DNA of 64,000 nt from Agreia sp. PsM10 (GTDB lineage Bacteria; Actinomycetota; Actinomycetes; Actinomycetales; Microbacteriaceae), in contig NZ_JARUXC010000003.1 of assembly GCF_030433855.1 (NCBI RefSeq), positions 310,001 to 374,000 of the forward strand. The letters are read 5' to 3'. Position numbers and translations under genes: made by a program. Within the stretch, counting starts at the first letter, position 1. Every line of letters starts with the position of its first letter. Under the pieces are notes generated by a model. It worked only from the letters and a program-made list of their open reading frames with translations. It did not search any database and was not told the DNA's origin. This document shows, one piece after another, positions 1-64,000 of the stretch.

Positions 1-2
1 CG

Positions 3-449
3 CTCGATTCGCTCGACACGTTCAAGTCGATCTCCGTCGCGATCTCGGCGGTAGTTGATGCCGCGACGAGCAAGGCCGACGGTGGGCTGATCCCGAACAT
101 GGCCGGCGGTTCGCCCTCATGGTTCGGCAATGGAGTCGTCACCGGCCCCGGCGGATCTCGTGACGACAAGGTGAAGGCGAACCTTTCCCCCGGTGAGTTC
201 GTTGTGAACGCGAGGCAGACCGCCGCGCATCTCTCCGACCTGATCGCCATCAACGCGGGCCAGGAGCCATCGTGGGGCGATAACGGCGTGTACGGGACCC
301 CGACCTACCTCCGCAGCTCGCAAGGCTCCACAACAGGCGGCAGCACGACGACAGTAAACAACAGTTTCACCATCCACGCCGCCCCCGGGATGGACGAAGA
401 CGCGCTGACCGACCGTATCGCTCGAAAGTTCGATAAAGCACTCCGCTAG
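3..449 (+). CDS. Phage tail tape-measure protein, C-terminal end (partial)
   Basis: The frame is open from the window edge, so the start lies outside. The visible 148 residues contain the segment GPGGSRDDKVKANLSPGEFVVNA, cited here only as GPGG..DDK..A.LSPGEFVVNA, which recurs near the C-terminus of many actinophage tape-measure proteins, followed by a Ser/Thr/Gly-rich stretch and a short charged helix ending in DKALR. Tape-measure proteins set tail length and sit inside the phage tail tube. A strong hairpin terminator follows 5 bases after the stop, so this is the last gene of its transcript. The family call rests on the conserved LSPGEFVVNA motif; the bulk of the protein is not in view. Confidence 0.7.
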   Translation, partial: LDSLDTFKSISVAISAVVDAATSKADGGLIPNMAGGSPSWFGNGVVTGPGGSRDDKVKANLSPGEFVVNARQTAAHLSDLIAINAGQEPSWGDNGVYGTPTYLRSSQGSTTGGSTTTVNNSFTIHAAPGMDEDALTDRIARKFDKALR

Positions 450-454
450 ACACC

Positions 455-490
455 AGCGCCCCCACCTTTCGAGGTGGGGGCGCTATTCGT
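455..490 (+). terminator. Terminator after tape-measure gene
   Basis: Bases 455-467 (AGCGCCCCCACCT) pair perfectly with 472-484 around a TTCG tetraloop, followed by a T-rich ATTCGTGTTT run. It lies 5 bases after the stop codon of the tape-measure gene. Confidence 0.85.
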
Positions 491-515
491 GTTTGCGGGG
501 CGGTAGCGTGACGCC

Positions 516-653
516 ATGACGACACGAGATATCACGCCGAGAGACTGCCCCGAGCACGGACCATTCACGGGAGTTCTCATTCAACCGACCGGCGACACGC
601 CCGAACTGTTCATCTGTGATGAATGCGAGAGGTTGAAGGAAGAAGTGAAGTAG
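516..653 (+). CDS. Small zinc-knuckle-like protein, phage-type (45 aa)
   Basis: A 45-codon ATG-to-TAG frame follows the tape-measure gene. The product has CPEHG near residue 11 and CDEC near residue 34, a Cys/His plus Cys-x2-Cys pattern that could bind one zinc ion, then a charged Lys/Glu tail. Such tiny zinc-ribbon ORFs are common in actinophage genomes, but no specific family or function is recognised. No strong ribosome binding site is seen (only a G-rich stretch upstream), and the preceding terminator means it would need its own promoter. Coding status is moderately supported by the paired Cys motifs. Confidence 0.45.
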   Translation: MTTRDITPRDCPEHGPFTGVLIQPTGDTPELFICDECERLKEEVK

Positions 654-686
654 CACGTATGTAGCACGACCCCCCAGAAACGAGGA

Positions 687-710
687 AAACCCCCGGTTTC
701 CCGGGGGTTT
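687..710 (-). terminator. Terminator of the Gly-Cys-Val tRNA operon
   Basis: Ten perfect base pairs (687-696 with 701-710) with a 4-base loop. Read on the minus strand the stem is followed by TTTTCC, so it fits as the terminator of the minus-strand tRNA operon; it may also stop plus-strand phage transcription. Confidence 0.8.
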
Positions 711-715
711 CTCTG

Positions 716-787
716 TGGGCGATACTGGGATCGAACCAGTGACCTCTTCCGTGTCAGGGAAGCGCGCTACCGCTGCGCCAATCGCCC
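716..787 (-). tRNA. tRNA-Val (GAC)
   Basis: 72 bases. The acceptor stem GGGCGAT/ATCGCCC, D arm, anticodon loop CTGACAC (anticodon GAC) and T arm with GGTTCGATCC are all present; CCA is not encoded. It is the last gene of a three-tRNA operon and its 3' end faces the phage sequences. Confidence 0.95.
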
Positions 788-836
788 ATTCGTTCGTCTC
801 ACTCGGAGACTGAGTCTGTGAAACCCTGTTGAGTGG

Positions 837-907
837 AGGTGGCGACGGGATTTGAACCCGTGTGGACGGCTTTGCAGGCCGCTGCCTCGCCTCTCGGCCA
901 CGCCACC
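837..907 (-). tRNA. tRNA-Cys (GCA)
   Basis: 71 bases. Acceptor stem GGTGGCG/CGCCACC, anticodon loop CTGCAAA (anticodon GCA) and T loop GGTTCAAATCC are visible. The middle gene of the minus-strand tRNA operon; CCA not encoded. Confidence 0.95.
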
Positions 908-960
908 ATTCATTTGAGCTACACGACATTAGAACTGCATGTCGTGAATCTTCTCACTCG

Positions 961-1032
961 AGCGGATGACGAGATTCGAACTCGCGACCCTAACCTTGGC
1001 AAGGTTATGCGCTACCACTGCGCCACATCCGC
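961..1032 (-). tRNA. tRNA-Gly (GCC)
   Basis: 72 bases. Acceptor stem GCGGATG/CATCCGC, anticodon loop TTGCCAA (anticodon GCC) and T arm with AGTTCGAATCT are present. The first gene of the minus-strand tRNA operon; CCA not encoded. Confidence 0.95.
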
Positions 1033-1061
1033 ATTTGCTCGCTTTTCAGCGTGCGTTGAAG

Positions 1062-1091
1062 ACTCTAGCCGATAGATCGCGGCTTGGCCAA
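1062..1091 (-). promoter_or_regulatory. Promoter of the tRNA operon
   Basis: On the minus strand TTGGCC (-35, 1091-1086) and TAGAGT (-10, 1067-1062) are separated by 18 bases, about 30 bases before the first tRNA. This is a good match to a primary-sigma promoter. Confidence 0.65.
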
Positions 1092-1240
1092 ACCGAGGCA
1101 TCCGCGGGGCGTCACAAACGGCATCCGAACCGCTTTCGTCCCCGGTAATCATGCCGAACGGGCGACCCGTGTGCACCCCGCTTCCCGGGCGTGTCGGGCC
1201 GGATCCGAGCGTCGATGTGCGATGCGGCCGTCGCGTCGGC

Positions 1241-1246
1241 TAGGAT
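1241..1246 (+). promoter_or_regulatory. -10 element of tRNA-Val (CAC)
   Basis: TAGGAT lies 30 bases before the tRNA-Val(CAC) gene. No convincing -35 is visible, which is usual in this high-GC DNA. The rest of 1033-1276 shows no supported gene. Confidence 0.45.
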
Positions 1247-1276
1247 CATTCCGCGCTGCTTCGTGCGGCGCGTGAC

Positions 1277-1349
1277 GGGCGATTGGCGCAGTTGGTAGCG
1301 CGCTTCGTTCACACCGAAGAGGTCATCGGTTCGAGTCCGGTATCGCCCA
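1277..1349 (+). tRNA. tRNA-Val (CAC)
   Basis: 73 bases. Acceptor stem GGGCGAT/ATCGCCC, D arm, anticodon loop TTCACAC (anticodon CAC) and T arm GGTTCGAGTCC are clear. It is divergent from and closely similar in its outer arms to the tRNA-Val(GAC) 500 bases away. Confidence 0.95.
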
Positions 1350-1357
1350 CCCGTCGG

Positions 1358-1394
1358 AAGCCCTGATCAATCGCAAGATTGTTCGGGGCTTTCT
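1358..1394 (+). terminator. Terminator after tRNA-Val (CAC)
   Basis: AGCCCTGA-TCAATC (from 1359) pairs with GATTG-TTCGGGGCT (to 1390) around a GCAA loop with one mismatch, followed by TTTCT. A typical intrinsic terminator 9 bases after the tRNA. Confidence 0.85.
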
Positions 1395-1444
1395 CTGTTC
1401 GGCAGCGAGGTGACGACGCCGGCTGCACCACGTGAGGGGATGCC

Positions 1445-2482
1445 ATGTCACAGCAGGTCGAGTTCGGACTGGACACGTTCGGAGACGTGACGACGGGCCC
1501 GGGCGGAACGCCCCGCTCCTATGCGCAGGTCATCCGCGACGTCATCGCGGAGGGAGTGCTCGCCGACCAGGTCGGCGTGGACTTCATCGGCCTGGGCGAG
1601 CACCACCGCGACGATTTCGCCATCTCGGCACCGGATGTCGCGCTTGCGGCCATCGCGGGACAGACGTCGCGCATCCGGCTCGGTTCTGCGGTCACCGTTC
1701 TGAGTTCGGACGACCCCGTGCGGGTGTTCCAGCGCTTCGCGACCCTCGACGCCGCATCCGATGGCCGGGCCGAGGTCATCCTCGGTCGCGGCTCGTTCAC
1801 CGAGTCCTTTCCCCTCTTCGGCTACGAGCTCAGCCAGTACGAGGAACTCTTCGAAGAGAAGCTCGACATCTTCACGCGCCTGCTGACAGAGAAGCCCGTG
1901 ACCTGGCAGGGAAGCACTCGGCCCGCGCTCGTCGACCAGCGCGTGTTCCCGACCACCGAGTCCGGAAAGCTGAAGACGTGGATCGGAGTCGGTGGAAGCC
2001 CCGAATCCGTCGTTCGGGCCGCGAGGTACGGACTCCCCCTGATGCTCGCGATCATCGGCGGGGATCCCGTGCGGTTCGCGCCCTACGCCGACCTGTACCG
2101 CCGCGCGCTCGCCCAGCTCGAGAGCCCGGAGCTTCCCATCGGCGTGCACTCCCCCGGCTACGTCGCCGCCACCGACGAGCAGGCTCGCCAGGAGTTCTGG
2201 CCCGAGTACAAGAAGATGCGCGACCGCATCGGTGCCGACCGCGGATGGCCGCCCATGGCGCGGTCGGAGTTCGACCGGGAGGCGGGCCCGCACGGATCGC
2301 TGTACGTGGGATCGCCGGAGACCGTCGCGCAGAAGATCGCCTCCACTGTGCGCGCGATCGACGCGAGCCGCTTCGACCTCAAGTACAGCGCCGGCCCCCT
2401 GTCGCACGAGCGACTCATGACGTGCATCGAGCTCTACGGAACGGCGGTCATCCCCCGCGTTCGCGAACTGCTCGCCGAATGA
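1445..2482 (+). CDS. LLM-class flavin-dependent oxidoreductase
   Basis: 345 residues of the bacterial luciferase-like monooxygenase family, a TIM barrel that uses reduced flavin (FMN or F420). The N-terminal GLDTFGD, the GLGEHHRDDFAISAP segment after the second strand, RIRLGSAVTVLSS and GRGSFTESFPLFGYEL are characteristic of the family. The substrate is unknown. The start at 1445 is preceded by GAGGGGATGCC, a good ribosome binding site. Its stop overlaps the ATG of the downstream efflux pump (ATGA), so the two are translationally coupled; the pairing suggests detoxification of a compound that is also exported, but that is inference. Confidence 0.9.
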   Translation: MSQQVEFGLDTFGDVTTGPGGTPRSYAQVIRDVIAEGVLADQVGVDFIGLGEHHRDDFAISAPDVALAAIAGQTSRIRLGSAVTVLSSDDPVRVFQRFATLDAASDGRAEVILGRGSFTESFPLFGYELSQYEELFEEKLDIFTRLLTEKPVTWQGSTRPALVDQRVFPTTESGKLKTWIGVGGSPESVVRAARYGLPLMLAIIGGDPVRFAPYADLYRRALAQLESPELPIGVHSPGYVAATDEQARQEFWPEYKKMRDRIGADRGWPPMARSEFDREAGPHGSLYVGSPETVAQKIASTVRAIDASRFDLKYSAGPLSHERLMTCIELYGTAVIPRVRELLAE

Positions 2483-3915
2483 CGGCGGTCGACACGAGCG
2501 GGGTCGGCTTCCGCTCCAAGCGCGGCCCCGTGCTCATCGCCCTCATGGTGACGACCGGGCTCGTGGCGATCGACTCGACGATCCTGGCCACCGCCGTGCC
2601 GTCCATCGTCGACGACCTGGGCGGCTTCGCACAGTTCCCTTGGCTGTTCTCCATCTACCTGCTCGCGCAGGCGGTGTCGGTGCCGCTCTACGCGAAGCTG
2701 GCCGACACCGTGGGACGCAAACCGATCATCCTGATCGGCGTCGGTCTCTTCCTGCTGGGCTCCGTCCTCTGCGGCTTCGCCTGGAGCCTGCCCGCCCTGA
2801 TCGCATTCAGAGCGGTGCAGGGCCTGGGGGCCGGCGCCGTGCAGCCCATGGCCGTCACCATCGCGGGCGACATCTACTCGGTGGCCGAACGCGCCAAGGT
2901 GCAGGGCTACCTGGCGAGCGTGTGGGCCATCAGCTCCGTCGCGGGGCCGACCCTCGGCGGGGTGTTCTCCGAGTTCGTGTCGTGGAGGTGGATCTTCTTC
3001 GTCAACGTGCCGCTGTGCCTGGTCGCCGGGTGGATGCTCGTGACCCGGTTCCACGAGAAGATCACGCCGCGCGAGCATCGGCTCGACATCGCCGGTGCGG
3101 CGCTGCTGACGGCCGGGCTCAGCCTGGTGATCCTCGCCGTCCTCGAGGGCGGCCAGGCCTGGGCGTGGAACTCCGTTCCGAGCATCGCGGCCTTCGGCGC
3201 GGGCGGTGCGCTGCTCACGGCGTTCGTGCTCGTGGAGCGGCGCGCGGCCGAACCGATACTCCCCCTCTGGGTCTTCTCCCGGAGGCTCCTCATCACGACG
3301 ACCCTGATCTCGCTCGGCGTCGGGTCGATCCTCATCGGGCTCACGTCGTACGTGCCGACCTTCCTCGAGGGGGTGACCGGCGCGTCCCCCCTTCTCGCGG
3401 GTCTGGCCCTGGCGGCCCTCACGATCGGCTGGCCGATCTCCGCCTCGCTCTCCGGCAGGCTCTATCTGCGCCTCGGCTTCCGCACGACGGTCCTCATCGG
3501 CATGGGCTTCGCCGTGCTGGGCGCGGTGTCGCTGCTCCTGAGCTACACCGATCCGCAGGTCGTGCTCATCGCCGCCAGCTGCTTCCTCGTCGGCCTCGGG
3601 CTGGGCCTCGTCGCCACCCCGAGTCTGATCGCTGCGCAGTCAAGCGTGCCGTGGAACGAGCGCGGCGTCGTGACCGGTACGAACCTGTTCTCCCGCTCGA
3701 TCGGCAGCGCCGTGGGCGTGGCCGTCTTCGGCGCGATCGCGAACGGCATCTTCGCCGCGAGTGCGCGCGGTGAGGACGATCCCGCCGTTCTGACGAACGC
3801 GTCGGGCGCAGTCTTCCTCGCCGTGCTCGTGTGCGTCGCGCTCACCATCGTGGCCGCGCTCGTGATGCCGCCGGCCCGGGTCGAAGACGTGGAGCACATC
3901 GACGCGCCGGCCTAG
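2479..3915 (+). CDS. MFS multidrug efflux transporter (DHA2/EmrB-QacA type)
   Basis: 478 residues with about 14 predicted membrane helices. The N-terminal GLVAIDSTILATAVPSI (motif C-like first helix) and the motif-A region KLADTVGRKPIILIGVG place it in the drug:proton antiporter DHA2 family. RAVQGLGAGAVQPM is the motif-B segment with the conserved Arg. It exports a hydrophobic or cationic compound in exchange for protons; the substrate cannot be told. The ATG at 2479 overlaps the stop of the flavin oxidoreductase, so the reading frame that extends further upstream is not the real start. It converges with the PemK-like gene with only 6 bases between stops. Confidence 0.9.
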   Translation: MTAVDTSGVGFRSKRGPVLIALMVTTGLVAIDSTILATAVPSIVDDLGGFAQFPWLFSIYLLAQAVSVPLYAKLADTVGRKPIILIGVGLFLLGSVLCGFAWSLPALIAFRAVQGLGAGAVQPMAVTIAGDIYSVAERAKVQGYLASVWAISSVAGPTLGGVFSEFVSWRWIFFVNVPLCLVAGWMLVTRFHEKITPREHRLDIAGAALLTAGLSLVILAVLEGGQAWAWNSVPSIAAFGAGGALLTAFVLVERRAAEPILPLWVFSRRLLITTTLISLGVGSILIGLTSYVPTFLEGVTGASPLLAGLALAALTIGWPISASLSGRLYLRLGFRTTVLIGMGFAVLGAVSLLLSYTDPQVVLIAASCFLVGLGLGLVATPSLIAAQSSVPWNERGVVTGTNLFSRSIGSAVGVAVFGAIANGIFAASARGEDDPAVLTNASGAVFLAVLVCVALTIVAALVMPPARVEDVEHIDAPA

Positions 3916-3921
3916 TTCCGC

Positions 3922-4503
3922 CTACGACGAACGGCGGCCCTTCAGGGCCGTCGAGACCGCGGCGAACTGGGTGGCGTTCACAGAGGATGCCTCCCGGCGC
4001 ATGCCCGATTCGAACACGCGGAAGACACGATCGAGCCTCGCCCAGCTCGGTCGCCCCTGCGAATCCCAGGGGCCGGCGCCGACGAAGACGAAGTGCCGCG
4101 AGTCGTCGTCGTGGGGTTTGCTCGTGAGCTGCAGCGCGAGGACGGATTGCGGTGTGTCCCGGGCGACGATGAGCACGGGCCGGTCCTTGCCCCGCCCGTC
4201 GTTCTCCTCGTAGGGCACCCAGGTCCAGATGACCTCGCCCGGGTCGGGCTCCGCATCGACCCGCGGATCGAACTCGACCCGGGTTCGTGCGAGCGCTGCC
4301 GCCGGCACCTCGATCGTGGCCTCGGGTCCGGTGCGTCCCGGCGACGTCGCCGAGGCGACATCGGATGCGCGGCGGCCGCTCGAACCAGCGGGGCCTCGGG
4401 CGGCCGGGCGTCGGTCGACGGTCGGCCGCGACCTGGTCGTCGCGCCCGAGCCGAACACGGCCAGGATGCTGCGCACGACTGCCGTCACTCCCACGAGTCT
4501 CAT
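3922..4503 (-). CDS. PemK/MazF-like protein with N-terminal extension, orphan
   Basis: 193 residues. From about residue 87 to the end it matches the PemK/MazF (PF02452) fold: DPGEVIWTWVPYEE, then KDRPVLIVARD, LQLTSKPHDDD and the final WARLDRVFRV strand. MazF/PemK toxins are mRNA endonucleases. The first 85 residues are an Arg/Ala/Pro-rich extension beginning with a short hydrophobic helix, unlike classic 110-residue toxins. No antitoxin gene is next to it: the upstream neighbour is a divergent GH15 enzyme and the downstream one a convergent transporter. It may thus be a domesticated single-gene form that occurs in actinobacteria rather than a toxin. TACGCT at 4516-4511 lies 7 bases before the ATG, suggesting a leaderless mRNA. 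Confidence 0.75.
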   Translation of the reverse strand: MRLVGVTAVVRSILAVFGSGATTRSRPTVDRRPAARGPAGSSGRRASDVASATSPGRTGPEATIEVPAAALARTRVEFDPRVDAEPDPGEVIWTWVPYEENDGRGKDRPVLIVARDTPQSVLALQLTSKPHDDDSRHFVFVGAGPWDSQGRPSWARLDRVFRVFESGMRREASSVNATQFAAVSTALKGRRSS

Positions 4504-4510
4504 GTCGCCG

Positions 4511-4516
4511 AGCGTA
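4511..4516 (-). promoter_or_regulatory. -10 element, leaderless start of PemK-like gene
   Basis: TACGCT on the minus strand, 7 bases before the ATG at 4503, so transcription would begin at or next to the start codon. Confidence 0.45.
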
Positions 4517-4556
4517 CAGCGTCGTCAAGCCCCGGGGCGCCGGGCGGCGTCGCTGG

Positions 4557-4562
4557 TAGACA
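4557..4562 (+). promoter_or_regulatory. -10 element, leaderless start of GH15 gene
   Basis: TAGACA lies 6 bases before the ATG at 4569; no Shine-Dalgarno is present. Confidence 0.4.
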
Positions 4563-4568
4563 GATCGA

Positions 4569-6347
4569 ATGACGATTCGTACCGACGGCACTGTCCCCCT
4601 TCGCTCCTACGGTGTCATCGGAGACGGCCGGACGATCGCTGTGATCGCCGAAGACGGCGGCGTCGACTGGATGCCCATGCCGGGAATGGACACGACACCC
4701 GTCTTCGCCCGCCTGCTCGACGCGCAGGACGGCGGAGCCATCGAGCTGGCTCCGGCCGAGGACTACACCGTGTCGAGGCGCTACATCGACGGCACCAACG
4801 TGCTCGAGACCACGTTCACCACGGCGTCGGGCGTCGCGGTCCTCACCGACGCGCTCGTGACGGGCATCGCCGGCAGACTGCCATGGACGGAGATCGCCCG
4901 GCGCGTCGACGGCACGTCGGGCAGTGTGCGGTTCCGCTGGAGGGTGGCCCCGGGAACCTGCCTGTCGACGGCTTCGCCCTGGAAGCAGGCCACGACCCAC
5001 GGCCCCGTCATCCGGGTCGACGGGGTGACAATCGCGGTGCGCGGCGTCAGCCACGGCCCGCGCGGCGGCGGCGACGCGGCGTTCGCCGGCTCGTTCACCA
5101 CGGAGAAGGGCTCCCGTCATGTGATCACCGTCGTGGGCACGGCGAACGAACCGTTGCACCTGCCGGATGCGGCCAACGTCGACCGCGGCATCGACCGCAC
5201 GATCGAGAACTGGCAGTTCTGGTCTCGGGAGTTCAGCTACGACGGCCCGTGGTCTCTCGACGTGCACAGGAGCGCCCTGGCCCTGAAGCTGCTCATCTAC
5301 AGTCCGACGGGCGCCATCGCGGCCGCGGGCACGACATCCCTGCCCGAGAACCCGCGCGGCGGTAAGAACTGGGACTACCGCTTCGCCTGGGTGCGAGACG
5401 TCGCCTACACGCTGCACGCGCTCATCCGCTTCGGGCTGCGCGAGGAGACCCACGCCGCCGTCGCGTGGCTGCTCACCACCATCAGGCAGAACGGCCCCGA
5501 GCTGCATATCTTCTACCGGCTCGACGGATCACTGCCGTCGGGCGTGACGAAGCACGACGCCCCCGGATGGAACGGCGCAGGCCCCGTCGTGACGGGCAAC
5601 CCGGCGAGTGGCCAGTTGCAGCTGGGCGTCTACGGCGACCTGTTCGACGTCATGAGGCTGTACGTCTCGGCCGGCAACGTCCTGGATGCAGAGACGGGCC
5701 GGCTACTCGCATCGGTCGCGGATCGCGCCTGCGACGCGTGGCGGCAACGCGACGCGGGCATGTGGGAGCTCGAGGACGAGCAGCACTACACCTCGTCGAA
5801 GATGGGCTGCTGGCAGGCTCTGGATGCCGCGGTCGAGCTGTGCGAGAAGGGCCAGATCCCGGGCGACTCGGCCCGGTGGATCGCCGAGCGCGGGCACACC
5901 AGGGAGTGGATCGAGGCGAACTGCTGGTCGGACGAGCTGCAGAGCTACGTCGCCTACCCCGGATCGGATGAGCTCGACGCGTCGGTGCTGCTGCACGGGC
6001 CCAGCGGCTTCGATCGCGGCGACCGGATGTCGAGCACCATCGACGCGCTGCGGCATGAGCTGGGCCGCGGGCCCCTCCTCTATCGCTACTCGGGTGCCGA
6101 GGCGGAGGAGGGCGCGTTCGTGGCCTGCTCGTTCTGGCTGGCCTCCGCCCTCGCGTGCGTGGGTCGTACGAAGGAGTCGGTCGCCCAGATGGACGCCATG
6201 ATCGCGCTGTCGAACGACGTCGGAATCTTCTCCGAGATGATCGACCCGGACGACATGTCGTTCCTCGGCAACCTGCCTCAGGCTCTGAGCCATCTCGCCC
6301 TGGTGAACGCTGCGATCACGATCGAGGAGCTCTCCGGGCTCGACTGA
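4569..6347 (+). CDS. Glycoside hydrolase family 15 protein (glucoamylase/trehalase-like)
   Basis: 592 residues. An N-terminal beta-sandwich starts with LRSYGVIGDG and GGVDWMPMPGMD, as in bacterial GH15 proteins. The (alpha/alpha)6 catalytic barrel has NWDYRFAWVRD near residue 267 (substrate-binding Trp-Arg-Asp), the catalytic-acid region ELEDEQHYTSSK near 400 and the catalytic-base region EEGAFVACSFW near 513. Family members hydrolyse alpha-glucosides, and several actinobacterial ones are trehalases; the substrate here is not resolved. There is no signal peptide, so it acts in the cytosol, probably on trehalose or maltodextrins. It is monocistronic, with a TAGACA hexamer 6 bases before the ATG. 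Confidence 0.88.
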   Translation: MTIRTDGTVPLRSYGVIGDGRTIAVIAEDGGVDWMPMPGMDTTPVFARLLDAQDGGAIELAPAEDYTVSRRYIDGTNVLETTFTTASGVAVLTDALVTGIAGRLPWTEIARRVDGTSGSVRFRWRVAPGTCLSTASPWKQATTHGPVIRVDGVTIAVRGVSHGPRGGGDAAFAGSFTTEKGSRHVITVVGTANEPLHLPDAANVDRGIDRTIENWQFWSREFSYDGPWSLDVHRSALALKLLIYSPTGAIAAAGTTSLPENPRGGKNWDYRFAWVRDVAYTLHALIRFGLREETHAAVAWLLTTIRQNGPELHIFYRLDGSLPSGVTKHDAPGWNGAGPVVTGNPASGQLQLGVYGDLFDVMRLYVSAGNVLDAETGRLLASVADRACDAWRQRDAGMWELEDEQHYTSSKMGCWQALDAAVELCEKGQIPGDSARWIAERGHTREWIEANCWSDELQSYVAYPGSDELDASVLLHGPSGFDRGDRMSSTIDALRHELGRGPLLYRYSGAEAEEGAFVACSFWLASALACVGRTKESVAQMDAMIALSNDVGIFSEMIDPDDMSFLGNLPQALSHLALVNAAITIEELSGLD

Positions 6348-6389
6348 CGGAGACGTATCCCAGCACGACTTCGATGGTGATGCAACCCG

Positions 6390-6419
6390 CTGACGACTGT
6401 CGGCGGCGGTGCCTATCGT
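6390..6419 (+). promoter_or_regulatory. Promoter of dps, leaderless
   Basis: CTGACG (6390-6395) and TATCGT (6414-6419) are spaced 18 bases; TATCGT is 7 bases before the ATG at 6427, so the mRNA probably begins at the start codon. Confidence 0.5.
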
Positions 6420-6426
6420 GGAGACC

Positions 6427-6972
6427 ATGACAACCACAATCGAACGTCCGACCGAAGCCCCCAGCGACGCGGGAGCCAAGAGCACCCGACGCCAGAACGC
6501 GGAGCGTGGCTTCAAGGCCTCGAAGTCGCTGACCGACAGCCTGCAGAAGGTCCTGGTCGACCTGATCGAGCTTCACCTCCAGGGCAAGCAGGCGCACTGG
6601 AACGTCGTGGGCAAGAACTTCCGTGACCTCCACCTGCAGCTCGACGAGATCATCGACGCCGCCCGGGAGTTCAGCGACACGGTCGCCGAGCGCCTCCGGG
6701 CCCTGCACGCGGTGCCAGACGGGCGCAGCGACACCGTCGCTGCGACGACCACGCTGCCCGAGTACCCGAACGGTGAGGTCGACACGGCCGAGACCGTCGA
6801 TCTGATCACTGTGCGCATCGAAGCCGTGGTGGGAACCATGCGCGACGTGCACGACGAGGTCGACGAAGCCGACCCCACGAGCGCCGACATCCTGCACGGC
6901 ATCATCGAGAAGCTCGAGCAGTACGCCTGGATGGTCTCTGCCGAGAACCGCACGGCAACGAAGAAGTCCTAG
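6427..6972 (+). CDS. dps: Dps-family DNA-binding ferritin-like protein
   Basis: 181 residues. The four-helix ferritin-like core carries the Dps ferroxidase signature: HWNVVGKNFRDLHLQLDE near residue 58 and the following EFSDTVAER. Dps forms a 12-mer that oxidises Fe(II) with peroxide, stores iron and protects DNA in stress and stationary phase. The Lys/Arg-rich N-terminal tail (about 35 residues, with KSTRRQNAERG) and the C-terminal TKKS could bind DNA. The ATG at 6427 is chosen over an upstream in-frame GTG at 6409 because the family begins here and a TATCGT -10 lies 7 bases before it. A bidirectional terminator follows. Confidence 0.9.
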   Translation: MTTTIERPTEAPSDAGAKSTRRQNAERGFKASKSLTDSLQKVLVDLIELHLQGKQAHWNVVGKNFRDLHLQLDEIIDAAREFSDTVAERLRALHAVPDGRSDTVAATTTLPEYPNGEVDTAETVDLITVRIEAVVGTMRDVHDEVDEADPTSADILHGIIEKLEQYAWMVSAENRTATKKS

Positions 6973-6989
6973 GCCTTCTCCGTACAACG

Positions 6990-7032
6990 AAGAACGGCGT
7001 GCCACTCCCTGAGGGAGTGACACGCCGTTCTT
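6990..7032. terminator. Bidirectional terminator between dps and amt
   Basis: AAGAACGGCGTG (6990-7001) pairs with 7021-7032, and inside it CACTCCC pairs with GGGAGTG across a TGAG loop, giving a stem of about 19 pairs with one mismatch. It sits between convergent dps and amt and can serve both. Confidence 0.88.
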
Positions 7033-7056
7033 GGCTGTGTCTGTGATGCGGAGAGG

Positions 7057-8331
7057 TCAGCGGGTCTCTTCGAGGAGGATGTAGCCCTCTTCGCCGTGAA
7101 CCACCGTGTCGATACCGGCGATCTCGTCTTCGTTCTTGACCCGGAAGCCCATCGTCTTCTCGATGATGAGGGCGATGACGTAGGAGAGCACGAAGGAGTA
7201 GACCATCACGATGAGGGCCGAGAGGGCCTGTACACCGAGCTGGGCCGGGCCGGCACCGAAGAACAGGCCGACACCCTCGCCCAGGAGGCCGATGTAGAGG
7301 GTACCGATGACACCACCGACGAGGTGGATGCCCACGACGTCGAGCGAGTCGTCGAAGCCGAGCTTGAACTTCAGGTCGATGGCGAGTGCACAGACGGCAC
7401 CGGCGACGATACCGAGAACGATGGCCCAGAAGGGCGACAGCGCTGCACAGGCCGGGGTGATCGCGACCAGACCGGCGACGGCACCGGAAGCTGCACCGAC
7501 GGAGGTGGGCTTGCCGTCCTTGATCTTCTCGACGACGAGCCAGCCGAGGATGGCGGCGGCGGGAGCGGCGATCGTGTTGAGGAAGGCGATGGCGGCGATG
7601 CCGTCGGCAGCGAGCTCGCTACCGGCGTTGAAGCCGAACCAGCCGAACCACAGGAGGCCGGCGCCGAGGAGCACGAAGGGAGGGTTGTGCGGCTTGTGGA
7701 TTCCCTTGGCGAAGTTCACGCGCTTGCCGAGGACGAGCGCCAGGGCCAGGGCCGCAGCACCGGCGTTGATGTGCACCGCGGTACCGCCGGCGAAGTCGAT
7801 CACGCCGAGGTTGTATGCGATGAAACCGCCGTCGACCACACCCTCGTCGCCGAGGGTGAAGTTGAACACCCAGCTGGCGACGGGGAAGTAGACGACCGTG
7901 GCCCAGACACCGGCGAAGATCATCCAGGCGCCGAACTTGGCACGATCGGCGATGGCGCCGGAGATGAGGGCGACCGTGATGATCGCGAAGGTGGCCTGGA
8001 ACGCGGCGAAGGCGATGGCCGGGAACGCGGCGTCACCGTCGCTCGCCGTCGCGAAGACTCCGTTCAGACCGAGCTGGTCGAGGTCGATTCCGATGAAGCC
8101 GTCGATGCCGACGTAGTTTCCGACGCCCCCGTTCGAGAAGGCGATGGCGTATCCGTACAGCACCCAGAGAACGCCGATGAGCCCCATGGCTCCGAAGCTC
8201 AGCATCATCATGCTGATCACGCTCTTGGCCTTGACGAGTCCTCCGTAGAAGAACGCAAGTCCTGGCGTCATCAGAAGTACGAGGGCCGCTGCTATGAGCA
8301 AAAAGGCGGTATTGCCCTGGTCCAGCTCCAT
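7057..8331 (-). CDS. amt: Ammonium transporter Amt
   Basis: 424 residues, about 11 membrane helices. GLAFFYGGLVKAKS in the first helix, the long pore helices and the C-terminal cytosolic tail ending near HGEEGY are typical of Amt/MEP/Rh channels, which bring ammonium in through a twin-His pore. The start at 8331 has AGAGAGG 7 bases upstream; an in-frame codon further up lacks this. Unlike many actinobacteria, no glnK or glnD follows: the gene ends at a terminator. A strong GlnR-type operator lies 120-160 bases upstream, so expression is probably switched on by nitrogen limitation together with glnA1. Confidence 0.95.
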   Translation of the reverse strand: MELDQGNTAFLLIAAALVLLMTPGLAFFYGGLVKAKSVISMMMLSFGAMGLIGVLWVLYGYAIAFSNGGVGNYVGIDGFIGIDLDQLGLNGVFATASDGDAAFPAIAFAAFQATFAIITVALISGAIADRAKFGAWMIFAGVWATVVYFPVASWVFNFTLGDEGVVDGGFIAYNLGVIDFAGGTAVHINAGAAALALALVLGKRVNFAKGIHKPHNPPFVLLGAGLLWFGWFGFNAGSELAADGIAAIAFLNTIAAPAAAILGWLVVEKIKDGKPTSVGAASGAVAGLVAITPACAALSPFWAIVLGIVAGAVCALAIDLKFKLGFDDSLDVVGIHLVGGVIGTLYIGLLGEGVGLFFGAGPAQLGVQALSALIVMVYSFVLSYVIALIIEKTMGFRVKNEDEIAGIDTVVHGEEGYILLEETR

Positions 8332-8436
8332 TGAATTTACCTCTCTTAGTTGTTGCAAAAGTGCACCGAGAGATGATGACGAACGGGGGTGCTGTTAGGA
8401 GGAAACCAGCGCGCGCGCCTCACTCGGGTATGCCCA

Positions 8437-8442
8437 ACTATC
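8437..8442 (-). promoter_or_regulatory. -10 element of amt
   Basis: GATAGT on the minus strand lies about 100 bases before the amt start. No good -35 precedes it, as expected for a promoter that depends on an activator; the GlnR-type boxes lie just upstream. Confidence 0.4.
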
Positions 8443-8452
8443 GTGTGAAGAA

Positions 8453-8490
8453 GTTTCAAAACATGCGCCTGAATGTTTCCGGGGCGTAAC
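8453..8490 (-). promoter_or_regulatory. GlnR-type operator upstream of amt
   Basis: On the minus strand GTTAC-N6-GAAAC (8490-8475) matches the actinobacterial GlnR element GTnAC-N6-GaAAC exactly. A further GAAAC (8457-8453) stands one 22-base period away with a degenerate middle box, so the site is a two-unit array. It lies directly upstream of the amt -10. The rest of 8332-8570 holds no supported gene. Confidence 0.7.
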
Positions 8491-8570
8491 GCTCGTGGCT
8501 GAAATGTAACAACTGTGTTTCGCGTGACTGGCGAAGAGCGCAGAGATGCCTGCGAACTCGCCCCGCCGGC

Positions 8571-9611
8571 TCAGGCCTGGGTGGATGCGATGAGTCGCGA
8601 CACCGAGCGAAGGTACTTCTTGCGATACCCGCCCGACATCATGTCGCCGGCGAACACCTCGTCGAGCGGGCTGCCCGTGGCCAGGATGGGAACCTGCGCA
8701 TCGTAGACACGGTCGATGAACGCGACGAAGCGCAGCGCGTCGGTCTGACTGTGCAGCGGCACCACGCGGTCGAGCACGATGGCCTCGATGCCGTCGAGAA
8801 GCTTCACGAACTTCGACGGGTGGATGGTGCCGAGGTGCGAGACGAGCTCGCTGAAGTCGTCGCGCGAGACCGACCCGGGCGAGCTCTTCTCGATGACGGC
8901 GGAGACGGCGTCGTCGATCTCCGCCTCCCCGATCACCCGGGCATGACCCTCGATGTCCCGGCGGCGGTAGTCGAGCCCGTCGATCCTCACGGTATCGAAC
9001 CGATCGGACAGCGACTGGATCTCGCGTAGGAAGTCGGCGGCGGCGAAGCGGCCCTCCCCCAGCGCGTTGGGCGGCGTATTGCTCGTCGCCGCCAGACGGG
9101 TGCCGGATGCGCTCAGCTCGCCGAGCAGGCGCGTCATCATCATCGTGTCGCCCGGATCGTCGAGCTCGAACTCGTCGATGGCGATCAGCTTGGCCCCGGT
9201 GAACAGTTTCAGCGCCGCGGCGTACCCCATCGCTCCCACGATCGCCGTGTACTCGATGAAGGTGCCGAAGTATTTGGGCGCCGGAGCCGCGTGCCAGAGT
9301 GCCGCGAGCAGGTGGGTCTTGCCCACGCCGAAGCCGCCATCGAGGTAGATCCCGGTCGGCCCCGGCGCCGCCCTCTTCTGCCGGGAGAAGAAGCCTCCGG
9401 TGCGGCCGACCGGGGCCCACGATGCCGAGAAGGTGCGCACGATCTCGAGCGCCTCCGTCTGGGAGGGGTATTCGGGGTCGGGCCGGTAGGAATCGAACGA
9501 GGCCCCGTCGAACTGGCGCGGCGGCACCAGGACCGCCGCCATCTCGGCTCCCGACAGGCTCGGCGCGCGATCGACGAGTCGAACGAGTGTGGTCGGGAGC
9601 GATGACGCCAT
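8571..9611 (-). CDS. zapE: Cell division protein ZapE / AFG1-like ATPase
   Basis: 346 residues. Walker [10 protein letters not shown] is at residues 92-100 and Walker [12 protein letters not shown] at 142-152, followed by TSNTPPNAL (sensor) and DRFDTVRI typical of the AFG1/ZapE family. ZapE destabilises FtsZ polymers in E. coli and is related to mitochondrial AFG1; the role in actinobacteria is less clear. The ATG at 9611 has GGAAGAG upstream. Divergent from the sulfurtransferase gene; the two share about 160 bases of control region. Confidence 0.88.
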
Positions 9612-9773
9612 GGGAGAGCTCTTCCGGTGAGTTTGTGTCGAACGAAGACATTTCCGGGAGAACGACCACCGGAACGGCATAGATTCGAGAGGGAGACACG
9701 TCTCTCCAGACTAAACCGCGAACACCCTGTCGGACGGCCCTGCCGTCCGCGTGCACTCCCAGGAGGAACCCCC

Positions 9774-10673
<900 letters not shown>

Positions 10674-10692
10674 GACCCGCCCTCGTGGGTCA

Positions 10693-10698
10693 TAATTT
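10693..10698 (+). promoter_or_regulatory. -10 element, leaderless start of sufE
   Basis: TAATTT (overlapping CATAAT) ends 7 bases before the ATG at 10706, so sufE can be transcribed without the upstream gene and without a leader. Confidence 0.45.
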
Positions 10699-10705
10699 CA
10701 CTGAC

Positions 10706-11143
10706 ATGGATGCGACAGAACTTCCCGACTCCCTTGCTGAGATCCGCGACGACTTCCTCGGACTCGAGGTCAAGGAGCGGCTGCAGCTGCTGCTCGAGTT
10801 CTCGAACGAATTGCCCGAGTTGCCCGAGCGGTATCGCGACCACCCCGATCTCTTCGAACGGGTGGAGGAGTGCCAGTCGCCCATCTTCATCGTCGTGGAG
10901 GTGGATGGAGAGGGTTCGGTTCACCTGTTCGCGACCGCTCCCCCGGAGGCGCCCACGACCAGAGGCTTCGCGTCGATCCTCGTGCAGGGCATCGAGGGGC
11001 TCTCCGCTTCGCAGGTGCTCGAGCTCGCAGACGACTATCCGAGCATGCTCGGTCTCACGGCCGCCGTCTCGCCCCTGCGCATCCGCGGAATGACCGCCAT
11101 GCTCGCGCGTATCAAACGGCAGGTGCGCGAACGCACGGCCTGA
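10706..11143 (+). CDS. sufE: SufE-family sulfur acceptor protein
   Basis: 145 residues. RLQLLLEFSNELPELPERYRD and FERVEECQSPIFI with the acceptor Cys at residue 56 are diagnostic of SufE. SufE takes persulfide sulfur from the cysteine desulfurase SufS and passes it on for Fe-S cluster assembly in the cytosol. It follows the sulfurtransferase gene after 32 bases but has its own -10 hexamer. Confidence 0.92.
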   Translation: MDATELPDSLAEIRDDFLGLEVKERLQLLLEFSNELPELPERYRDHPDLFERVEECQSPIFIVVEVDGEGSVHLFATAPPEAPTTRGFASILVQGIEGLSASQVLELADDYPSMLGLTAAVSPLRIRGMTAMLARIKRQVRERTA

Positions 11144-11159
11144 TTCGGAGCGGCGTGAA

Positions 11160-12335
11160 TCAGAGCCGCTCGAGCCAGGTCCTGATCGATTCGGTCCAGC
11201 GCTCCGGGTCGTAGTTCCAGAGCTTCACGTGCCGGGCGATCGAGAACGGAACGAACGTCACGATGTCGGGTCGGAGCTCGGCCAGCCGCCTGCTCGACGA
11301 ACTCGACACGTAGCCGTCGTCGTCGCTGTGCAGAAGCAGGGTGCGGGTCTCCAGATCACCGTTGCGCGCCACGAAGTCGAGCCGGTCGAGATCGACGGAT
11401 GTCTGCAGCCCGGTCGCGACGTTGCCCCACTCGTGCGTCAGCGCGGCCAGGGCGGCGTTCTGCACGGGCCGAGGGATGTGCAGCTGCGTGCTGCGGTAGC
11501 GGAGCGTCTCGTGCCAGTCGATCACGGGCGAATCGAGCACGATGCCGTCGATCACGTGGCGCATGGATGAGCGGGTGGCGACCTGCAGAACGGTGGCGCC
11601 TCCCATCGACCAGCCCATGAGGACAACACTCGTCGCGCCGGCGTTCACGGCATAGGAGAGGGCCGCGTCGACGTCCTCCCATTCCGTATCGCCCAGCCGG
11701 AACCGTCCGTCGGGGCTGCGCGGCGCATCCCCGTCGTTGCGGTACGAGACGAGCAGCGAGGTGTAGCCGCTCTCGTGGAACACCCTGCTCGCGCGGAGCG
11801 TCTCGCCGCGCCGCACCGCGCGGCCGTGCACCTGGATGACCCAGCGGGTGGAATCGGGGTCGGCGGCGGGAATGAGCCAGGCCGGTGCGTCGCCGAGCGG
11901 CGTTGCTATGGAGACATCGCGGTAGGGGAACGGGAACTCGCGCGGGTGGAGGTGATACCAGCCGCTGATGCGCCCCGTCGTCGCCGCCTCGATGTCGCCG
12001 TAGTCGACCTCGAGCAGCGATCGGGTGACCAGGCCATCCGACACGGAGATGATCTCGCCGATACGCGCGTGGCCGCCGTTGCGGTCGAACCACATGCTGT
12101 AGCGGCCGGGCAGCAGGGTGTCCGCGGTGGCCTCGAACGTGATGGTTCCGGCCTCGACGTCGACCGACTCTATCCGTGCGTCCTCCGCAGGGTGCCGCGG
12201 CGGCACGACGACCGATCGGGAGACGAGTGTCGTGAGCACGGCGCCCGCGGCCGCGGCGGCCGCGGCAAGGGCCCCCGCCGCGATGGCCACGACGGCCCAG
12301 GCCGGAACAGGTCGGTGCTGGTGTGGTGCGGTCAT
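11160..12335 (-). CDS. Membrane-anchored alpha/beta hydrolase
   Basis: 391 residues. A single N-terminal membrane helix (about residues 12-38, Ala-rich) anchors an alpha/beta hydrolase domain facing outside. The nucleophile elbow GWSMGG has Ser at 243, an acidic candidate lies in LLHSDDDGYV (338-340) and the His in ARHVKLW at 369, so the triad is complete. Between residues 50 and 140 is an extra beta-rich segment before the hydrolase core. The substrate is unknown; esterase or peptidase activity is possible. It converges with sufE and is divergent from the DUF3000 gene. Confidence 0.8.
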   Translation of the reverse strand: MTAPHQHRPVPAWAVVAIAAGALAAAAAAAGAVLTTLVSRSVVVPPRHPAEDARIESVDVEAGTITFEATADTLLPGRYSMWFDRNGGHARIGEIISVSDGLVTRSLLEVDYGDIEAATTGRISGWYHLHPREFPFPYRDVSIATPLGDAPAWLIPAADPDSTRWVIQVHGRAVRRGETLRASRVFHESGYTSLLVSYRNDGDAPRSPDGRFRLGDTEWEDVDAALSYAVNAGATSVVLMGWSMGGATVLQVATRSSMRHVIDGIVLDSPVIDWHETLRYRSTQLHIPRPVQNAALAALTHEWGNVATGLQTSVDLDRLDFVARNGDLETRTLLLHSDDDGYVSSSSSRRLAELRPDIVTFVPFSIARHVKLWNYDPERWTESIRTWLERL

Positions 12336-12435
12336 GCGTTCTCGTCTTCCGTGTCGACCGCTGCGGAATTCGACCGGACGGCACCCGCAACGGGCCTCGT
12401 CGGCGTGCCTGCGGCGCGCAGCATGCGGGAAACTC

Positions 12436-12441
12436 TAGTCT
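12436..12441 (+). promoter_or_regulatory. -10 element, leaderless start of DUF3000 gene
   Basis: TAGTCT lies 6 bases before the GTG at 12448; no Shine-Dalgarno. Confidence 0.45.
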
Positions 12442-12447
12442 GCAGAC

Positions 12448-13044
12448 GTGTCCGACACTCCAACCACGCCCGAACTCCCCGCAGCCTTCGCAGCTGCCGT
12501 GGCAGCGGTTCGTGCAGCTGTGACCCGCCCGGAACTCGTCGTGAACGAGATTCCCTCGCCGGCCAACCTCGCCCCGTACTCGCTCGCCCTCGCGGCCGAC
12601 GTCAACCCGGAGCGGCACGGTTCCGACTCCGAGCTCGGGACGGGCCGGTTCATCCTTCTCCACGATCCCGACGAACCCGAGGCCTGGGGCGGAGCCTTCC
12701 GGGTGGTCTGCTTCGCGCAGGCCCCCCTCGAGACCGACATCGGACTCGACCCGTTCCTGGCCGACGTGACCTGGTCGTGGCTGGTCGACGCGCTCGACAC
12801 GCGAGGCGCACGGTACTCCGCGGCATCCGGCACCGCCACCAAGATCATCTCGAGCGGATTCGGCGAATTGAAGTCGCAGGGTGACGGTGCGCAGATCGAG
12901 CTCCGCGCATCCTGGACCCCGCACGATTTCGACGTGACGGCCCATGTGGAAGGCTGGGGGGAACTGCTCTGCATGCTCGCCGGTCTTCCCCCGGCGGTCG
13001 ACGGAGTCACCCAATTGAATGCGAGGCGCTTCGGGCGTGACTGA
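12448..13044 (+). CDS. DUF3000 domain protein
   Basis: 198 residues covering the whole actinobacterial DUF3000 family. Recognisable segments are FAAAVAAVRAAVTRPEL, the EIPSPANLAPYSLAL stretch and a long beta-rich core ending in WGELLCMLAGLPP. Its function is unknown. The family is typically encoded immediately before RNase D in actinobacteria, as here, where the two frames overlap by 8 bases (GTGACTGA), so coupled translation is likely. GTG start with a TAGTCT -10 six bases upstream. Confidence 0.85.
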   Translation: MSDTPTTPELPAAFAAAVAAVRAAVTRPELVVNEIPSPANLAPYSLALAADVNPERHGSDSELGTGRFILLHDPDEPEAWGGAFRVVCFAQAPLETDIGLDPFLADVTWSWLVDALDTRGARYSAASGTATKIISSGFGELKSQGDGAQIELRASWTPHDFDVTAHVEGWGELLCMLAGLPPAVDGVTQLNARRFGRD

Positions 13045-14317
13045 CGACAATCTGACTGAAGACGGCGAGTCCGCCTCCGACGTCGAGACCACTGCCGCGC
13101 CGGCCGAGCCGACGCCGCGCACACTGGCTCTCACGGTCATCGACACGCGCGAGGCCTACCTCGATGCCGTCGAGAAGATCGCGGCGGGATACGGGCCGAT
13201 CGCGGTCGACGCGGAGCGGGCATCCGGGTTCAAGTTCTCGCAGCGCGCGTACCTCATCCAGCTGTACCGGCGAGGTGCCGGAAGCTTCCTCTTCGATCCC
13301 CCGGCGATCGGCTCCTTCTCGGAGTTGAACGACGCGATCTCCCGTGAGGAGTGGATCCTCCACGCCGCCAGTCAGGACCTTGCCTGCCTTCGGGAGGTCG
13401 GACTCGACCCGCGGGTCATCTTCGACACCGAACTCGCTGCGCGACTGCTGGGCATCCCCCGGGTCGGACTCGGCAGCGTCGTCGAGGAGTTCCTCGGCAT
13501 CCACCTCAAGAAAGAGCACTCGGCAGCCGACTGGTCCCGCCGCCCGCTTCCGGAGTCCTGGCTCGAGTACGCTGCGCTCGATGTGGAGCTGCTGCCCGAT
13601 CTGCGCGACAAGCTCGCCGAGCTCCTGATCGAGAACTCGAAGGCCGTGATCGCCGCGCAGGAGTTCGAGGCCACCAGGGCGAAGGAGCCCAAACCTGTCG
13701 CGGCCGAACCGTGGCGCAGACTCACCGGCGTGCATTCCCTCCGCAATCCCCGCAACGTGGCTGTGGCTCGAGCGCTCTGGATGGCCAGGGACGCGCTCGC
13801 GCGGGAGATCGACGTGTCACCCGGCCGGCTCGTGCCCGACTCCAGCCTCGTCGCGGCAGCGCGGGTGCTTCCCGAGTCCAAGCGCGAGCTCGCGGCCCTG
13901 AAGGAGTTCTCGGGCCGGGCGAGCCGCACGGAGATCGACCGTTGGTGGGCTGCCCTCGAGGAGGGCAAGGCGGCCACCGATCTTCCGGTGAACCGTCGAA
14001 GCGAGGACACCCTGCCGCCGCCCCGAAGCTGGGCCGACCGCAACCCCGAGGCCGACGCCCGCCTCAAAGCTGCTCGGGCCGCCCTGGCCGCGTTGTCGGA
14101 GTTCGTCAACATCCCCGTCGAGAACCTTCTGACCCCCGAGATCCTGCGTCGGATCGCCTGGACACCGCCCGAGCCGATGGCGGCGGAGGGCGTCGCCGCC
14201 TCGCTGTCCGAGCTGGGCGCACGTCCTTGGCAGCTTGAACTAACTGCACAGCCGATCGCTCAAGCCTTTGTGGATGCCCACCAAAAGCCGGAGAACGAGT
14301 CCGAAGCCTCGTCGTAG
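13037..14317 (+). CDS. rnd: Ribonuclease D-like 3'-5' exonuclease with HRDC domain
   Basis: 426 residues. The DEDD exonuclease domain (about 35-210) shows IAVDAERASGF with Asp58/Glu60, HAASQDLACL and YAALDVELLPDL (YxxxD). An HRDC domain (about 220-300, WRRLTGVHSL onward) follows, and the C-terminal part with ENLLTPEILRRIAW is typical of actinobacterial RNase D. It trims the 3' ends of tRNA and other stable RNA. The GTG at 13037 lies inside the stop region of the DUF3000 gene; an earlier in-frame TTG is not needed. Confidence 0.88.
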   Translation: MTDDNLTEDGESASDVETTAAPAEPTPRTLALTVIDTREAYLDAVEKIAAGYGPIAVDAERASGFKFSQRAYLIQLYRRGAGSFLFDPPAIGSFSELNDAISREEWILHAASQDLACLREVGLDPRVIFDTELAARLLGIPRVGLGSVVEEFLGIHLKKEHSAADWSRRPLPESWLEYAALDVELLPDLRDKLAELLIENSKAVIAAQEFEATRAKEPKPVAAEPWRRLTGVHSLRNPRNVAVARALWMARDALAREIDVSPGRLVPDSSLVAAARVLPESKRELAALKEFSGRASRTEIDRWWAALEEGKAATDLPVNRRSEDTLPPPRSWADRNPEADARLKAARAALAALSEFVNIPVENLLTPEILRRIAWTPPEPMAAEGVAASLSELGARPWQLELTAQPIAQAFVDAHQKPENESEASS

Positions 14318-14356
14318 GAAGAGTCAAAGGATTTCGGCGGCTCAAAAGCCCCGGCC

Positions 14357-14362
14357 TAGGAT
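14357..14362 (+). promoter_or_regulatory. -10 element of fadA-fadB operon
   Basis: TAGGAT is placed about 30 bases before the GTG of the thiolase gene, leaving a short leader that carries the AAGGAGG ribosome binding site. Confidence 0.4.
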
Positions 14363-14392
14363 CGTCTCGGTTCTCAACGAGAAGGAGGCAAA

Positions 14393-15604
14393 GTGGCCGA
14401 AATAGCCGAAGTCGTATTTGTGGATGGAGTGCGGACGCCGTTCGGGCGTGCGGGCGAAAAGGGCATGTACTGGCAGACCCGTGCCGATGATCTGGTCGTG
14501 AAGGCCATCATCGGCCTGCTCGAGAGAAATCCTGCCGTGCCCAAGGACCGCATCGACGAGGTGGCCATCGCGGCTACGACTCAGCAGGGCGATCAGGGGC
14601 TCACGCTCGGGCGCACTGCCGCCCTCCTCGCCGGACTCCCCCAGTCGGTTCCCGGATTCGCGATCGACCGCATGTGCGCCGGTGCGATGACGAGCGTCAC
14701 GACGCTGGGCAGCGGAATCGGTTTCGGCGCCTACGACCTCGCCATCGCCGGCGGCGTCGAGCACATGGGACGGCACCCGATGGGATTCAACGCGGACCCC
14801 AACCCGCGATTCCTCGCGGAGAAGCTGGTCTCCGAGGAGGCGCTCAACATGGGCTCGACGGCTGAGCGCATCCACGACCGCTTCCCCTCTCTCACCAAGG
14901 AGCGTTCCGACCGCTACGCGCTTCGCAGCCAGCAGAAGGTCGCGGCCGCATACGAGGCCGGCAAGATCCAGCCGGATCTCATTCCCGTCGCCACGCGCAG
15001 CGCCGCTGGCTGGGGCCTCGCCACCCGCGATGAGGCACCACGCCCCGAGACGACCATGGAGGGTCTCGCCGGCCTGCGCACGCCGTTCCGGCCGCACGGG
15101 CGCGTGACAGCGGGAAACTCGTCGGGACTCAACGACGGAGCGACAGCCTGCCTCCTCGCGAGCGGCGCGACGGCCAAGGAATTGGGCCTCACGACCAAGA
15201 TGAGACTCGTGAGCTTCGCCTTCGCCGGCGTCGAGCCCGAGATCATGGGGATCGGACCCGTGCCGTCGACCGAGAAGGCGCTTCGCAAGGCCGGTCTGAG
15301 CATCACCGACATCGGACTCTTCGAACTGAACGAGGCGTTCGCGGTGCAGGTGCTCTCCTTCCTCGACCACTTCGGCATCGACGATGACGACCCCCGGGTC
15401 AACGAATACGGGGGTGCCATCGCGATCGGCCACCCGCTCGCCTCCTCGGGCGTTCGGCTGATGAACCAGCTCGCGCGCCAGTTCGAGGAGCACCCCGAGG
15501 TGCGCTACGGCCTCACGGCCATGTGCATCGGGCTCGGACAGGGCGGAACCGTCATCTGGGAGAACCCGCACTACAACAAGAAGGCGAAGGCGGCACAGCG
15601 ATGA
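14393..15604 (+). CDS. fadA: Acetyl-CoA acyltransferase (thiolase), beta-oxidation
   Basis: 403 residues. The acyl-accepting Cys is in IDRMCAGAMTS at residue 95. NEAFAVQ, GGAIAIGHPLASSG (His near 347) and AMCIGLGQGG (second Cys near 378) complete the thiolase active site. It cleaves 3-ketoacyl-CoA with CoA in the last step of fatty-acid beta-oxidation. The GTG start has a full AAGGAGG seven bases upstream. Its stop overlaps the ATG of fadB (ATGA), and the two products form the trifunctional oxidation complex. Confidence 0.93.
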   Translation: MAEIAEVVFVDGVRTPFGRAGEKGMYWQTRADDLVVKAIIGLLERNPAVPKDRIDEVAIAATTQQGDQGLTLGRTAALLAGLPQSVPGFAIDRMCAGAMTSVTTLGSGIGFGAYDLAIAGGVEHMGRHPMGFNADPNPRFLAEKLVSEEALNMGSTAERIHDRFPSLTKERSDRYALRSQQKVAAAYEAGKIQPDLIPVATRSAAGWGLATRDEAPRPETTMEGLAGLRTPFRPHGRVTAGNSSGLNDGATACLLASGATAKELGLTTKMRLVSFAFAGVEPEIMGIGPVPSTEKALRKAGLSITDIGLFELNEAFAVQVLSFLDHFGIDDDDPRVNEYGGAIAIGHPLASSGVRLMNQLARQFEEHPEVRYGLTAMCIGLGQGGTVIWENPHYNKKAKAAQR

Positions 15605-17745
15605 CCGACTACTCGACAATCGATTTCTCCGGCCTGGCCGAGCTCTCCGCCGACGAGGTCGTTACCCACTCCTATGTGCGGGACATTCCTCTGCCGAGCG
15701 GCAAGGTGCTCGCCCTGATCACGCTCGACAACGATCGCGACCACACGCGTCCGTCGACTCTCGGGCCCAACTCGCTCCTCGAGTACGGTGCCGCCCTCGA
15801 CGCCCTGGCCGTGAGGGCTGCGGCCGGCGAGATCCAGGCCGTCGCCGTCACGGGCAAGCCGTACATCCTCGCGGCGGGTGCCGACCTCTCGAAGGTCAGT
15901 GACATCCCGAGTCGTGAACTTGCGAAGCAGATGGCCCAGCTCGGGCACTTCACTTTCGGAAAGATGGCCACGATCGGCGTTCCGACGTTCGCGTTCATCA
16001 ACGGACTGGCGCTGGGAGGCGGGGTCGAGGTGGCCCTCGCCGCCGACTACCGCACCATCGACTCGTCGATCCCCGCCCTCGCCCTCCCCGAGGTCTTCCT
16101 GGGCATCATTCCCGGTTGGGGCGGCGCCTACCTGCTCCCGAACCTCATCGGCATCGAGAACGCGCTCAAGGTCGTCGTCGAGAATCCGCTGAAGAACAAC
16201 CGCACGCTCAAGGGCCAGCAGGCGTTCGACCTCGGCATCGCCGACGCCATCTTCGGACCTGCGTCGTATCTCGAGCAGTCGCTCGTGTGGGCCGACGAGG
16301 TTCTCGCGGGCCGCATCACGGTCAAGCGTCCGAACGCGCCGGGCAAGCTCGAGCGCCTCGTCAAATGGGACGCGGCCATCTCGATCGCGCGCAAGATGCT
16401 CGAGTCCAAGATCGGCTCGGTCGCGGCCTCCCCCTACGCCGCACTCGACCTGCTGAAGGCGGCGAAGTCCGGGTCGGCAGAAGATGGGTTCGCGCGCGAG
16501 GACGACGCGCTTGCCGACCTCATCTCCGGCGACCAGTTCCGAGCGAGCATCTATGCCTTCAACCTGGTGCAGAAGCGGGCCAAGCGGCCTGCCGGCGCGC
16601 CCGACAAGGCTCTGGCCAAGCCCGTGACCAAGGTCGGCGTCATCGGCGCCGGGCTCATGGCCAGCCAGTTCGCCTTGCTGTTCGTTCGTCGGCTGCGCGT
16701 TCCCGTCGTGATCACCGACCTCGATCAGGCCAGGGTCGACAAGGGCCTGTCCTACATCCGCGACGAGATCACCGCGCTCAAAGACAAGGGTCGAATCGGG
16801 TCGGACGAGGCCAACCGGCTCAGCGCCCTGGTCTCGGGCACCACCGACAAGGCCGACTTCGCTGATGCCGACTGGGTGATCGAGGCGGTCTTCGAAGAGC
16901 TCGGCGTCAAGCAGGACGTGTTCGCCGACGTCGAGAAGTACGTATCGGACACCGCGGTGCTCGCTACCAACACCTCGTCGCTGTCGGTCGAGCAGATCGG
17001 TGCGAAGCTGGCCCACCCCGAGCGCCTCGTCGGCTTCCATTTCTTCAACCCCGTCGCCGTGATGCCGCTCATCGAGGTCGTCAACACGCCGTCGACCGAT
17101 GAGGCCACGCTCAGCACGGCCATGGTCACGGCCGCCAAGCTGCGCAAGAACGCCGTCATCACGAGGGACACCCCCGGATTCGTCGTGAACCGCATTTTGG
17201 CGAAGCTGCTCGGCGAGGCGATGCATGCCGTCGACACCGGAACCCCGTTCCAGGTCGTCGACGACGCCCTCAAGCCGTTCGGGCTGCCCATGACCCCGTT
17301 CGAGCTGCTCGAGCTCGTGGGACTGAAGGTGGGGGCGCACGTGCTCGACACCCACCACTCGGCCTTCCCCGATCGGTTCTTCGAGAGCCCCAACCTGCAC
17401 AAGCTCGCAGAGCACGGCAAGATCTTCGATCGAGACGCGAAGGGCGCGATCAAGGGCTTCGACAAGACCGCCGTCAAGATCGTCGCAGACGGAGGGCCGG
17501 GAGGAACCGCCCTCACGGAGGCCGAGCTCCTGCGCAGGGTCGAAGACGGACTGGCCGACGAGATCAAGCGCATGCTCGACGACGAGGTCGTGCACGCGGC
17601 CGAGGACATCGACCTGTGCCTCATCCTCGGGGCCGGTTATCCGTTCCAGATGGGCGGAGCGACCCCGTACCTCGATCGCGTCGGAGCGAGCGAGCGAGTC
17701 TTCGGCGACACGTTCCATCACCCGCCCATTGTCGGTACCGACTGA
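15601..17745 (+). CDS. fadB: Fatty-acid oxidation bifunctional enoyl-CoA hydratase/3-hydroxyacyl-CoA dehydrogenase
   Basis: 714 residues. The N-terminal crotonase domain (about 10-260) has PYILAAGADLSK and NGLALGGGVEVALAADYR for the oxyanion hole. The Rossmann NAD-binding motif VGVIGAGLMASQFA begins near residue 343, followed by GFHFFNPVAVMPLIEVV with the catalytic His and two C-terminal dehydrogenase domains (TPGFVVNRI onward). It hydrates enoyl-CoA and oxidises 3-hydroxyacyl-CoA with NAD. Translationally coupled to fadA. Confidence 0.93.
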   Translation: MTDYSTIDFSGLAELSADEVVTHSYVRDIPLPSGKVLALITLDNDRDHTRPSTLGPNSLLEYGAALDALAVRAAAGEIQAVAVTGKPYILAAGADLSKVSDIPSRELAKQMAQLGHFTFGKMATIGVPTFAFINGLALGGGVEVALAADYRTIDSSIPALALPEVFLGIIPGWGGAYLLPNLIGIENALKVVVENPLKNNRTLKGQQAFDLGIADAIFGPASYLEQSLVWADEVLAGRITVKRPNAPGKLERLVKWDAAISIARKMLESKIGSVAASPYAALDLLKAAKSGSAEDGFAREDDALADLISGDQFRASIYAFNLVQKRAKRPAGAPDKALAKPVTKVGVIGAGLMASQFALLFVRRLRVPVVITDLDQARVDKGLSYIRDEITALKDKGRIGSDEANRLSALVSGTTDKADFADADWVIEAVFEELGVKQDVFADVEKYVSDTAVLATNTSSLSVEQIGAKLAHPERLVGFHFFNPVAVMPLIEVVNTPSTDEATLSTAMVTAAKLRKNAVITRDTPGFVVNRILAKLLGEAMHAVDTGTPFQVVDDALKPFGLPMTPFELLELVGLKVGAHVLDTHHSAFPDRFFESPNLHKLAEHGKIFDRDAKGAIKGFDKTAVKIVADGGPGGTALTEAELLRRVEDGLADEIKRMLDDEVVHAAEDIDLCLILGAGYPFQMGGATPYLDRVGASERVFGDTFHHPPIVGTD

Positions 17746-17770
17746 CCCGAACCCTGTCGGGGGCTCGTCC

Positions 17771-17776
17771 TAGTCT
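17771..17776 (+). promoter_or_regulatory. -10 element, leaderless start of RibD-like reductase gene
   Basis: TAGTCT lies 6 bases before the ATG at 17783, with no Shine-Dalgarno. Confidence 0.45.
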
Positions 17777-17782
17777 GATGGC

Positions 17783-18328
17783 ATGACCATCCAGTACTAC
17801 GTGGCGAGCTCCCTCGACGGTTTCATCGCCGACTCCGACAACCGCATCGACTGGCTCCTGCGCTTCGGCACAGCAGATTTCGACGACGGCTACCAGCGGT
17901 TTCTGGCCGGCATCGGGGCGATCGTGATGGGGTCGCGAACATACGAGTTCCTTCTCTCCGAGAGCATGAGCGAGTGGCCCTATTCCGTGCCCACCGTCGT
18001 GCTCACCCGTCGCGACCTTCCGATCGCCGTCTCAGGTGCAGACATCCGGTTCCTGAGCGGTGAGATCGAGGCCGTCGCAGCCGAGCTGGGCGCCCTGTCG
18101 GGCGACCGTGCCGTCTGGGTCGTGGGCGGTGGAGACGTCGCCGCCCAGTTCGCCTCGGCGGGCCTGCTGAGCACGGTCATCGTCACGATGATGCCGGTCG
18201 TGCTCGGCTCAGGCATTCGGGTACTGCCCGTCACGGAGCTGCTCGAACTCGAGCTTGTCTCTTCGGTGCCGCTGCCGCAGGGAGCCGTCGAGCTCACCTA
18301 TGCCGTCACGGGGTCTCGCGACACCTAG
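17783..18328 (+). CDS. RibD C-terminal/dihydrofolate-reductase-like protein
   Basis: 181 residues. ASSLDGFIAD at the N-terminus, GAIVMGSRTYE and WVVGGGDVAAQF are the NADPH-binding motifs of the RibD_C/DHFR-like superfamily. The actual substrate is unknown; members reduce pteridine- or pyrimidine-like compounds. Its TAG stop shares four bases (CTAG) with the stop of the convergent dxs. Confidence 0.85.
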   Translation: MTIQYYVASSLDGFIADSDNRIDWLLRFGTADFDDGYQRFLAGIGAIVMGSRTYEFLLSESMSEWPYSVPTVVLTRRDLPIAVSGADIRFLSGEIEAVAAELGALSGDRAVWVVGGGDVAAQFASAGLLSTVIVTMMPVVLGSGIRVLPVTELLELELVSSVPLPQGAVELTYAVTGSRDT

Positions 18329-20262
18329 CGGGTGATCCGGCGCTCGTCCTCGTTCTCGCCCTCGAGCGGGCGGGCGATCGGAATCTTGCTGCCCAGCACC
18401 TGCGCCACGACGTCGCGCGCGATGTGCTGGGGGGTGAGACCCACGCGCTCCAGAATCTGCGCGCGCTCCGCGTGGTCGAGGAACTCGTCGGGCAGACCCA
18501 GCTCGGTCACGGCGGTGTCGATGCCGGCCTCGCGCAGGTCCTGCCGGATGCGTGTGCCGACGCCACCGACGCGGATGCCGTCCTCGATCGAGATCACGAT
18601 GCGGTGCTCCGCGGCGAGGTCGAGCACGCTGCGCGGAACCGGAACCACCCAGCGCGGGTCGATCACGGTCGAGCCGATGCCCTGTGCCGCCAGTCGCTCG
18701 GCCACCTCGAGGCCCGTGGTGGCCATCGGTCCCACGGTCACGATCAACACGTCCTTGCGCTCGTGCTCCACCAGCACGTCGACGCCGTCGTCGAGTCGGC
18801 GCACGGCGGCGATCTCGTCGCCCACGCTTCCCTTGGGGAATCGCACGACCGTCGGTCCGTCGGAGACGGCCACGGCCTCGCCCAGCTCCTCGCGGAGCCG
18901 CGCCGCGTCGCGTGGAGCGCTCAGGCGTATGTTGGGCACGACCTGCAGGATGGCCAGATCCCACATGCCGTGGTGGCTCGGACCGTCGGGGCCTGTGACC
19001 CCGGCCCTGTCGAGGACGAAAGTCACACCGGCGCGGTGCAGCGCGACATCCATGAGCACCTGGTCGAACGCCCGGTTGATGAACGTCGCGTAGACGGCCA
19101 CCACGGGATGGAGACCGCCGAAGGCGAGGCCCGCGGCAGAGGTGACGGCGTGCTGCTCGGCGATGCCGACGTCGAAGACGCGCGAGGGGAATCTCTCGGC
19201 GAGCTTGTGCAGGCCGGTCGGTCGCAGCATCGCCGCGGTGATTCCGACGATGGTCGGGTCCTTCTCGGCCAGGGCCACGATCTCGTCGCTGAAGACACCC
19301 GTCCACGACGGCGCGCTCGGGCCTCCGAGCGACTCACCGGTCTCGGGATCGATCTGCCCCACGGCGTGGAACTGGTCGGCGACATCGCTCAGGGCGGGCT
19401 CGTAGCCGCGACCCTTCTCGGTGATCGCGTGCACGATCACCGGCTGCGCGTAGCGCTTAGCCTGGAGAAGAGCCTCCTCCATCGCCTGGAGGTCGTGCCC
19501 GTGGATCGGGCCGATGTATTTGATGTCGAGGTTGGAGTACAGGGCCTCGTTGTTCGAGAATCGGCTGAGGAAGCCGTGCGTTCCGCCGCGGATTCCGCGG
19601 TAGATGGCCCGGCCAGGACCGCCGAAGCGGTCGAAGAGCTGCCGCGACGACTGGTGGAGGTTGCGGTACTTGGTGTTGGTGCGTACCGAGTTCAGGTAGC
19701 GCGCCATGCCGCCGATGGTGGGCGCATAGGAGCGGCCGTTGTCGTTCACGACGATGACGAGCTTGCGCGTGTTGTCGTCGCTGATATTGTTCAGCGCCTC
19801 CCAGGTCATGCCGCCCGTCAGTGCTCCGTCGCCGACGACCGCGATCACGTGCCGGTCGTTCTGCCCGGTCATCTCGAACGCGCGCGAGATTCCGTCGGCC
19901 CACGAGAGAGAACTCGACGCGTGCGAACTCTCGACCACGTCGTGCACGCTCTCGGAGCGCTGCGGATAGCCGGCGAGCCCGCCCTGCTGGCGGAGACGGG
20001 AGAAGTCCTGGCGCCCCGTGAGGAGCTTGTGGACGTAGGACTGGTGCCCGGTGTCGAAGACGATCGCGTCGCGGGGCGAGTCGAACACGCGATGGATGGC
20101 CAGGGTCGTCTCGACAACACCGAGGTTCGGTCCGAGGTGTCCCCCGGTCTTCGACACCTCGGCGACCAGAAACTGGCGGATCTCGGCCGCGAGCTCGACG
20201 AGTTGCTCCTGGGTGAGAGCGTCGAGGTCCCGGGGACCCGAGATGTTCTCCAGCAGGCTCAT
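18325..20262 (-). CDS. dxs: 1-deoxy-D-xylulose-5-phosphate synthase
   Basis: 645 residues. The thiamine-diphosphate motif is GDGALTGGMTWEALNNI, with VNDNGRSYAPT after it, and the transketolase pyrimidine-binding (about 320-480) and C-terminal domains follow. The enzyme condenses pyruvate and glyceraldehyde 3-phosphate in the first step of the MEP isoprenoid pathway. The ATG at 20262 has GGAAAGG upstream; the longer open frame would run into the acnA terminator. Its stop overlaps that of the convergent reductase gene by 4 bases. Confidence 0.95.
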   Translation of the reverse strand: MSLLENISGPRDLDALTQEQLVELAAEIRQFLVAEVSKTGGHLGPNLGVVETTLAIHRVFDSPRDAIVFDTGHQSYVHKLLTGRQDFSRLRQQGGLAGYPQRSESVHDVVESSHASSSLSWADGISRAFEMTGQNDRHVIAVVGDGALTGGMTWEALNNISDDNTRKLVIVVNDNGRSYAPTIGGMARYLNSVRTNTKYRNLHQSSRQLFDRFGGPGRAIYRGIRGGTHGFLSRFSNNEALYSNLDIKYIGPIHGHDLQAMEEALLQAKRYAQPVIVHAITEKGRGYEPALSDVADQFHAVGQIDPETGESLGGPSAPSWTGVFSDEIVALAEKDPTIVGITAAMLRPTGLHKLAERFPSRVFDVGIAEQHAVTSAAGLAFGGLHPVVAVYATFINRAFDQVLMDVALHRAGVTFVLDRAGVTGPDGPSHHGMWDLAILQVVPNIRLSAPRDAARLREELGEAVAVSDGPTVVRFPKGSVGDEIAAVRRLDDGVDVLVEHERKDVLIVTVGPMATTGLEVAERLAAQGIGSTVIDPRWVVPVPRSVLDLAAEHRIVISIEDGIRVGGVGTRIRQDLREAGIDTAVTELGLPDEFLDHAERAQILERVGLTPQHIARDVVAQVLGSKIPIARPLEGENEDERRITR

Positions 20263-20348
20263 GCAGATGGCCTTTCCATTCGGTGCAGGACCGGTCGGCC
20301 CCTCATCCGAGTCTATGACGGATCGTTCGGACAGCCCTCGGGAACGAC

Positions 20349-20392
20349 GGAGCGCCCCCGGGATGCTATGCGGCATCCGTCGGGGGCGCTCC
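20349..20392 (-). terminator. Terminator of acnA
   Basis: GGAGCGCCCCCG (20349-20360) pairs with 20381-20392, with a second stem GGATGC/GCATCC inside and a 2-base bulge. It lies just after the acnA stop and separates acnA from dxs. Confidence 0.75.
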
Positions 20393-20398
20393 CTCTGC

Positions 20399-23218
<2,820 letters not shown>

Positions 23219-23274
23219 GTCGCCTTCTCCTTCGCAGTCCTGAAGTCAATCTTTGCCCCGGAGAAGGTGTGAGG

Positions 23275-23293
23275 GCTAGCAAGGCTAACCTAA
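23275..23293 (-). promoter_or_regulatory. DtxR/IdeR-like iron box upstream of acnA
   Basis: The plus strand has AGGCTAACCTAA, an exact half of the DtxR/IdeR consensus TTAGGTTAGGCTAACCTAA; the other half is poor (13 of 19 overall). It lies 57-75 bases before the acnA start, where control by iron would make sense for a Fe-S enzyme. Confidence 0.35.
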
Positions 23294-23333
23294 CCGCATC
23301 GGCGGGGTCGGGCTCCGTGGAGAGTCCGTAATG

Positions 23334-23351
23334 TATCTTGACGTCAAGATA
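23334..23351 (-). promoter_or_regulatory. 18-base perfect palindrome upstream of acnA
   Basis: TATCTTGACGTCAAGATA is a perfect inverted repeat, AT-rich in a GC-rich region, 116-133 bases before acnA and 33 bases after the stop of the upstream gene. The shape is that of a MarR-type operator. TamR, a MarR-family protein, is known to control aconitase in Streptomyces; a match to that site could not be checked. Confidence 0.6.
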
Positions 23352-23384
23352 AATAGTAACACCCGAGAGTGCTGCTCACGGCGA

Positions 23385-24110
23385 TCAGGCGCGGGAGTCG
23401 ACGGTGGTCTTGTTGTGGCCGAAGGCCGCGCGCACAAGCAGCCAGGTGACCCACAGCATCGCCGCGTAGAGAGGAACCCCGAGGATCAGCTTGACGGAGC
23501 CGAGAGCGGCGGCATTGCCCGCCAGATAGAGCGGACCCTCCACGCCGAGACGCAACGCGAAAAGGCCGACCCAGCACCAGGTCGCCACCAGAACGACGCG
23601 GAACTTCGCACGATCGGAGCGCCACCCGGTGGCGTCACCGGTGAGGAGGCCCACGATGATGCCGATCAGCGGCCAGCGGGCGATGATCGACGCGAGGAGC
23701 ACGACGAGGCTGACCGCGTTGATGATGAGGCCCGGCAGGAAGTTGTCCTCGGCCCGGCCGGTGAACAGGGCGAGGGCCGCAGACACGGCCACCCCGAGAA
23801 GGCCTGTGACCGCCGGCATGACCGGGCTTCGCGTGATGGCCCGGACCACGATGAACAGCACCGCCACGATGACGGGGGCGACGACGCTGGGGGTCAGGTC
23901 GCTCGTCACCGTGTAGATGACGAGGAACGCGAGTCCGGGCAGCAGCGACTCGATCAGTCCGCGCACCCCGCCGACGGCCCGCAGCAACGACGCGGCCGTC
24001 GGGGTCTCCCCCGGCGTGACCTGTCCGATGCCGGCCCGCCGGGCCGCATCGGCGAAGGTCTGCGACAGGCTGGGCGCCGGCTCTCTGCCGTCAGACTGCG
24101 GTTCGGTCAT
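23385..24110 (-). CDS. DUF3159 integral membrane protein
   Basis: 241 residues with about six membrane helices (LAFLVIYTVTSDL, VVAPVIVAVLFIVV, LLGVAVSAALALFTG and others) after a soluble 60-residue N-terminus. It belongs to the actinobacterial DUF3159 family, function unknown. The ATG overlaps the TGA of the DUF3710 gene by one base, so it is the last gene of a dut-DUF3710-DUF3159 operon. Confidence 0.85.
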   Translation of the reverse strand: MTEPQSDGREPAPSLSQTFADAARRAGIGQVTPGETPTAASLLRAVGGVRGLIESLLPGLAFLVIYTVTSDLTPSVVAPVIVAVLFIVVRAITRSPVMPAVTGLLGVAVSAALALFTGRAEDNFLPGLIINAVSLVVLLASIIARWPLIGIIVGLLTGDATGWRSDRAKFRVVLVATWCWVGLFALRLGVEGPLYLAGNAAALGSVKLILGVPLYAAMLWVTWLLVRAAFGHNKTTVDSRA

Positions 24111-24778
24111 CAGGCGCTCGTGGTGGGCGGGGCCGTCGCGGCCGTCTTCGGCATGCTCAGAGGAATGAGGTCGCGTGGCGGCATCGGCTGCGATCCGCGA
24201 ACCACCACGACGCTGCGGAAGAGTTCTTCGATCGCCAGCTCGGCGGCGGGGTTGGTCAACGCGTCGCCCGCGATGACACCGCGAAGGAACCACCGGGGCC
24301 CGTCGACGCCGACGAAACGGGCGAGACGTGACGACGACGCGTCGGCCGTCGTACCCGCGGCGACGGGCACCTCGCCCACCAGTTCGGGCCCGAACGTCCC
24401 CTCGCGCGCCGTGCTCGTGCCGCCCTGCTTGATGATCTGGTCCTCGATCTGGGCTCGGATCTCGTGCCAGAGTCCGGTCGACCGAGGCGCGGCGAACGCT
24501 TGCACCTGCAGCGTCGAACCGGCGTAGTCCAGGCCGACGGCCACGACCCGATTGGTTCCCTCTTCGACCTCCAGCCTGAGGTGGAGGCCCTCGCGGGGAA
24601 GGATCTTCAGCCCACCGAGGTCGACATACGGCCTGGCGGGGTTGGCCTCGTCCGCGTCGAACGGCCCCTCTTCCGCGCGATTCCCGGGCGCCGACTTGGA
24701 ATCGAGAGGCTGCTCGTCCTCGAGGTCATCGATCGAAGAGTCGACTCCGTCGGCGTTCGGCTTTTCCAGATCGCTCAT
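24110..24778 (-). CDS. DUF3710 domain protein
   Basis: 222 residues. An acidic N-terminal region is followed by the conserved DUF3710 core (YVDLGGLKILPREGLHLRLEV, AFAAPRSTGLWHEIR, FVGVDGPRWFLRGVI). Function unknown; in actinobacteria it is regularly encoded next to dut, as here, where its ATG overlaps the dut stop by 4 bases. Confidence 0.87.
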   Translation of the reverse strand: MSDLEKPNADGVDSSIDDLEDEQPLDSKSAPGNRAEEGPFDADEANPARPYVDLGGLKILPREGLHLRLEVEEGTNRVVAVGLDYAGSTLQVQAFAAPRSTGLWHEIRAQIEDQIIKQGGTSTAREGTFGPELVGEVPVAAGTTADASSSRLARFVGVDGPRWFLRGVIAGDALTNPAAELAIEELFRSVVVVRGSQPMPPRDLIPLSMPKTAATAPPTTSA

Positions 24779-25263
24779 GCGTTCTCTCCTTGTAGTTCGG
24801 GTGTGACAGGCCCGCCCGCTGCGAGAGGCGACGAGTAGCCGGTCGAACCGAAGCCTCCCGCTCCCCTGTCGCTGCCGGGAAGGGTGTCGACGGGAATGAA
24901 TACGGCTCGCGTGACGGGCATGACGATGAGCTGGGCGATACGATCCCCGACGCCGATATCGTACGGCACGGTGCTGTCGGTATTCAGAAGGGCCACTTTG
25001 ATCTCGCCCCGGTACCCGGCATCCACCGTGCCCGGCGAATTGACGATCGTGATGCCGTGCTTTGCGGCGAGCCCACTGCGGGGAACCACGAACGCGGCGA
25101 AGCCGTCGGGCAGGGCGATCCGCACGCCCGTGCCGACGAGCCGTCGTTCGCCCGGGGCGAGGGTGAGAGCCTCGATCGACGTGAGATCTGCACCCGCGTC
25201 ACCGGGGTGAGAATACTCGGGAACGTCGGCGGCCTGGATGAGTACTTCCACTGACTGGGTCAC
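24775..25263 (-). CDS. dut: Deoxyuridine 5'-triphosphate nucleotidohydrolase (dUTPase)
   Basis: 162 residues. The five trimeric dUTPase motifs are present: PGDAGADL, PRSGLAAKHG, GTVDAGYRGEIKVAL, GDRIAQLIV and RGAGGFGSTG near the C-terminus. It hydrolyses dUTP to dUMP, keeping uracil out of DNA and feeding thymidylate synthesis. The GTG at 25263 is preceded by TACCCT at -7, indicating a leaderless mRNA; the family begins here rather than at the upstream in-frame codon. Divergent from the DUF3093 gene. Confidence 0.95.
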   Translation of the reverse strand: MTQSVEVLIQAADVPEYSHPGDAGADLTSIEALTLAPGERRLVGTGVRIALPDGFAAFVVPRSGLAAKHGITIVNSPGTVDAGYRGEIKVALLNTDSTVPYDIGVGDRIAQLIVMPVTRAVFIPVDTLPGSDRGAGGFGSTGYSSPLAAGGPVTPELQGENA

Positions 25264-25270
25264 GAAGTCG

Positions 25271-25276
25271 AGGGTA
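25271..25276 (-). promoter_or_regulatory. -10 element, leaderless start of dut operon
   Basis: TACCCT on the minus strand, 7 bases before the GTG at 25263. Confidence 0.45.
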
Positions 25277-25303
25277 GTGCAGTTTGTCTGGTCGAATAGG
25301 AGC

Positions 25304-25735
25304 ATGTCTTCGTATCGTGAGCGGCTCTGGCCCTCAATCTGGATCTACCTCGCCACCGCACTCGTCATCCCGGCCAGCATCCTCGTGCTCGCTCCGGTCA
25401 ACATCGTCGCGGGGGTCGTCGCGGCTGCCGTGCTCTTCGGCGGACTCTCGGGAATCTTCGTCGTGCTCGCCCCCGTCATCGAGGTGAAGGACGGCACGCT
25501 CACGGCGGGAAAGGCGCGCATCCCCGTAGGGCTGCTGGGCACGCCGGCCATCTTCAGGGGCGATGCTGCGACTCTGCAGCGCGGCCAGCGACTGGATGCG
25601 CGGGCGTGGCTCTGCCTGCGGGGATGGGTCGATCCTGTCGTAAAAATACCCCTCGAGGATCCGGACGACCCGACGCCGTACTGGCTCGTGTCGTCCCGGA
25701 ATCCCGAGGGGTTGAAGGCCGCCCTGTCTGTCTAG
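25304..25735 (+). CDS. DUF3093 membrane protein
   Basis: 143 residues. Two N-terminal membrane helices (YLATALVIPASILVLAP and a second Val/Ala-rich helix) are followed by a soluble domain ending in TPYWLVSSRNPEGL, as in the actinobacterial DUF3093 family. Function unknown. AGGAG directly precedes the ATG. It is divergent from dut, with which it shares a 40-base control region. Confidence 0.85.
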   Translation: MSSYRERLWPSIWIYLATALVIPASILVLAPVNIVAGVVAAAVLFGGLSGIFVVLAPVIEVKDGTLTAGKARIPVGLLGTPAIFRGDAATLQRGQRLDARAWLCLRGWVDPVVKIPLEDPDDPTPYWLVSSRNPEGLKAALSV

Positions 25736-25767
25736 CTGGCGGCGGCCATGCGTGGTGCTCGCTGTCG

Positions 25768-26061
25768 TCAGGCGGCGCACTCCACGCAGATGGGGCCGAG
25801 CTTCTCTTCGTGATCGATCTGCGAACGGTGCTTCACGAGGAAGCAGTTGACGCAGGTGAACTCGTCGGCCTGCGGAGGCAGGACGACGACATCGAGGTCG
25901 AGATCGGAAAGGTCGGCTCCGGGCAGCTCGAAGCCACCGGGGTTGTCGGCGTCGTCAACATCTACGACACCAGACATCTTGTCTGGAACGCGCTCTTTGA
26001 GCGCTTCAATCGACTCCGAATCGTCGTCGTTCTTGCGCGGAGCGTCGTAATCAGTTGCCAT
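25768..26061 (-). CDS. DUF4193 small zinc-ribbon protein
   Basis: 97 residues. An acidic N-terminal half leads to a C-terminal zinc ribbon, CVNC at residues 70-73 and CVEC at 92-95, with the family signature LVKHRSQ between. The family is actinobacterial and its function unknown. The start at 26061 follows a ribosome binding site of the type TCAGAAGTGG; the frame extends further upstream without similarity to the family. Confidence 0.85.
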   Translation of the reverse strand: MATDYDAPRKNDDDSESIEALKERVPDKMSGVVDVDDADNPGGFELPGADLSDLDLDVVVLPPQADEFTCVNCFLVKHRSQIDHEEKLGPICVECAA

Positions 26062-26261
26062 GCCCATCCACTTCTGAGGAGATTGATAAAACCAAATCGG
26101 CGGCGTTAGTTTGCACGAAAGCCACCGGAATAGCAATTCGGATTCTCGGCCGTCCTGCTCATCGACGCCATCAACTCGCGGCACGCCCATTACATTCCCC
26201 GTATTCGGGTCGGGGTCGTGGCATGGTCGTAGCAACAGTGACCGCTGGAGGCCCCTTCACC

Positions 26262-27383
26262 ATGCAGGAATTGACAGTAATCGGCGTCGAAGACGGCGCC
26301 CTCCTCGTTGCATCCGATGCCGGCGAGCGATATCGCATCGCCATCGACGACGTGCTTCAGAGCCGCATCAGGCAGACCCTGACGCCGTCGACGAGCGGCA
26401 AGCGCATCTCTCCGCGCGAAATCCAGGGCCACATCCGGTCCGGGCTGTCCGCAGAAGAGGTGAGCCGGCTCACGGGTGCCGACCTCGACTATGTCGAGAG
26501 GTTCGAGGGCCCGGTTCTCGCAGAACGCGCCTACGTCGTCAATTCGGCTCTCAAGGTGGCCGTGCAGGTCGACTCCGCACTCGATCCCCTCGGCGAGGAG
26601 CCGACGTCCACGTTCGGTGAAGCCATTCAGGAGCGTCTCGAAGGCCTGGGGGCGTCGGATGAACGGTGGGCCAGCTGGAAGGACGAGTCCGGGTGGATCG
26701 TCAAGCTGTCGTTCACCGCGAACGAGATCGATCACGACGCCCGCTGGCAGTACGACCCGAAACGCCACGCTCTGACGCCGCTCAACACAGAGGCCGTCAC
26801 CCTGTCGCAGAACGGCGAGATCACCGAGGGACTCATCCCTCGGCTGCGCGTCGTCGCGCCCCGTGCCGAGACTGAGGCCCCCGTCGATGCGCCCCCCGCC
26901 ACCGTGACGAATGACACGGCTCCCAACCCCGAGGTGATTCCCTACGGGCGCAGCTCGTCCTCCGGCGAGTCCTCGGCTGCCGCGACGTCTGCTGCCATCT
27001 CCCGTGCGGAGGAGCGGCCGTCCGAGAACCTCAACCAGACGGCCGACCTGCTCGAGGCGCTCCGGCGCCGCAGAGGAGAGCGCGAGGCCGCCGTGTTCGT
27101 CGACGACTTCGACGACAGTGGATCCCCGTCGAGGGAGTCCTCATCCACGGATCGCGATGAGGAGAAGAAGCCGCAGCCGAACGAAGGCCGACCCACTCTC
27201 ACGTCGTCCATCTGGGCCTCGGCTGCTCGAACCGAGTCCACGCTCGATGGGCTGGATGCGCCGGAGTCCGACACGCCGCCGTCGGCGGCCTCGCAGCCGA
27301 AGCCTCCTCGCCGGAGTCGCGCGGCGATGCCGAGCTGGGACGAGATCGTGTTCGGGGCACGCACCGACGACGACCTGGCCTGA
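26262..27383 (+). CDS. sepH: Septation protein SepH (DUF3071)
   Basis: 373 residues. The N-terminal DUF3071 domain starts MQELTVIGVEDGALLV and includes a helix-turn-helix-like part, KRISPREIQGHIRSGLSAEEVSRLTG, and VERFEGPVLAERAYV. A long acidic, Ser/Arg-rich disordered C-terminus follows, ending PSWDEIVFG. In Streptomyces and Mycobacterium SepH binds FtsZ and stimulates ring assembly. The ATG at 26262, with GGAG 11 bases upstream, agrees with the family start. Confidence 0.88.
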   Translation: MQELTVIGVEDGALLVASDAGERYRIAIDDVLQSRIRQTLTPSTSGKRISPREIQGHIRSGLSAEEVSRLTGADLDYVERFEGPVLAERAYVVNSALKVAVQVDSALDPLGEEPTSTFGEAIQERLEGLGASDERWASWKDESGWIVKLSFTANEIDHDARWQYDPKRHALTPLNTEAVTLSQNGEITEGLIPRLRVVAPRAETEAPVDAPPATVTNDTAPNPEVIPYGRSSSSGESSAAATSAAISRAEERPSENLNQTADLLEALRRRRGEREAAVFVDDFDDSGSPSRESSSTDRDEEKKPQPNEGRPTLTSSIWASAARTESTLDGLDAPESDTPPSAASQPKPPRRSRAAMPSWDEIVFGARTDDDLA

Positions 27384-27403
27384 CCCGGTCCTGAGGGCAG
27401 CCC

Positions 27404-28549
27404 TCAGCGCTCGAAGCCACCGAATCTGATCAGGGGCACCGTCACTTCGTCGGAATTCCATGATCCGTGCTGGCCGACCATGCGGCGGGCGGAGTCGTTG
27501 AGCTTCCGGCCGTCGTAGTAGGCGATGTTCTTCGCCGCCGCGACGATGATGTCGCCGATGCGCGGCCGCACCTCGTCGTCGACCTCGCCGAACCAGCCGG
27601 CCTCGATCGCTTCGTCGCGGGTGAGCACCCACGCGCGGTCGCCCTCTGACGCGCGCCACGCATCCAGAATCGACCGACGCGCGTCGGCCGGCAGGTCGGG
27701 GTCGAGATGCAGTTGGAGGCAGCGCGGCTCGCCGGCGACATGGCTGACCCCGCGCATCTGGGACTCGTCGTCGCCGAAGAGCACGTGGGATGTCGAGGGC
27801 ACGTCGATCACGCCGTGGTCGGCGGTGAGGAGCATTCCCTCCCCCGCGCGCAGCGTGCGCGCGAAGGAGTGCACGGCGGAGTCGAGCTCCTCGAGCAGGT
27901 GCGTCCAGCGATCCGACTGCCACCCCTCGGCGTGGGCGGTCATGTCGAGCTCGGGAACATAGACATAGGAGATGGACCGCCCCGGCGCGTCGAGTACAGC
28001 GCGGGCGGCATCGAACCGGTCGGCGATCGAGTCGCCCGGTACATACCGGGCGCCGCGCAGCACGGCATGGGTGAAGCCCGACGATTCATACCGCCGCGGC
28101 CCGATCGCCGCCGCGTCGATCGACGACTCTGCTGCCCTCTCGAACACCGTGGCCCGCCTCTGCCACACGGAGGGCTCCATGTCAGGGCCCCACCCGGTGA
28201 GCTGGTTGGCGACCCTGTCCGTGGCCGGCACGAGGGCGGAGTATCCGACGAGCCCGTGCTCACCGGGCGATGCACCGGTGGTGAGCGACGCGAGTGCTGC
28301 AGCGGTGGTCGTGGGGAATCCGCTGACGAGCGTCGCCCTCTTGGTGAATCGCGACGAGAGGAAGCGGGCGTGACCGGTGCGCTGACGCAGGGCGGATGCT
28401 CCGAGGCCGTCGACGAGGACGACCACCGCTTTCGACACGGCCGGGAGCCCCAGGCGATTCTCCTCGCCGTGGACCGCCGCGAGGCAACTGGGCAACACGT
28501 CTGACAGACGGGGCTCGTCGGATCGGGTCGCCGGTAGCATGGGGGGCAT
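27404..28549 (-). CDS. Alkaline-phosphatase-superfamily phosphodiesterase (nucleotide pyrophosphatase-like)
   Basis: 381 residues. Metal- and substrate-binding segments of the phosphodiesterase/nucleotide pyrophosphatase group are seen: [30 protein letters not shown] with the nucleophile Thr, PELDMTAH and [10 protein letters not shown]. The substrate is unknown. No signal peptide is evident, so it is probably cytosolic. The start at 28549 is supported by the family N-terminus and a CAGACT hexamer 7 bases upstream. In actinobacteria it is commonly found beside sepH and the topoisomerase IV genes. Confidence 0.82.
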
Positions 28550-28664
28550 CGGGCCAAGTCTGGCACAGGTGACTGCCGGACGAGTCGTCCCGATCACGAC
28601 CCGAACGTCCTCCGATGCCTCATCGGTGCGCCGCCTTTCTCTTGACGAAAGCCCCTATTCAGGA

Positions 28665-31187
28665 ATGACCCCACAGACACCGGACGCCTCCCCCGAGACA
28701 CCCGAGAAGATTCTCGACGTCGACGTCTCCACCGAGATGCAGGACTCCTTCCTCGAGTACGCGTACTCGGTCATCTACTCTCGCGCCCTGCCCGACGCCC
28801 GCGACGGCCTCAAGCCCGTGCAGCGCCGCATCCTCTACCAGATGAGCGACATGGGACTCCGGCCGGATCGCGGCCACGTGAAGAGCGCCCGGGTCGTGGG
28901 CGAGGTGATGGGAAAGCTCCACCCCCACGGCGACACCGCCATCTACGACGCCCTCGTTCGCATGGCGCAGTCGTGGACTCTCCGCGTTCCCCTGATCGAC
29001 GGACACGGCAACTTCGGGTCTCCCGACGACGGCCCTGCCGCGCCTCGCTATACAGAGGCCCGGCTTGCGGCCGCGGCGCTCGCCATGACCGATGGTCTCG
29101 ACGAAGACGTCGTCGACTTCGTGCCGAACTACGACAATCAGCTGACCCAGCCCGATGTGCTGCCCGCCGCCTTCCCGAATCTGCTCGTCAACGGTGCCGC
29201 GGGCATCGCCGTGGGCATGGCGACGAACATGGCGCCGCACAACCTGGTGGAGGTCGTCGCGGGAGCGCGCTACCTGATCGAGAATCCCGACGCATCCATC
29301 GACGACCTGATGTCGTTCATCCCTGGCCCCGACCTGCCCGGCGGAGGAACCATCGTGGGGCTCGCCGGCATCCGTGACGCCTACACGACCGGTCGTGGAA
29401 GCTTCAAGACCAGGGCTCGAGTGAGCATCGAGAACCTCACGGCGCGCAAGGTGGGGCTCGTGGTCACGGAGCTGCCCTACCTCGTGGGCACCGAGAAGGT
29501 GATCTCGAAGATCAAAGACGGAGTCACCAGCAAGAAGCTGGCCGGCATCTCCGACGTCACCGACCTGACCGACCGCACCCACGGACTTCGCCTGGTCATC
29601 GGCATCAAGACCGGATTCAGCCCCGACGCCGTGCTCGAGCAGCTCTACAGGTACACCCCTCTCGAGGAGTCGTTCAACATCAACAACGTCGCCCTCGTGA
29701 AGGGCGAACCGCAGACCCTCGGGCTGCGTGACCTGCTGCAGGTCTACATCGATCACCGCATCGACGTGATCACCCGGCGCACCCGCTTCCGCCTCGCCCG
29801 TCGCACCGAGCGCCTGCACCTCGTCGAGGGTCTGCTCATCGCGATCCTCGACATCGACGAGGTCATTCAGGTCATTCGCGCGAGCGACGACACCGAGGCG
29901 GCCCGCGTACGACTGATCGACGTATTCGAGCTGAGCGTGCTCCAGGCCGACTACATCCTCGAGCTGCGCCTGCGGCGTCTCACCAAGTTCTCGCGCATCG
30001 AGCTCGAGGCCGAGCGCGACTCCCTGCGCAGGGAGATCGAACAGCTCACGGAGCTCCTCGGCTCCCCCGCGCTCATTCGCCGTGCCGTGTCGACGGAACT
30101 CGACGCCGTCGCCGAGGCGCTCGGCACCCCTCGCCGCACCGTCCTCACCGAGGCGCGGCCGGGCGATGCCCCCGCCTCCCGCCGGGCGCAGCCCGTGGTG
30201 CTGGAGCTCGCCGACACCGCCTGCGTGATCGTGCTCAGCACGACGGGCAGGGCCATCCGCATCGACTATCCCGATGGCGTGGATGCCGCACCGCTGCCGG
30301 GCGCCGCGGCCCGTCGCGCGCGTCACGACGCTGTGCTGTCGCTCGTGACCACGACGACGCGCAGCGAGGTGGGGGCCGTGACCACTCTCGGCCGGCTCAT
30401 CCGGATGCCCGTGCTCGACCTTCCTGTAGTGCCGGTCAACTCGGTGCAGCTGGCGGCCGGTGTGCGGATCGCGGAGTATCTCGGTCTCGACACCAAGAAG
30501 GAACGCGTCGTCGGCCTCGTGTCTCTCGACTCGACTCTGCCCATCGCCGTGGGCACGATCAGCGGTGTGGTGAAGCGCCTGATTCCCCAGGACTACGCCA
30601 ACAAGCCCGACTTCGAGATTATCGCCCTCAAGCCGGGCGACCAGCTCGTCGGTGTCGCGCAGCCCGACGAGGCGAGTGAACTCGTCTTCGTCGCCTCCGA
30701 CGCCCAGCTTCTGCGGTTCTCGGTGAACTCCGTACGGCCGCAGGGGCGCACGGCCGGCGGAATGGCGGGAATCAAGCTCGGAGCCGGCGCACGCTGCATC
30801 TTCTTCGGTGCGGTCTCGTCGAGCGACGACGCGACCGTCGCGACGATCGCCGGCAGCACGTCGGTGCTCCCCGGCACTGATCCGGGCAGCGGCAAGGTCT
30901 CGGACTTCTCGGAGTTCCCCGCCAAGGGACGGGCCACGGGCGGCGTGCGCGCGCAGCGGTTTCTGAAAGGCGAGGACATTATGCTGCACGCCTGGGTGGG
31001 ACCGAAGCCGGCACTCGCCGTGGGAACCGACGGAACGGTGCGACAGCTGCCCGACGGCGGGTCCCGACGCGACGCCTCCGGACTGCCGCTCGAGGCCATC
31101 GTCGGGTCGATCGGCTCGTCGATCCAGTCGAGGATGCCGCAGGGGCCGCGCGAGACCGATGAGGTGGACGCGGTCGACGCCGACTGA
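28665..31187 (+). CDS. parC: DNA topoisomerase IV subunit A (ParC/GyrA-like)
   Basis: 840 residues. [19 protein letters not shown] and the quinolone-resistance region [15 protein letters not shown] (about 86-100) precede the catalytic Tyr at 129 in APRYTEARL. The C-terminal half has beta-pinwheel repeats but no GyrA-box typical of gyrase, fitting a decatenating topoisomerase IV. It pairs with parE encoded 530 bases downstream. The ATG at 28665 begins the family sequence, but it lacks a well-spaced ribosome binding site; in-frame starts at 28626 (GTG) and 28539 (ATG) are possible. Confidence 0.92.
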
Positions 31188-31216
31188 CGGCCGTCGCCGT
31201 CGACCGGCGCAGACAT

Positions 31217-31255
31217 GAAGAGAGGCCGTTCCCCCTCGGGGAACGGCCTCTCTTC
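31217..31255. terminator. Bidirectional terminator after parC
   Basis: 18 perfect base pairs (31217-31234 with 31238-31255) around a 3-base loop. It separates parC from the convergent DUF7455 gene and can terminate both. Confidence 0.9.
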
Positions 31256-31284
31256 TCGTCGGGTCGGTGCCGCCTTATCTAGGT

Positions 31285-31512
31285 CTACTTCTCGAGCAGA
31301 CGGGCCGACTCGTCGAGCCAGCTCTTCGCGAGCGGCGAAAGCTTGTCGTGGAACTTCTTGCCGTGGTGCGAGCAGAAGAAGAGCTCGCTGCCCGACTCCA
31401 TCTCGACTCTCACGTACGCCTGGGCGCCGCAGCTGTCGCAGCGATCGGCGCCGGTCAGCTGGTAGGTGGTCTCTTCGGTGATGATGCCGTTCTCCGTTGC
31501 TGTTGTGTGCAT
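31285..31512 (-). CDS. DUF7455 small zinc-binding protein
   Basis: 75 residues. CDSC at residues 25-28 and CSHH at 47-50 form a likely zinc site, within the conserved pattern LTGADRCDSCGAQAYV and LFFCSHHG. The family is common in actinobacteria near the topoisomerase IV genes; function unknown. Start ATG at 31512 with GAGGAG about 8 bases upstream. Confidence 0.87.
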   Translation of the reverse strand: MHTTATENGIITEETTYQLTGADRCDSCGAQAYVRVEMESGSELFFCSHHGKKFHDKLSPLAKSWLDESARLLEK

Positions 31513-31719
31513 GTGATGCTCCTCACGCCTCGCTGGTCGACAACCGGTCTCCTCATCAAATCACGTGTGTGTTTCGCGGGTGCGTCTTTCGCTCGTGTTT
31601 CGCTCTGCGCGTATGTCGGATTCGGGCATTCGTGTCAATGAACGGGCGCACCCTCTGAGGTAACTACAGTTGAACGTTGGGCCCGGTTCCGTAGGCCTGA
31701 CGCTTACTTGGGAGAACAC

Positions 31720-33804
31720 GTGGCATCGGCCGACTATTCCGCACGGCACCTGTCGGTACTCGAAGGACTCGAGGCTGTTCGCAAACGTCCGGGCATGTAC
31801 ATCGGATCGACCGACTCGCGCGGACTCATGCACTGCGTGTGGGAGATCATCGACAACTCGGTCGACGAGGCGTTGGGCGGCTACGGCACCGAGATCGAGA
31901 TCCAGCTGCACGCCGACTCCAGTGTCGAGGTGCGGGACCGCGCTCGAGGAATCCCCGTCGACATCGAACCGAAGACAGGACTGTCGGGCGTCGAGGTCGT
32001 CTTCACCAAGCTTCACGCCGGTGGAAAGTTCGGTTCGGGGTCGTATGCGGCATCCGGTGGCCTGCACGGCGTGGGAGCCTCGGTCGTCAACGCACTGTCG
32101 GAGCGCCTCGACGTCGAGGTGGACCGCGACGGCAAGACCTACGCCATGTCGTTCCACCGCGGTGAGCCGGGCGTCTTCGACGACTCCGGTTCGGCACCGA
32201 CACCGGATGCGCCGTTCACGCCGTTCGAGAACGGCAGCGAACTCCGGGTGGTCGGCAAGGTCAAGCGGGGTGTGACCGGCACCCGCATCCGGTACTGGGC
32301 AGACCGGCAGATCTTCAGCACGACGGCGCGTTTCCAGACGGAGGAGCTCTTCGACCGGGCCCGCCAGACCGCGTTCCTCGTTCCCGGTCTCTCGATCGGC
32401 ATCACCGACGAGCGCGGCGAGGAGACCCGGCGCGACGCATTCCGTTTCGACGGGGGCATCGCCGAGTTCGTCGAACACCTCGCCACCGATTCCGGTGTGA
32501 CCGAGACCTGGCGCCTCCAGGGAACCGGGTCGTTCACCGAGACCGTGCCCGTGCTCTCGCCGCAGGGAGCCATGGTTCCCACCGAGCTGACCCGGGAGTG
32601 CGAAGTAGACCTCGCGCTGCGCTGGGGAACGGGCTACGAGACCACGTTCCGCAGCTTCGTGAACATCATCTCGACCCCGAAGGGCGGCACTCACCAGGCA
32701 GGCTTCGAGGCGGGCCTGCTCAAGTTCCTGCGCCAGACCGTCGAGGCGAACGCCCGGCGCCTGAAGGCGGGCACCGACAAGCTCGAGAAAGACGATGTGC
32801 TCGCCGGGCTCACGGCGGTGCTCACCGTGCGCCTGCCCGAGCCGCAGTTCGAAGGACAGACCAAGGAGATCCTCGGAACCCCGGCCGTGCGCAACATCGT
32901 CTCGCAGGTCGTGACGAAGGGCCTCAAAGAGAGGTTCGAGTCGACGAAGCGCGACGACAAGGCGCAGACCGCCCTGGTGCTCGACAAGGTCGTGGCAGAG
33001 ATGAAGTCCCGCATCTCTGCACGGGCGCACAAAGAGACCCAGCGCCGCAAGAACGCCCTCGAGTCGTCGTCGCTTCCCGCCAAGCTGGTCGACTGCCGCT
33101 CCAACGACGTCGCACTGAGCGAACTGATGATCGTCGAGGGCGACTCGGCGCTCGGCACGGCGAAGCTCGCCCGCAACAGCGAGTTCCAGGCCCTCCTGCC
33201 CATCCGGGGCAAGATCCTCAACGTGCAGAAGGCCTCCGTCGCCGACATGCTCGGCAACGCGGAGTGCGCGTCGATCATCCAGGTCATCGGCGCCGGCTCG
33301 GGCCGGTCGTTCGACCTGTCGACCGCGCGCTACGGCAAGATCATCCTGATGAGCGACGCCGATGTCGACGGCGCGCACATCCGCACGCTGCTGCTCACAC
33401 TGTTCTTCCGCTATATGCGGCCTCTCGTCGAAGACGGTCGGGTCTACGCCGCCGTTCCCCCGCTGCATCGGGTCGTGGTCATGAACCCGGGCACGAAGCC
33501 CAACGAGACCATCTACACCTATTCCGAGGCCGAGCTGCACACGCTGCTCACGCAGCTCGACAAGGCCAAGAAGCGCTACCAGGATCCGATCCAGCGCTAC
33601 AAGGGCCTGGGCGAGATGGATGCCGACCAGCTGGCGACGACGACGATGGACAAGCGGCATCGCACGCTGCGCCGGGTCGGCGTCAGCGACGCCGAGAGGG
33701 CGGAGCGCACGTTCGACCTGCTGATGGGCGACGACGTCGCCCCTCGCAAGGAGTTCATCATCGCCGGATCCGAGGGCATGTCGCGAGAGCGCATCGACAC
33801 CTGA
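31720..33804 (+). CDS. parE: DNA topoisomerase IV subunit B (ParE/GyrB-like)
   Basis: 694 residues. The GHKL ATPase domain has EIIDNSVDEALGG, an Asp-containing loop that reads DRARGIPVD where DNGRGIPVD is usual, and GGLHGVGASVVNALS. The TOPRIM domain has IVEGDSALGTAK, LPIRGKILNV and LMSDADVDGAHI, followed by the C-terminal RYKGLGEMDADQL. With ParC it decatenates replicated chromosomes. The GTG at 31720 with GGGAGA 5 bases upstream fits the family start better than an earlier TTG. Confidence 0.93.
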   Translation: MASADYSARHLSVLEGLEAVRKRPGMYIGSTDSRGLMHCVWEIIDNSVDEALGGYGTEIEIQLHADSSVEVRDRARGIPVDIEPKTGLSGVEVVFTKLHAGGKFGSGSYAASGGLHGVGASVVNALSERLDVEVDRDGKTYAMSFHRGEPGVFDDSGSAPTPDAPFTPFENGSELRVVGKVKRGVTGTRIRYWADRQIFSTTARFQTEELFDRARQTAFLVPGLSIGITDERGEETRRDAFRFDGGIAEFVEHLATDSGVTETWRLQGTGSFTETVPVLSPQGAMVPTELTRECEVDLALRWGTGYETTFRSFVNIISTPKGGTHQAGFEAGLLKFLRQTVEANARRLKAGTDKLEKDDVLAGLTAVLTVRLPEPQFEGQTKEILGTPAVRNIVSQVVTKGLKERFESTKRDDKAQTALVLDKVVAEMKSRISARAHKETQRRKNALESSSLPAKLVDCRSNDVALSELMIVEGDSALGTAKLARNSEFQALLPIRGKILNVQKASVADMLGNAECASIIQVIGAGSGRSFDLSTARYGKIILMSDADVDGAHIRTLLLTLFFRYMRPLVEDGRVYAAVPPLHRVVVMNPGTKPNETIYTYSEAELHTLLTQLDKAKKRYQDPIQRYKGLGEMDADQLATTTMDKRHRTLRRVGVSDAERAERTFDLLMGDDVAPRKEFIIAGSEGMSRERIDT

Positions 33805-33834
33805 TCGCGTGCTCGGTCGCCTGAGTGCGACGCC

Positions 33835-34908
33835 TCAGACGACGCGACGGGGAATGCGGGGGCTCAGCCGCACCACGAGCTCCTCGGACATCGTCGACGT
33901 GGCGTCCCCCCACTCCTGCAGGGTCGGCTCCCCCGCACTGCCGTCGCCCCAGAGCGTCACGACATCTCCGACCGACACATCCGTGTCGTGGCCGAGATCG
34001 ATCCATGCGCGGTCGACCTCGAGAGGCGCGATCATGGGGCGGCGTCGGCCGTGGATCGCCACCTCGGTTCGACCCGGGGCGAACGTCGAGATGCCGTCGG
34101 CGTAGCCGAGGTCGATCGACGCCCGGCGGCGGCCATCCGGATCGCTCTCGACGGTCGTGACACGGGCGCGCAGGGTCATCGCCTGACGCAGACCCATGCT
34201 GGCCGCGCTCGGCCCGTCACCGGGCGGCAGACCGTAGACGAAGGCGCCGAGGCGCACCAGGTCGAATCGCGCATCCGAGCGTGCGTACGCGGCCGCACTG
34301 GCCGCCAGGTGACGAATGGGCGCACGCACACCGAGTTCGCGGGCTACGTCGACCGCCGCTTCGAAGCGACGGATCGAGAGCGTGTCCTCGTCGTCGCTGG
34401 CCTCCGCGATGTGGGTCCAGACGGCCACGATCTCGACGGCACCTCGCTGTTCGAGTTCCAGGGCGCGTTCCACCAGCCGGGGCCAGTCCTCCGCGGTGGC
34501 GCCGTTGCGGTGCAGGCCCGTGTCGATCTTGAGGTGGATGCGTGCCGGCGCAGCGTCGGTGGACGCGGCGGCCGTCTCGAGCTGCGGCACCGTGGAGATG
34601 CCTAAGTCGACACCCGCCGCGATCGCGGGCGCCAGATCCTCCTCCGGGTCGATCAGCCAGGCGAAGATCCGTGTGCGCGGTGTGATTCCGTGCCGTCGAA
34701 GCGCCAGGGCCGTGGGCACGTCGAGGGCGCCGATCCAGGCCACGCCTGCCTCGACCGATGTCGTGGCCACGTCGAGGAGGCCGTGCCCGTAGGCGTCGTT
34801 CTTGACGACGACCATGACCTCCGCCGGCGCGACCCGTGCCGACAGTGCGAGGATGTTGTGCCGCAGCGCGTCGAGATCGATGACGATCTCGCTCGTGACC
34901 TCTGTCAT
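33835..34908 (-). CDS. alr: Alanine racemase, PLP-barrel subunit (lacks the C-terminal catalytic Tyr segment)
   Basis: 357 residues of the alanine racemase family. The barrel is complete: PLP-lysine K36 in VVKNDAYGHG, R134 in DTGLHR, H166 in WTHIAEA, S204 in AASAAA, R219 in DLVRLG. The C-terminal domain is altered. Between MTLRARVTTV and the GYADG motif (268-272) about 14 residues are missing, and these normally carry the VSYG segment with the catalytic Tyr (Tyr265 of Geobacillus Alr). The usual GRV.MD motif reads APLEVD. Its ATG overlaps the stop of a racemase-like gene that keeps exactly those parts (see findings). A conventional active homodimer seems unlikely; a heterodimer is proposed. 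Last gene of the sigA operon. Confidence 0.85.
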   Translation of the reverse strand: MTEVTSEIVIDLDALRHNILALSARVAPAEVMVVVKNDAYGHGLLDVATTSVEAGVAWIGALDVPTALALRRHGITPRTRIFAWLIDPEEDLAPAIAAGVDLGISTVPQLETAAASTDAAPARIHLKIDTGLHRNGATAEDWPRLVERALELEQRGAVEIVAVWTHIAEASDDEDTLSIRRFEAAVDVARELGVRAPIRHLAASAAAYARSDARFDLVRLGAFVYGLPPGDGPSAASMGLRQAMTLRARVTTVESDPDGRRRASIDLGYADGISTFAPGRTEVAIHGRRRPMIAPLEVDRAWIDLGHDTDVSVGDVVTLWGDGSAGEPTLQEWGDATSTMSEELVVRLSPRIPRRVV

Positions 34909-35657
34909 CGGTAGCTCCGAACGATCCTGTCGCCGAGCGAGGCCGTGACCTCGGCACCGGTCTTGCCGAGGGCGCCCGCCCAGGCGATGGGCGACGGGTA
35001 CCCGTGCTGCTCGTCGCCGAAGAGCACGACCTCGTCGCCGGGCGACACGGGCGATTCGTCGACGTCGAGCATGAAGACATCCATGGCCACGCGTCCTGCG
35101 ATGGGGTGGGTGGTGCCGGCGAACCACGCCCGTGCCCCGTCGCAGGCGTGGCGGTCGATGCCGTCGCTGTAGCCCAGACACACCATTGCCAGCGTGGTCG
35201 CCCGCGGCGTGCGATAGACGTAGCCGTACGACACCCCCTCGCCTGCGCCGACCTTCTTGACCGACAGAATGCGTGCCGAGAGGGTGAGAGCCGGAAGCAG
35301 CCCCAGGGCCCGCGGATCCGCCAGCTCGGCGGAGTCGAGACCGAACAGCTGCGGGCCGAGGACCGTCGTCGAATCGGTCGCGAGTTGCGACCGGAGGACC
35401 GCCGGCGTCGTGAGTCCGAGCGCGTCGACGGCCTGTACGTCGTTCTCGTTCGAGACGAGGAACGCATCCAGCTGCAGTTCGTCGAGCGCGGTCGCCACAG
35501 CGGGCATCCCGTGTCCGTAGGCGTCGCCCCGCAGATCGGCGACGACCCGGCCGGAGGACTGCTCGGCGAGGAGGAGGCGCGTGTTGCTGCGCACCGTCTC
35601 GAGGCTGATCACAGCTCTGCGGGGCGGTGCCGGATGCACCTCGTGAGACCCGGACAT
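34905..35657 (-). CDS. Alanine-racemase-like partner with intact C-terminal domain, truncated barrel and no PLP lysine
   Basis: 250 residues, where racemases have about 370. The N-terminus aligns with the start of the barrel (AVISLETVRSN) but the lysine position reads LRGDAYGHG, with Arg43 for the PLP lysine. About 120 residues of the barrel are then missing. From LTLSARILSV on, the C-terminal domain is complete: VSYGYVY with the catalytic Tyr144, GYSDG (Tyr163) and GRVAMD (Met192, Asp193). These supply the part of the active site that a racemase gives to its dimer partner. The stop overlaps the ATG of alr (ATGA), and the ATG lies 3 bases after the stop of the GatD-like gene. It cannot be a racemase alone. 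Confidence 0.82.
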   Translation of the reverse strand: MSGSHEVHPAPPRRAVISLETVRSNTRLLLAEQSSGRVVADLRGDAYGHGMPAVATALDELQLDAFLVSNENDVQAVDALGLTTPAVLRSQLATDSTTVLGPQLFGLDSAELADPRALGLLPALTLSARILSVKKVGAGEGVSYGYVYRTPRATTLAMVCLGYSDGIDRHACDGARAWFAGTTHPIAGRVAMDVFMLDVDESPVSPGDEVVLFGDEQHGYPSPIAWAGALGKTGAEVTASLGDRIVRSYR

Positions 35658-35659
35658 CA

Positions 35660-36409
35660 CTAGATCGTGGTGAAGACGCTCTTGACGTTCGCCACGATCA
35701 CTTCACGGGACTTCGCCGCGAGACGATCGAGTTCGGCGTGGGGGGCGGATGGCGCGTACGCCTCGTCTCGGCGCTCGAGTGCCGCGCGGATGAGGGCATC
35801 GCTGAGCGACGGGTTGAGCGGAAGGATCGGACCCTTCGTCTGCGTGGCCACGGATGAACCCGCGAGCACACCCTCCCGGCCGTTGCCGTTGCCCCCGCCC
35901 GATGTGACGGCACCGAGCGGAACGGCTCCGGCCTCGAGGTTCCATTCCGACGCGTTGTCTTCGAACCCGACGACGGTGCCCTGTGCGGTCTCGACGACGA
36001 TGTAGCCGACCTGCCGCGGGACTCCCCGGCGGGCGGAGAAGGGGAAGATGCCCACCCCTTCGAGGACGGTGCCGTCGGCGAGCGTGATACCCGCGCCGAG
36101 CAGTTCGGCGCCGGCGCCCACGGCGAAGAACGGCACGCCGTCATCGGCGAGGGAGCGGAGGGCCGCCGCGTTGTCGAGAATGTCGTCGTGCACCGCGCGC
36201 ACGGCCGAGACCGGTCCGTTGCCGATGACGACGATGTCCGGGTCCTTCGGCAGTCGACGGCCGACGGTGTGCTGCACGACATCGGCGCGGTGCCCGGCTC
36301 GCTCGAGCCTCGTCTTGAGGGCGGTCACGTTGCCCCGTTCGCCGCTCGCCTCGAGCTCTTCGGGATACAGCTCGAGGATCGATACAGAGATTCCGGATGA
36401 CGAGCTCAA
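35660..36409 (-). CDS. GatD-like glutamine amidotransferase subunit without catalytic Cys and His
   Basis: 249 residues of the GatD/CobB-CobQ glutaminase fold. In active GatD the nucleophile stands in a CGG-type elbow; here the segment is FFAVGAGAELLG with Gly98 at the Cys position. The catalytic His, normally in HGP.LP.NP, is replaced by Lys192 in TKGPILPLNP. Glutaminase activity is therefore not expected, although the fold and the interface motifs are kept. The start appears to be TTG at 36409, overlapping the TGA of the MurT-like gene (TTGA). It probably still forms a complex with the MurT-like protein. GatD-MurT normally amidate the alpha-carboxyl of D-Glu in lipid II. Confidence 0.82.
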   Translation of the reverse strand: MSSSSGISVSILELYPEELEASGERGNVTALKTRLERAGHRADVVQHTVGRRLPKDPDIVVIGNGPVSAVRAVHDDILDNAAALRSLADDGVPFFAVGAGAELLGAGITLADGTVLEGVGIFPFSARRGVPRQVGYIVVETAQGTVVGFEDNASEWNLEAGAVPLGAVTSGGGNGNGREGVLAGSSVATQTKGPILPLNPSLSDALIRAALERRDEAYAPSAPHAELDRLAAKSREVIVANVKSVFTTI

Positions 36410-37686
36410 AATGAGACCTCCATGTCGCCGTAGCCGATGATCTTTCGAGCGAGCATCATCTGCTCGTAGTTGACCACCCAGGTCTTGTGACCCGTCTGGG
36501 GCGCGGGCAGTGCGCGCATCAGTTCGATCGCCTTCTTGAGATCGGGCTCGATGGTGCCCACGGGGATTCCCTCGTGCTCGAGACGCAGCGCGAACTGCCA
36601 GGCCTTCGCGCCGGTCAGCACGTCGACATGGTCGAGCTGGGCGAAGTCGATGTCGTAGAGCCAGGAGACATCGGGGGTCCCCTCGTCGATGGCGACCATC
36701 ACCTGTTCCGGCGCTGCGGGCAGCGCATCGAGGTTGAGCTGCAGACTCGCGGCGTTCTTGAACATCACGAACTCGACCTTCTCGTCACCGAAGTCGAGCA
36801 GTTCGCCGCGCCCGTAGGCGGGCGTCATGGCCGAGAAGGCGGCCGACGCCTTCGCGAGGTCGAAGTCGGCCCCCAGCACCTTCGCCGCCGTGGCCAGCGC
36901 CGCCGCAGCGTCGACTCCGTAGTGCAGGCCCTTCGCGGGGAGGGAGATGTCGGCGAGGGCGCCATCGACGCGGATGCGTGCGCCCGTGCTGTCCCAGGAT
37001 TCGAGCTCGGCGAGGGCATCGAGCGTCGCGCCCGACGCCTTCTCTCGATGATTCGCCGCGTTGAAGAGCCCGTGCGCCGAGCTCGCCACCAGTTTCGGGG
37101 ATGCCCCGAAGTAGGTGACGTCGGGAACCTGAGCGCCCTTGGCGTCGAGGATCTCGCCGATCTTCGACAGGTACGCGTCGTCTCGATTGCTGATCACGTG
37201 CGAGGTGGCGACGGCCGCGGTGTCGAGCATCATGTCGGCCACGACCTCGGTCTCGAAGAACCGGTACAGCTGGTCGACCTGCACGTTCAGCATCAGGATC
37301 GTCGATGGGAGCAGCGTCTTCGACAGTTCGAGCGCGAACGCCTCGTCGACCTCGAGGATGCCGATGTCGGCCTTCAGCTTTCCCGTCACGCCGACCTCGG
37401 AGAGCAGGGCCGACGAGATGCCCTGGGGCAGGTTCGCACCGGACGGGTTCGTGAACACCGTCAGGCCGTGGGCCCGGAGGACCTCGGTGAGCATGTGGGT
37501 CGTCGTCGATTTTCCGTTGGAACCGAGAACGAACACGATGCCGTACTCGAACTGGGCGACGACATTCTTGATGAACCCCGGCGCCATCTTGTTGACGACG
37601 TATCCGGGCAGCGCCGACCCTCCGCCGCGCGCCCGGGTGACAGCCCGGACGGCGCGACCGACGAGGACGGGCGCGATATAACGCAT
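36406..37686 (-). CDS. MurT-like Mur ligase without zinc ribbon
   Basis: 426 residues. The N-terminus (GGGSALPGYV), the P-loop VLGSNGKSTTTH (residues 53-64), TNPSGANLPQGI, EVDEA, NVQVDQLYRF and the C-terminal DUF1727/MurT_C domain (GRGELLDFG, DVSWLYDIDF) define a MurT homologue. The Cys4 zinc ribbon that MurT carries in the middle domain is absent; no cysteine is seen in the whole protein. The ATP-dependent activation of a carboxylate should be possible. It begins 7 bases after the sigA stop and overlaps the GatD-like gene by 4 bases. A role in attaching something other than ammonia to D-Glu is proposed in the findings. Confidence 0.85.
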   Translation of the reverse strand: MRYIAPVLVGRAVRAVTRARGGGSALPGYVVNKMAPGFIKNVVAQFEYGIVFVLGSNGKSTTTHMLTEVLRAHGLTVFTNPSGANLPQGISSALLSEVGVTGKLKADIGILEVDEAFALELSKTLLPSTILMLNVQVDQLYRFFETEVVADMMLDTAAVATSHVISNRDDAYLSKIGEILDAKGAQVPDVTYFGASPKLVASSAHGLFNAANHREKASGATLDALAELESWDSTGARIRVDGALADISLPAKGLHYGVDAAAALATAAKVLGADFDLAKASAAFSAMTPAYGRGELLDFGDEKVEFVMFKNAASLQLNLDALPAAPEQVMVAIDEGTPDVSWLYDIDFAQLDHVDVLTGAKAWQFALRLEHEGIPVGTIEPDLKKAIELMRALPAPQTGHKTWVVNYEQMMLARKIIGYGDMEVSF

Positions 37687-37693
37687 CCGCGGC

Positions 37694-39028
<1,335 letters not shown>

Positions 39029-39228
39029 ACGATCACCTTTCACGCCGGTCTCACCGGGTGGAGTCGACTTCGCGAGTCGATGCCAATTGGAGGCTGGAGT
39101 TGTTTTCTGACATTACTAAGACCCATGTCAAGTGCGGGATTTTGATTGCGCCCGGTTGACCGGACACCCTGCACAAGAACGGGTCTCGATTCTCAATTAT
39201 TGCACGGAATGTGGGAGAGCCCTGCCGA

Positions 39229-40545
39229 CTAGCGGCGCCGGCGTGACCACTTCCCTGCAAGTGCAACCCATAAGGGGGCCACGGATATTCCCTCGTCCTC
39301 CTGCAGTCGCCGTCGCGTGTGGCGACGAGCGCGGAGCAGGAAGTACACGCCGGTGCCGACGACGAGGTATTGCACTGCGAAGGCCAGCCTGAACGCGTCC
39401 ATGGAATACAGCGCGGTGCTGAGGCCGGCGTCGAACTGCACGTCGAGGATGAGCCCGATCAGGAACAGCATGACGAAGCTCGCCATGAATCCGCCCACGT
39501 TCACGACCCCGTTGGCCGATCCGAGCGACCGAGCCGGATTGAACGAGCGTGCGAAGTCGAATCCGATGAGGGAGCCCGGCCCTCCGATTCCCAGGGTGAT
39601 CGTGAGGATCGCGATCAGCCAGATCGGCGGAACGCCGGGCCAGAGGAGGACGGCCGCCCAGACGAGCCCGAGCGATGCGGTGATACCGAGTACGAGGTTC
39701 GATCGCCGGAGAGGGAATCGGGCGCTCAGGATGCCGAGGATCGGGCCCGCGATCATGCCCGACACCACGATCACGACGAGAAACGCCGCGGCCACCGGAC
39801 GATCGAGCCCCACGGCCGAGACCAGGAACGGGAAGCCCCAGAAGATGGTGAACACCGTTCCCGAGGACTGGCTGACGAAATGCGACCAGAACCCCAACTG
39901 CGTTCCGGGCCTGCGCAGGGTGGGCGCCAGCATCCGGATCGCCTCGCCCATGCTGGCGACGCGACCGTCGTCGGGGGCACCCTGCGGGCGGTTCCTGAGA
40001 AAGGCCGCCGAGAGCACGAGGGCGCAGAAGGACGCCGCCGCGGCGACCGAGAACGCGGGCGTCCACCCGAATCCGTGAAGGATCCAGGCGAAGGGCAGAG
40101 CCGAGAGCACCTGGCCGAGCTGGCCGATGTTGCCGACCCACTGGCTCAGCTGGGGAACGATCGGGCCGGCGAACCACGAGTTGACGAGCCGCATCACGGA
40201 GATGAACACCGCGGCATCGCCGGCGCCCACGAAGATGCGGCCCAGCACGGCCGTGGGGATGTCGGGTGCGATCGAGAGTACGAGTTGTCCGGTGACCATG
40301 AACGCGCAGCCGATCGTGATCAGCCACTTCGGCCCCACGCGGTCGATGAGGATGCCGACCGGGATCTGGAGGCCGGCGTACACGATGAGCTGCACGACGG
40401 CGAGCGTCGAGAGAAGCGCGGCCGACGAGTGGAACCTCTCAGCCGCGTCGACTCCGGCGACGCCGAGCGTCGTGCGCTGCATCACCGAGATCATGTAGGC
40501 GAAGACGCCGACACCGAAGACCAGCCACGCGCGTCGGGAATTCAC
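39229..40545 (-). CDS. MFS transporter (GlpT/NNP-like, 12 helices)
   Basis: 438 residues with 12 predicted helices. GILIDRVGPKWLITIG is the motif-A loop, followed by GRIFVGAGDAAVFIS and a second-half loop LSARFPLRRSN. The sequence resembles bacterial MFS carriers annotated as nitrate/phosphate-ester or general uptake carriers; the substrate is not known. The C-terminus is Arg-rich (GKWSRRRR). GTG start with TACGAT seven bases upstream, so probably leaderless. Confidence 0.83.
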   Translation of the reverse strand: MNSRRAWLVFGVGVFAYMISVMQRTTLGVAGVDAAERFHSSAALLSTLAVVQLIVYAGLQIPVGILIDRVGPKWLITIGCAFMVTGQLVLSIAPDIPTAVLGRIFVGAGDAAVFISVMRLVNSWFAGPIVPQLSQWVGNIGQLGQVLSALPFAWILHGFGWTPAFSVAAAASFCALVLSAAFLRNRPQGAPDDGRVASMGEAIRMLAPTLRRPGTQLGFWSHFVSQSSGTVFTIFWGFPFLVSAVGLDRPVAAAFLVVIVVSGMIAGPILGILSARFPLRRSNLVLGITASLGLVWAAVLLWPGVPPIWLIAILTITLGIGGPGSLIGFDFARSFNPARSLGSANGVVNVGGFMASFVMLFLIGLILDVQFDAGLSTALYSMDAFRLAFAVQYLVVGTGVYFLLRARRHTRRRLQEDEGISVAPLWVALAGKWSRRRR

Positions 40546-40552
40546 GTACTCA

Positions 40553-40558
40553 ATCGTA
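40553..40558 (-). promoter_or_regulatory. -10 element, leaderless start of MFS gene
   Basis: TACGAT on the minus strand, 7 bases before the GTG at 40545. Confidence 0.45.
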
Positions 40559-40582
40559 CGGCGACGCAGGAGGCCGGAATCG

Positions 40583-41518
40583 TCAGAGGCCGAGTGAGGG
40601 GCCTGCGTCGTCGTCGCCCGCGCGCCTGATGGCCAGGAACTTCTCGAGTTCTTCGGCGATCTCGTCGGCGGAAGGCAGCTCGCCGTCTTCGTCGGTCAGG
40701 GGCGACTTGAGCGGCGTGCCCTGCATGTAGGCGTCGTGACGTTCCTCGAGCGTGCCCACGAGCTTCTCGAGGTCGACATTGGTTCCGACCTGCTCGTCGA
40801 TCTTCGACAGGAAGACCCGACCCTCTTCGCGGAGTTTGTCGGTGGGGAAGATGAGGCCGGTGGCCGCGCTGATGCTCTCGAGGCTCGACAGTGCCGCCAG
40901 CGGGAATTCGGTGTCGGCGAGGTAGTGGGGAACGAGGAGCGCGAAGCCGGCGACCGGATGCGACAACTCCTGCAGGCGGAACTCCACGAGGTGCATCGCA
41001 TTGGCGGGCACCTGGGTGTGCGGCTTCCACACGGACAGGGCGTCGATGAGCTCGATGCGGTTGCCGCTGACGGTGACCCGGATGGGCCTGGTGTGCGGAA
41101 CGGGCATGGGGATGGCATGGACCGACGTCGTGGTCTTGACCTTGAGCCGACCGATCAGGTCGATGACGGCCTTGGAGAAGCCCTCCCACCGGAAGTCGGG
41201 CTCGAAGCCGTTCAGGAAGAGGAACGGCTGGTTGAGCTCGTCTTGCACGAGATAGAGCCGGAGCGCCGGGGGCTGATAGTCGCTCAGGTGATCTTGGTCG
41301 AAGTAGATGATGGGACGGCGCGCTCGATAGTCGAGAAGCGAGTCGGTGTCGAACTCGGCGATCACTCGATTGCTGAGGTTGTCGAGGATGTAGTCGCCGA
41401 TCTGCGCGCTGGCGCCGCCCGCGTCGGTGAAACCGGTGAGCGACATCACCAGGTCGAGTCCCTCGGGAATGTTGCCGAGCTCGCCGGTGATCTCGTAGAG
41501 CTCGCTCGAATCCGTCAT
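40583..41518 (-). CDS. PAC2-family protein (proteasome assembly chaperone-like)
   Basis: 311 residues. GLDLVMSLTGFTDAGGASAQIG, DYRARRPIIYFDQDH, FLFLNGFEPDFRWEGF and AIPMPVPHTRP are conserved in the actinobacterial PAC2 family (PF09754). The fold is shared with archaeal and eukaryotic proteasome assembly chaperones; the bacterial function is not established. The C-terminus is an acidic helix. TAGAGT stands 7 bases before the ATG. Confidence 0.88.
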   Translation of the reverse strand: MTDSSELYEITGELGNIPEGLDLVMSLTGFTDAGGASAQIGDYILDNLSNRVIAEFDTDSLLDYRARRPIIYFDQDHLSDYQPPALRLYLVQDELNQPFLFLNGFEPDFRWEGFSKAVIDLIGRLKVKTTTSVHAIPMPVPHTRPIRVTVSGNRIELIDALSVWKPHTQVPANAMHLVEFRLQELSHPVAGFALLVPHYLADTEFPLAALSSLESISAATGLIFPTDKLREEGRVFLSKIDEQVGTNVDLEKLVGTLEERHDAYMQGTPLKSPLTDEDGELPSADEIAEELEKFLAIRRAGDDDAGPSLGL

Positions 41519-41525
41519 GGATTCA

Positions 41526-41531
41526 ACTCTA
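41526..41531 (-). promoter_or_regulatory. -10 element, leaderless start of PAC2 gene
   Basis: TAGAGT on the minus strand, 7 bases before the ATG at 41518. Confidence 0.45.
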
Positions 41532-41591
41532 ATCGCGGCAGGAGTCGGAGCCCCGCCGACTCGGCATGCCGAGAGCGAACAACGCCCGGCC

Positions 41592-41597
41592 TAGGGT
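41592..41597 (+). promoter_or_regulatory. -10 element, leaderless start of pepA
   Basis: TAGGGT lies 6 bases before the ATG at 41604. Confidence 0.45.
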
Positions 41598-41603
41598 TGG
41601 AGC

Positions 41604-43121
41604 ATGACTCTCGCCTCACTTGCCACCTCCTCCTCGAACCCCGACGACATCGCCGTCGACGTTCTCGTGCTCGGGGTGACCCGCACCGGCGACGGGCCCG
41701 CCCTGGTGGGGGCGGCCGCGTCGTTGCTCGGAGCGGATCCGGCGTTCTCGGATCTCTCCGTGCTCGGCATCACAGGGTCGAAGGACGACCTCGTTCGTCT
41801 GCCCGCGCCGGCCGGCATCCAGGCCCGGTCCATCGCACTCGTCGGCCTAGCCTCAGCCGACCCCGGCGCAGACGATCTGCGGTATGCCGCGGGCTCGGCC
41901 GCGCGCCGGATGCTCGGGGTCGAGTCGATCGCGCTCGCCCTGCCCGTCGCAGACGAGGCGCAGGCGCAGGCGGTTCTCGAGGGCTGCCTGCTGGGCGCCT
42001 ATGAGTACGTGGAGTACCGCAGTGAAGGCGGCAGCCCGCGTTCCCGCCCGGCTGCGTCGTTCACTCTCGTGACGTCGGTCGCCGTCTCGTCCGAGGCGAT
42101 CTCGTATGCGACCGAGGTGGCACGGGCCGTGCACCTGGTTCGCGACCTCGTGAACGAATCGCCGCTCGACCTGTACCCGGAGACGTTCGCCGAACGCGCA
42201 TCCGAGCTCGCCGACCTGCCAGGCGTCGAGGTCACCACGTGGGACGAGACCCAGCTGGCGAACGATGGCTTCGGCGGAATCCTCGGAGTCGGCCAGGGAT
42301 CGTCGCGACCCCCTCGCCTCGTCAAGGTCGCCTACTCCCCCGCAGACGGCGAGAAGGCCAGGCACATCGCCCTCGTCGGCAAGGGAATCACCTTCGACTC
42401 GGGTGGACTGTCGCTGAAGCCCGCAGCATCGATGATCGGAATGAAGTACGACATGGCCGGCGCGGCCACCGTGCTGTCGGTCGTCCTCGCGGCCGCCCGC
42501 CTCGCACTGCCGACGAAGGTGACCGCCTGGCTCTGCCTCGCCGAGAACCTGCCGTCGGCCACGGCGATCCGGCCCGGGGATGTCCTCCGCATCCGCGGCG
42601 GCAAGACGGTGGAGGTGCTCAACACCGACGCCGAGGGCCGCCTGGTTCTCGCCGACGGGCTCGTCGCCGCGAGCGAGGAGTCGCCCGACGCCATCATCGA
42701 CGTGGCCACTCTCACCGGAGCCGCGAGCGTCGCGCTCGGCAACCGCTACGTGGGGACCCTGGGCACCTCGCCGCTCGTGGCAGAGGTTCTCGGCGCCGCG
42801 TCGAACGCGGGCGAGCTCTTTTGGCACATGCCCATCGGCGAGGAGTTCCGGTCGATGCTCAACTCGGACATCGCCGACATCGCGAACATCAAGCCGGGCA
42901 ACACGGCCGGCGGCATGTTGATCGCCGCCGCCTTCCTGAACGACTTCATCGGGGAGGCGGCCGACGGATCCGGACGCATTCCGTGGGTGCACCTCGATAT
43001 CGCCGGAGCGGGCACGAACAAGGACGCCCTCTACGGCTACACGGGCAAGGGGCCCACCGGAGTGACGGTGCGCACGCTGCTCGCTCTGGCGGCCGCACCG
43101 GCTCCCGTGCGGTCCGAGTGA
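41604..43121 (+). CDS. pepA: Leucyl aminopeptidase (M17)
   Basis: 505 residues. The C-terminal catalytic domain has GKGITFDSGGLSLKP with the metal-binding Lys and Asp, the signature NTDAEGRLVLADGL, and GAASVALGNRYVG. It is a hexameric, two-metal cytosolic enzyme that removes N-terminal residues from peptides. The N-terminal macro-like domain is divergent, as is usual. It is divergent from the PAC2 gene. Confidence 0.93.
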   Translation: MTLASLATSSSNPDDIAVDVLVLGVTRTGDGPALVGAAASLLGADPAFSDLSVLGITGSKDDLVRLPAPAGIQARSIALVGLASADPGADDLRYAAGSAARRMLGVESIALALPVADEAQAQAVLEGCLLGAYEYVEYRSEGGSPRSRPAASFTLVTSVAVSSEAISYATEVARAVHLVRDLVNESPLDLYPETFAERASELADLPGVEVTTWDETQLANDGFGGILGVGQGSSRPPRLVKVAYSPADGEKARHIALVGKGITFDSGGLSLKPAASMIGMKYDMAGAATVLSVVLAAARLALPTKVTAWLCLAENLPSATAIRPGDVLRIRGGKTVEVLNTDAEGRLVLADGLVAASEESPDAIIDVATLTGAASVALGNRYVGTLGTSPLVAEVLGAASNAGELFWHMPIGEEFRSMLNSDIADIANIKPGNTAGGMLIAAAFLNDFIGEAADGSGRIPWVHLDIAGAGTNKDALYGYTGKGPTGVTVRTLLALAAAPAPVRSE

Positions 43122-43229
43122 TGTGACCGTAGTAGGCTCGACAAGGCGAAAAAACACGTCGCCGCCGTCCGTTCCGCCCATCCTGCGGAGTGCGGGCAGA
43201 GATGCAGCTTCACGAGGGAGTCACCGCGA

Positions 43230-44603
43230 GTGTCTGAACAGAATTTCGACCTGGTCGTCCTCGGCGGCGGAAGCGGCGGCTACGCGGCCGCACTCCGAGC
43301 CAGTCTTCTCGGCCTCACCGTAGGCCTGATCGAGAAGGACAAACTGGGCGGAACCTGTCTGCATCGCGGCTGCATCCCCACGAAGGCCCTCCTGCACTCG
43401 GCCGAGGTGGCCGATGTGGCACGCGGCGCGGCCAAGTACGGCATCTCGACCTCGTTCGACGGGGTCGACATGAACGGCGTCACCGCCTACCGCGAGAGCA
43501 TCGTCTCGAGCAAGTTCAAGGGTCTGGAAGGGCTCATCAAGGCGCGCAAGATCACGGTCATCCGGGGTGAGGGGCGTCTGGTCTCCCCCACGCAGGTGCG
43601 TGTCGGCGACGATGTCGTCACCGGCAAGAACGTCGTGCTCGCCACGGGTTCCTACGCCCGCTCGCTTCCCGGCCTCGAGATCGGGGGCCGCGTCATCACC
43701 AGCGAGCAGGCGCTCGAACTCGATTTCGTGCCGAAGAAGGTCGCCATCCTCGGCGGCGGCGTCATCGGTGTCGAATTCGCCAGCGTGTGGAAGTCGTTCG
43801 GCTCCGACGTCACGATCATCGAAGCGCTGCCCCACCTCGTGCCCAACGAGGAGGAATCGATCAGCAAGCAGTTCGAGCGCGCCTTCCGCAAGCGCGGCAT
43901 CGAGTTCTCGCTCGGCACCCGGTTCCAGTCGGTCGATCAGAACGACGACGGCGTCGTCGTCACGCTGGAGGACGGCCGCCGCATCGAGGCGGAGCTTCTT
44001 CTCGTGGCCGTCGGACGCGGGCCGTCGACGCAGAACCTCGGATTCGAAGAGGTCGGTGTCGAGATCGATCGCGGATTCGTCATCACCAACGAGCGCCTCG
44101 AGACGAATATCCCCGGCCTCTACGCGGTCGGCGACATCGTTCCCGGTCTGCAGCTCGCCCACCGCGGATTCCAGCACGGAATCTTCGTGGCCGAGGAGAT
44201 TGCCGGCCTCGCGCCGCAGATCGTCGAGGATGTCAACATCCCCAAAGTTACTTACTCCGACCCCGAGGTCGCGTCCGTCGGTCTCACGGAGGCGCGGGCG
44301 ATCGCCCAATACGGACAGGACCGGGTCACCTCGTACGACTACAGCCTCGGCGGCAACGGCAAGAGCCACATCATCGGAACCACCGGGTCGGTCAAGGTTG
44401 TGCGAGTGGCCGACGGGCCTGTCGTGGGAATCCACATGATCGGGGCCCGAGTGGGAGAACTGATCGGCGAGGCGCAGCTCATCGTCAATTGGGAGGCCTA
44501 CCCGGAGGACGTCGCGCAACTGGTGCACGCCCACCCCACTCAGAACGAGGCTCTCGGCGAGGCACACCTCGCCCTCGCAGGCAAGCCCCTGCACGCGCTC
44601 TGA
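43230..44603 (+). CDS. lpdA: Dihydrolipoyl dehydrogenase
   Basis: 457 residues. The redox-active disulfide is in GGTCLHRGCIPTKALLH, the FAD motif GGGSGGYAAALRA is N-terminal, the NAD motif ILGGGVIGVEFASV is central, and HAHPTQNEALGEAH gives the C-terminal His-Glu pair. It is the E3 component of 2-oxoacid dehydrogenase complexes. GTG start with GAGGGAG upstream. A TAGGCT hexamer about 95 bases upstream may be its -10. It is followed by sucB after 73 bases. Confidence 0.94.
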   Translation: MSEQNFDLVVLGGGSGGYAAALRASLLGLTVGLIEKDKLGGTCLHRGCIPTKALLHSAEVADVARGAAKYGISTSFDGVDMNGVTAYRESIVSSKFKGLEGLIKARKITVIRGEGRLVSPTQVRVGDDVVTGKNVVLATGSYARSLPGLEIGGRVITSEQALELDFVPKKVAILGGGVIGVEFASVWKSFGSDVTIIEALPHLVPNEEESISKQFERAFRKRGIEFSLGTRFQSVDQNDDGVVVTLEDGRRIEAELLLVAVGRGPSTQNLGFEEVGVEIDRGFVITNERLETNIPGLYAVGDIVPGLQLAHRGFQHGIFVAEEIAGLAPQIVEDVNIPKVTYSDPEVASVGLTEARAIAQYGQDRVTSYDYSLGGNGKSHIIGTTGSVKVVRVADGPVVGIHMIGARVGELIGEAQLIVNWEAYPEDVAQLVHAHPTQNEALGEAHLALAGKPLHAL

Positions 44604-44676
44604 CCGCCCCGCGTTCCGCACAGACTCAATACAAGTAAGCTAAAAACCACGATCGGTTTCTAAAGGAGACAAGCTA

Positions 44677-46155
44677 ATGAGCGAATCCGTCAACCTTCCA
44701 GCACTCGGTGAGAGTGTCACAGAGGGAACGGTAACCCGCTGGCTCAAGAGTGTGGGAGACCGCGTCGAGGTCGACGAACCCCTGCTCGAAGTGTCAACGG
44801 ACAAGGTGGACACCGAGATCCCGTCACCCGTAGCCGGTGTGATCGAGGAGATCCTGGTTCAGGAGGACGAGACCGTCGAGGTCGGCACAGCTCTCGTGCG
44901 CATCGGAGACGGAAGCTCGGCAGCGCCGTCCGCTGCTCCGGCCGAGCCCGCAGCGGCTGCCGAACCCGAGGCTGCACCCGCCCCTGAGGCACCTGAGGAG
45001 ATCCCCGCCGAGGAACCGTCGACCGAAGCGGAGACGGAAGCCGAGGCTCCCGCTCCGGCGCCCGAGCCCGAGGCTGCTCCGGCCGCGACGCCCGAGCCCA
45101 CTCCCGCTCCTGCTGCCGCAGCACCGGCTCCCGCCGCTGCCGCGCCTGCCGCTGCCGCGCCTGCTCCTGCTCCCGCCGCTGCACCTGCGCCCGCCGCAGC
45201 TGCACCTGCCGCGTCGTCCGACGACTCTTCGCGTGCCGCCAACGCCGGTTACGTCACTCCGCTCGTCCGCAAGCTCGCTGGCGACAACGGCATCGACCTG
45301 TCGACGCTCACCGGCAGCGGCGTCGGTGGTCGCATCCGCAAGGAAGACGTTCTCGCCGCGGCCGAAGCGGCCAAGGCCGCCCCCGCTGCAGCCACGTCAG
45401 AGGCACCGAAGGCCGTCTCCACGACGCTGCCGGTGTCCGACCTTCGTGGAACGACGCAGCCGATGTCGCGCCTCCGCAAGGTCGTCGCGCAGCGTGCGGT
45501 CGAGTCCATGCAGTCCACCGCTCAGCTGACCAGCGTGGTCGAGGTCGACGTCACCCGCGTCGCCGCTCTGCGAGACAAGGTCAAGGCGACGTTCCAGGAG
45601 AAGACGGGCAACAAGCTCAGCTTCCTCCCCTTCTTCGCTCTCGCGGCCACCGAGGCGCTGAAGGCCTACCCGATCATCAACGCCACGGTCGATGGCGACA
45701 GTATCGTCTACCCCGACCACGAGAACGTGAGCATCGCCGTCGACACCGAGCGCGGACTGCTGACGCCCGTCGTGAAGAATGCCGGTGAGCTCGACCTGGC
45801 CGGCTTCGCTCGCGAGATCGCCGACCTGGCCACGAGGACCCGCGACAACAAGCTCAAGCCCGACGAGCTTGCCGGTGGCACGTTCACGCTGACCAACACG
45901 GGTTCGCGCGGCGCGCTCTTCGACACACCGGTCGTCTTCCTTCCGCAGGTCGCGATCCTCGGCACCGGCATCGTTTCGCGCAAGCCGCTCGTCATCAAGA
46001 CCGACGAGGGCGAGGCGATCGCCATCCGCTCGACCGTCTACCTGGCGCTCAGCTACGATCACCGCATCGTCGACGGTGCCGACGCGGCCCGCTTCCTCGT
46101 CGCCGTGAAGAACCGCCTCGAAGAAGGCGCGTTCGAGGGCAACCTCGGTTACTGA
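44677..46155 (+). CDS. sucB: Dihydrolipoamide acyltransferase (2-oxoglutarate dehydrogenase E2)
   Basis: 492 residues. One lipoyl domain has the lipoylated Lys in EVSTDKVDTEIPSP. A long Ala/Pro/Glu linker (about residues 85-185), a peripheral-subunit-binding domain (GYVTPLVRKLAGDNGIDL) and the catalytic domain ending in YDHRIVDGADAARFL (His and Asp) follow. The catalytic domain uses succinyl or acetyl as acyl group; the neighbouring lpdA and sequence style favour the SucB type. Ribosome binding site AAAGGAG. The linker DNA is GC-rich and repetitive. Its stop overlaps the stop of the convergent kinase-like gene by 7 bases. Confidence 0.93.
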   Translation: MSESVNLPALGESVTEGTVTRWLKSVGDRVEVDEPLLEVSTDKVDTEIPSPVAGVIEEILVQEDETVEVGTALVRIGDGSSAAPSAAPAEPAAAAEPEAAPAPEAPEEIPAEEPSTEAETEAEAPAPAPEPEAAPAATPEPTPAPAAAAPAPAAAAPAAAAPAPAPAAAPAPAAAAPAASSDDSSRAANAGYVTPLVRKLAGDNGIDLSTLTGSGVGGRIRKEDVLAAAEAAKAAPAAATSEAPKAVSTTLPVSDLRGTTQPMSRLRKVVAQRAVESMQSTAQLTSVVEVDVTRVAALRDKVKATFQEKTGNKLSFLPFFALAATEALKAYPIINATVDGDSIVYPDHENVSIAVDTERGLLTPVVKNAGELDLAGFAREIADLATRTRDNKLKPDELAGGTFTLTNTGSRGALFDTPVVFLPQVAILGTGIVSRKPLVIKTDEGEAIAIRSTVYLALSYDHRIVDGADAARFLVAVKNRLEEGAFEGNLGY

Positions 46156-47831
46156 TCGCTGACGAACACGTCACGCACCCGCCAACCGGCCTCCTCCTTC
46201 ATCAGAAGGAACGAGGCCGGTTGGTCGTTAAACCGGGCCGCGACAAGCGCTGAGCCGCCCCACGATCCCGTCACGATCGCCTCCGAGGCGTCGATCACGA
46301 GCGGAACGGTCACATCGGCCCTCGATGCCAGATAGTCGGGCTGGAAGACGTCAGTGAGACAGGCCTCCTGCTCCGCAGAGGCGGCACACCCTTCGGAGAC
46401 GGCCGACAGACCGCGCAGGGCGTCGGCGGGATCCTCTGACTGCGCGAGGCTCGCGTCCTCGCCGTTCGTCTCGGCCAGCGGTTCGCGGGCCGGAGCAGGT
46501 GCCTCGGACGGCTCGCTCGACGGCACCACATCGACTCCCGCCTGGGCCTGATCTCGCGGCACAGGAAGCGCCAGCAGCAACGCTGTCGTTGCGACCACGG
46601 CACAGAGGGCCCCGACGAGCAGCGGTCGGCGGCCCACTCGTCTCGCCGTCGGGTGCCGGCTGGTCGGTTGCCGTTGTTCGTTGCGTGTGTCGGCCACCGA
46701 CGCCGAGGCATCCGAGGCGATCCGATTCGACCCTCGCGCCGTCGCATCGACGATGCGGGAGGCGACCTCGAGCGCCGACGACGACGCACCGAGGATGCGC
46801 AGAGCGGCGATGAGCCTGTTCTCCGCCGGCGCGGGAGGGGGTGCGGCAGTCGATGCCTGCCAGTCGTACTCTGCGGTCTGTGTCTGCTGAGTCTCCCGAG
46901 TCGTCGGCACGACGGCATCGGGCTCGGTCGGCTCGCGTGCGGCCGAGCGAGGCCGTCCGCCACCCAGGGCGTGGTTCGGCAGGATGACGGAGTCGGGTGA
47001 CGCGACGGCGAAGAGCCGCCCTTCCAGCCGTGGGAGGAAGTCCGCGCTCGGCCCGACGCCGACCTCGGCAGCCGAGGCCACGATGTCGAAGCCTCTCAGC
47101 TCGGTCGGGTCGACGTGGGCGAGCACTCCCTCGACGACGGCGAGGAGGCCCCGGTGGTCGGCGAGGACCGCGGAACGCCAGACTGCTTCAGGCGACTCCG
47201 CCGATGTCTCGGAGCGCAATCGTGCATGCGACCTGGAGTTCGCTCCCCGCGCGAGCGGCGAGGCGCGAAGCACTCCGCGACCGAATCCCGTGAGCACCGG
47301 AGCTCCGCGTTGATCGAAGACGATCCTGCGGAGATGAATGGCGCCGTGCGTGACGCCGGCCTCGTGGAGCGCCTGCACCGCTGCGCACAGGGGTGCGAGG
47401 ATCGTCACGGCCTGCCCCGCGGTCAGCCTCTGTGGGTTGTCGACATAGGCAGACAGCGCGGGGCCGGGCAGTCTTTCGAGCACGAGGCAGGGTGGCTCGC
47501 CCGATTCGACCGTCGCGATGTCGATGAGCCGCACGACATGAGTGGTCGCCGGCGCACTCAGCGCGGCGAGTTCGACGTCGATGCTGCTCGCGGACGTCTC
47601 GGCGTGAAAGACCTTGACGAGCCGTGCGCGAGGGTGCGGCTCGGCGCTCGGCGAAGTCGGACGCGCAAGCAGGAGAGTGGCCCTCGAACCGACGGCGAAC
47701 CGTCTCATGACCCTGTGCCCTGCCACGTCGTCGAGCCGCGATCCGTGCGGCTCGCCCGGCGTGCGCCGCTCGTTCGCCGCCCGCTCGGTGCCCGGTGGCG
47801 GGGCTGTCGGAAGACTGCGGCCGTATCTCAT
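46149..47831 (-). CDS. Membrane-anchored protein-kinase-like protein (pseudokinase)
   Basis: 560 residues. The first 270 residues have a kinase-like lobe: FAVGSRATLLLAR (glycine loop region, 46-57), the ATP-Lys in LVKVF (K73) and a helix-C Glu (E87). The catalytic loop reads HGAIHLRRIVFD (162-173), without the HRD/HGD aspartate, and the DFG site reads TGFG (181-184). It is therefore probably not catalytic. A Pro/Arg-rich linker, one membrane helix (LLVGALCAVVATTALLLA, about 401-425) and a 135-residue outer domain follow. The ATG at 47831 is chosen; a GTG at 47726 is an alternative. Function unknown; possibly a sensor or scaffold at the envelope. Confidence 0.7.
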   Translation of the reverse strand: MRYGRSLPTAPPPGTERAANERRTPGEPHGSRLDDVAGHRVMRRFAVGSRATLLLARPTSPSAEPHPRARLVKVFHAETSASSIDVELAALSAPATTHVVRLIDIATVESGEPPCLVLERLPGPALSAYVDNPQRLTAGQAVTILAPLCAAVQALHEAGVTHGAIHLRRIVFDQRGAPVLTGFGRGVLRASPLARGANSRSHARLRSETSAESPEAVWRSAVLADHRGLLAVVEGVLAHVDPTELRGFDIVASAAEVGVGPSADFLPRLEGRLFAVASPDSVILPNHALGGGRPRSAAREPTEPDAVVPTTRETQQTQTAEYDWQASTAAPPPAPAENRLIAALRILGASSSALEVASRIVDATARGSNRIASDASASVADTRNEQRQPTSRHPTARRVGRRPLLVGALCAVVATTALLLALPVPRDQAQAGVDVVPSSEPSEAPAPAREPLAETNGEDASLAQSEDPADALRGLSAVSEGCAASAEQEACLTDVFQPDYLASRADVTVPLVIDASEAIVTGSWGGSALVAARFNDQPASFLLMKEEAGWRVRDVFVSDQ

Positions 47832-47970
47832 CTCTCGACAGTGCCGTTCGGCGGGACCATGCTGCCCGGTTGGGCGAACGATCTGTGCAGAGTCGACCAC
47901 GCGCGGAGCGTGTGGAGGAGCGGTGCCGCTGCCATGAGCGAACGTGTCCGCACGATCGAAGCCGACTCGG

Positions 47971-47976
47971 TATCCT
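47971..47976 (+). promoter_or_regulatory. -10 element, leaderless start of DUF4191 gene
   Basis: TATCCT lies 6 bases before the ATG at 47983. Confidence 0.45.
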
Positions 47977-47982
47977 TGACGC

Positions 47983-48702
47983 ATGGCACGCAAGACTGAG
48001 CAATCCACCCCCAAGCCCCCCAAAGAGCCGGGCCGCATCAAGCAGATGTGGCAGGTCTTCACGATGACCCGTCGCTACGACAAGAACGTCGTCTGGATCA
48101 TGGCGCTGGGCTTTCTGCTCCCCGTCGCCGCGGGCCTGATCGTCGCCCTTCTCCTGTCTGACGGCAACGGCTTCGCCATGGCCATGTGGATCGTCGCCGG
48201 TGTCCTCGCGGGCTTCCTCGTCGCGCTCATCATCCTCGGCCGTCGAGCCGAACGTGCCGCCTACGGTCAGATCGCAGGCCAGCCCGGTGCAGTCGGCGCC
48301 GTTCTCCGCTCCAGCCTCAAGCGCAGCTGGCGTGGCAGCGAGATGCCCGTGGCCGTGAACGGAAAGACCCAGGACGCGGTATACCGCGCGGTCGGCCGTG
48401 GCGGTGTCGTGCTCATCAGCGAAGGGTCCAAGACCCGCACGACGCGCATGCTCGAAGAAGAGCGCCGCAAGGTGCTGCGCGTGCTCCCCAACGTGCCGGT
48501 CACGTTCCTCTACGTCGACTCCCACGACCCCGACGCCCTCCCCCTGCACAAGGTCGCCAGCCGCATGGCCAAGGTGAAGCCCGCGCTGAACAAGGCCGAG
48601 GTCATGGCCGTGAGCAACCGACTCACCTCACTGGGGTCGACGGGCATGCCCATCCCCAAGGGCGTCGATCCCTTCAAGGTTCGCCCCCAGCGAGGTCGCT
48701 GA
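47983..48702 (+). CDS. DUF4191 membrane protein
   Basis: 239 residues. A basic N-terminus (IKQMWQVFTMTRRYD), two membrane helices (about 38-60 and 66-86) and a cytosolic domain with GSEMPVAVNGKTQDAVYR and GRGGVVLISEG match the actinobacterial DUF4191 family. Function unknown. In actinobacteria the gene is typically found between the lipoyl enzymes and glnA, as here. Confidence 0.87.
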   Translation: MARKTEQSTPKPPKEPGRIKQMWQVFTMTRRYDKNVVWIMALGFLLPVAAGLIVALLLSDGNGFAMAMWIVAGVLAGFLVALIILGRRAERAAYGQIAGQPGAVGAVLRSSLKRSWRGSEMPVAVNGKTQDAVYRAVGRGGVVLISEGSKTRTTRMLEEERRKVLRVLPNVPVTFLYVDSHDPDALPLHKVASRMAKVKPALNKAEVMAVSNRLTSLGSTGMPIPKGVDPFKVRPQRGR

Positions 48703-48708
48703 CCCGAC

Positions 48709-49137
48709 TCAGCGACGCATGACGAGAACCGTGCCGGCGAACACGTCGTGCAGGCCGCGCTGGTCCGAGTCCCAGATGAGCGCGGGTATGAGCAGCAGCA
48801 GCAGCGCCGTGCGCAGAATCGGGCGCCACACCCCGGCGTAGCTCCCGTCGACTTTGACGAGGCGTATGCCGAGCAGAAAATGCCCCAGGCCACTGCCCAG
48901 AGTCGTGAGCAGAACGATCTGCTCGACGGCGAAGATGACCAGGCTCGCCCAGTCGTTGCCGAAGAAGAAGGCGAAGTAGACGACGTAGCAGGCGGCGAAG
49001 TCGATCAGGATCGCGACGAGTCGTCGACCGCTGCGAGCGACCGACCCGATGCCCGTTCGCGGAAAGCCCATCCGCTCCCCCGGCCAGTTGCTGGGAGGCG
49101 CCCCGTTGGGCGATGACGAGACGGTTGAAGTGGGCAC
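48709..49137 (-). CDS. RDD-family membrane protein
   Basis: 142 residues. The conserved [11 protein letters not shown] (Arg and Asp of RDD) starts the first of three or four membrane helices, followed by [16 protein letters not shown] and the final [13 protein letters not shown]. Function unknown; some RDD proteins have been linked to ion transport. It converges with the DUF4191 gene and is divergent from glnA1, next to which it is commonly encoded. Confidence 0.87.
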
Positions 49138-49182
49138 CAGACGAGTTTACGACCGTCGTCGTGGGCGCATTGAGGGCAAGCC

Positions 49183-49220
49183 GTAACATGCTCGAAACAA
49201 TTGTGTCACTGCTGGGTAAT
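49183..49220 (+). promoter_or_regulatory. Tandem GlnR-type operator upstream of glnA1
   Basis: GTAAC-N6-GAAAC-N6-GTCAC-N6-GTAAT: four five-base boxes at exact 11-base spacing, the first three fitting the GTnAC/GaAAC consensus of GlnR perfectly and the last at 3 of 5. This is the a1-b1-a2-b2 layout described for glnA in Streptomyces. It lies 11 bases before a candidate -10. Confidence 0.75.
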
Positions 49221-49230
49221 GGCTTCCCCG

Positions 49231-49236
49231 TAGGCT
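49231..49236 (+). promoter_or_regulatory. -10 element of glnA1
   Basis: TAGGCT is placed about 56 bases before the glnA1 ATG and just after the GlnR-type boxes; no good -35 is present. Confidence 0.4.
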
Positions 49237-49292
49237 CGGGACGGCTGCGTTCGCAGCTGTTCCTCTGTACCAAGCCATTTGGAGTCTCTCAC

Positions 49293-50717
49293 ATGTTCAG
49301 TGATTCTTCCGAGGTGCTCAAGTTCATCAAGGACACGGACGTAAAGTTCCTTGATATTCGGTTCACCGACCTTCCCGGTGTCCAGCAGCACATCACCATC
49401 CCCGCCTCCACGGTAGACGAGTCGTTCTTCACCGTCGGGCAGATGTTCGACGGATCGTCGATCCGCGGTTTCGCCTCGATCCACGAGTCGGACATGCAGA
49501 TCATCCCCGACGTCTCGACGGCCTACATCGACCCGTTCCGCGTCAACCGCACGCTGATCATGATCTTCGACATCTACAACCCGCGCAACGGCGAGATCTA
49601 CCACCGCGACCCGCGCCAGGTGGCCAAGAAGGCCGAGAAGTACCTCGCGTCGACCGGCATCGCCGACACCGCGTTCTTCGCTCCCGAGGCCGAGTTCTAC
49701 ATCTTCGACGACGTCAAGTACGAAGTGAACCAGCACTCCAGCTCCTACTCGGTCGACTCCGACGAGGCGGCCTGGAACTCCGGCCGCACGGAAGAGGGCG
49801 GAAACCTCGCCAACAAGACCCCCTACAAGGGCGGCTACTTCCCCGTCAGCCCGGTCGACAAGCACGCCGATCTGCGCGACGACATCGTGCTCGAACTGAT
49901 GGCTGCCGGTCTCGAGGTCGAGCGCGGTCACCACGAGGTCGGCACTGCAGGCCAGGGCGAGATCAACTACAAGTTCGACACGATGGTCCACGCGGCCGAC
50001 GACATCCTGAAGTTCAAGTACATCGTCAAGAACGTGGCCGAGCGCTGGGGCAAGACGGCGACGTTCATGCCGAAGCCGCTCTTCGGTGACAACGGTTCCG
50101 GCATGCACACCCACCAGTCGCTCTGGAACGACGGCGCGCCGCTGTTCTACGACGAGGCCGGCTACGGCGGACTGAGCGACATCGCTCGCTGGTACATCGG
50201 TGGAATCCTGGCTCACGCCCCCGCCGTCTACGCGTTCACGAACCCGTCGGTCAACAGCTACCACCGCCTCGTCCCCGGCTTCGAAGCCCCGGTCAACCTG
50301 GTCTACTCGGCCGGCAACCGCTCGGCGTCGATCCGCATCCCGATCACGGGCACGAACCCGAAGGCCAAGCGCATCGAGTTCCGCACGCCGGATGCCTCGG
50401 GCAACCCGTACCTCGCGTTCGCGGCTCAGCTGATGGCCGGCCTCGACGGAATCGTCAACCGCATCGAGCCCCACGAGCCCGTCGACAAGGACCTGTACGA
50501 GCTGCCGCCCGAAGAGGCGAAGCTCATCCCGCAGGGCCCCGCGTCGCTCGGCGAGGCGCTCGACGCGCTCGAGGCAGACCACGAGTTCCTGCTTCAGGGC
50601 AACGTGTTCACGATCGACCTGATCGAGAACTGGATCAGCTACAAGCGCGAGAACGAGATCAAGCCGCTCCAGCAGCGTCCGCACCCGTTCGAGTTCGAGC
50701 TGTACTACGGCGTCTAA
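49293..50717 (+). CDS. glnA: Glutamine synthetase type I (GlnA1)
   Basis: 474 residues, GSI-beta length. [53 protein letters not shown] and NRSASIRIP are active-site segments. The adenylylation site is Tyr402 in [10 protein letters not shown], so activity is likely controlled by GlnE encoded just downstream. It makes glutamine from glutamate and ammonium. The ATG at 49293 has GGAG upstream; longer in-frame starts would run through the operator. Transcription is probably controlled by GlnR through the boxes at 49183-49220. Confidence 0.96.
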
Positions 50718-50734
50718 GCACCGAGCTCACCAAG

Positions 50735-50770
50735 ACAGGGCCGCATCCTCATCGGAGGGTGCGGCCCTGT
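50735..50770. terminator. Bidirectional terminator between glnA1 and glnE
   Basis: ACAGGGCCGCA (50735-50745) pairs with 50760-50770, with an inner CCTC/GAGG stem. It lies between the convergent stops of glnA1 and glnE. Confidence 0.8.
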
Positions 50771-50787
50771 TCGTCGTCTGCAGCGGG

Positions 50788-53778
50788 TCAGGAGCCGTAG
50801 AAGAGTCTTTCGAAGACGGCGCGGGCCCGTCGGGTGACCCCGAGGTAGTCCTCCTCCAACGTGGTCGCCGATCCCGGTGGGTACTCCAGCAGCCGGGCGA
50901 TGCCCTCGAGCGCCTTCCGGTCGCTCGGGAGCACGTCGGAGTTCTTGTTCGCCCACAGGGTCACGGCCGATCGGGCCCGTGATGCGAAGACCCAGGCCGC
51001 ACGAAGAACGGATGCATCGGTGCCGCTCACGAGGTCGGCCGCGACGGCCGCATCCAGAGCTTCGAGCGTCGACGTCGTGCGCAGGCTGGGCACCCTGCTC
51101 CCCCACTGCAGCTGGGTCAGCTGAACGAGCCACTCGACATCGCTGAGGCTGCCCCGCCCCAGTTTGAGGTGCCTGAGCGGATCGGTTCCCTGGGGCAGGC
51201 GTTCGTTCTCGACCCGGGCCTTGATCCTCTTGACCTCGCGCACCTCCTTCTCCGCGATCTCGGAAGGGAACCTCACCGTGTCGGCGAGCTGCTCGAAGTC
51301 CCTCACGAGCGCCTCGTCACCGGTGAGTCCGCGCGCCCGCAGAAGCGCCTGCGCCTCCCAGGTGAGAGACCACCGTGCGTAGTAGGCCCTGTACGAATCG
51401 AGGGAGCGCACGATCGCGCCGTTCTTGCCCTCGGGCCGCAGATCGATGTCGATGTCGAGCGGAAGGCGGTGGTCTTCGGTGAGGCGCTTGATCTCGGTGA
51501 CGATGGCCCGAGCAGCAGCCGCGGCCACCTCGCTCTCGACCGATACGGGTCGGTAGACGTACATCACGTCGGTGTCCGAACCGAAGCCGACCTCCCGACC
51601 GCCCAGCCGGCCCATGCCGATGATGGCGAACTCGATTCCGTCTCCGCCCTGCGCTGCAGAGGACTGCCGCACGACGGAGACGATGCCGGTCAGCAGCACC
51701 GTCGTGACGTCGGTCAGTCCGTGGGCGAGCTCGTCGACCGTGATGATTCCGAGGATGGAGGAGATGGCCAACCGCAGCACCTCACGACGGCGAGCGGCCC
51801 GCAGAGCGCTGGCCGCGGCATCCGGCGTGTCGTGACGTGCGATGATCGCGCGCATCTCCTCGTCGAGCAGCGCGTACGGCCGGGGCCTGAGCTCCTCCTC
51901 GTTCTCCAGCCAGGCGGCCGCCTCCGGTATGCCCTGCAGCAGCTGGCCGACGTAGCGCGAGGCGGACAGGACGTGGGTGAGCCGCGCGGCGGCTCCTGAC
52001 GAGTCGCGCAGCATGCGCAGGAACCAGTACGTGTCGCCCAACGAGTCGCTGAGGCGCCGGAATGCGAGCAGTCCGTAATCGGGGTCGGCTCCGTCGGCGA
52101 ACCACTGCAGCATGACCGGGAGCAGATGCCGCTGGATACTGGCCTTGCGGGACACGCCCGAGGTCATCGCCTCGATGTGCTTCAGCGCACCCCTGGGGTC
52201 GATGAAGCCGATGGCCGCGAGCCGTGCCTCGGCCTGCTGGCTGGTGAGAGCCACGTCGTCGGCCGAGAGTCCGGCGACGGCCGCGAGGAGCGGGCGGTAG
52301 AACAGGCGCACGTGGAGGTTGCGGACCCGGTGCTTGATGCCGTTCCAGCGCTCGATCAGCTGGGCAGCGGAGGGCTCGAGGTCGGTGGCCCGGGCGAGCA
52401 CGCGCTGGCCCAGTTCGTCACGCGGCATCAGATGGGTGCGCTTCAGGAAGCGCAGCTGCAGGCGGTGCTCGAGAAGCCGGAGAATCCGGTAGTCCTCGGC
52501 GAACTCGACCTGTTCCGCCCGACCGATGTAGCCGCGATCGGCGAGGGCGGTCAGAGCCGCGATGGTGCCCGCCTGGTGGATCTCGTCGTCGTTCTGTCCG
52601 TGCACGAGTTGCAGCAGCTGCACAGTGAACTCGATGTCGCGCAGGCCGCCCGGCCCGAGCTTGATCTGGTAGTGCACGTCGTCGGCGGGAATGTGCTGGG
52701 TCACGCGCTCGCGCATCTTCTGCGCCGACTCGACGAACCCTTCCCGAGAGGCGCTCGACCACACGCGGGGCGCCATCGCCGCCACGTACTGGCGGCCGAG
52801 CTCCGCGTCGCCGGCCAACGGCCTCGCCTTGAGCAGGGCCTGGAACTCCCAGCTCTTCGCCCATCGGTCGTAGTACGCGACGTGCGATTCGAGCGAGCGC
52901 ACGAGGGCCCCGTCCTTGCCCTCGGGACGAAGATTCGGGTCGACCTCCCACAGGCCAGGCTCCAACCCCGATTCGTAGATGCCCCTCATGGTCAGCATCG
53001 CGAGTCGCGTCGCGATCTCGATCGACCGCTCCGGCGGCAGCTCGCTGTCGGGCTCGCCCTCGCCCACGAAGATCACATCGACGTCGCTCACGTAGTTGAG
53101 TTCGCGAGCTCCGGCCTTGCCCATGCCGATGATCGCGAGACGGGTCTGGGACACGCTGTCGTGGTCGAAGAACCAGAGTCCGAGGCCTTTCGTCGACAGG
53201 GTCGTGCGAGCCACCGAGAGCGAGGCCTCGAGGGCTCCGGCGGCCAGGTCGGCGAGCGCGGACGCGATGCGGTCGAGCCCGGTCACCGGGTCGGCCTGCT
53301 CGAGGTCGTAGGCGGCCACTCGTGCGAGCAGACCGCGATACCGCACACGCAGGGCGGTCCAGGCCTGTTCACCGGATGCCGACGCGAACCCGTCGACGGA
53401 GCCCACGGACTCGAGAAGGGCCGATCGGGAGTCGTCCGCGGTGGGGAGCTGCAGGCGTGGATCGACGAGGACGTCGAGTTCGGACGGATGCCGCGCGAAG
53501 AAGTCGCCGAGTCCCTTGGATGCGCCGAGAACCCGGATCAGCCGAAGCCGATAGCGTTCGTCGGCAAGGATCGGCGCGACATGGTCGGGCGACCGCCGCA
53601 GAAGGTGGGCCAGGCAGCCGAGCGCCTGGTCGGGGTCGGCCGCGGAGGGAATGGCCGCGATGAGATCGTCGACATCGAGGCCGGCCAGCGTGGCGACGAC
53701 GTGCAGCTGCTCGTCGGCCCAGTCGAGATCGGCGAAGCCCAGACGGGCCAGATAGGTGAGTGATCTCGTTTCGCGCAT
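50788..53778 (-). CDS. glnE: Bifunctional glutamine synthetase adenylyltransferase/deadenylylase
   Basis: 996 residues. Two nucleotidyltransferase domains are recognisable: the N-terminal GMGKAGARELNYVSDVDVIFV (deadenylylating) and the C-terminal GMGRLGGREVGFGSDTDVMYVY (adenylylating), each followed by DPNLRPEGK or DIDLRPEGK. The enzyme adds or removes AMP on Tyr402 of GlnA1 according to nitrogen status. The ATG at 53778 has GGAGG five bases upstream. It follows glnA2 after 55 bases that contain a hairpin. Confidence 0.95.
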   Translation of the reverse strand: MRETRSLTYLARLGFADLDWADEQLHVVATLAGLDVDDLIAAIPSAADPDQALGCLAHLLRRSPDHVAPILADERYRLRLIRVLGASKGLGDFFARHPSELDVLVDPRLQLPTADDSRSALLESVGSVDGFASASGEQAWTALRVRYRGLLARVAAYDLEQADPVTGLDRIASALADLAAGALEASLSVARTTLSTKGLGLWFFDHDSVSQTRLAIIGMGKAGARELNYVSDVDVIFVGEGEPDSELPPERSIEIATRLAMLTMRGIYESGLEPGLWEVDPNLRPEGKDGALVRSLESHVAYYDRWAKSWEFQALLKARPLAGDAELGRQYVAAMAPRVWSSASREGFVESAQKMRERVTQHIPADDVHYQIKLGPGGLRDIEFTVQLLQLVHGQNDDEIHQAGTIAALTALADRGYIGRAEQVEFAEDYRILRLLEHRLQLRFLKRTHLMPRDELGQRVLARATDLEPSAAQLIERWNGIKHRVRNLHVRLFYRPLLAAVAGLSADDVALTSQQAEARLAAIGFIDPRGALKHIEAMTSGVSRKASIQRHLLPVMLQWFADGADPDYGLLAFRRLSDSLGDTYWFLRMLRDSSGAAARLTHVLSASRYVGQLLQGIPEAAAWLENEEELRPRPYALLDEEMRAIIARHDTPDAAASALRAARRREVLRLAISSILGIITVDELAHGLTDVTTVLLTGIVSVVRQSSAAQGGDGIEFAIIGMGRLGGREVGFGSDTDVMYVYRPVSVESEVAAAAARAIVTEIKRLTEDHRLPLDIDIDLRPEGKNGAIVRSLDSYRAYYARWSLTWEAQALLRARGLTGDEALVRDFEQLADTVRFPSEIAEKEVREVKRIKARVENERLPQGTDPLRHLKLGRGSLSDVEWLVQLTQLQWGSRVPSLRTTSTLEALDAAVAADLVSGTDASVLRAAWVFASRARSAVTLWANKNSDVLPSDRKALEGIARLLEYPPGSATTLEEDYLGVTRRARAVFERLFYGS

Positions 53779-53790
53779 GGTCCTCCGGCA

Positions 53791-53818
53791 GGCAGTGCGG
53801 CGACCTCGCCGCACTGCC
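53791..53818 (-). promoter_or_regulatory. Hairpin between glnA2 and glnE
   Basis: GGCAGTGCGGCGA (53791-53803) and its exact complement (53806-53818) form a 13-pair inverted repeat 16 bases after the glnA2 stop and just before the glnE ribosome binding site. There is no T-run, so it may attenuate or stabilise rather than fully terminate. Confidence 0.6.
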
Positions 53819-53833
53819 GTGCAGTGACTGGGG

Positions 53834-55171
53834 TTAGAGCATTTCCAGGTTGCTCTTGAGTTCGAACGGCGTCACCTGGGCGCGGTACGCCTGCCATTCC
53901 TGGCGCTTGTTGCGTAGAACGTAGTCGAAGACGTGCTCGCCGAGCGTCTCCGCAACCAGCTCCGAACCCTCCATGAGCGTGATGGCCCGATCGAGGCTGG
54001 CGGGCAGCGGGTTGTAGCCCAGCGCTCGGCGCTCGGCCTCGCTCAGGCTCCACACGTTGTCCTCCGCCTCGGGCGGCAGCTCGTAGCCCTCTTCGATTCC
54101 CTTCATGCCCGCCGCGAGCAGCAGCGAGTACGCGAGGTACGGGTTCGCGGCCGAGTCGATGGCTCGGTACTCGATGCGTGAACTCTGGCCCTTGTTGGGC
54201 TTGTAGAGCGGCACGCGCACGAGTGCGGACCGGTTGTTGTGGCCCCAGCACACGAAGCTCGGCGCCTCGTCGCCGCCCCAGAGGCGCTTGTAGGAGTTGA
54301 CGAACTGGTTGGTGACCGCGGTGATCTCGGGCGCGTGGTGCAGGAGCCCGGCGATGAACTGGCGGCCGATCTTCGACAGCTGGTACTCGGCACCGGCCTC
54401 GTAGAACGCGTTGCCGTCACCCTCGAAGAGCGAGAGGTGGGTGTGCATTCCCGATCCCGGATGTCCGGCGAGGGGCTTGGGCATGAACGTGGCGTAGACG
54501 CCCTGTTCGATGGCCACCTCCTTGATGACCGTGCGGAACGTCATGATGTTGTCGGCAGTGGTGAGAGCATCGGCGTAGCGGAGGTCGATCTCGTTCTGGC
54601 CCGGGCCCGCCTCGTGGTGGCTGAATTCGACAGAGATGCCCAGATCCTCGAGCATGCGGACCGAGCGACGACGGAAGTCGTGGGCGGTTCCTCCGGGAAC
54701 GTTGTCGAAGTAGCCGGCCGAGTCGACGGGTTCGGGGCCGTCGGCACCGTACTGGGACGACTTGAGGAGGTAGAACTCGATCTCAGGATGCGTGTAGAAC
54801 GTGAATCCGCGGTCGGCGGCCTTCGCGAGGGTGCGCTTCAGGACGTTGCGAGGATCCGCCACCGCGGGCAGGCCGTCGGGCGTGGTGATGTCGCAGAACA
54901 TGCGGGCGGTCGGGTCGATCTCGCCCCGCCACGGAAGGATCTGGAAGGTGGTGGGGTCGGGATGCGCCAGGACATCGGCCTCATAGGAGCGCGTCAGCCC
55001 CTCGATGGCGGAGCCGTCGAATCCCAGGCCTTCGGAGAACGCACCCTCGACCTCGGCCGGCGCGATCGCGACCGACTTCAGCGTGCCGACCACGTCGGTG
55101 AACCAGAGGCGGATGAATTTGATGCCGCGTTCCTCAATGGTGCGAAGAACGAAGTCACGCTGCTTATCCAT
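53834..55171 (-). CDS. glnA2: Glutamine synthetase, GlnA2 type
   Basis: 445 residues. GLGFDGSAIEGL, PEIEFYLLK, GPGQNEIDLRYADAL, PKPLAGHPGSGMHTHLSL and NNRSALVRVP are glutamine synthetase segments. The length and the C-terminal EGYELPPEAEDNVW are those of the GlnA2 group encoded next to glnE in Mycobacterium and Streptomyces; those lack the regulation seen for GlnA1. Whether it makes glutamine or acts on another amine is not certain. No GlnR-type box is seen in its upstream region. A TAACCT -10 (55219-55214) gives a 36-base leader. Confidence 0.93.
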   Translation of the reverse strand: MDKQRDFVLRTIEERGIKFIRLWFTDVVGTLKSVAIAPAEVEGAFSEGLGFDGSAIEGLTRSYEADVLAHPDPTTFQILPWRGEIDPTARMFCDITTPDGLPAVADPRNVLKRTLAKAADRGFTFYTHPEIEFYLLKSSQYGADGPEPVDSAGYFDNVPGGTAHDFRRRSVRMLEDLGISVEFSHHEAGPGQNEIDLRYADALTTADNIMTFRTVIKEVAIEQGVYATFMPKPLAGHPGSGMHTHLSLFEGDGNAFYEAGAEYQLSKIGRQFIAGLLHHAPEITAVTNQFVNSYKRLWGGDEAPSFVCWGHNNRSALVRVPLYKPNKGQSSRIEYRAIDSAANPYLAYSLLLAAGMKGIEEGYELPPEAEDNVWSLSEAERRALGYNPLPASLDRAITLMEGSELVAETLGEHVFDYVLRNKRQEWQAYRAQVTPFELKSNLEML

Positions 55172-55243
55172 CTATGGGCACTCTCTTTCGAACGGGGTCT
55201 TTCAACCAGTTACAGGTTAGTGCACGACCCCTGATCGAATCGG

Positions 55244-57187
55244 TCAACTCGGAACGAGGACGATCCAGGCGAACCACGCCAGCATGCCGAGCCAGACGAG
55301 CACACCCGCGGAGGCGAGGAGCGCGGCGCCCCTGCTTCCGAGCTTCCACACGACGATCAGGGCGAAGAGCCCCACGGCGAGCAGGATGCCGAGGTACGGG
55401 AAGTAGGAGGGCACACCCACGAGGGCCACGGCGGGCTGCGCGGACATCGCGGCCTGCATGCCCAGAACGGCCACTGCGCCGAAGACGAGGCCCGTGACGG
55501 GCGAGATGCCCGATGCGATGAGGAGTCCGAGTCGCTCGCGCTGGATTCCCCGCACGATGATCGTGATGATCCATCCCACCAGCCAGAGGGCGCAGAAGCC
55601 CAGGAAGATGAGGGGGATCAGCAGCTCGAACCAGTTGAGGTCGTCGACGGCTCGAACCACCGATGCGGCACGAGAGGTCTCGTGGATCGACGAGGCTGTC
55701 ACGATCGGGGTGATCGCGTCGTCGTGGTCGCACACCGCCGACACGTCGTCGCCCGGCTTGTCGAGCCAGGCCACGGCTGTCTTCGCCGCGCACGCACTCG
55801 TGTCGACGACCCGATGTCCCGCTCCGGTGAACGACACGAACTGGCTGCCGGGGATGGATCCTGCCGCCGCCTCTGCCGACGCGGCCGGCGAGATGGGATC
55901 GTCGGAGCCGGCGAGGATCAGCGTGGGCTGCGTGAACGACGGGGCGGCCCGCAGCTCTGTTGCCGCCGGAGAGATGCCGGCCTGCGCGCACGCCGCGTCT
56001 GCCAGCGAATAGGTGACGAGCAGGGGCGGATCGACGGGGACGACGGGCTCCTCGCCCTCGGCCGGTGCTGCCGCCTCCGGGGCGACGGGGTCGGCCGACC
56101 AACTCGCCTTCTGGTCGAGGCAGGTCGAGACGAGGTACTGTCCCCAGTCGACCGTTCCGAGCGCATCCGCGCCCAGCACGACGAAGGGGGCCAGTGCTCC
56201 CGAATCGCCGTCCTCCAGACGATCGAAGAGCAACGGCAGCGTGCTGGTCACCGCGGGATCGGTGAGCAGTTGCTGCACGAGGCTCACGAAGTCGTTTCCG
56301 TCGAGCTCGACGAAGCGCTGCTTGCCGGTGAACGGGTTGGTCACCGGGCCCGTGAAGGGGTCGTCGTCGAAGCCCGCGGCGAGATCCGCAACGGTCTTCG
56401 CGTAGTCGGTGCCTTCGACACCCGATCGCGACGACAGCTCTGCGAGTGAGGCGTTGAGCGCGGCATACGCCTCCGCCTTGGTGTCGGCTGCCGCGGGGCT
56501 CAGCGAGTCGAGGAGCACGCCATCGCTTCCGGCCGCGTCGAGGCCCGCCACCGCCGACATCACCTTGGAGGACCAACCCGATCCGAACAGCGTCCACGCG
56601 GGGATCTGAAGGGTGTTCCGCAGGTCGACGACGTCGGCCGCCGTCTGGGCGATGGTGTAGCCGTTCGAGTCTCCCCCGGCCTCAGCGAACTCGGCCAGGC
56701 AGTCCGAGAGCTCGATGCCTACAGCGGTGCCCTCCGCCTTCAGGCTGTCATCGGTCGACGTGAACGCGTCGACCCACGTGCGCGTGACACCGGGGCAGTC
56801 GAGGGTCGGAGTGGACGCCTGTCCCCCGCGCTGCTCGAGCACGACGATGTCGCGGTGGGTTCCGAAGCCGAGGTCGCGAGACAGGTGCCGGCCCAGCGAC
56901 TCCGCCGACTCGCCGAGGCCCGGCGCGAGCGCGATCACGGGTGTTCCCGTGGCCGGCTGCACGCGGGCGGGTATGACGGCATAGGGGATGTCGATGGTCC
57001 GGCTCGCGGGATTGAGCCGGTTCTCGGGCACCGTGAGCACACCGCAGTCGGCGTCGCTCCCTGCGATCTCCGGACATCCGTCGCCGTCGGCCGCGCTGGC
57101 GATTCCCGGCGCGCCGAAAGCGAGCGTCATTCCCACCACGAGGGCGACGAGCGGCAGCCGCAGCCGCAGTCGATTGGTACCTATCAC
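55244..57187 (-). CDS. Exported alpha/beta-hydrolase-like protein with C-terminal membrane helices
   Basis: 647 residues. A signal peptide ends near ASA-AD (residue 32). A TAP-like peptidase domain follows: DIVVLEQRGGQAS, a helical cap, and ILAGSDDPIS (Asp) with FTGAGHRV (His). At the nucleophile elbow, LFGSGWSSKV aligns with LYG.SYGTRV, so the Ser position is Gly204; Ser206 could substitute only if the loop is shifted. After residue 510 there are about four membrane helices. The outer domain is thus tethered to the membrane. Activity is uncertain. GTG start. Confidence 0.75.
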   Translation of the reverse strand: MIGTNRLRLRLPLVALVVGMTLAFGAPGIASAADGDGCPEIAGSDADCGVLTVPENRLNPASRTIDIPYAVIPARVQPATGTPVIALAPGLGESAESLGRHLSRDLGFGTHRDIVVLEQRGGQASTPTLDCPGVTRTWVDAFTSTDDSLKAEGTAVGIELSDCLAEFAEAGGDSNGYTIAQTAADVVDLRNTLQIPAWTLFGSGWSSKVMSAVAGLDAAGSDGVLLDSLSPAAADTKAEAYAALNASLAELSSRSGVEGTDYAKTVADLAAGFDDDPFTGPVTNPFTGKQRFVELDGNDFVSLVQQLLTDPAVTSTLPLLFDRLEDGDSGALAPFVVLGADALGTVDWGQYLVSTCLDQKASWSADPVAPEAAAPAEGEEPVVPVDPPLLVTYSLADAACAQAGISPAATELRAAPSFTQPTLILAGSDDPISPAASAEAAAGSIPGSQFVSFTGAGHRVVDTSACAAKTAVAWLDKPGDDVSAVCDHDDAITPIVTASSIHETSRAASVVRAVDDLNWFELLIPLIFLGFCALWLVGWIITIIVRGIQRERLGLLIASGISPVTGLVFGAVAVLGMQAAMSAQPAVALVGVPSYFPYLGILLAVGLFALIVVWKLGSRGAALLASAGVLVWLGMLAWFAWIVLVPS

Positions 57188-57281
57188 TTCACATCACCGT
57201 CACTATCGAGTCAGCCACACGATACAGTGATCGCCCTTCCGGCCCTCTCGCCCGAGCAGAGTGTCTCGGTATGCGCGTCAG

Positions 57282-57287
57282 TAGACT
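57282..57287 (+). promoter_or_regulatory. -10 element, leaderless start of panB
   Basis: TAGACT lies 6 bases before the ATG at 57294. Confidence 0.45.
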
Positions 57288-57293
57288 GGAACG

Positions 57294-58127
57294 ATGTCAG
57301 AGACGCCACCGTCCATGCCCCCCGCCGTGCCGAAGCGCGTGCGTACGCGCCATTTCCAGAATGCGAAAGAGGCGGGAACGCCGATCACGGGCCTGACGAG
57401 CTACGACCAGCTCTCCGCCCGCATCTTCGACGAGGCCGGCATCGACTTCCTCCTGGTCGGCGACTCCGCGGGCAACACGGTCTTCGGGTACGACACCACC
57501 CTGCCAGTGACCGTCGACGAGCTGATACCCCTGACCCGTGCGGTCGCCCTGGCCGTCAGCCGCGCGTTCGTCGTCGCCGACATGCCGTTCGGCTCGTACG
57601 AGAGCGGTCCGCTCGAGGCCCTTCACACGGCAGTGCGATTCATGAAGGAGACGCACGCCCACGCGGTGAAGCTCGAAGGCGGCGTACGCAGTGTCGAGCA
57701 GATCAAGCGCATCGTCGGCGCCGGCATTCCGGTGATGGCCCATATCGGGTTCACCCCGCAGAGCGAGCACGGTCTCGGCGGCCACATCATCCAGGGCCGT
57801 GGGGCCGGTCTCGACCAGCTGATGGCCGATGCCCTCGCCGTGGAAGAGGCGGGCGCATTCGCCGTCGTCCTCGAGATGGTCCCGAGCGAAGCCGCCCGCC
57901 TGGTCACAGAGAGGCTTCGCATTCCTACCATCGGAGTCGGGGCCGGCCCTCACGTCGACGGCCAGCTGCTCGTGTGGACGGACTTCGCCGGGTTCTCGAC
58001 CGGACGCATCCCGAAGTTCGTGAAGCAGTACGCCGACCTGCGCGGTGTGCTCACGGATGCCGTGACGCAGTTCCGCTCAGACGTCGCCGACCGCAGCTAC
58101 CCGGGTCCTGAACACTCCTACGAGTAG
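57294..58127 (+). CDS. panB: 3-methyl-2-oxobutanoate hydroxymethyltransferase
   Basis: 277 residues. GLTSYDQLSARIFDEAG, FLLVGDSAGNTVFGYDTTLPV (Mg-binding Asp), VKLEGG and AHIGFTPQS are PanB motifs, with LEMVPSEAA containing the catalytic Glu. It adds a hydroxymethyl group from methylene-THF to 2-oxoisovalerate, the first committed step to pantothenate and CoA. panC and panD are not in this window. The convergent SPOR-like gene ends 1 base from its stop. Confidence 0.95.
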   Translation: MSETPPSMPPAVPKRVRTRHFQNAKEAGTPITGLTSYDQLSARIFDEAGIDFLLVGDSAGNTVFGYDTTLPVTVDELIPLTRAVALAVSRAFVVADMPFGSYESGPLEALHTAVRFMKETHAHAVKLEGGVRSVEQIKRIVGAGIPVMAHIGFTPQSEHGLGGHIIQGRGAGLDQLMADALAVEEAGAFAVVLEMVPSEAARLVTERLRIPTIGVGAGPHVDGQLLVWTDFAGFSTGRIPKFVKQYADLRGVLTDAVTQFRSDVADRSYPGPEHSYE

Positions 58128-58128
58128 C

Positions 58129-58317
58129 TCAGCGCTGCTCGTCGGCCTCTTCCTCGGCCCACTTCGCGCTGTTCGCGCGCAGCTTCTCGAGCGCGTGCGA
58201 CGCCTCGAGTTCCGTGGCGAACGGGCCGACGCGGTCGACCACAGAAGACTCGTAGCCGTGCTCGACCTTGCCGGTCTTCATGTTGTACCAGTACTGCTTC
58301 GAGGCGTCTTCCGACAT
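58129..58317 (-). CDS. Small SPOR-domain-like protein
   Basis: 62 residues. YWYNMKTGKVEHG and DRVGPFATELEASHALEKLRAN match a short actinobacterial family annotated as SPOR domain-containing. No signal peptide or membrane helix, so it would be cytosolic, unlike typical SPOR proteins that bind septal peptidoglycan. Function unknown. GGGAG precedes the ATG by 6 bases. Confidence 0.8.
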   Translation of the reverse strand: MSEDASKQYWYNMKTGKVEHGYESSVVDRVGPFATELEASHALEKLRANSAKWAEEEADEQR

Positions 58318-58484
58318 GTCAACTCCCGGGATATCGCGCCGACCTCCGACGGTCGGCGCTTCGGCTACTTCAGATCCTAGGCCCACATGCCGAGGCGTCG
58401 CGGGCGGCGAGACTGCCCTAGGCTCGGTAGGAAACGCACAGGCGCGCCGGACGCGTCGACGGTGATAGTTCGAGGAGACCGACC

Positions 58485-59303
58485 ATGAGCACCCCTTCCG
58501 CATCCAACGTGGCCATCGGCATCGATATCGGCGGCACGGGAATCAAAGGGGCGATCGTCGACCTCGACTCGGGTGAGCTGCTCAGCGACCGGGTCAAGCT
58601 GTCGACGCCCGAGGGCGGCAAGCCCAAAGACATCGTCGGAACCGTCACGAAGATCCTCGAGAAGCTGACCGACGCTCCGAAGGACGCGCCCATCGGCATC
58701 TGCTTCCCCGCCGTCGTGCGCAACGGGCGCACCATGTCGGCCGCCAACGTCTCCAAGAAGTGGATCGGCCTCGAGGCCGAGAAGTTGTTCGAGGACGCGC
58801 TGGGACGCAACATCTTCTTCGTCAACGACGCGGATGCGGCCGGCTATGCGGAGGTGCGGTTCGGCGCGGCCAAAGACAGGTCGGGTCTCATCTTGATGAC
58901 GACGCTCGGCACGGGTATCGGCACGGCGATCATCTACAACGGAGTCCTCGTGCCGAACGCCGAGCTCGGCCACCTGCAGATCGAGGGAGGCGACTACGAG
59001 CTGAAGGCGGCCTACTCGGCCAAGGAGCGCGAAGACCTGTCCTGGTCGAAGTGGGCGGAGCGCCTGCAGAAGTACTACACCGAGCTCGAGAAGCTGCTAT
59101 CGCCCGACCTCTTCATCGTGGGCGGCGGCGTCTCGAAGAGCTACCAGGAGTTCCTGCCGCTGCTCGACCTCACGACGGAGATCGTGCCGGCCGTGCTGCG
59201 CAACAACGCGGGCATCCTCGGGTCTGCGGCACTCGCATCCCAGCCCCGCGTGACCGCGGGGGCTGACGGCTCGCCCGATGGCCACCCCGCAGCCGCCCTG
59301 TAG
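58485..59303 (+). CDS. ppgK: Polyphosphate glucokinase
   Basis: 272 residues of the ROK family. IGIDIGGTGIKGAIVD (phosphate-binding), NDADAAGYAEVRFG (catalytic Asp) and TTLGTGIGTAIIYNG with ELGHLQIEGG are diagnostic of actinobacterial PpgK, which phosphorylates glucose with polyphosphate or ATP. GAGGAGACC precedes the ATG, and a TAGGCT about 60 bases upstream may be the -10. Confidence 0.92.
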   Translation: MSTPSASNVAIGIDIGGTGIKGAIVDLDSGELLSDRVKLSTPEGGKPKDIVGTVTKILEKLTDAPKDAPIGICFPAVVRNGRTMSAANVSKKWIGLEAEKLFEDALGRNIFFVNDADAAGYAEVRFGAAKDRSGLILMTTLGTGIGTAIIYNGVLVPNAELGHLQIEGGDYELKAAYSAKEREDLSWSKWAERLQKYYTELEKLLSPDLFIVGGGVSKSYQEFLPLLDLTTEIVPAVLRNNAGILGSAALASQPRVTAGADGSPDGHPAAAL

Positions 59304-59348
59304 GGCGGCGCCGGCGGCAGCGTCGGCAGCGCCCAGGCGAGGGAATGA

Positions 59349-59730
59349 ATGGGTCGGCCGTACGCCGGGTTCTGTCCGGATCAGCGATACCACCGATCCG
59401 TGACGGCCATCTATCTCGGGACTACGTTGCCGCAGCCCTCCAGCGGTCTACCCGGGAACTCGACGAGCCGTCTCGAACGTTCCCTGTCTGACCTTGCTCC
59501 GGACGAGGTTTACCAAGCAGACCAGGTCACCCTGGCCTCTGGTGGTCTCTTACACCACCGTTTCACCCTTACCCCAGGCTGATGCCTGCGGCGGTCTGTT
59601 CTCTGTGGCACTGTCTCGCGGGTTGCCCCGGGTGGGTGTTACCCACCGTCCTGCTCTGTGGAGCCCGGACGTTCCTCGGCAGCCGAGCATCCGAAGATGC
59701 GTGACTGACGCGACCGTCTCACCGACCCAT
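59349..59730 (-). ncRNA. rnpB: RNase P RNA, bacterial type A
   Basis: On the minus strand the sequence contains the universally conserved blocks GAGGAACGTCCGGGCTCC near the 5' side, ACAGAGAACAGACC, GGTAAGGGTGAAACGG, GTGTAAGAGACCACC and, at the 3' side, GGACAGAACCCGGC. The ends pair (ATGGGTCGG at the 5' end with CCGACCCAT at the 3' end, helix P1), giving about 382 bases. It is the catalytic RNA that matures tRNA 5' ends. Confidence 0.95.
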
Positions 59731-59739
59731 TCGCCTCGA

Positions 59740-59745
59740 AGTCTA
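59740..59745 (-). promoter_or_regulatory. -10 element of rnpB
   Basis: TAGACT on the minus strand, about 10 bases before the 5' end of the RNase P RNA. Confidence 0.55.
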
Positions 59746-59765
59746 CGGCAGAACAGCGGGGCCGA

Positions 59766-60500
59766 TCACAGGCCAGACTCCTCGGTGCGGACGAGGATGC
59801 AGCTGCTGTCGGGGTCGAGCACGACATCGTCGGGCGCCGCGGCCCGGATGACGGCCAGGTCGGACTCGTGGAGTTTGACGTGGCTGCCGCCGGAGACTCC
59901 CCGCGTCAGCAACGCGGCACCGATGCCGTACCGGGAGCGCTGCTTGTCGTAGAGCGCGACGAGCTCGGCGCTGATCGACGAGGCGATACGGCTTCGTCGT
60001 TCCGTGACGAGCGCGATCTCCGCGTTGATCTGCTCGAGCTTGTCGTCGCGGTCGGCCACGAGCTCCTTCTCTGTCACCAGGAGCTCGTCGAGGCGAGCGG
60101 ACGCGGCCTGGAAGCGGGCGTCGATCTCCTCCTGCCGCTCCATGACGGTGAGCTCGATGTCTTCGAGGTCGGACTGTCGCTTGAGGAGCGAGGCCAGCTC
60201 GTGCTCGAGGCCCTGGATGTCCTTCGGCGACGAGCTGATCGCGAGCCGTTCGCGGTCTCGGGCGATGCGGGCCGCCACGACCTCGACGTCGGATTCCACC
60301 CGACCGATCTCGACCTTCGTGTCTTCGAGTTCGCCGCGGATCGACGCGGAGAGCGCTCGGGAGCGGGCGACGTCTTTGGCGAGTTCGGCGAGTGCCAGCG
60401 ACTGCGGCAGCGTCTTCACGCTGTGGGCGAGCTGGTCGAGTCGGGTGTCTGCGGCCTGCAGATCGAGCAGGGCGAGCTGCTCGGCGATCGGTGCCTTCAT
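59766..60500 (-). CDS. Coiled-coil protein of the CT398/zinc-ribbon family with degenerate ribbon
   Basis: 244 residues. Nearly all of residues 5-190 are heptad-rich helix (DLQAADTRLDQLAHSVK onward, with SPKDIQGLEHELASL typical of the family). Homologues end in a C4 zinc ribbon; here the tail after YGIGAALLTRGVSGG has only one Cys (DSSCILVRTEES), so zinc binding is lost. Function unknown. AGGAAGG lies 5 bases before the ATG. In actinobacteria it is usually encoded with the Nif3-like gene, which lies just upstream here. Confidence 0.82.
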   Translation of the reverse strand: MKAPIAEQLALLDLQAADTRLDQLAHSVKTLPQSLALAELAKDVARSRALSASIRGELEDTKVEIGRVESDVEVVAARIARDRERLAISSSPKDIQGLEHELASLLKRQSDLEDIELTVMERQEEIDARFQAASARLDELLVTEKELVADRDDKLEQINAEIALVTERRSRIASSISAELVALYDKQRSRYGIGAALLTRGVSGGSHVKLHESDLAVIRAAAPDDVVLDPDSSCILVRTEESGL

Positions 60501-60555
60501 GGGTGCCTTCCTGGGCAAACGGTGTTCATCGCCGTGCAACGGCGAGAGATGGGGG

Positions 60556-61371
60556 TCATTGGGTGACGACGAAGTCCCACGGGTCTGTGCGGAGTTCGCT
60601 GACGGTGATCGTGGCCTGCGGAAGCTCCGCACGCAGGGCGGCCGCGGCGGTCTCGAGCCAGAGCCACTCGCTGGCCCAGTGCGACACGTCGATGAGCGCA
60701 GGGCCGGTCGACAGCATCGACTGCTGTCTCGACTCCGACGCGGGATGGTGGCGTAGATCGCTCGTGACGTAGACGTCGGCGGAGGTGACGGCGGGATCGG
60801 CCAGGAGCGAATCTCCGGCGCCCGCGCACAGGGCGACGCGAGAGATCTGCTGGTCGTAGTCGCCCGACACCCGGATGCCCGTGGCGGTCGCCGGGAGGAT
60901 CTCGCCGAGGGCCAGCGCGAGCCGGCCGAGAGTCGTCGGCTCGGCCAGGTCCCCGACACGGCCCAGGCCGGTGCCGGAGCGTTCGCCGGCGACGATGGGC
61001 GCGGAATGGACGAGTCCGAGACGTTTCGCGAGAACCGACGAGGTGCCGTCGTCGACGATGTCGGCGTTCGTGTGGGCGGCGACCAGAGCACAGCCGCCGC
61101 GGATCAGGTCGGTGAGCAGGGCGCCCTTGTACCGATCCGTCGAGATGGACGTGACGCCCCTGAGCAGAAGCGGGTGGTGAACGAAGAGAACGTCCGCCCC
61201 GAGTTCGAGAGCCTCCGCGACCGTCTCGGCCACGGCATCCACGGCGAGGTGAATGCGCATGGCAGAAGCCGTCGCGTCACCCGTGGTCAGTCCCGGACGA
61301 TCCCAGTCCTCGGCGAACCGCGTCGGCCAGAGCCGTTCGACGGCGGCCTGGAATTCCTGGAGCGTGTGCAT
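60556..61371 (-). CDS. Nif3-like dinuclear metal centre protein
   Basis: 271 residues. WDRPGLTTGD, VLFVHHPLLLRG and AAHTNADIVDDG with His and Asp ligands, and YVTSDLRHHPASE and DVSHWASEW in the C-terminal half form the dimetal site of the Nif3/YbgI (GTP cyclohydrolase I type 2) family. The cellular role is not established. ATG at 61371 is taken; a GTG one codon earlier is equally possible. Next to the coiled-coil gene in the same direction. Confidence 0.88.
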   Translation of the reverse strand: MHTLQEFQAAVERLWPTRFAEDWDRPGLTTGDATASAMRIHLAVDAVAETVAEALELGADVLFVHHPLLLRGVTSISTDRYKGALLTDLIRGGCALVAAHTNADIVDDGTSSVLAKRLGLVHSAPIVAGERSGTGLGRVGDLAEPTTLGRLALALGEILPATATGIRVSGDYDQQISRVALCAGAGDSLLADPAVTSADVYVTSDLRHHPASESRQQSMLSTGPALIDVSHWASEWLWLETAAAALRAELPQATITVSELRTDPWDFVVTQ

Positions 61372-61477
61372 CACCCGCCCAGCCTACCGGCGAGGTGCCT
61401 GTGCGCTCCTCCGAGTCCGACGCCGCCTCCGACTCCCTGCCGCAGTGTCGCAGCAACCGGATGTCGGCGGCTCTCGC

Positions 61478-61483
61478 TATCGT
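61478..61483 (+). promoter_or_regulatory. -10 element of the 61516 gene
   Basis: TATCGT lies about 32 bases before the ATG; a GGGAGA ribosome binding site follows. Confidence 0.35.
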
Positions 61484-61515
61484 CGATTCCCGGGGCCGAC
61501 CACGGGAGAACACAC

Positions 61516-62046
61516 ATGACGAACGACGCGCACGCAGTAGACGCCTTGATGCGCTGGGCGGCCGAGAACGCGGCCCACCTCGCCTGGCAGCGAACAGACG
61601 ATCAGTCGATCGACTTCGATGTCGACGCCCCGTACTCCGTTCGGCTCGCCGCCGTGTCGGGCATGTGGCGACTGGAGACGGTGTCGGGCAGAGGCATTCG
61701 ATCGACGTCGCTGGGCGATACCCGGACCCCGTTCGACGAGGTGATGGAATCGCTGCGCAACCGGCTCTACAGCACGGCCACCGACGAGTTCGACGACGCC
61801 GATCGATCGGGCGGCCAGGCCCTCGCCCAGGTCCTGAGAACCTCGTCAGACGAGCAGCGCGATCGCATCTGGTGCGCCCGGGCGGCCACCCTCCTCGCCG
61901 GGCACGCGATCAAAGACGGCTACGGCCTTCAGGCCCGGCTGCGCCTCGAAGAGGCGGCGGCACTCTTCGCGGCCGCGGGCGACGTCGACTCCGAGAATCG
62001 CATGCTGCAGACGCTGGCGACGCTCCCGGAGTTGCTGCGGGCATGA
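61516..62046 (+). CDS. Unknown soluble protein
   Basis: 176 residues, not recognised. It starts after GGGAGA with 7-base spacing. There is no signal peptide or membrane helix. Composition is acidic with two segments: a beta-rich N-terminal half (SIDFDVDAPYSVRLAAVSGMW, RGIRSTSLG) and an Ala/Leu-rich helical C-terminus (LRLEEAAALFAAAGDVD) resembling a single TPR-like helical pair. Codon use and frame quality look like a real gene. No neighbours suggest a role. Confidence 0.65.
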   Translation: MTNDAHAVDALMRWAAENAAHLAWQRTDDQSIDFDVDAPYSVRLAAVSGMWRLETVSGRGIRSTSLGDTRTPFDEVMESLRNRLYSTATDEFDDADRSGGQALAQVLRTSSDEQRDRIWCARAATLLAGHAIKDGYGLQARLRLEEAAALFAAAGDVDSENRMLQTLATLPELLRA

Positions 62047-62144
62047 CGCACCTCCGCAGGGAAGACCACGAAGCGCGTTCGGCTGAGTGACTCATGATCG
62101 GTGTCACGACGTAACGTTTCGGGCTTGGGCGGACACTATGAAGT

Positions 62145-62735
62145 GTGGACGCAACCAGGATCGATGAGGCCGCCCTGTGGGAGCGCGGTCTGTCAGGCGA
62201 CGGTTCGGCGTTCGGATCGATTTTCGACCTGCACCGGGGTCGCGTGTACCGGCACTCGTACCGCCTGCTGGTCGACGCGAGCGAAGCCGAGGATGCGACG
62301 GCGATCGCGTTCCTCGAGTTGTGGCGGTGCCGCTCGTCTGTGCGGGTCGTAGACGGTTCGGTGCTGCCGTGGCTGCTGGTCACGGCCACCAATTCCGCCC
62401 GAAACCTCAACCGAGGCAGGAGTCGGTACCGGGCCCTCCTGGAGGCGCTTCCCCACGAGAGCCACCACCGCTCCGCCGAGGAGGAAGCGCTGAATGATGT
62501 TGTGGCGGACACGCAGCTCGCCGGTGCTCTGGCCCAGCTCTCATCGACCGACCTGCAGCTCGTGACGCTGGTCATGATCGAGGGCTACAGCGTGTCCTCC
62601 GCCGCCCCGATCCTCGGCCTGTCAACCGGAGCCACCCGCACCCGCTTGCACCGCGCCCGAACGGCACTTCGCCGGTACCTCGGCCATCCCACCCTCGCGC
62701 TCTACCTCCAGTCCTCCCTAGGAGATGCATCATGA
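62145..62735 (+). CDS. ECF-family RNA polymerase sigma factor
   Basis: 196 residues. Region 2 spans about residues 10-95 (FGSIFDLHRGRVYRHSYRLL, AEDATAIAFLELWR) and region 4 about 120-185, with STDLQLVTLVMIEGYSVSSAAPILGLSTGATRTRLHRA cited as the helix-turn-helix VSSAAPILGLSTGATRTRLH. It should direct transcription of a small regulon. The GTG start at 62145 has no clear ribosome binding site. It is the first gene of a three-gene operon with overlapping frames; the next gene is a candidate anti-sigma factor. Confidence 0.85.
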   Translation: MDATRIDEAALWERGLSGDGSAFGSIFDLHRGRVYRHSYRLLVDASEAEDATAIAFLELWRCRSSVRVVDGSVLPWLLVTATNSARNLNRGRSRYRALLEALPHESHHRSAEEEALNDVVADTQLAGALAQLSSTDLQLVTLVMIEGYSVSSAAPILGLSTGATRTRLHRARTALRRYLGHPTLALYLQSSLGDAS

Positions 62736-63508
62736 CAGCCCCGCAGATGAGCGACAGCTTCGCTGACGCGTTCCGCAGAGCACTCGTCACCCACGTCGAC
62801 GCACCGACTCGTGTACGCCGACGACAACGCCGGTGGGTGCTCGGCAGCGCGATCGCCGCGGTCGCTCTGCTTGCCAGCACTGCGGCCGCCGCGGCAACCG
62901 GCGTGCTCGTCCTGCCTGGAAGTACCCAGGTCACACCGGTGAGCTCTTTCGTGACGGGCACCTATGTCGGCACGGAGACCGTGCACCTGGGCCCAGCGCC
63001 CGACGACGCGAACGGTATCGTCGTCTCTCTGCACTGCCTCACTCCTGGAGACCTCGGCCTTCCCGGGGGGACCGTCGTGACCTGCGCAGCCGACGACCTG
63101 ACCGGCAGCGATGTGCAGCCGGACTTCGTCTACGAGGTCATCCCCCTCACCGATGCGAGCGACGGCGCATTGATCGTCACCGCACCCCTCGAAAGCAACT
63201 GGATTGTCTTGGCGGCCTACTCCACGTCCTCGAGTTCGGCGTGGGCCAGGAACGGAAATGGGGAAAGCTATGGCGTCATCAGCGAGACAGGCCCGCCGGA
63301 TCTCATCGCCGTGAGGAACGCCGACGGTGCAACCGGCTACATCCGCCGCACCGACCTCGAACGGGCAGTGGGGACCGTCGTCGGGAACTCAGCTGCAGGT
63401 CCGACGGACGGCATCACCGACTTGTACGCAGACGCCGCCAGCGGATCCTCACTCCCCCTGTACGACTCGGACGGAACAACTCAGATCGGAGAGTTCACCC
63501 ATGACTGA
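62732..63508 (+). CDS. Putative anti-sigma factor / membrane protein
   Basis: 258 residues, not recognised by family. A 35-residue N-terminus (SFADAFRRALVTHVDAP) and an Arg-rich stop-transfer precede one membrane helix (about 36-60), followed by a 200-residue outer domain rich in beta and Gly/Thr. The overlap with the sigma gene (ATGA) and the topology resemble anti-sigma factors, but no zinc-binding HxxxCxxC motif is seen, so it would be a divergent type. The role is inferred from position only. Confidence 0.6.
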   Translation: MTAPQMSDSFADAFRRALVTHVDAPTRVRRRQRRWVLGSAIAAVALLASTAAAAATGVLVLPGSTQVTPVSSFVTGTYVGTETVHLGPAPDDANGIVVSLHCLTPGDLGLPGGTVVTCAADDLTGSDVQPDFVYEVIPLTDASDGALIVTAPLESNWIVLAAYSTSSSSAWARNGNGESYGVISETGPPDLIAVRNADGATGYIRRTDLERAVGTVVGNSAAGPTDGITDLYADAASGSSLPLYDSDGTTQIGEFTHD

Positions 63509-63983
63509 CCCCGGCGAGAACATGCGACGTCGCGCACCCCGTCTCGCATCGGCGGCCTTCGTGCTGCTTGTTGCACTCTTTGCTTCGACGGCCTGCACGT
63601 CCTCCCCCACGCCTGCCGCAACGACTGCAGCCGCACCAGTGGCGAGCGATGAGATGCCGCCGCACAGCGAGGGGCCTGCAGATTTCAATCGCTTCGGCAG
63701 GATGCAGCAGCCCATCGTGGAGCTGTCAGAAGATGGAACGACCCTGACCATCAGCAGAGTGGACGGTCACTGCATCACCCAACCGACAGCGTTCAGCTTC
63801 GATGGCGAGAGCACCTACGCCGTCACCTTCGACTTCGTCGTGCCCAACCCGGAGGGCATCTGCGACACCGTCGGCATCGCGTACGCCACAGAATTCGCCC
63901 TCGCCTCGGCCCCCGCCGCTCGACCAATCACGGTCGAGTTCACGGGCCCCTTCGGCAACACCGTCCCTCTCACTGCTCAATGA
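63501..63983 (+). CDS. Lipoprotein of unknown function
   Basis: 160 residues. A signal peptide with Arg-rich n-region (MRRRAPR) ends in the lipobox STAC (Cys about 32), so the mature protein is anchored to the outer face of the membrane after a Thr/Pro/Ala-rich spacer. The folded part (DGTTLTISRVDGHC to GPFGNT) has two Cys that could form a disulfide. It overlaps the preceding gene by 8 bases, so it is the third gene of the ECF operon and may be part of what the sigma factor controls. Confidence 0.7.
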   Translation: MTDPGENMRRRAPRLASAAFVLLVALFASTACTSSPTPAATTAAAPVASDEMPPHSEGPADFNRFGRMQQPIVELSEDGTTLTISRVDGHCITQPTAFSFDGESTYAVTFDFVVPNPEGICDTVGIAYATEFALASAPAARPITVEFTGPFGNTVPLTAQ

Positions 63984-64000
63984 GAACGAGCGCGGAACTG

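Follow-up and report, generated by a model that had tools for sequence, protein, structure and literature searches.

Two overlapping genes with complementary active-site losses: a putative single-site heterodimeric racemase of the alanine racemase fold in Microbacteriaceae

Genes A and B and their neighbours

The window, a 64,000-nucleotide stretch of a contig of Agreia sp. PsM10, carries two overlapping genes related to alanine racemase (Alr) on its minus strand. Gene A (A1; 33835..34908) encodes 357 amino acids with a fold-type III pyridoxal phosphate (PLP) barrel and a C-terminal domain from which the catalytic-Tyr loop is missing, and gene B (B1; 34905..35657) encodes 250 amino acids, consisting of a short N-terminal remnant and a complete Alr C-terminal domain. 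The stop codon of B and the start codon of A overlap in an ATGA (34905..34908, minus strand). An earlier note, based on the DNA sequence alone, had given these coordinates, strands, lengths, and the overlap correctly, and its description of the residues was borne out. By reading of the sequence and by alignment, A contains K36, R134, H166, S204, and R219, and the VSYG Tyr loop is absent. B has Arg43 at the site of the PLP lysine and retains VSYG with Tyr144, GYSDG, and GRVAMD; the gap in its barrel was found to span ∼134 positions (B is unaligned to family-model positions 82 to 215).

Residues were mapped with reference to a model built from 17 complete alr proteins of Microbacteriaceae. On this model, Lys39, Tyr43, Arg136, His166, and Arg219 are present in A and Tyr265 is absent, while B has Arg at Lys39 and retains Tyr265, Met312, and Asp313. 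Lys36 of A (codon 34801..34803, minus strand, as for all codons given here) corresponds to Alr Lys39, which forms the Schiff base with PLP, and is replaced in B by Arg43 (35529..35531). Tyr144 of B (35226..35228) corresponds to Alr Tyr265', the second catalytic base, and Met192 (35082..35084) corresponds to Met312', associated with the substrate carboxylate. At the position of the substrate gate, Alr Tyr354, A has Glu342 (33883..33885). Directly after Arg134, A has Asn135, the residue that the family's alr proteins also have there in their usual GRNG/SRNG motif; the equivalents in the racemases Lyr and Bar are Asn174 and Asn175, respectively.

The domain profiles gave the same division. A matched all 220 positions of Ala_racemase_N and Ala_racemase_C only from position 32, and B matched all 127 positions of Ala_racemase_C and only positions 1 to 75 of Ala_racemase_N. 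Against the TIGR00492 (alr) cutoff of 168 bits, A scored above (187.6) and B below (115.5). The Alr criterion of the PLP Lys39 and Tyr265 on one polypeptide was failed, A having only the Lys and B only the Tyr. The monomer of A was predicted with a pLDDT of 95.6 as a full Alr protomer, its top PDB matches being Alr (TM 0.94 to 0.96, rmsd 1.7 to 1.8). The predicted monomer of B (pLDDT 90.6) comprised the N-terminal remnant and the Alr C-domain, with a TM versus Alr of 0.81 at the best E value.

A parE-like gene (31708..33804, plus strand) is a conserved neighbour, found in 55 of 57 loci, the other two being short contigs. A GatD-like gene (35660..36409, minus strand) lies upstream of B in the same orientation; in it the catalytic Cys is replaced by Gly and the His by Lys, and its sequence is overlapped by 4 nucleotides by a MurT-like gene (36406..37782, minus strand) with the Mur-ligase ATP motif kept as GSNGKST. 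The MurT-like protein scored 102.7 bits with the NCBIfam MurT model, below its cutoff of 800, and matched MurT structures in the PDB at 1e-29 to 1e-21. At the position of the GatD catalytic Cys (Cys94 in Staphylococcus aureus numbering), no Cys was present in any of the 41 aligned loci, while GatD from other families of the order had Cys in 6/6 aligned cases (18 genomes searched, 7 matched, one too weak to align). In S. aureus, the C94A exchange abolished the glutaminase activity of GatD, according to the passages available from that study (PMC5871853). Relative to the pair, GatD was located upstream on the same strand in 19/57 loci, including the window, and in convergent orientation on the other side in 22/57; it was not found in 16/57, with a looser E value threshold than in the parE neighbourhood count. 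A murT-gatD-B-A operon as a rule for the family was ruled out by these counts.

Distribution of the pair and of the residue losses

The Ala_racemase_C search of 199 Microbacteriaceae genomes produced matches in at least 196, and 111 of these were searched again (21 chosen genomes and two sets of 43 and 47, which together were all the remaining genomes with at least two matches). A pair of the window type was found in about 60 of the 199 genomes. Of the 60, 57 were represented by loci that were read, followed by G038, and two (G177 and G112) were counted by domain hits only, with A and B hits on different contigs and a weak A hit in G112. At one locus (L142) a contig end cuts off B, giving 57 A and 56 B proteins for comparison. 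No A was found alone without B except at contig ends, so the heterodimer proposed in the earlier note, for which a solitary A would have counted as a refutation, was not contradicted.

The losses recurred throughout. In the A1 proteins, Lys39, Arg136, His166, Ser204, and Arg219 were each present in 57/57, with Tyr265 in 0/57 and Met312 in 1/57. Conversely, Lys39 was found in none of the 56 B1 proteins (42 aligned there, 14 unaligned), and Tyr265 and Met312 were found in all of them. Model column 285, which was equated with Arg290, was an Arg in 55/56. Tyr284 (model column 279) was less clean than the other residues, being present in 19/57 A1 and 47/56 B1 proteins. In crystal structures of Alr, Lys39, Tyr43, Ser204, Arg219, and Tyr354 are contributed by the first monomer and Tyr265', Tyr284', Arg290', and Met312' by the second, as given in the accessible parts of two structural papers (PMC3245724, PMC3485190). 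Taken with this assignment, the counts indicate that the residues of the first chain are retained in A and those of the second chain in B. Hence, the complementary defects claimed for the window in the earlier note are a pattern beyond chance, repeated in 57 A and 56 B homologues. Tandem complete paralogues with Asp or Glu at position 354 kept both residue sets in 12/12 cases. The A proteins at L116 and L117 have a near full-length C-domain with Gly at the site of the catalytic Tyr and are possible intermediates.

The gene order was B then A in 56/56 B1-A1 pairs and A then B in 4/4 pairs of a second type, A2-B2, described below. With the start codon closest to the upstream stop taken, the overlap was exactly 4 nucleotides in 47/60 pairs, and the spacing was within 30 nucleotides in 59/60. 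Within the genus of the window, dN/dS was 0.13 to 0.22 for A1, 0.17 to 0.23 for B1, 0.12 to 0.18 for A2, and 0.10 to 0.19 for B2, showing that all four genes are under purifying selection.

A profile of the A-type C-terminal region was also run over 396 genomes of the order, and ordinary alr ranked equally well. Six of the matches listed were shorter than 430 bases (by eye), all from Microbacteriaceae. Since the profile discriminates poorly in ranking ordinary alr as well, an absence of A-type genes outside this family was not shown.

A second pair, natural fusions, and the D-alanine route

In the genome of the window, profile search detected seven Ala_racemase_N and four Ala_racemase_C matches, and all four of the latter belong to two pairs. 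The second pair, on contig C10, consists of A2 (L012:9122-8019), in which the Lys is present and the Tyr loop absent, and B2 (L012:8022-7261), in which Thr replaces the Lys and the Tyr and Met are kept. The two overlap in an ATGA, in the order A then B. The flanking genes are presumably nnrD and tsaE, then tsaB, rimI, and tsaD, and the place beside tsaE is the usual one for alr. The searches with Ala_racemase_N and Ala_racemase_C detected no complete alr in this genome, only the two pairs and three N-domain-only matches. A complete alr that had been missed was ruled out, as the remaining N-domain matches lacked a C-domain and the surrounding frames were read: one beside ftsZ is presumably YggS, one beside homoserine dehydrogenase was taken to be a diaminopimelate-decarboxylase-like frame, and the third was taken to be an aldolase/dehydratase-like frame. 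Three congeneric genomes, assembled in 4 to 20 contigs, were also sampled, and they had the same two pairs and no further Ala_racemase_C match (4/4 with the genome of the window). A second complete alr, which would have made the pair dispensable in the terms of the earlier note, was thus not found in this genome, and the heterodimer idea stood unrefuted. A Ddl-type (D-Ala-D-Ala ligase) match in the window's genome (G000:C53:132817-133538) was in two pieces with differing frame lengths.

Elsewhere in the family the distribution differed: 53 of the 60 pair-bearing genomes also contained a complete alr, defined by a full-length C-domain match from the profile alone. The pair is therefore not the source of D-alanine in those carriers, and its essentiality there was not shown.

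In nine genomes of three genera, A and B were fused in a single open frame with the A half first (g21: G020, G100, G161; g74: G073, G136, G188; g50: G049, G119, G174). In each of the nine, the motifs VK..YGHG and TI.YE occurred once each in the A half, and [VI]SYG and GR[VI]AMD once each in the B half. The fusion was the sole Ala_racemase_C match in seven of the nine genomes; the other two (G073 and G188) contained, besides the fusion, a pair of the window type and, as a third locus, a distant complete gene of the Alr family with Ala at position 354 (L245:1190-2356, L246:2117-4171). The g50 fusion frames run on into sequence that, from its motif, we take to be TsaE-like (L089:3686-6052, L090:4691-6952, L091:4653-6887). 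Of the pair-only or fusion genomes, 14 were tested, and a Ddl-type match was present in 14/14 and a D-amino-acid transaminase above the cutoff in 0/14. From these two results, a working D-alanine route through the pair or fusion proteins is likely, although moonlighting enzymes were not excluded, including in the genome of the window.

One further genome (G015), of the size of that of Tropheryma whipplei Twist, had a B-A pair with a 49-nucleotide gap (L092:4726-6646) as its only Ala_racemase_C gene, together with a Ddl match. Tropheryma-like bacteria may thus rely on an enzyme of this kind. As the pair in G015 is of the type with Asp or Glu at position 354 (Asp by eye), its presence there also suggests that pairs of this type can serve alanine.

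In a tree of 80 tips, the A1 barrels grouped together with those of the Asp/Glu354 paralogues (support 92). A2 was placed among alr, with a tandem gene 1 as its neighbour (support 71). The C-domain of B2 fell among those of the second tandem genes (95), and the fused A halves clustered with four tandem gene-1 sequences (95). Complete Y354D/E paralogues fell inside the A1 group (with four A1, support 83), which implies that the loss of the Tyr was repeated or reversed. Many nodes were weak, the A1 sequences did not form a single clade, and support for B1 in the C-domain was low. On this evidence, B1-A1 and A2-B2 look as if a gene-1/gene-2 tandem had decayed twice, separately and in mirror image: the first gene would have kept the site in A2-B2 and the second gene in B1-A1.

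Proposed enzyme, candidate substrates, and known systems

In the mechanism proposed here, A and B would be unlike subunits of one PLP-dependent racemase with the alanine racemase fold. A would hold PLP on Lys36 and supply every residue contributed in Alr by the first chain, and B would reach over to provide Tyr144 as the second base and Met192 and Arg169 for the substrate carboxylate. The mirror-image site, formed by the Lys position of B and the Tyr position of A, would be dead, leaving one site per dimer. The complementary losses, the absence of a complete alr, the second pair, and the fusions make such a composite heterodimer very likely; pairing and activity are inferred from sequence, without a model of the complex or biochemistry. 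The core inference of the earlier note, a single site formed by the barrel of A and the C-terminal domain of B, thus gained comparative support from losses along the cis/trans split of Alr, mostly 4-nucleotide overlaps, nine fusions, and the lack of a complete alr in the window's genome and three sampled congeners. The note knew of no described case, and among the titles and abstracts that literature searches listed, none concerned a split or heterodimeric alanine-type racemase. We hold a single-site racemase formed by A and B to be the best explanation overall with considerable confidence, and, less surely, a diamino acid to be the substrate of A1-B1 and alanine that of A2-B2.

The substrate inference rests on position 354. 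Tyr354 governs the specificity of Alr, and it is replaced by Thr391 in the lysine racemase Lyr and by Ala393 in Bar, as stated in passages of the Alr-structure literature. Of the 57 A1 proteins, 32 had Asp at this position, 23 had Glu, and 2 were unaligned, with Asp in both on inspection by eye; this compares with Tyr in 4/4 A2 proteins, which satisfy the alanine-gate criterion, and Tyr in 100, His in 5, and unaligned in 1 of 106 alr proteins of the family. With Glu342, A of the window fails this criterion and satisfies that of Lyr and Bar, a residue other than Tyr. Tandem complete racemases had Tyr354 in gene 1 and Asp or Glu in gene 2 in 12/12 cases, with three more loci, one of which has Trp in gene 1 (tandem loci L143-L152, L185, L194, and L251-L253, L185 and L194 being from Curtobacterium). 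Such tandem genes are perhaps heterodimers themselves. The Glu at model column 67 was lost in 55/57 A1 proteins and in all 12 tandem Asp/Glu paralogues and was kept to at least 97% in the 106 alr and four A2 proteins.

From Asp or Glu in place of Tyr, the probable substrate of the window pair is inferred to be a basic diamino acid, D-ornithine or D-diaminobutyrate of a type-B wall; the evidence is indirect, and the activity itself is an inference. A2-B2, with Tyr354 kept and tsaE as neighbour, is probably an alanine racemase, which is inferred less surely and without an assay. Accordingly, the word alanine in the title of the earlier note is probably wrong for the window pair, and the ornithine or diaminobutyrate that it gave as an alternative fits better, on indirect evidence only. 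The best-surviving competing explanation, to which we allow a minor but real chance, is that the window pair, though a heterodimer, still racemizes alanine (or alanine and serine) and is a spare for A2-B2. The score of A above the TIGR00492 cutoff and the sole pair in Ddl-bearing G015 would fit such a spare copy, whereas the exchanges at position 354 and column 67, each in 55 of 57 A1 proteins, and the complete alr already present in most carriers speak against it. A diamino acid remains the more likely substrate of A1-B1. The idea falls short of explaining the family as a whole, because the seven fused-only genomes had no gene with Asp or Glu at 354.

Within Microbacterium, the distribution of wall types is compatible with this substrate. 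Microbacterium oxydans is placed in D-ornithine clade V, and in the M. imperiale clade (cluster III) two of three species have L-lysine and M. radiodurans D-ornithine, as far as the available parts of one study report (PMC10757982). Domain hits alone indicated a pair in M. oxydans, which also had a complete alr and another match. The single match in Microbacterium sp. Yaish 1 was an alr, whose locus was 95.0% identical over 8,640 bases to that of M. arborescens, inferred to be one of the two cluster III species with L-lysine. Three more Microbacterium genomes had pair-like hits, and their wall types are unknown. With two named genomes, the correlation is a fit and not a test.

A further explanation is that A alone acts as a homodimer, with another base or in another PLP reaction (decarboxylation or transamination), B being a regulator or chaperone. 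A is predicted to fold as a complete Alr protomer by itself, and Tyr265 of Alr is required for racemization and not for PLP binding. Nevertheless, what B retains of the site in 56/56 cases is the set of trans catalytic residues and nothing more, Tyr265, Met312, and Arg290 would be superfluous in a mere regulator, and A2/B2 and the fusions repeat the split where a complete alr is absent, so that we consider this improbable. That the two genes are duplicates in decay and about to be lost, as the active-site residues missing from both and the truncation of B might suggest, can be dismissed almost entirely in view of the dN/dS of 0.10 to 0.23, the persistence of the overlap and of open frames across 60 loci, and the parE neighbour. 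A pseudogene or assembly error was likewise ruled out by the dN/dS values, the kept overlaps, and the identical layout in three congeners.

The neighbours of the pair in the window allow a speculative extension. A bridge ligase made of MurT and GatD is conceivable, an inference from the Cys-less GatD and the ATP motif in MurT. Tentatively, and with more doubt than confidence, murT, the altered gatD, B, and A may form a cross-bridge module for type-B peptidoglycan. B/A would make the D-diamino acid, and MurT with glutaminase-dead GatD would join it to the alpha-carboxyl of D-Glu instead of amidating it, this being the bond that defines type-B peptidoglycan. The genus of the window would then obtain every free D-amino acid that enzymes of this class provide from single-site heterodimers, A2-B2 (alanine) and A1-B1 (diamino acid), as mirror images from an ancestral tandem. 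The literature titles and abstracts matched named no genes for the D-diamino acid or the cross-bridge of type-B peptidoglycan; the genes described here are candidates for the former and perhaps for the latter.

Pairs in which an inactive paralogue completes an active partner are known from serine palmitoyltransferase (LCB1/LCB2) and the trypanosome AdoMetDC/prozyme. These belong to unrelated folds or families, and to our knowledge the dead subunit does not carry a second catalytic base. Closer to A/B are the tandem genes of the Curtobacterium type, the second of which shares Asp/Glu354 and the loss of Glu67 with A1, although both genes keep the Lys and the Tyr. In Lyr and Bar, Tyr354 is replaced as in A, and the accessible literature links this to larger and basic substrates; however, they are homodimers with another residue at 354, and 4dza and 4dyj were only distant matches to A. 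Alr itself, a textbook PLP enzyme and drug target, is known as a homodimer. With its two catalytic bases on two gene products, in an arrangement that recurs, is fused in places, and is duplicated with another gate, A/B would represent a clean complementary subfunctionalization of one site. A and B are homologous to Alr (TIGR00492; PDB 1vfh, 1xfc, 5fac) by sequence and fold and share its composite Lys39/Tyr265' site, but whereas Alr is one gene forming a homodimer with two sites, A/B are two genes with complementary losses, one possible site, and Glu in place of Tyr354.
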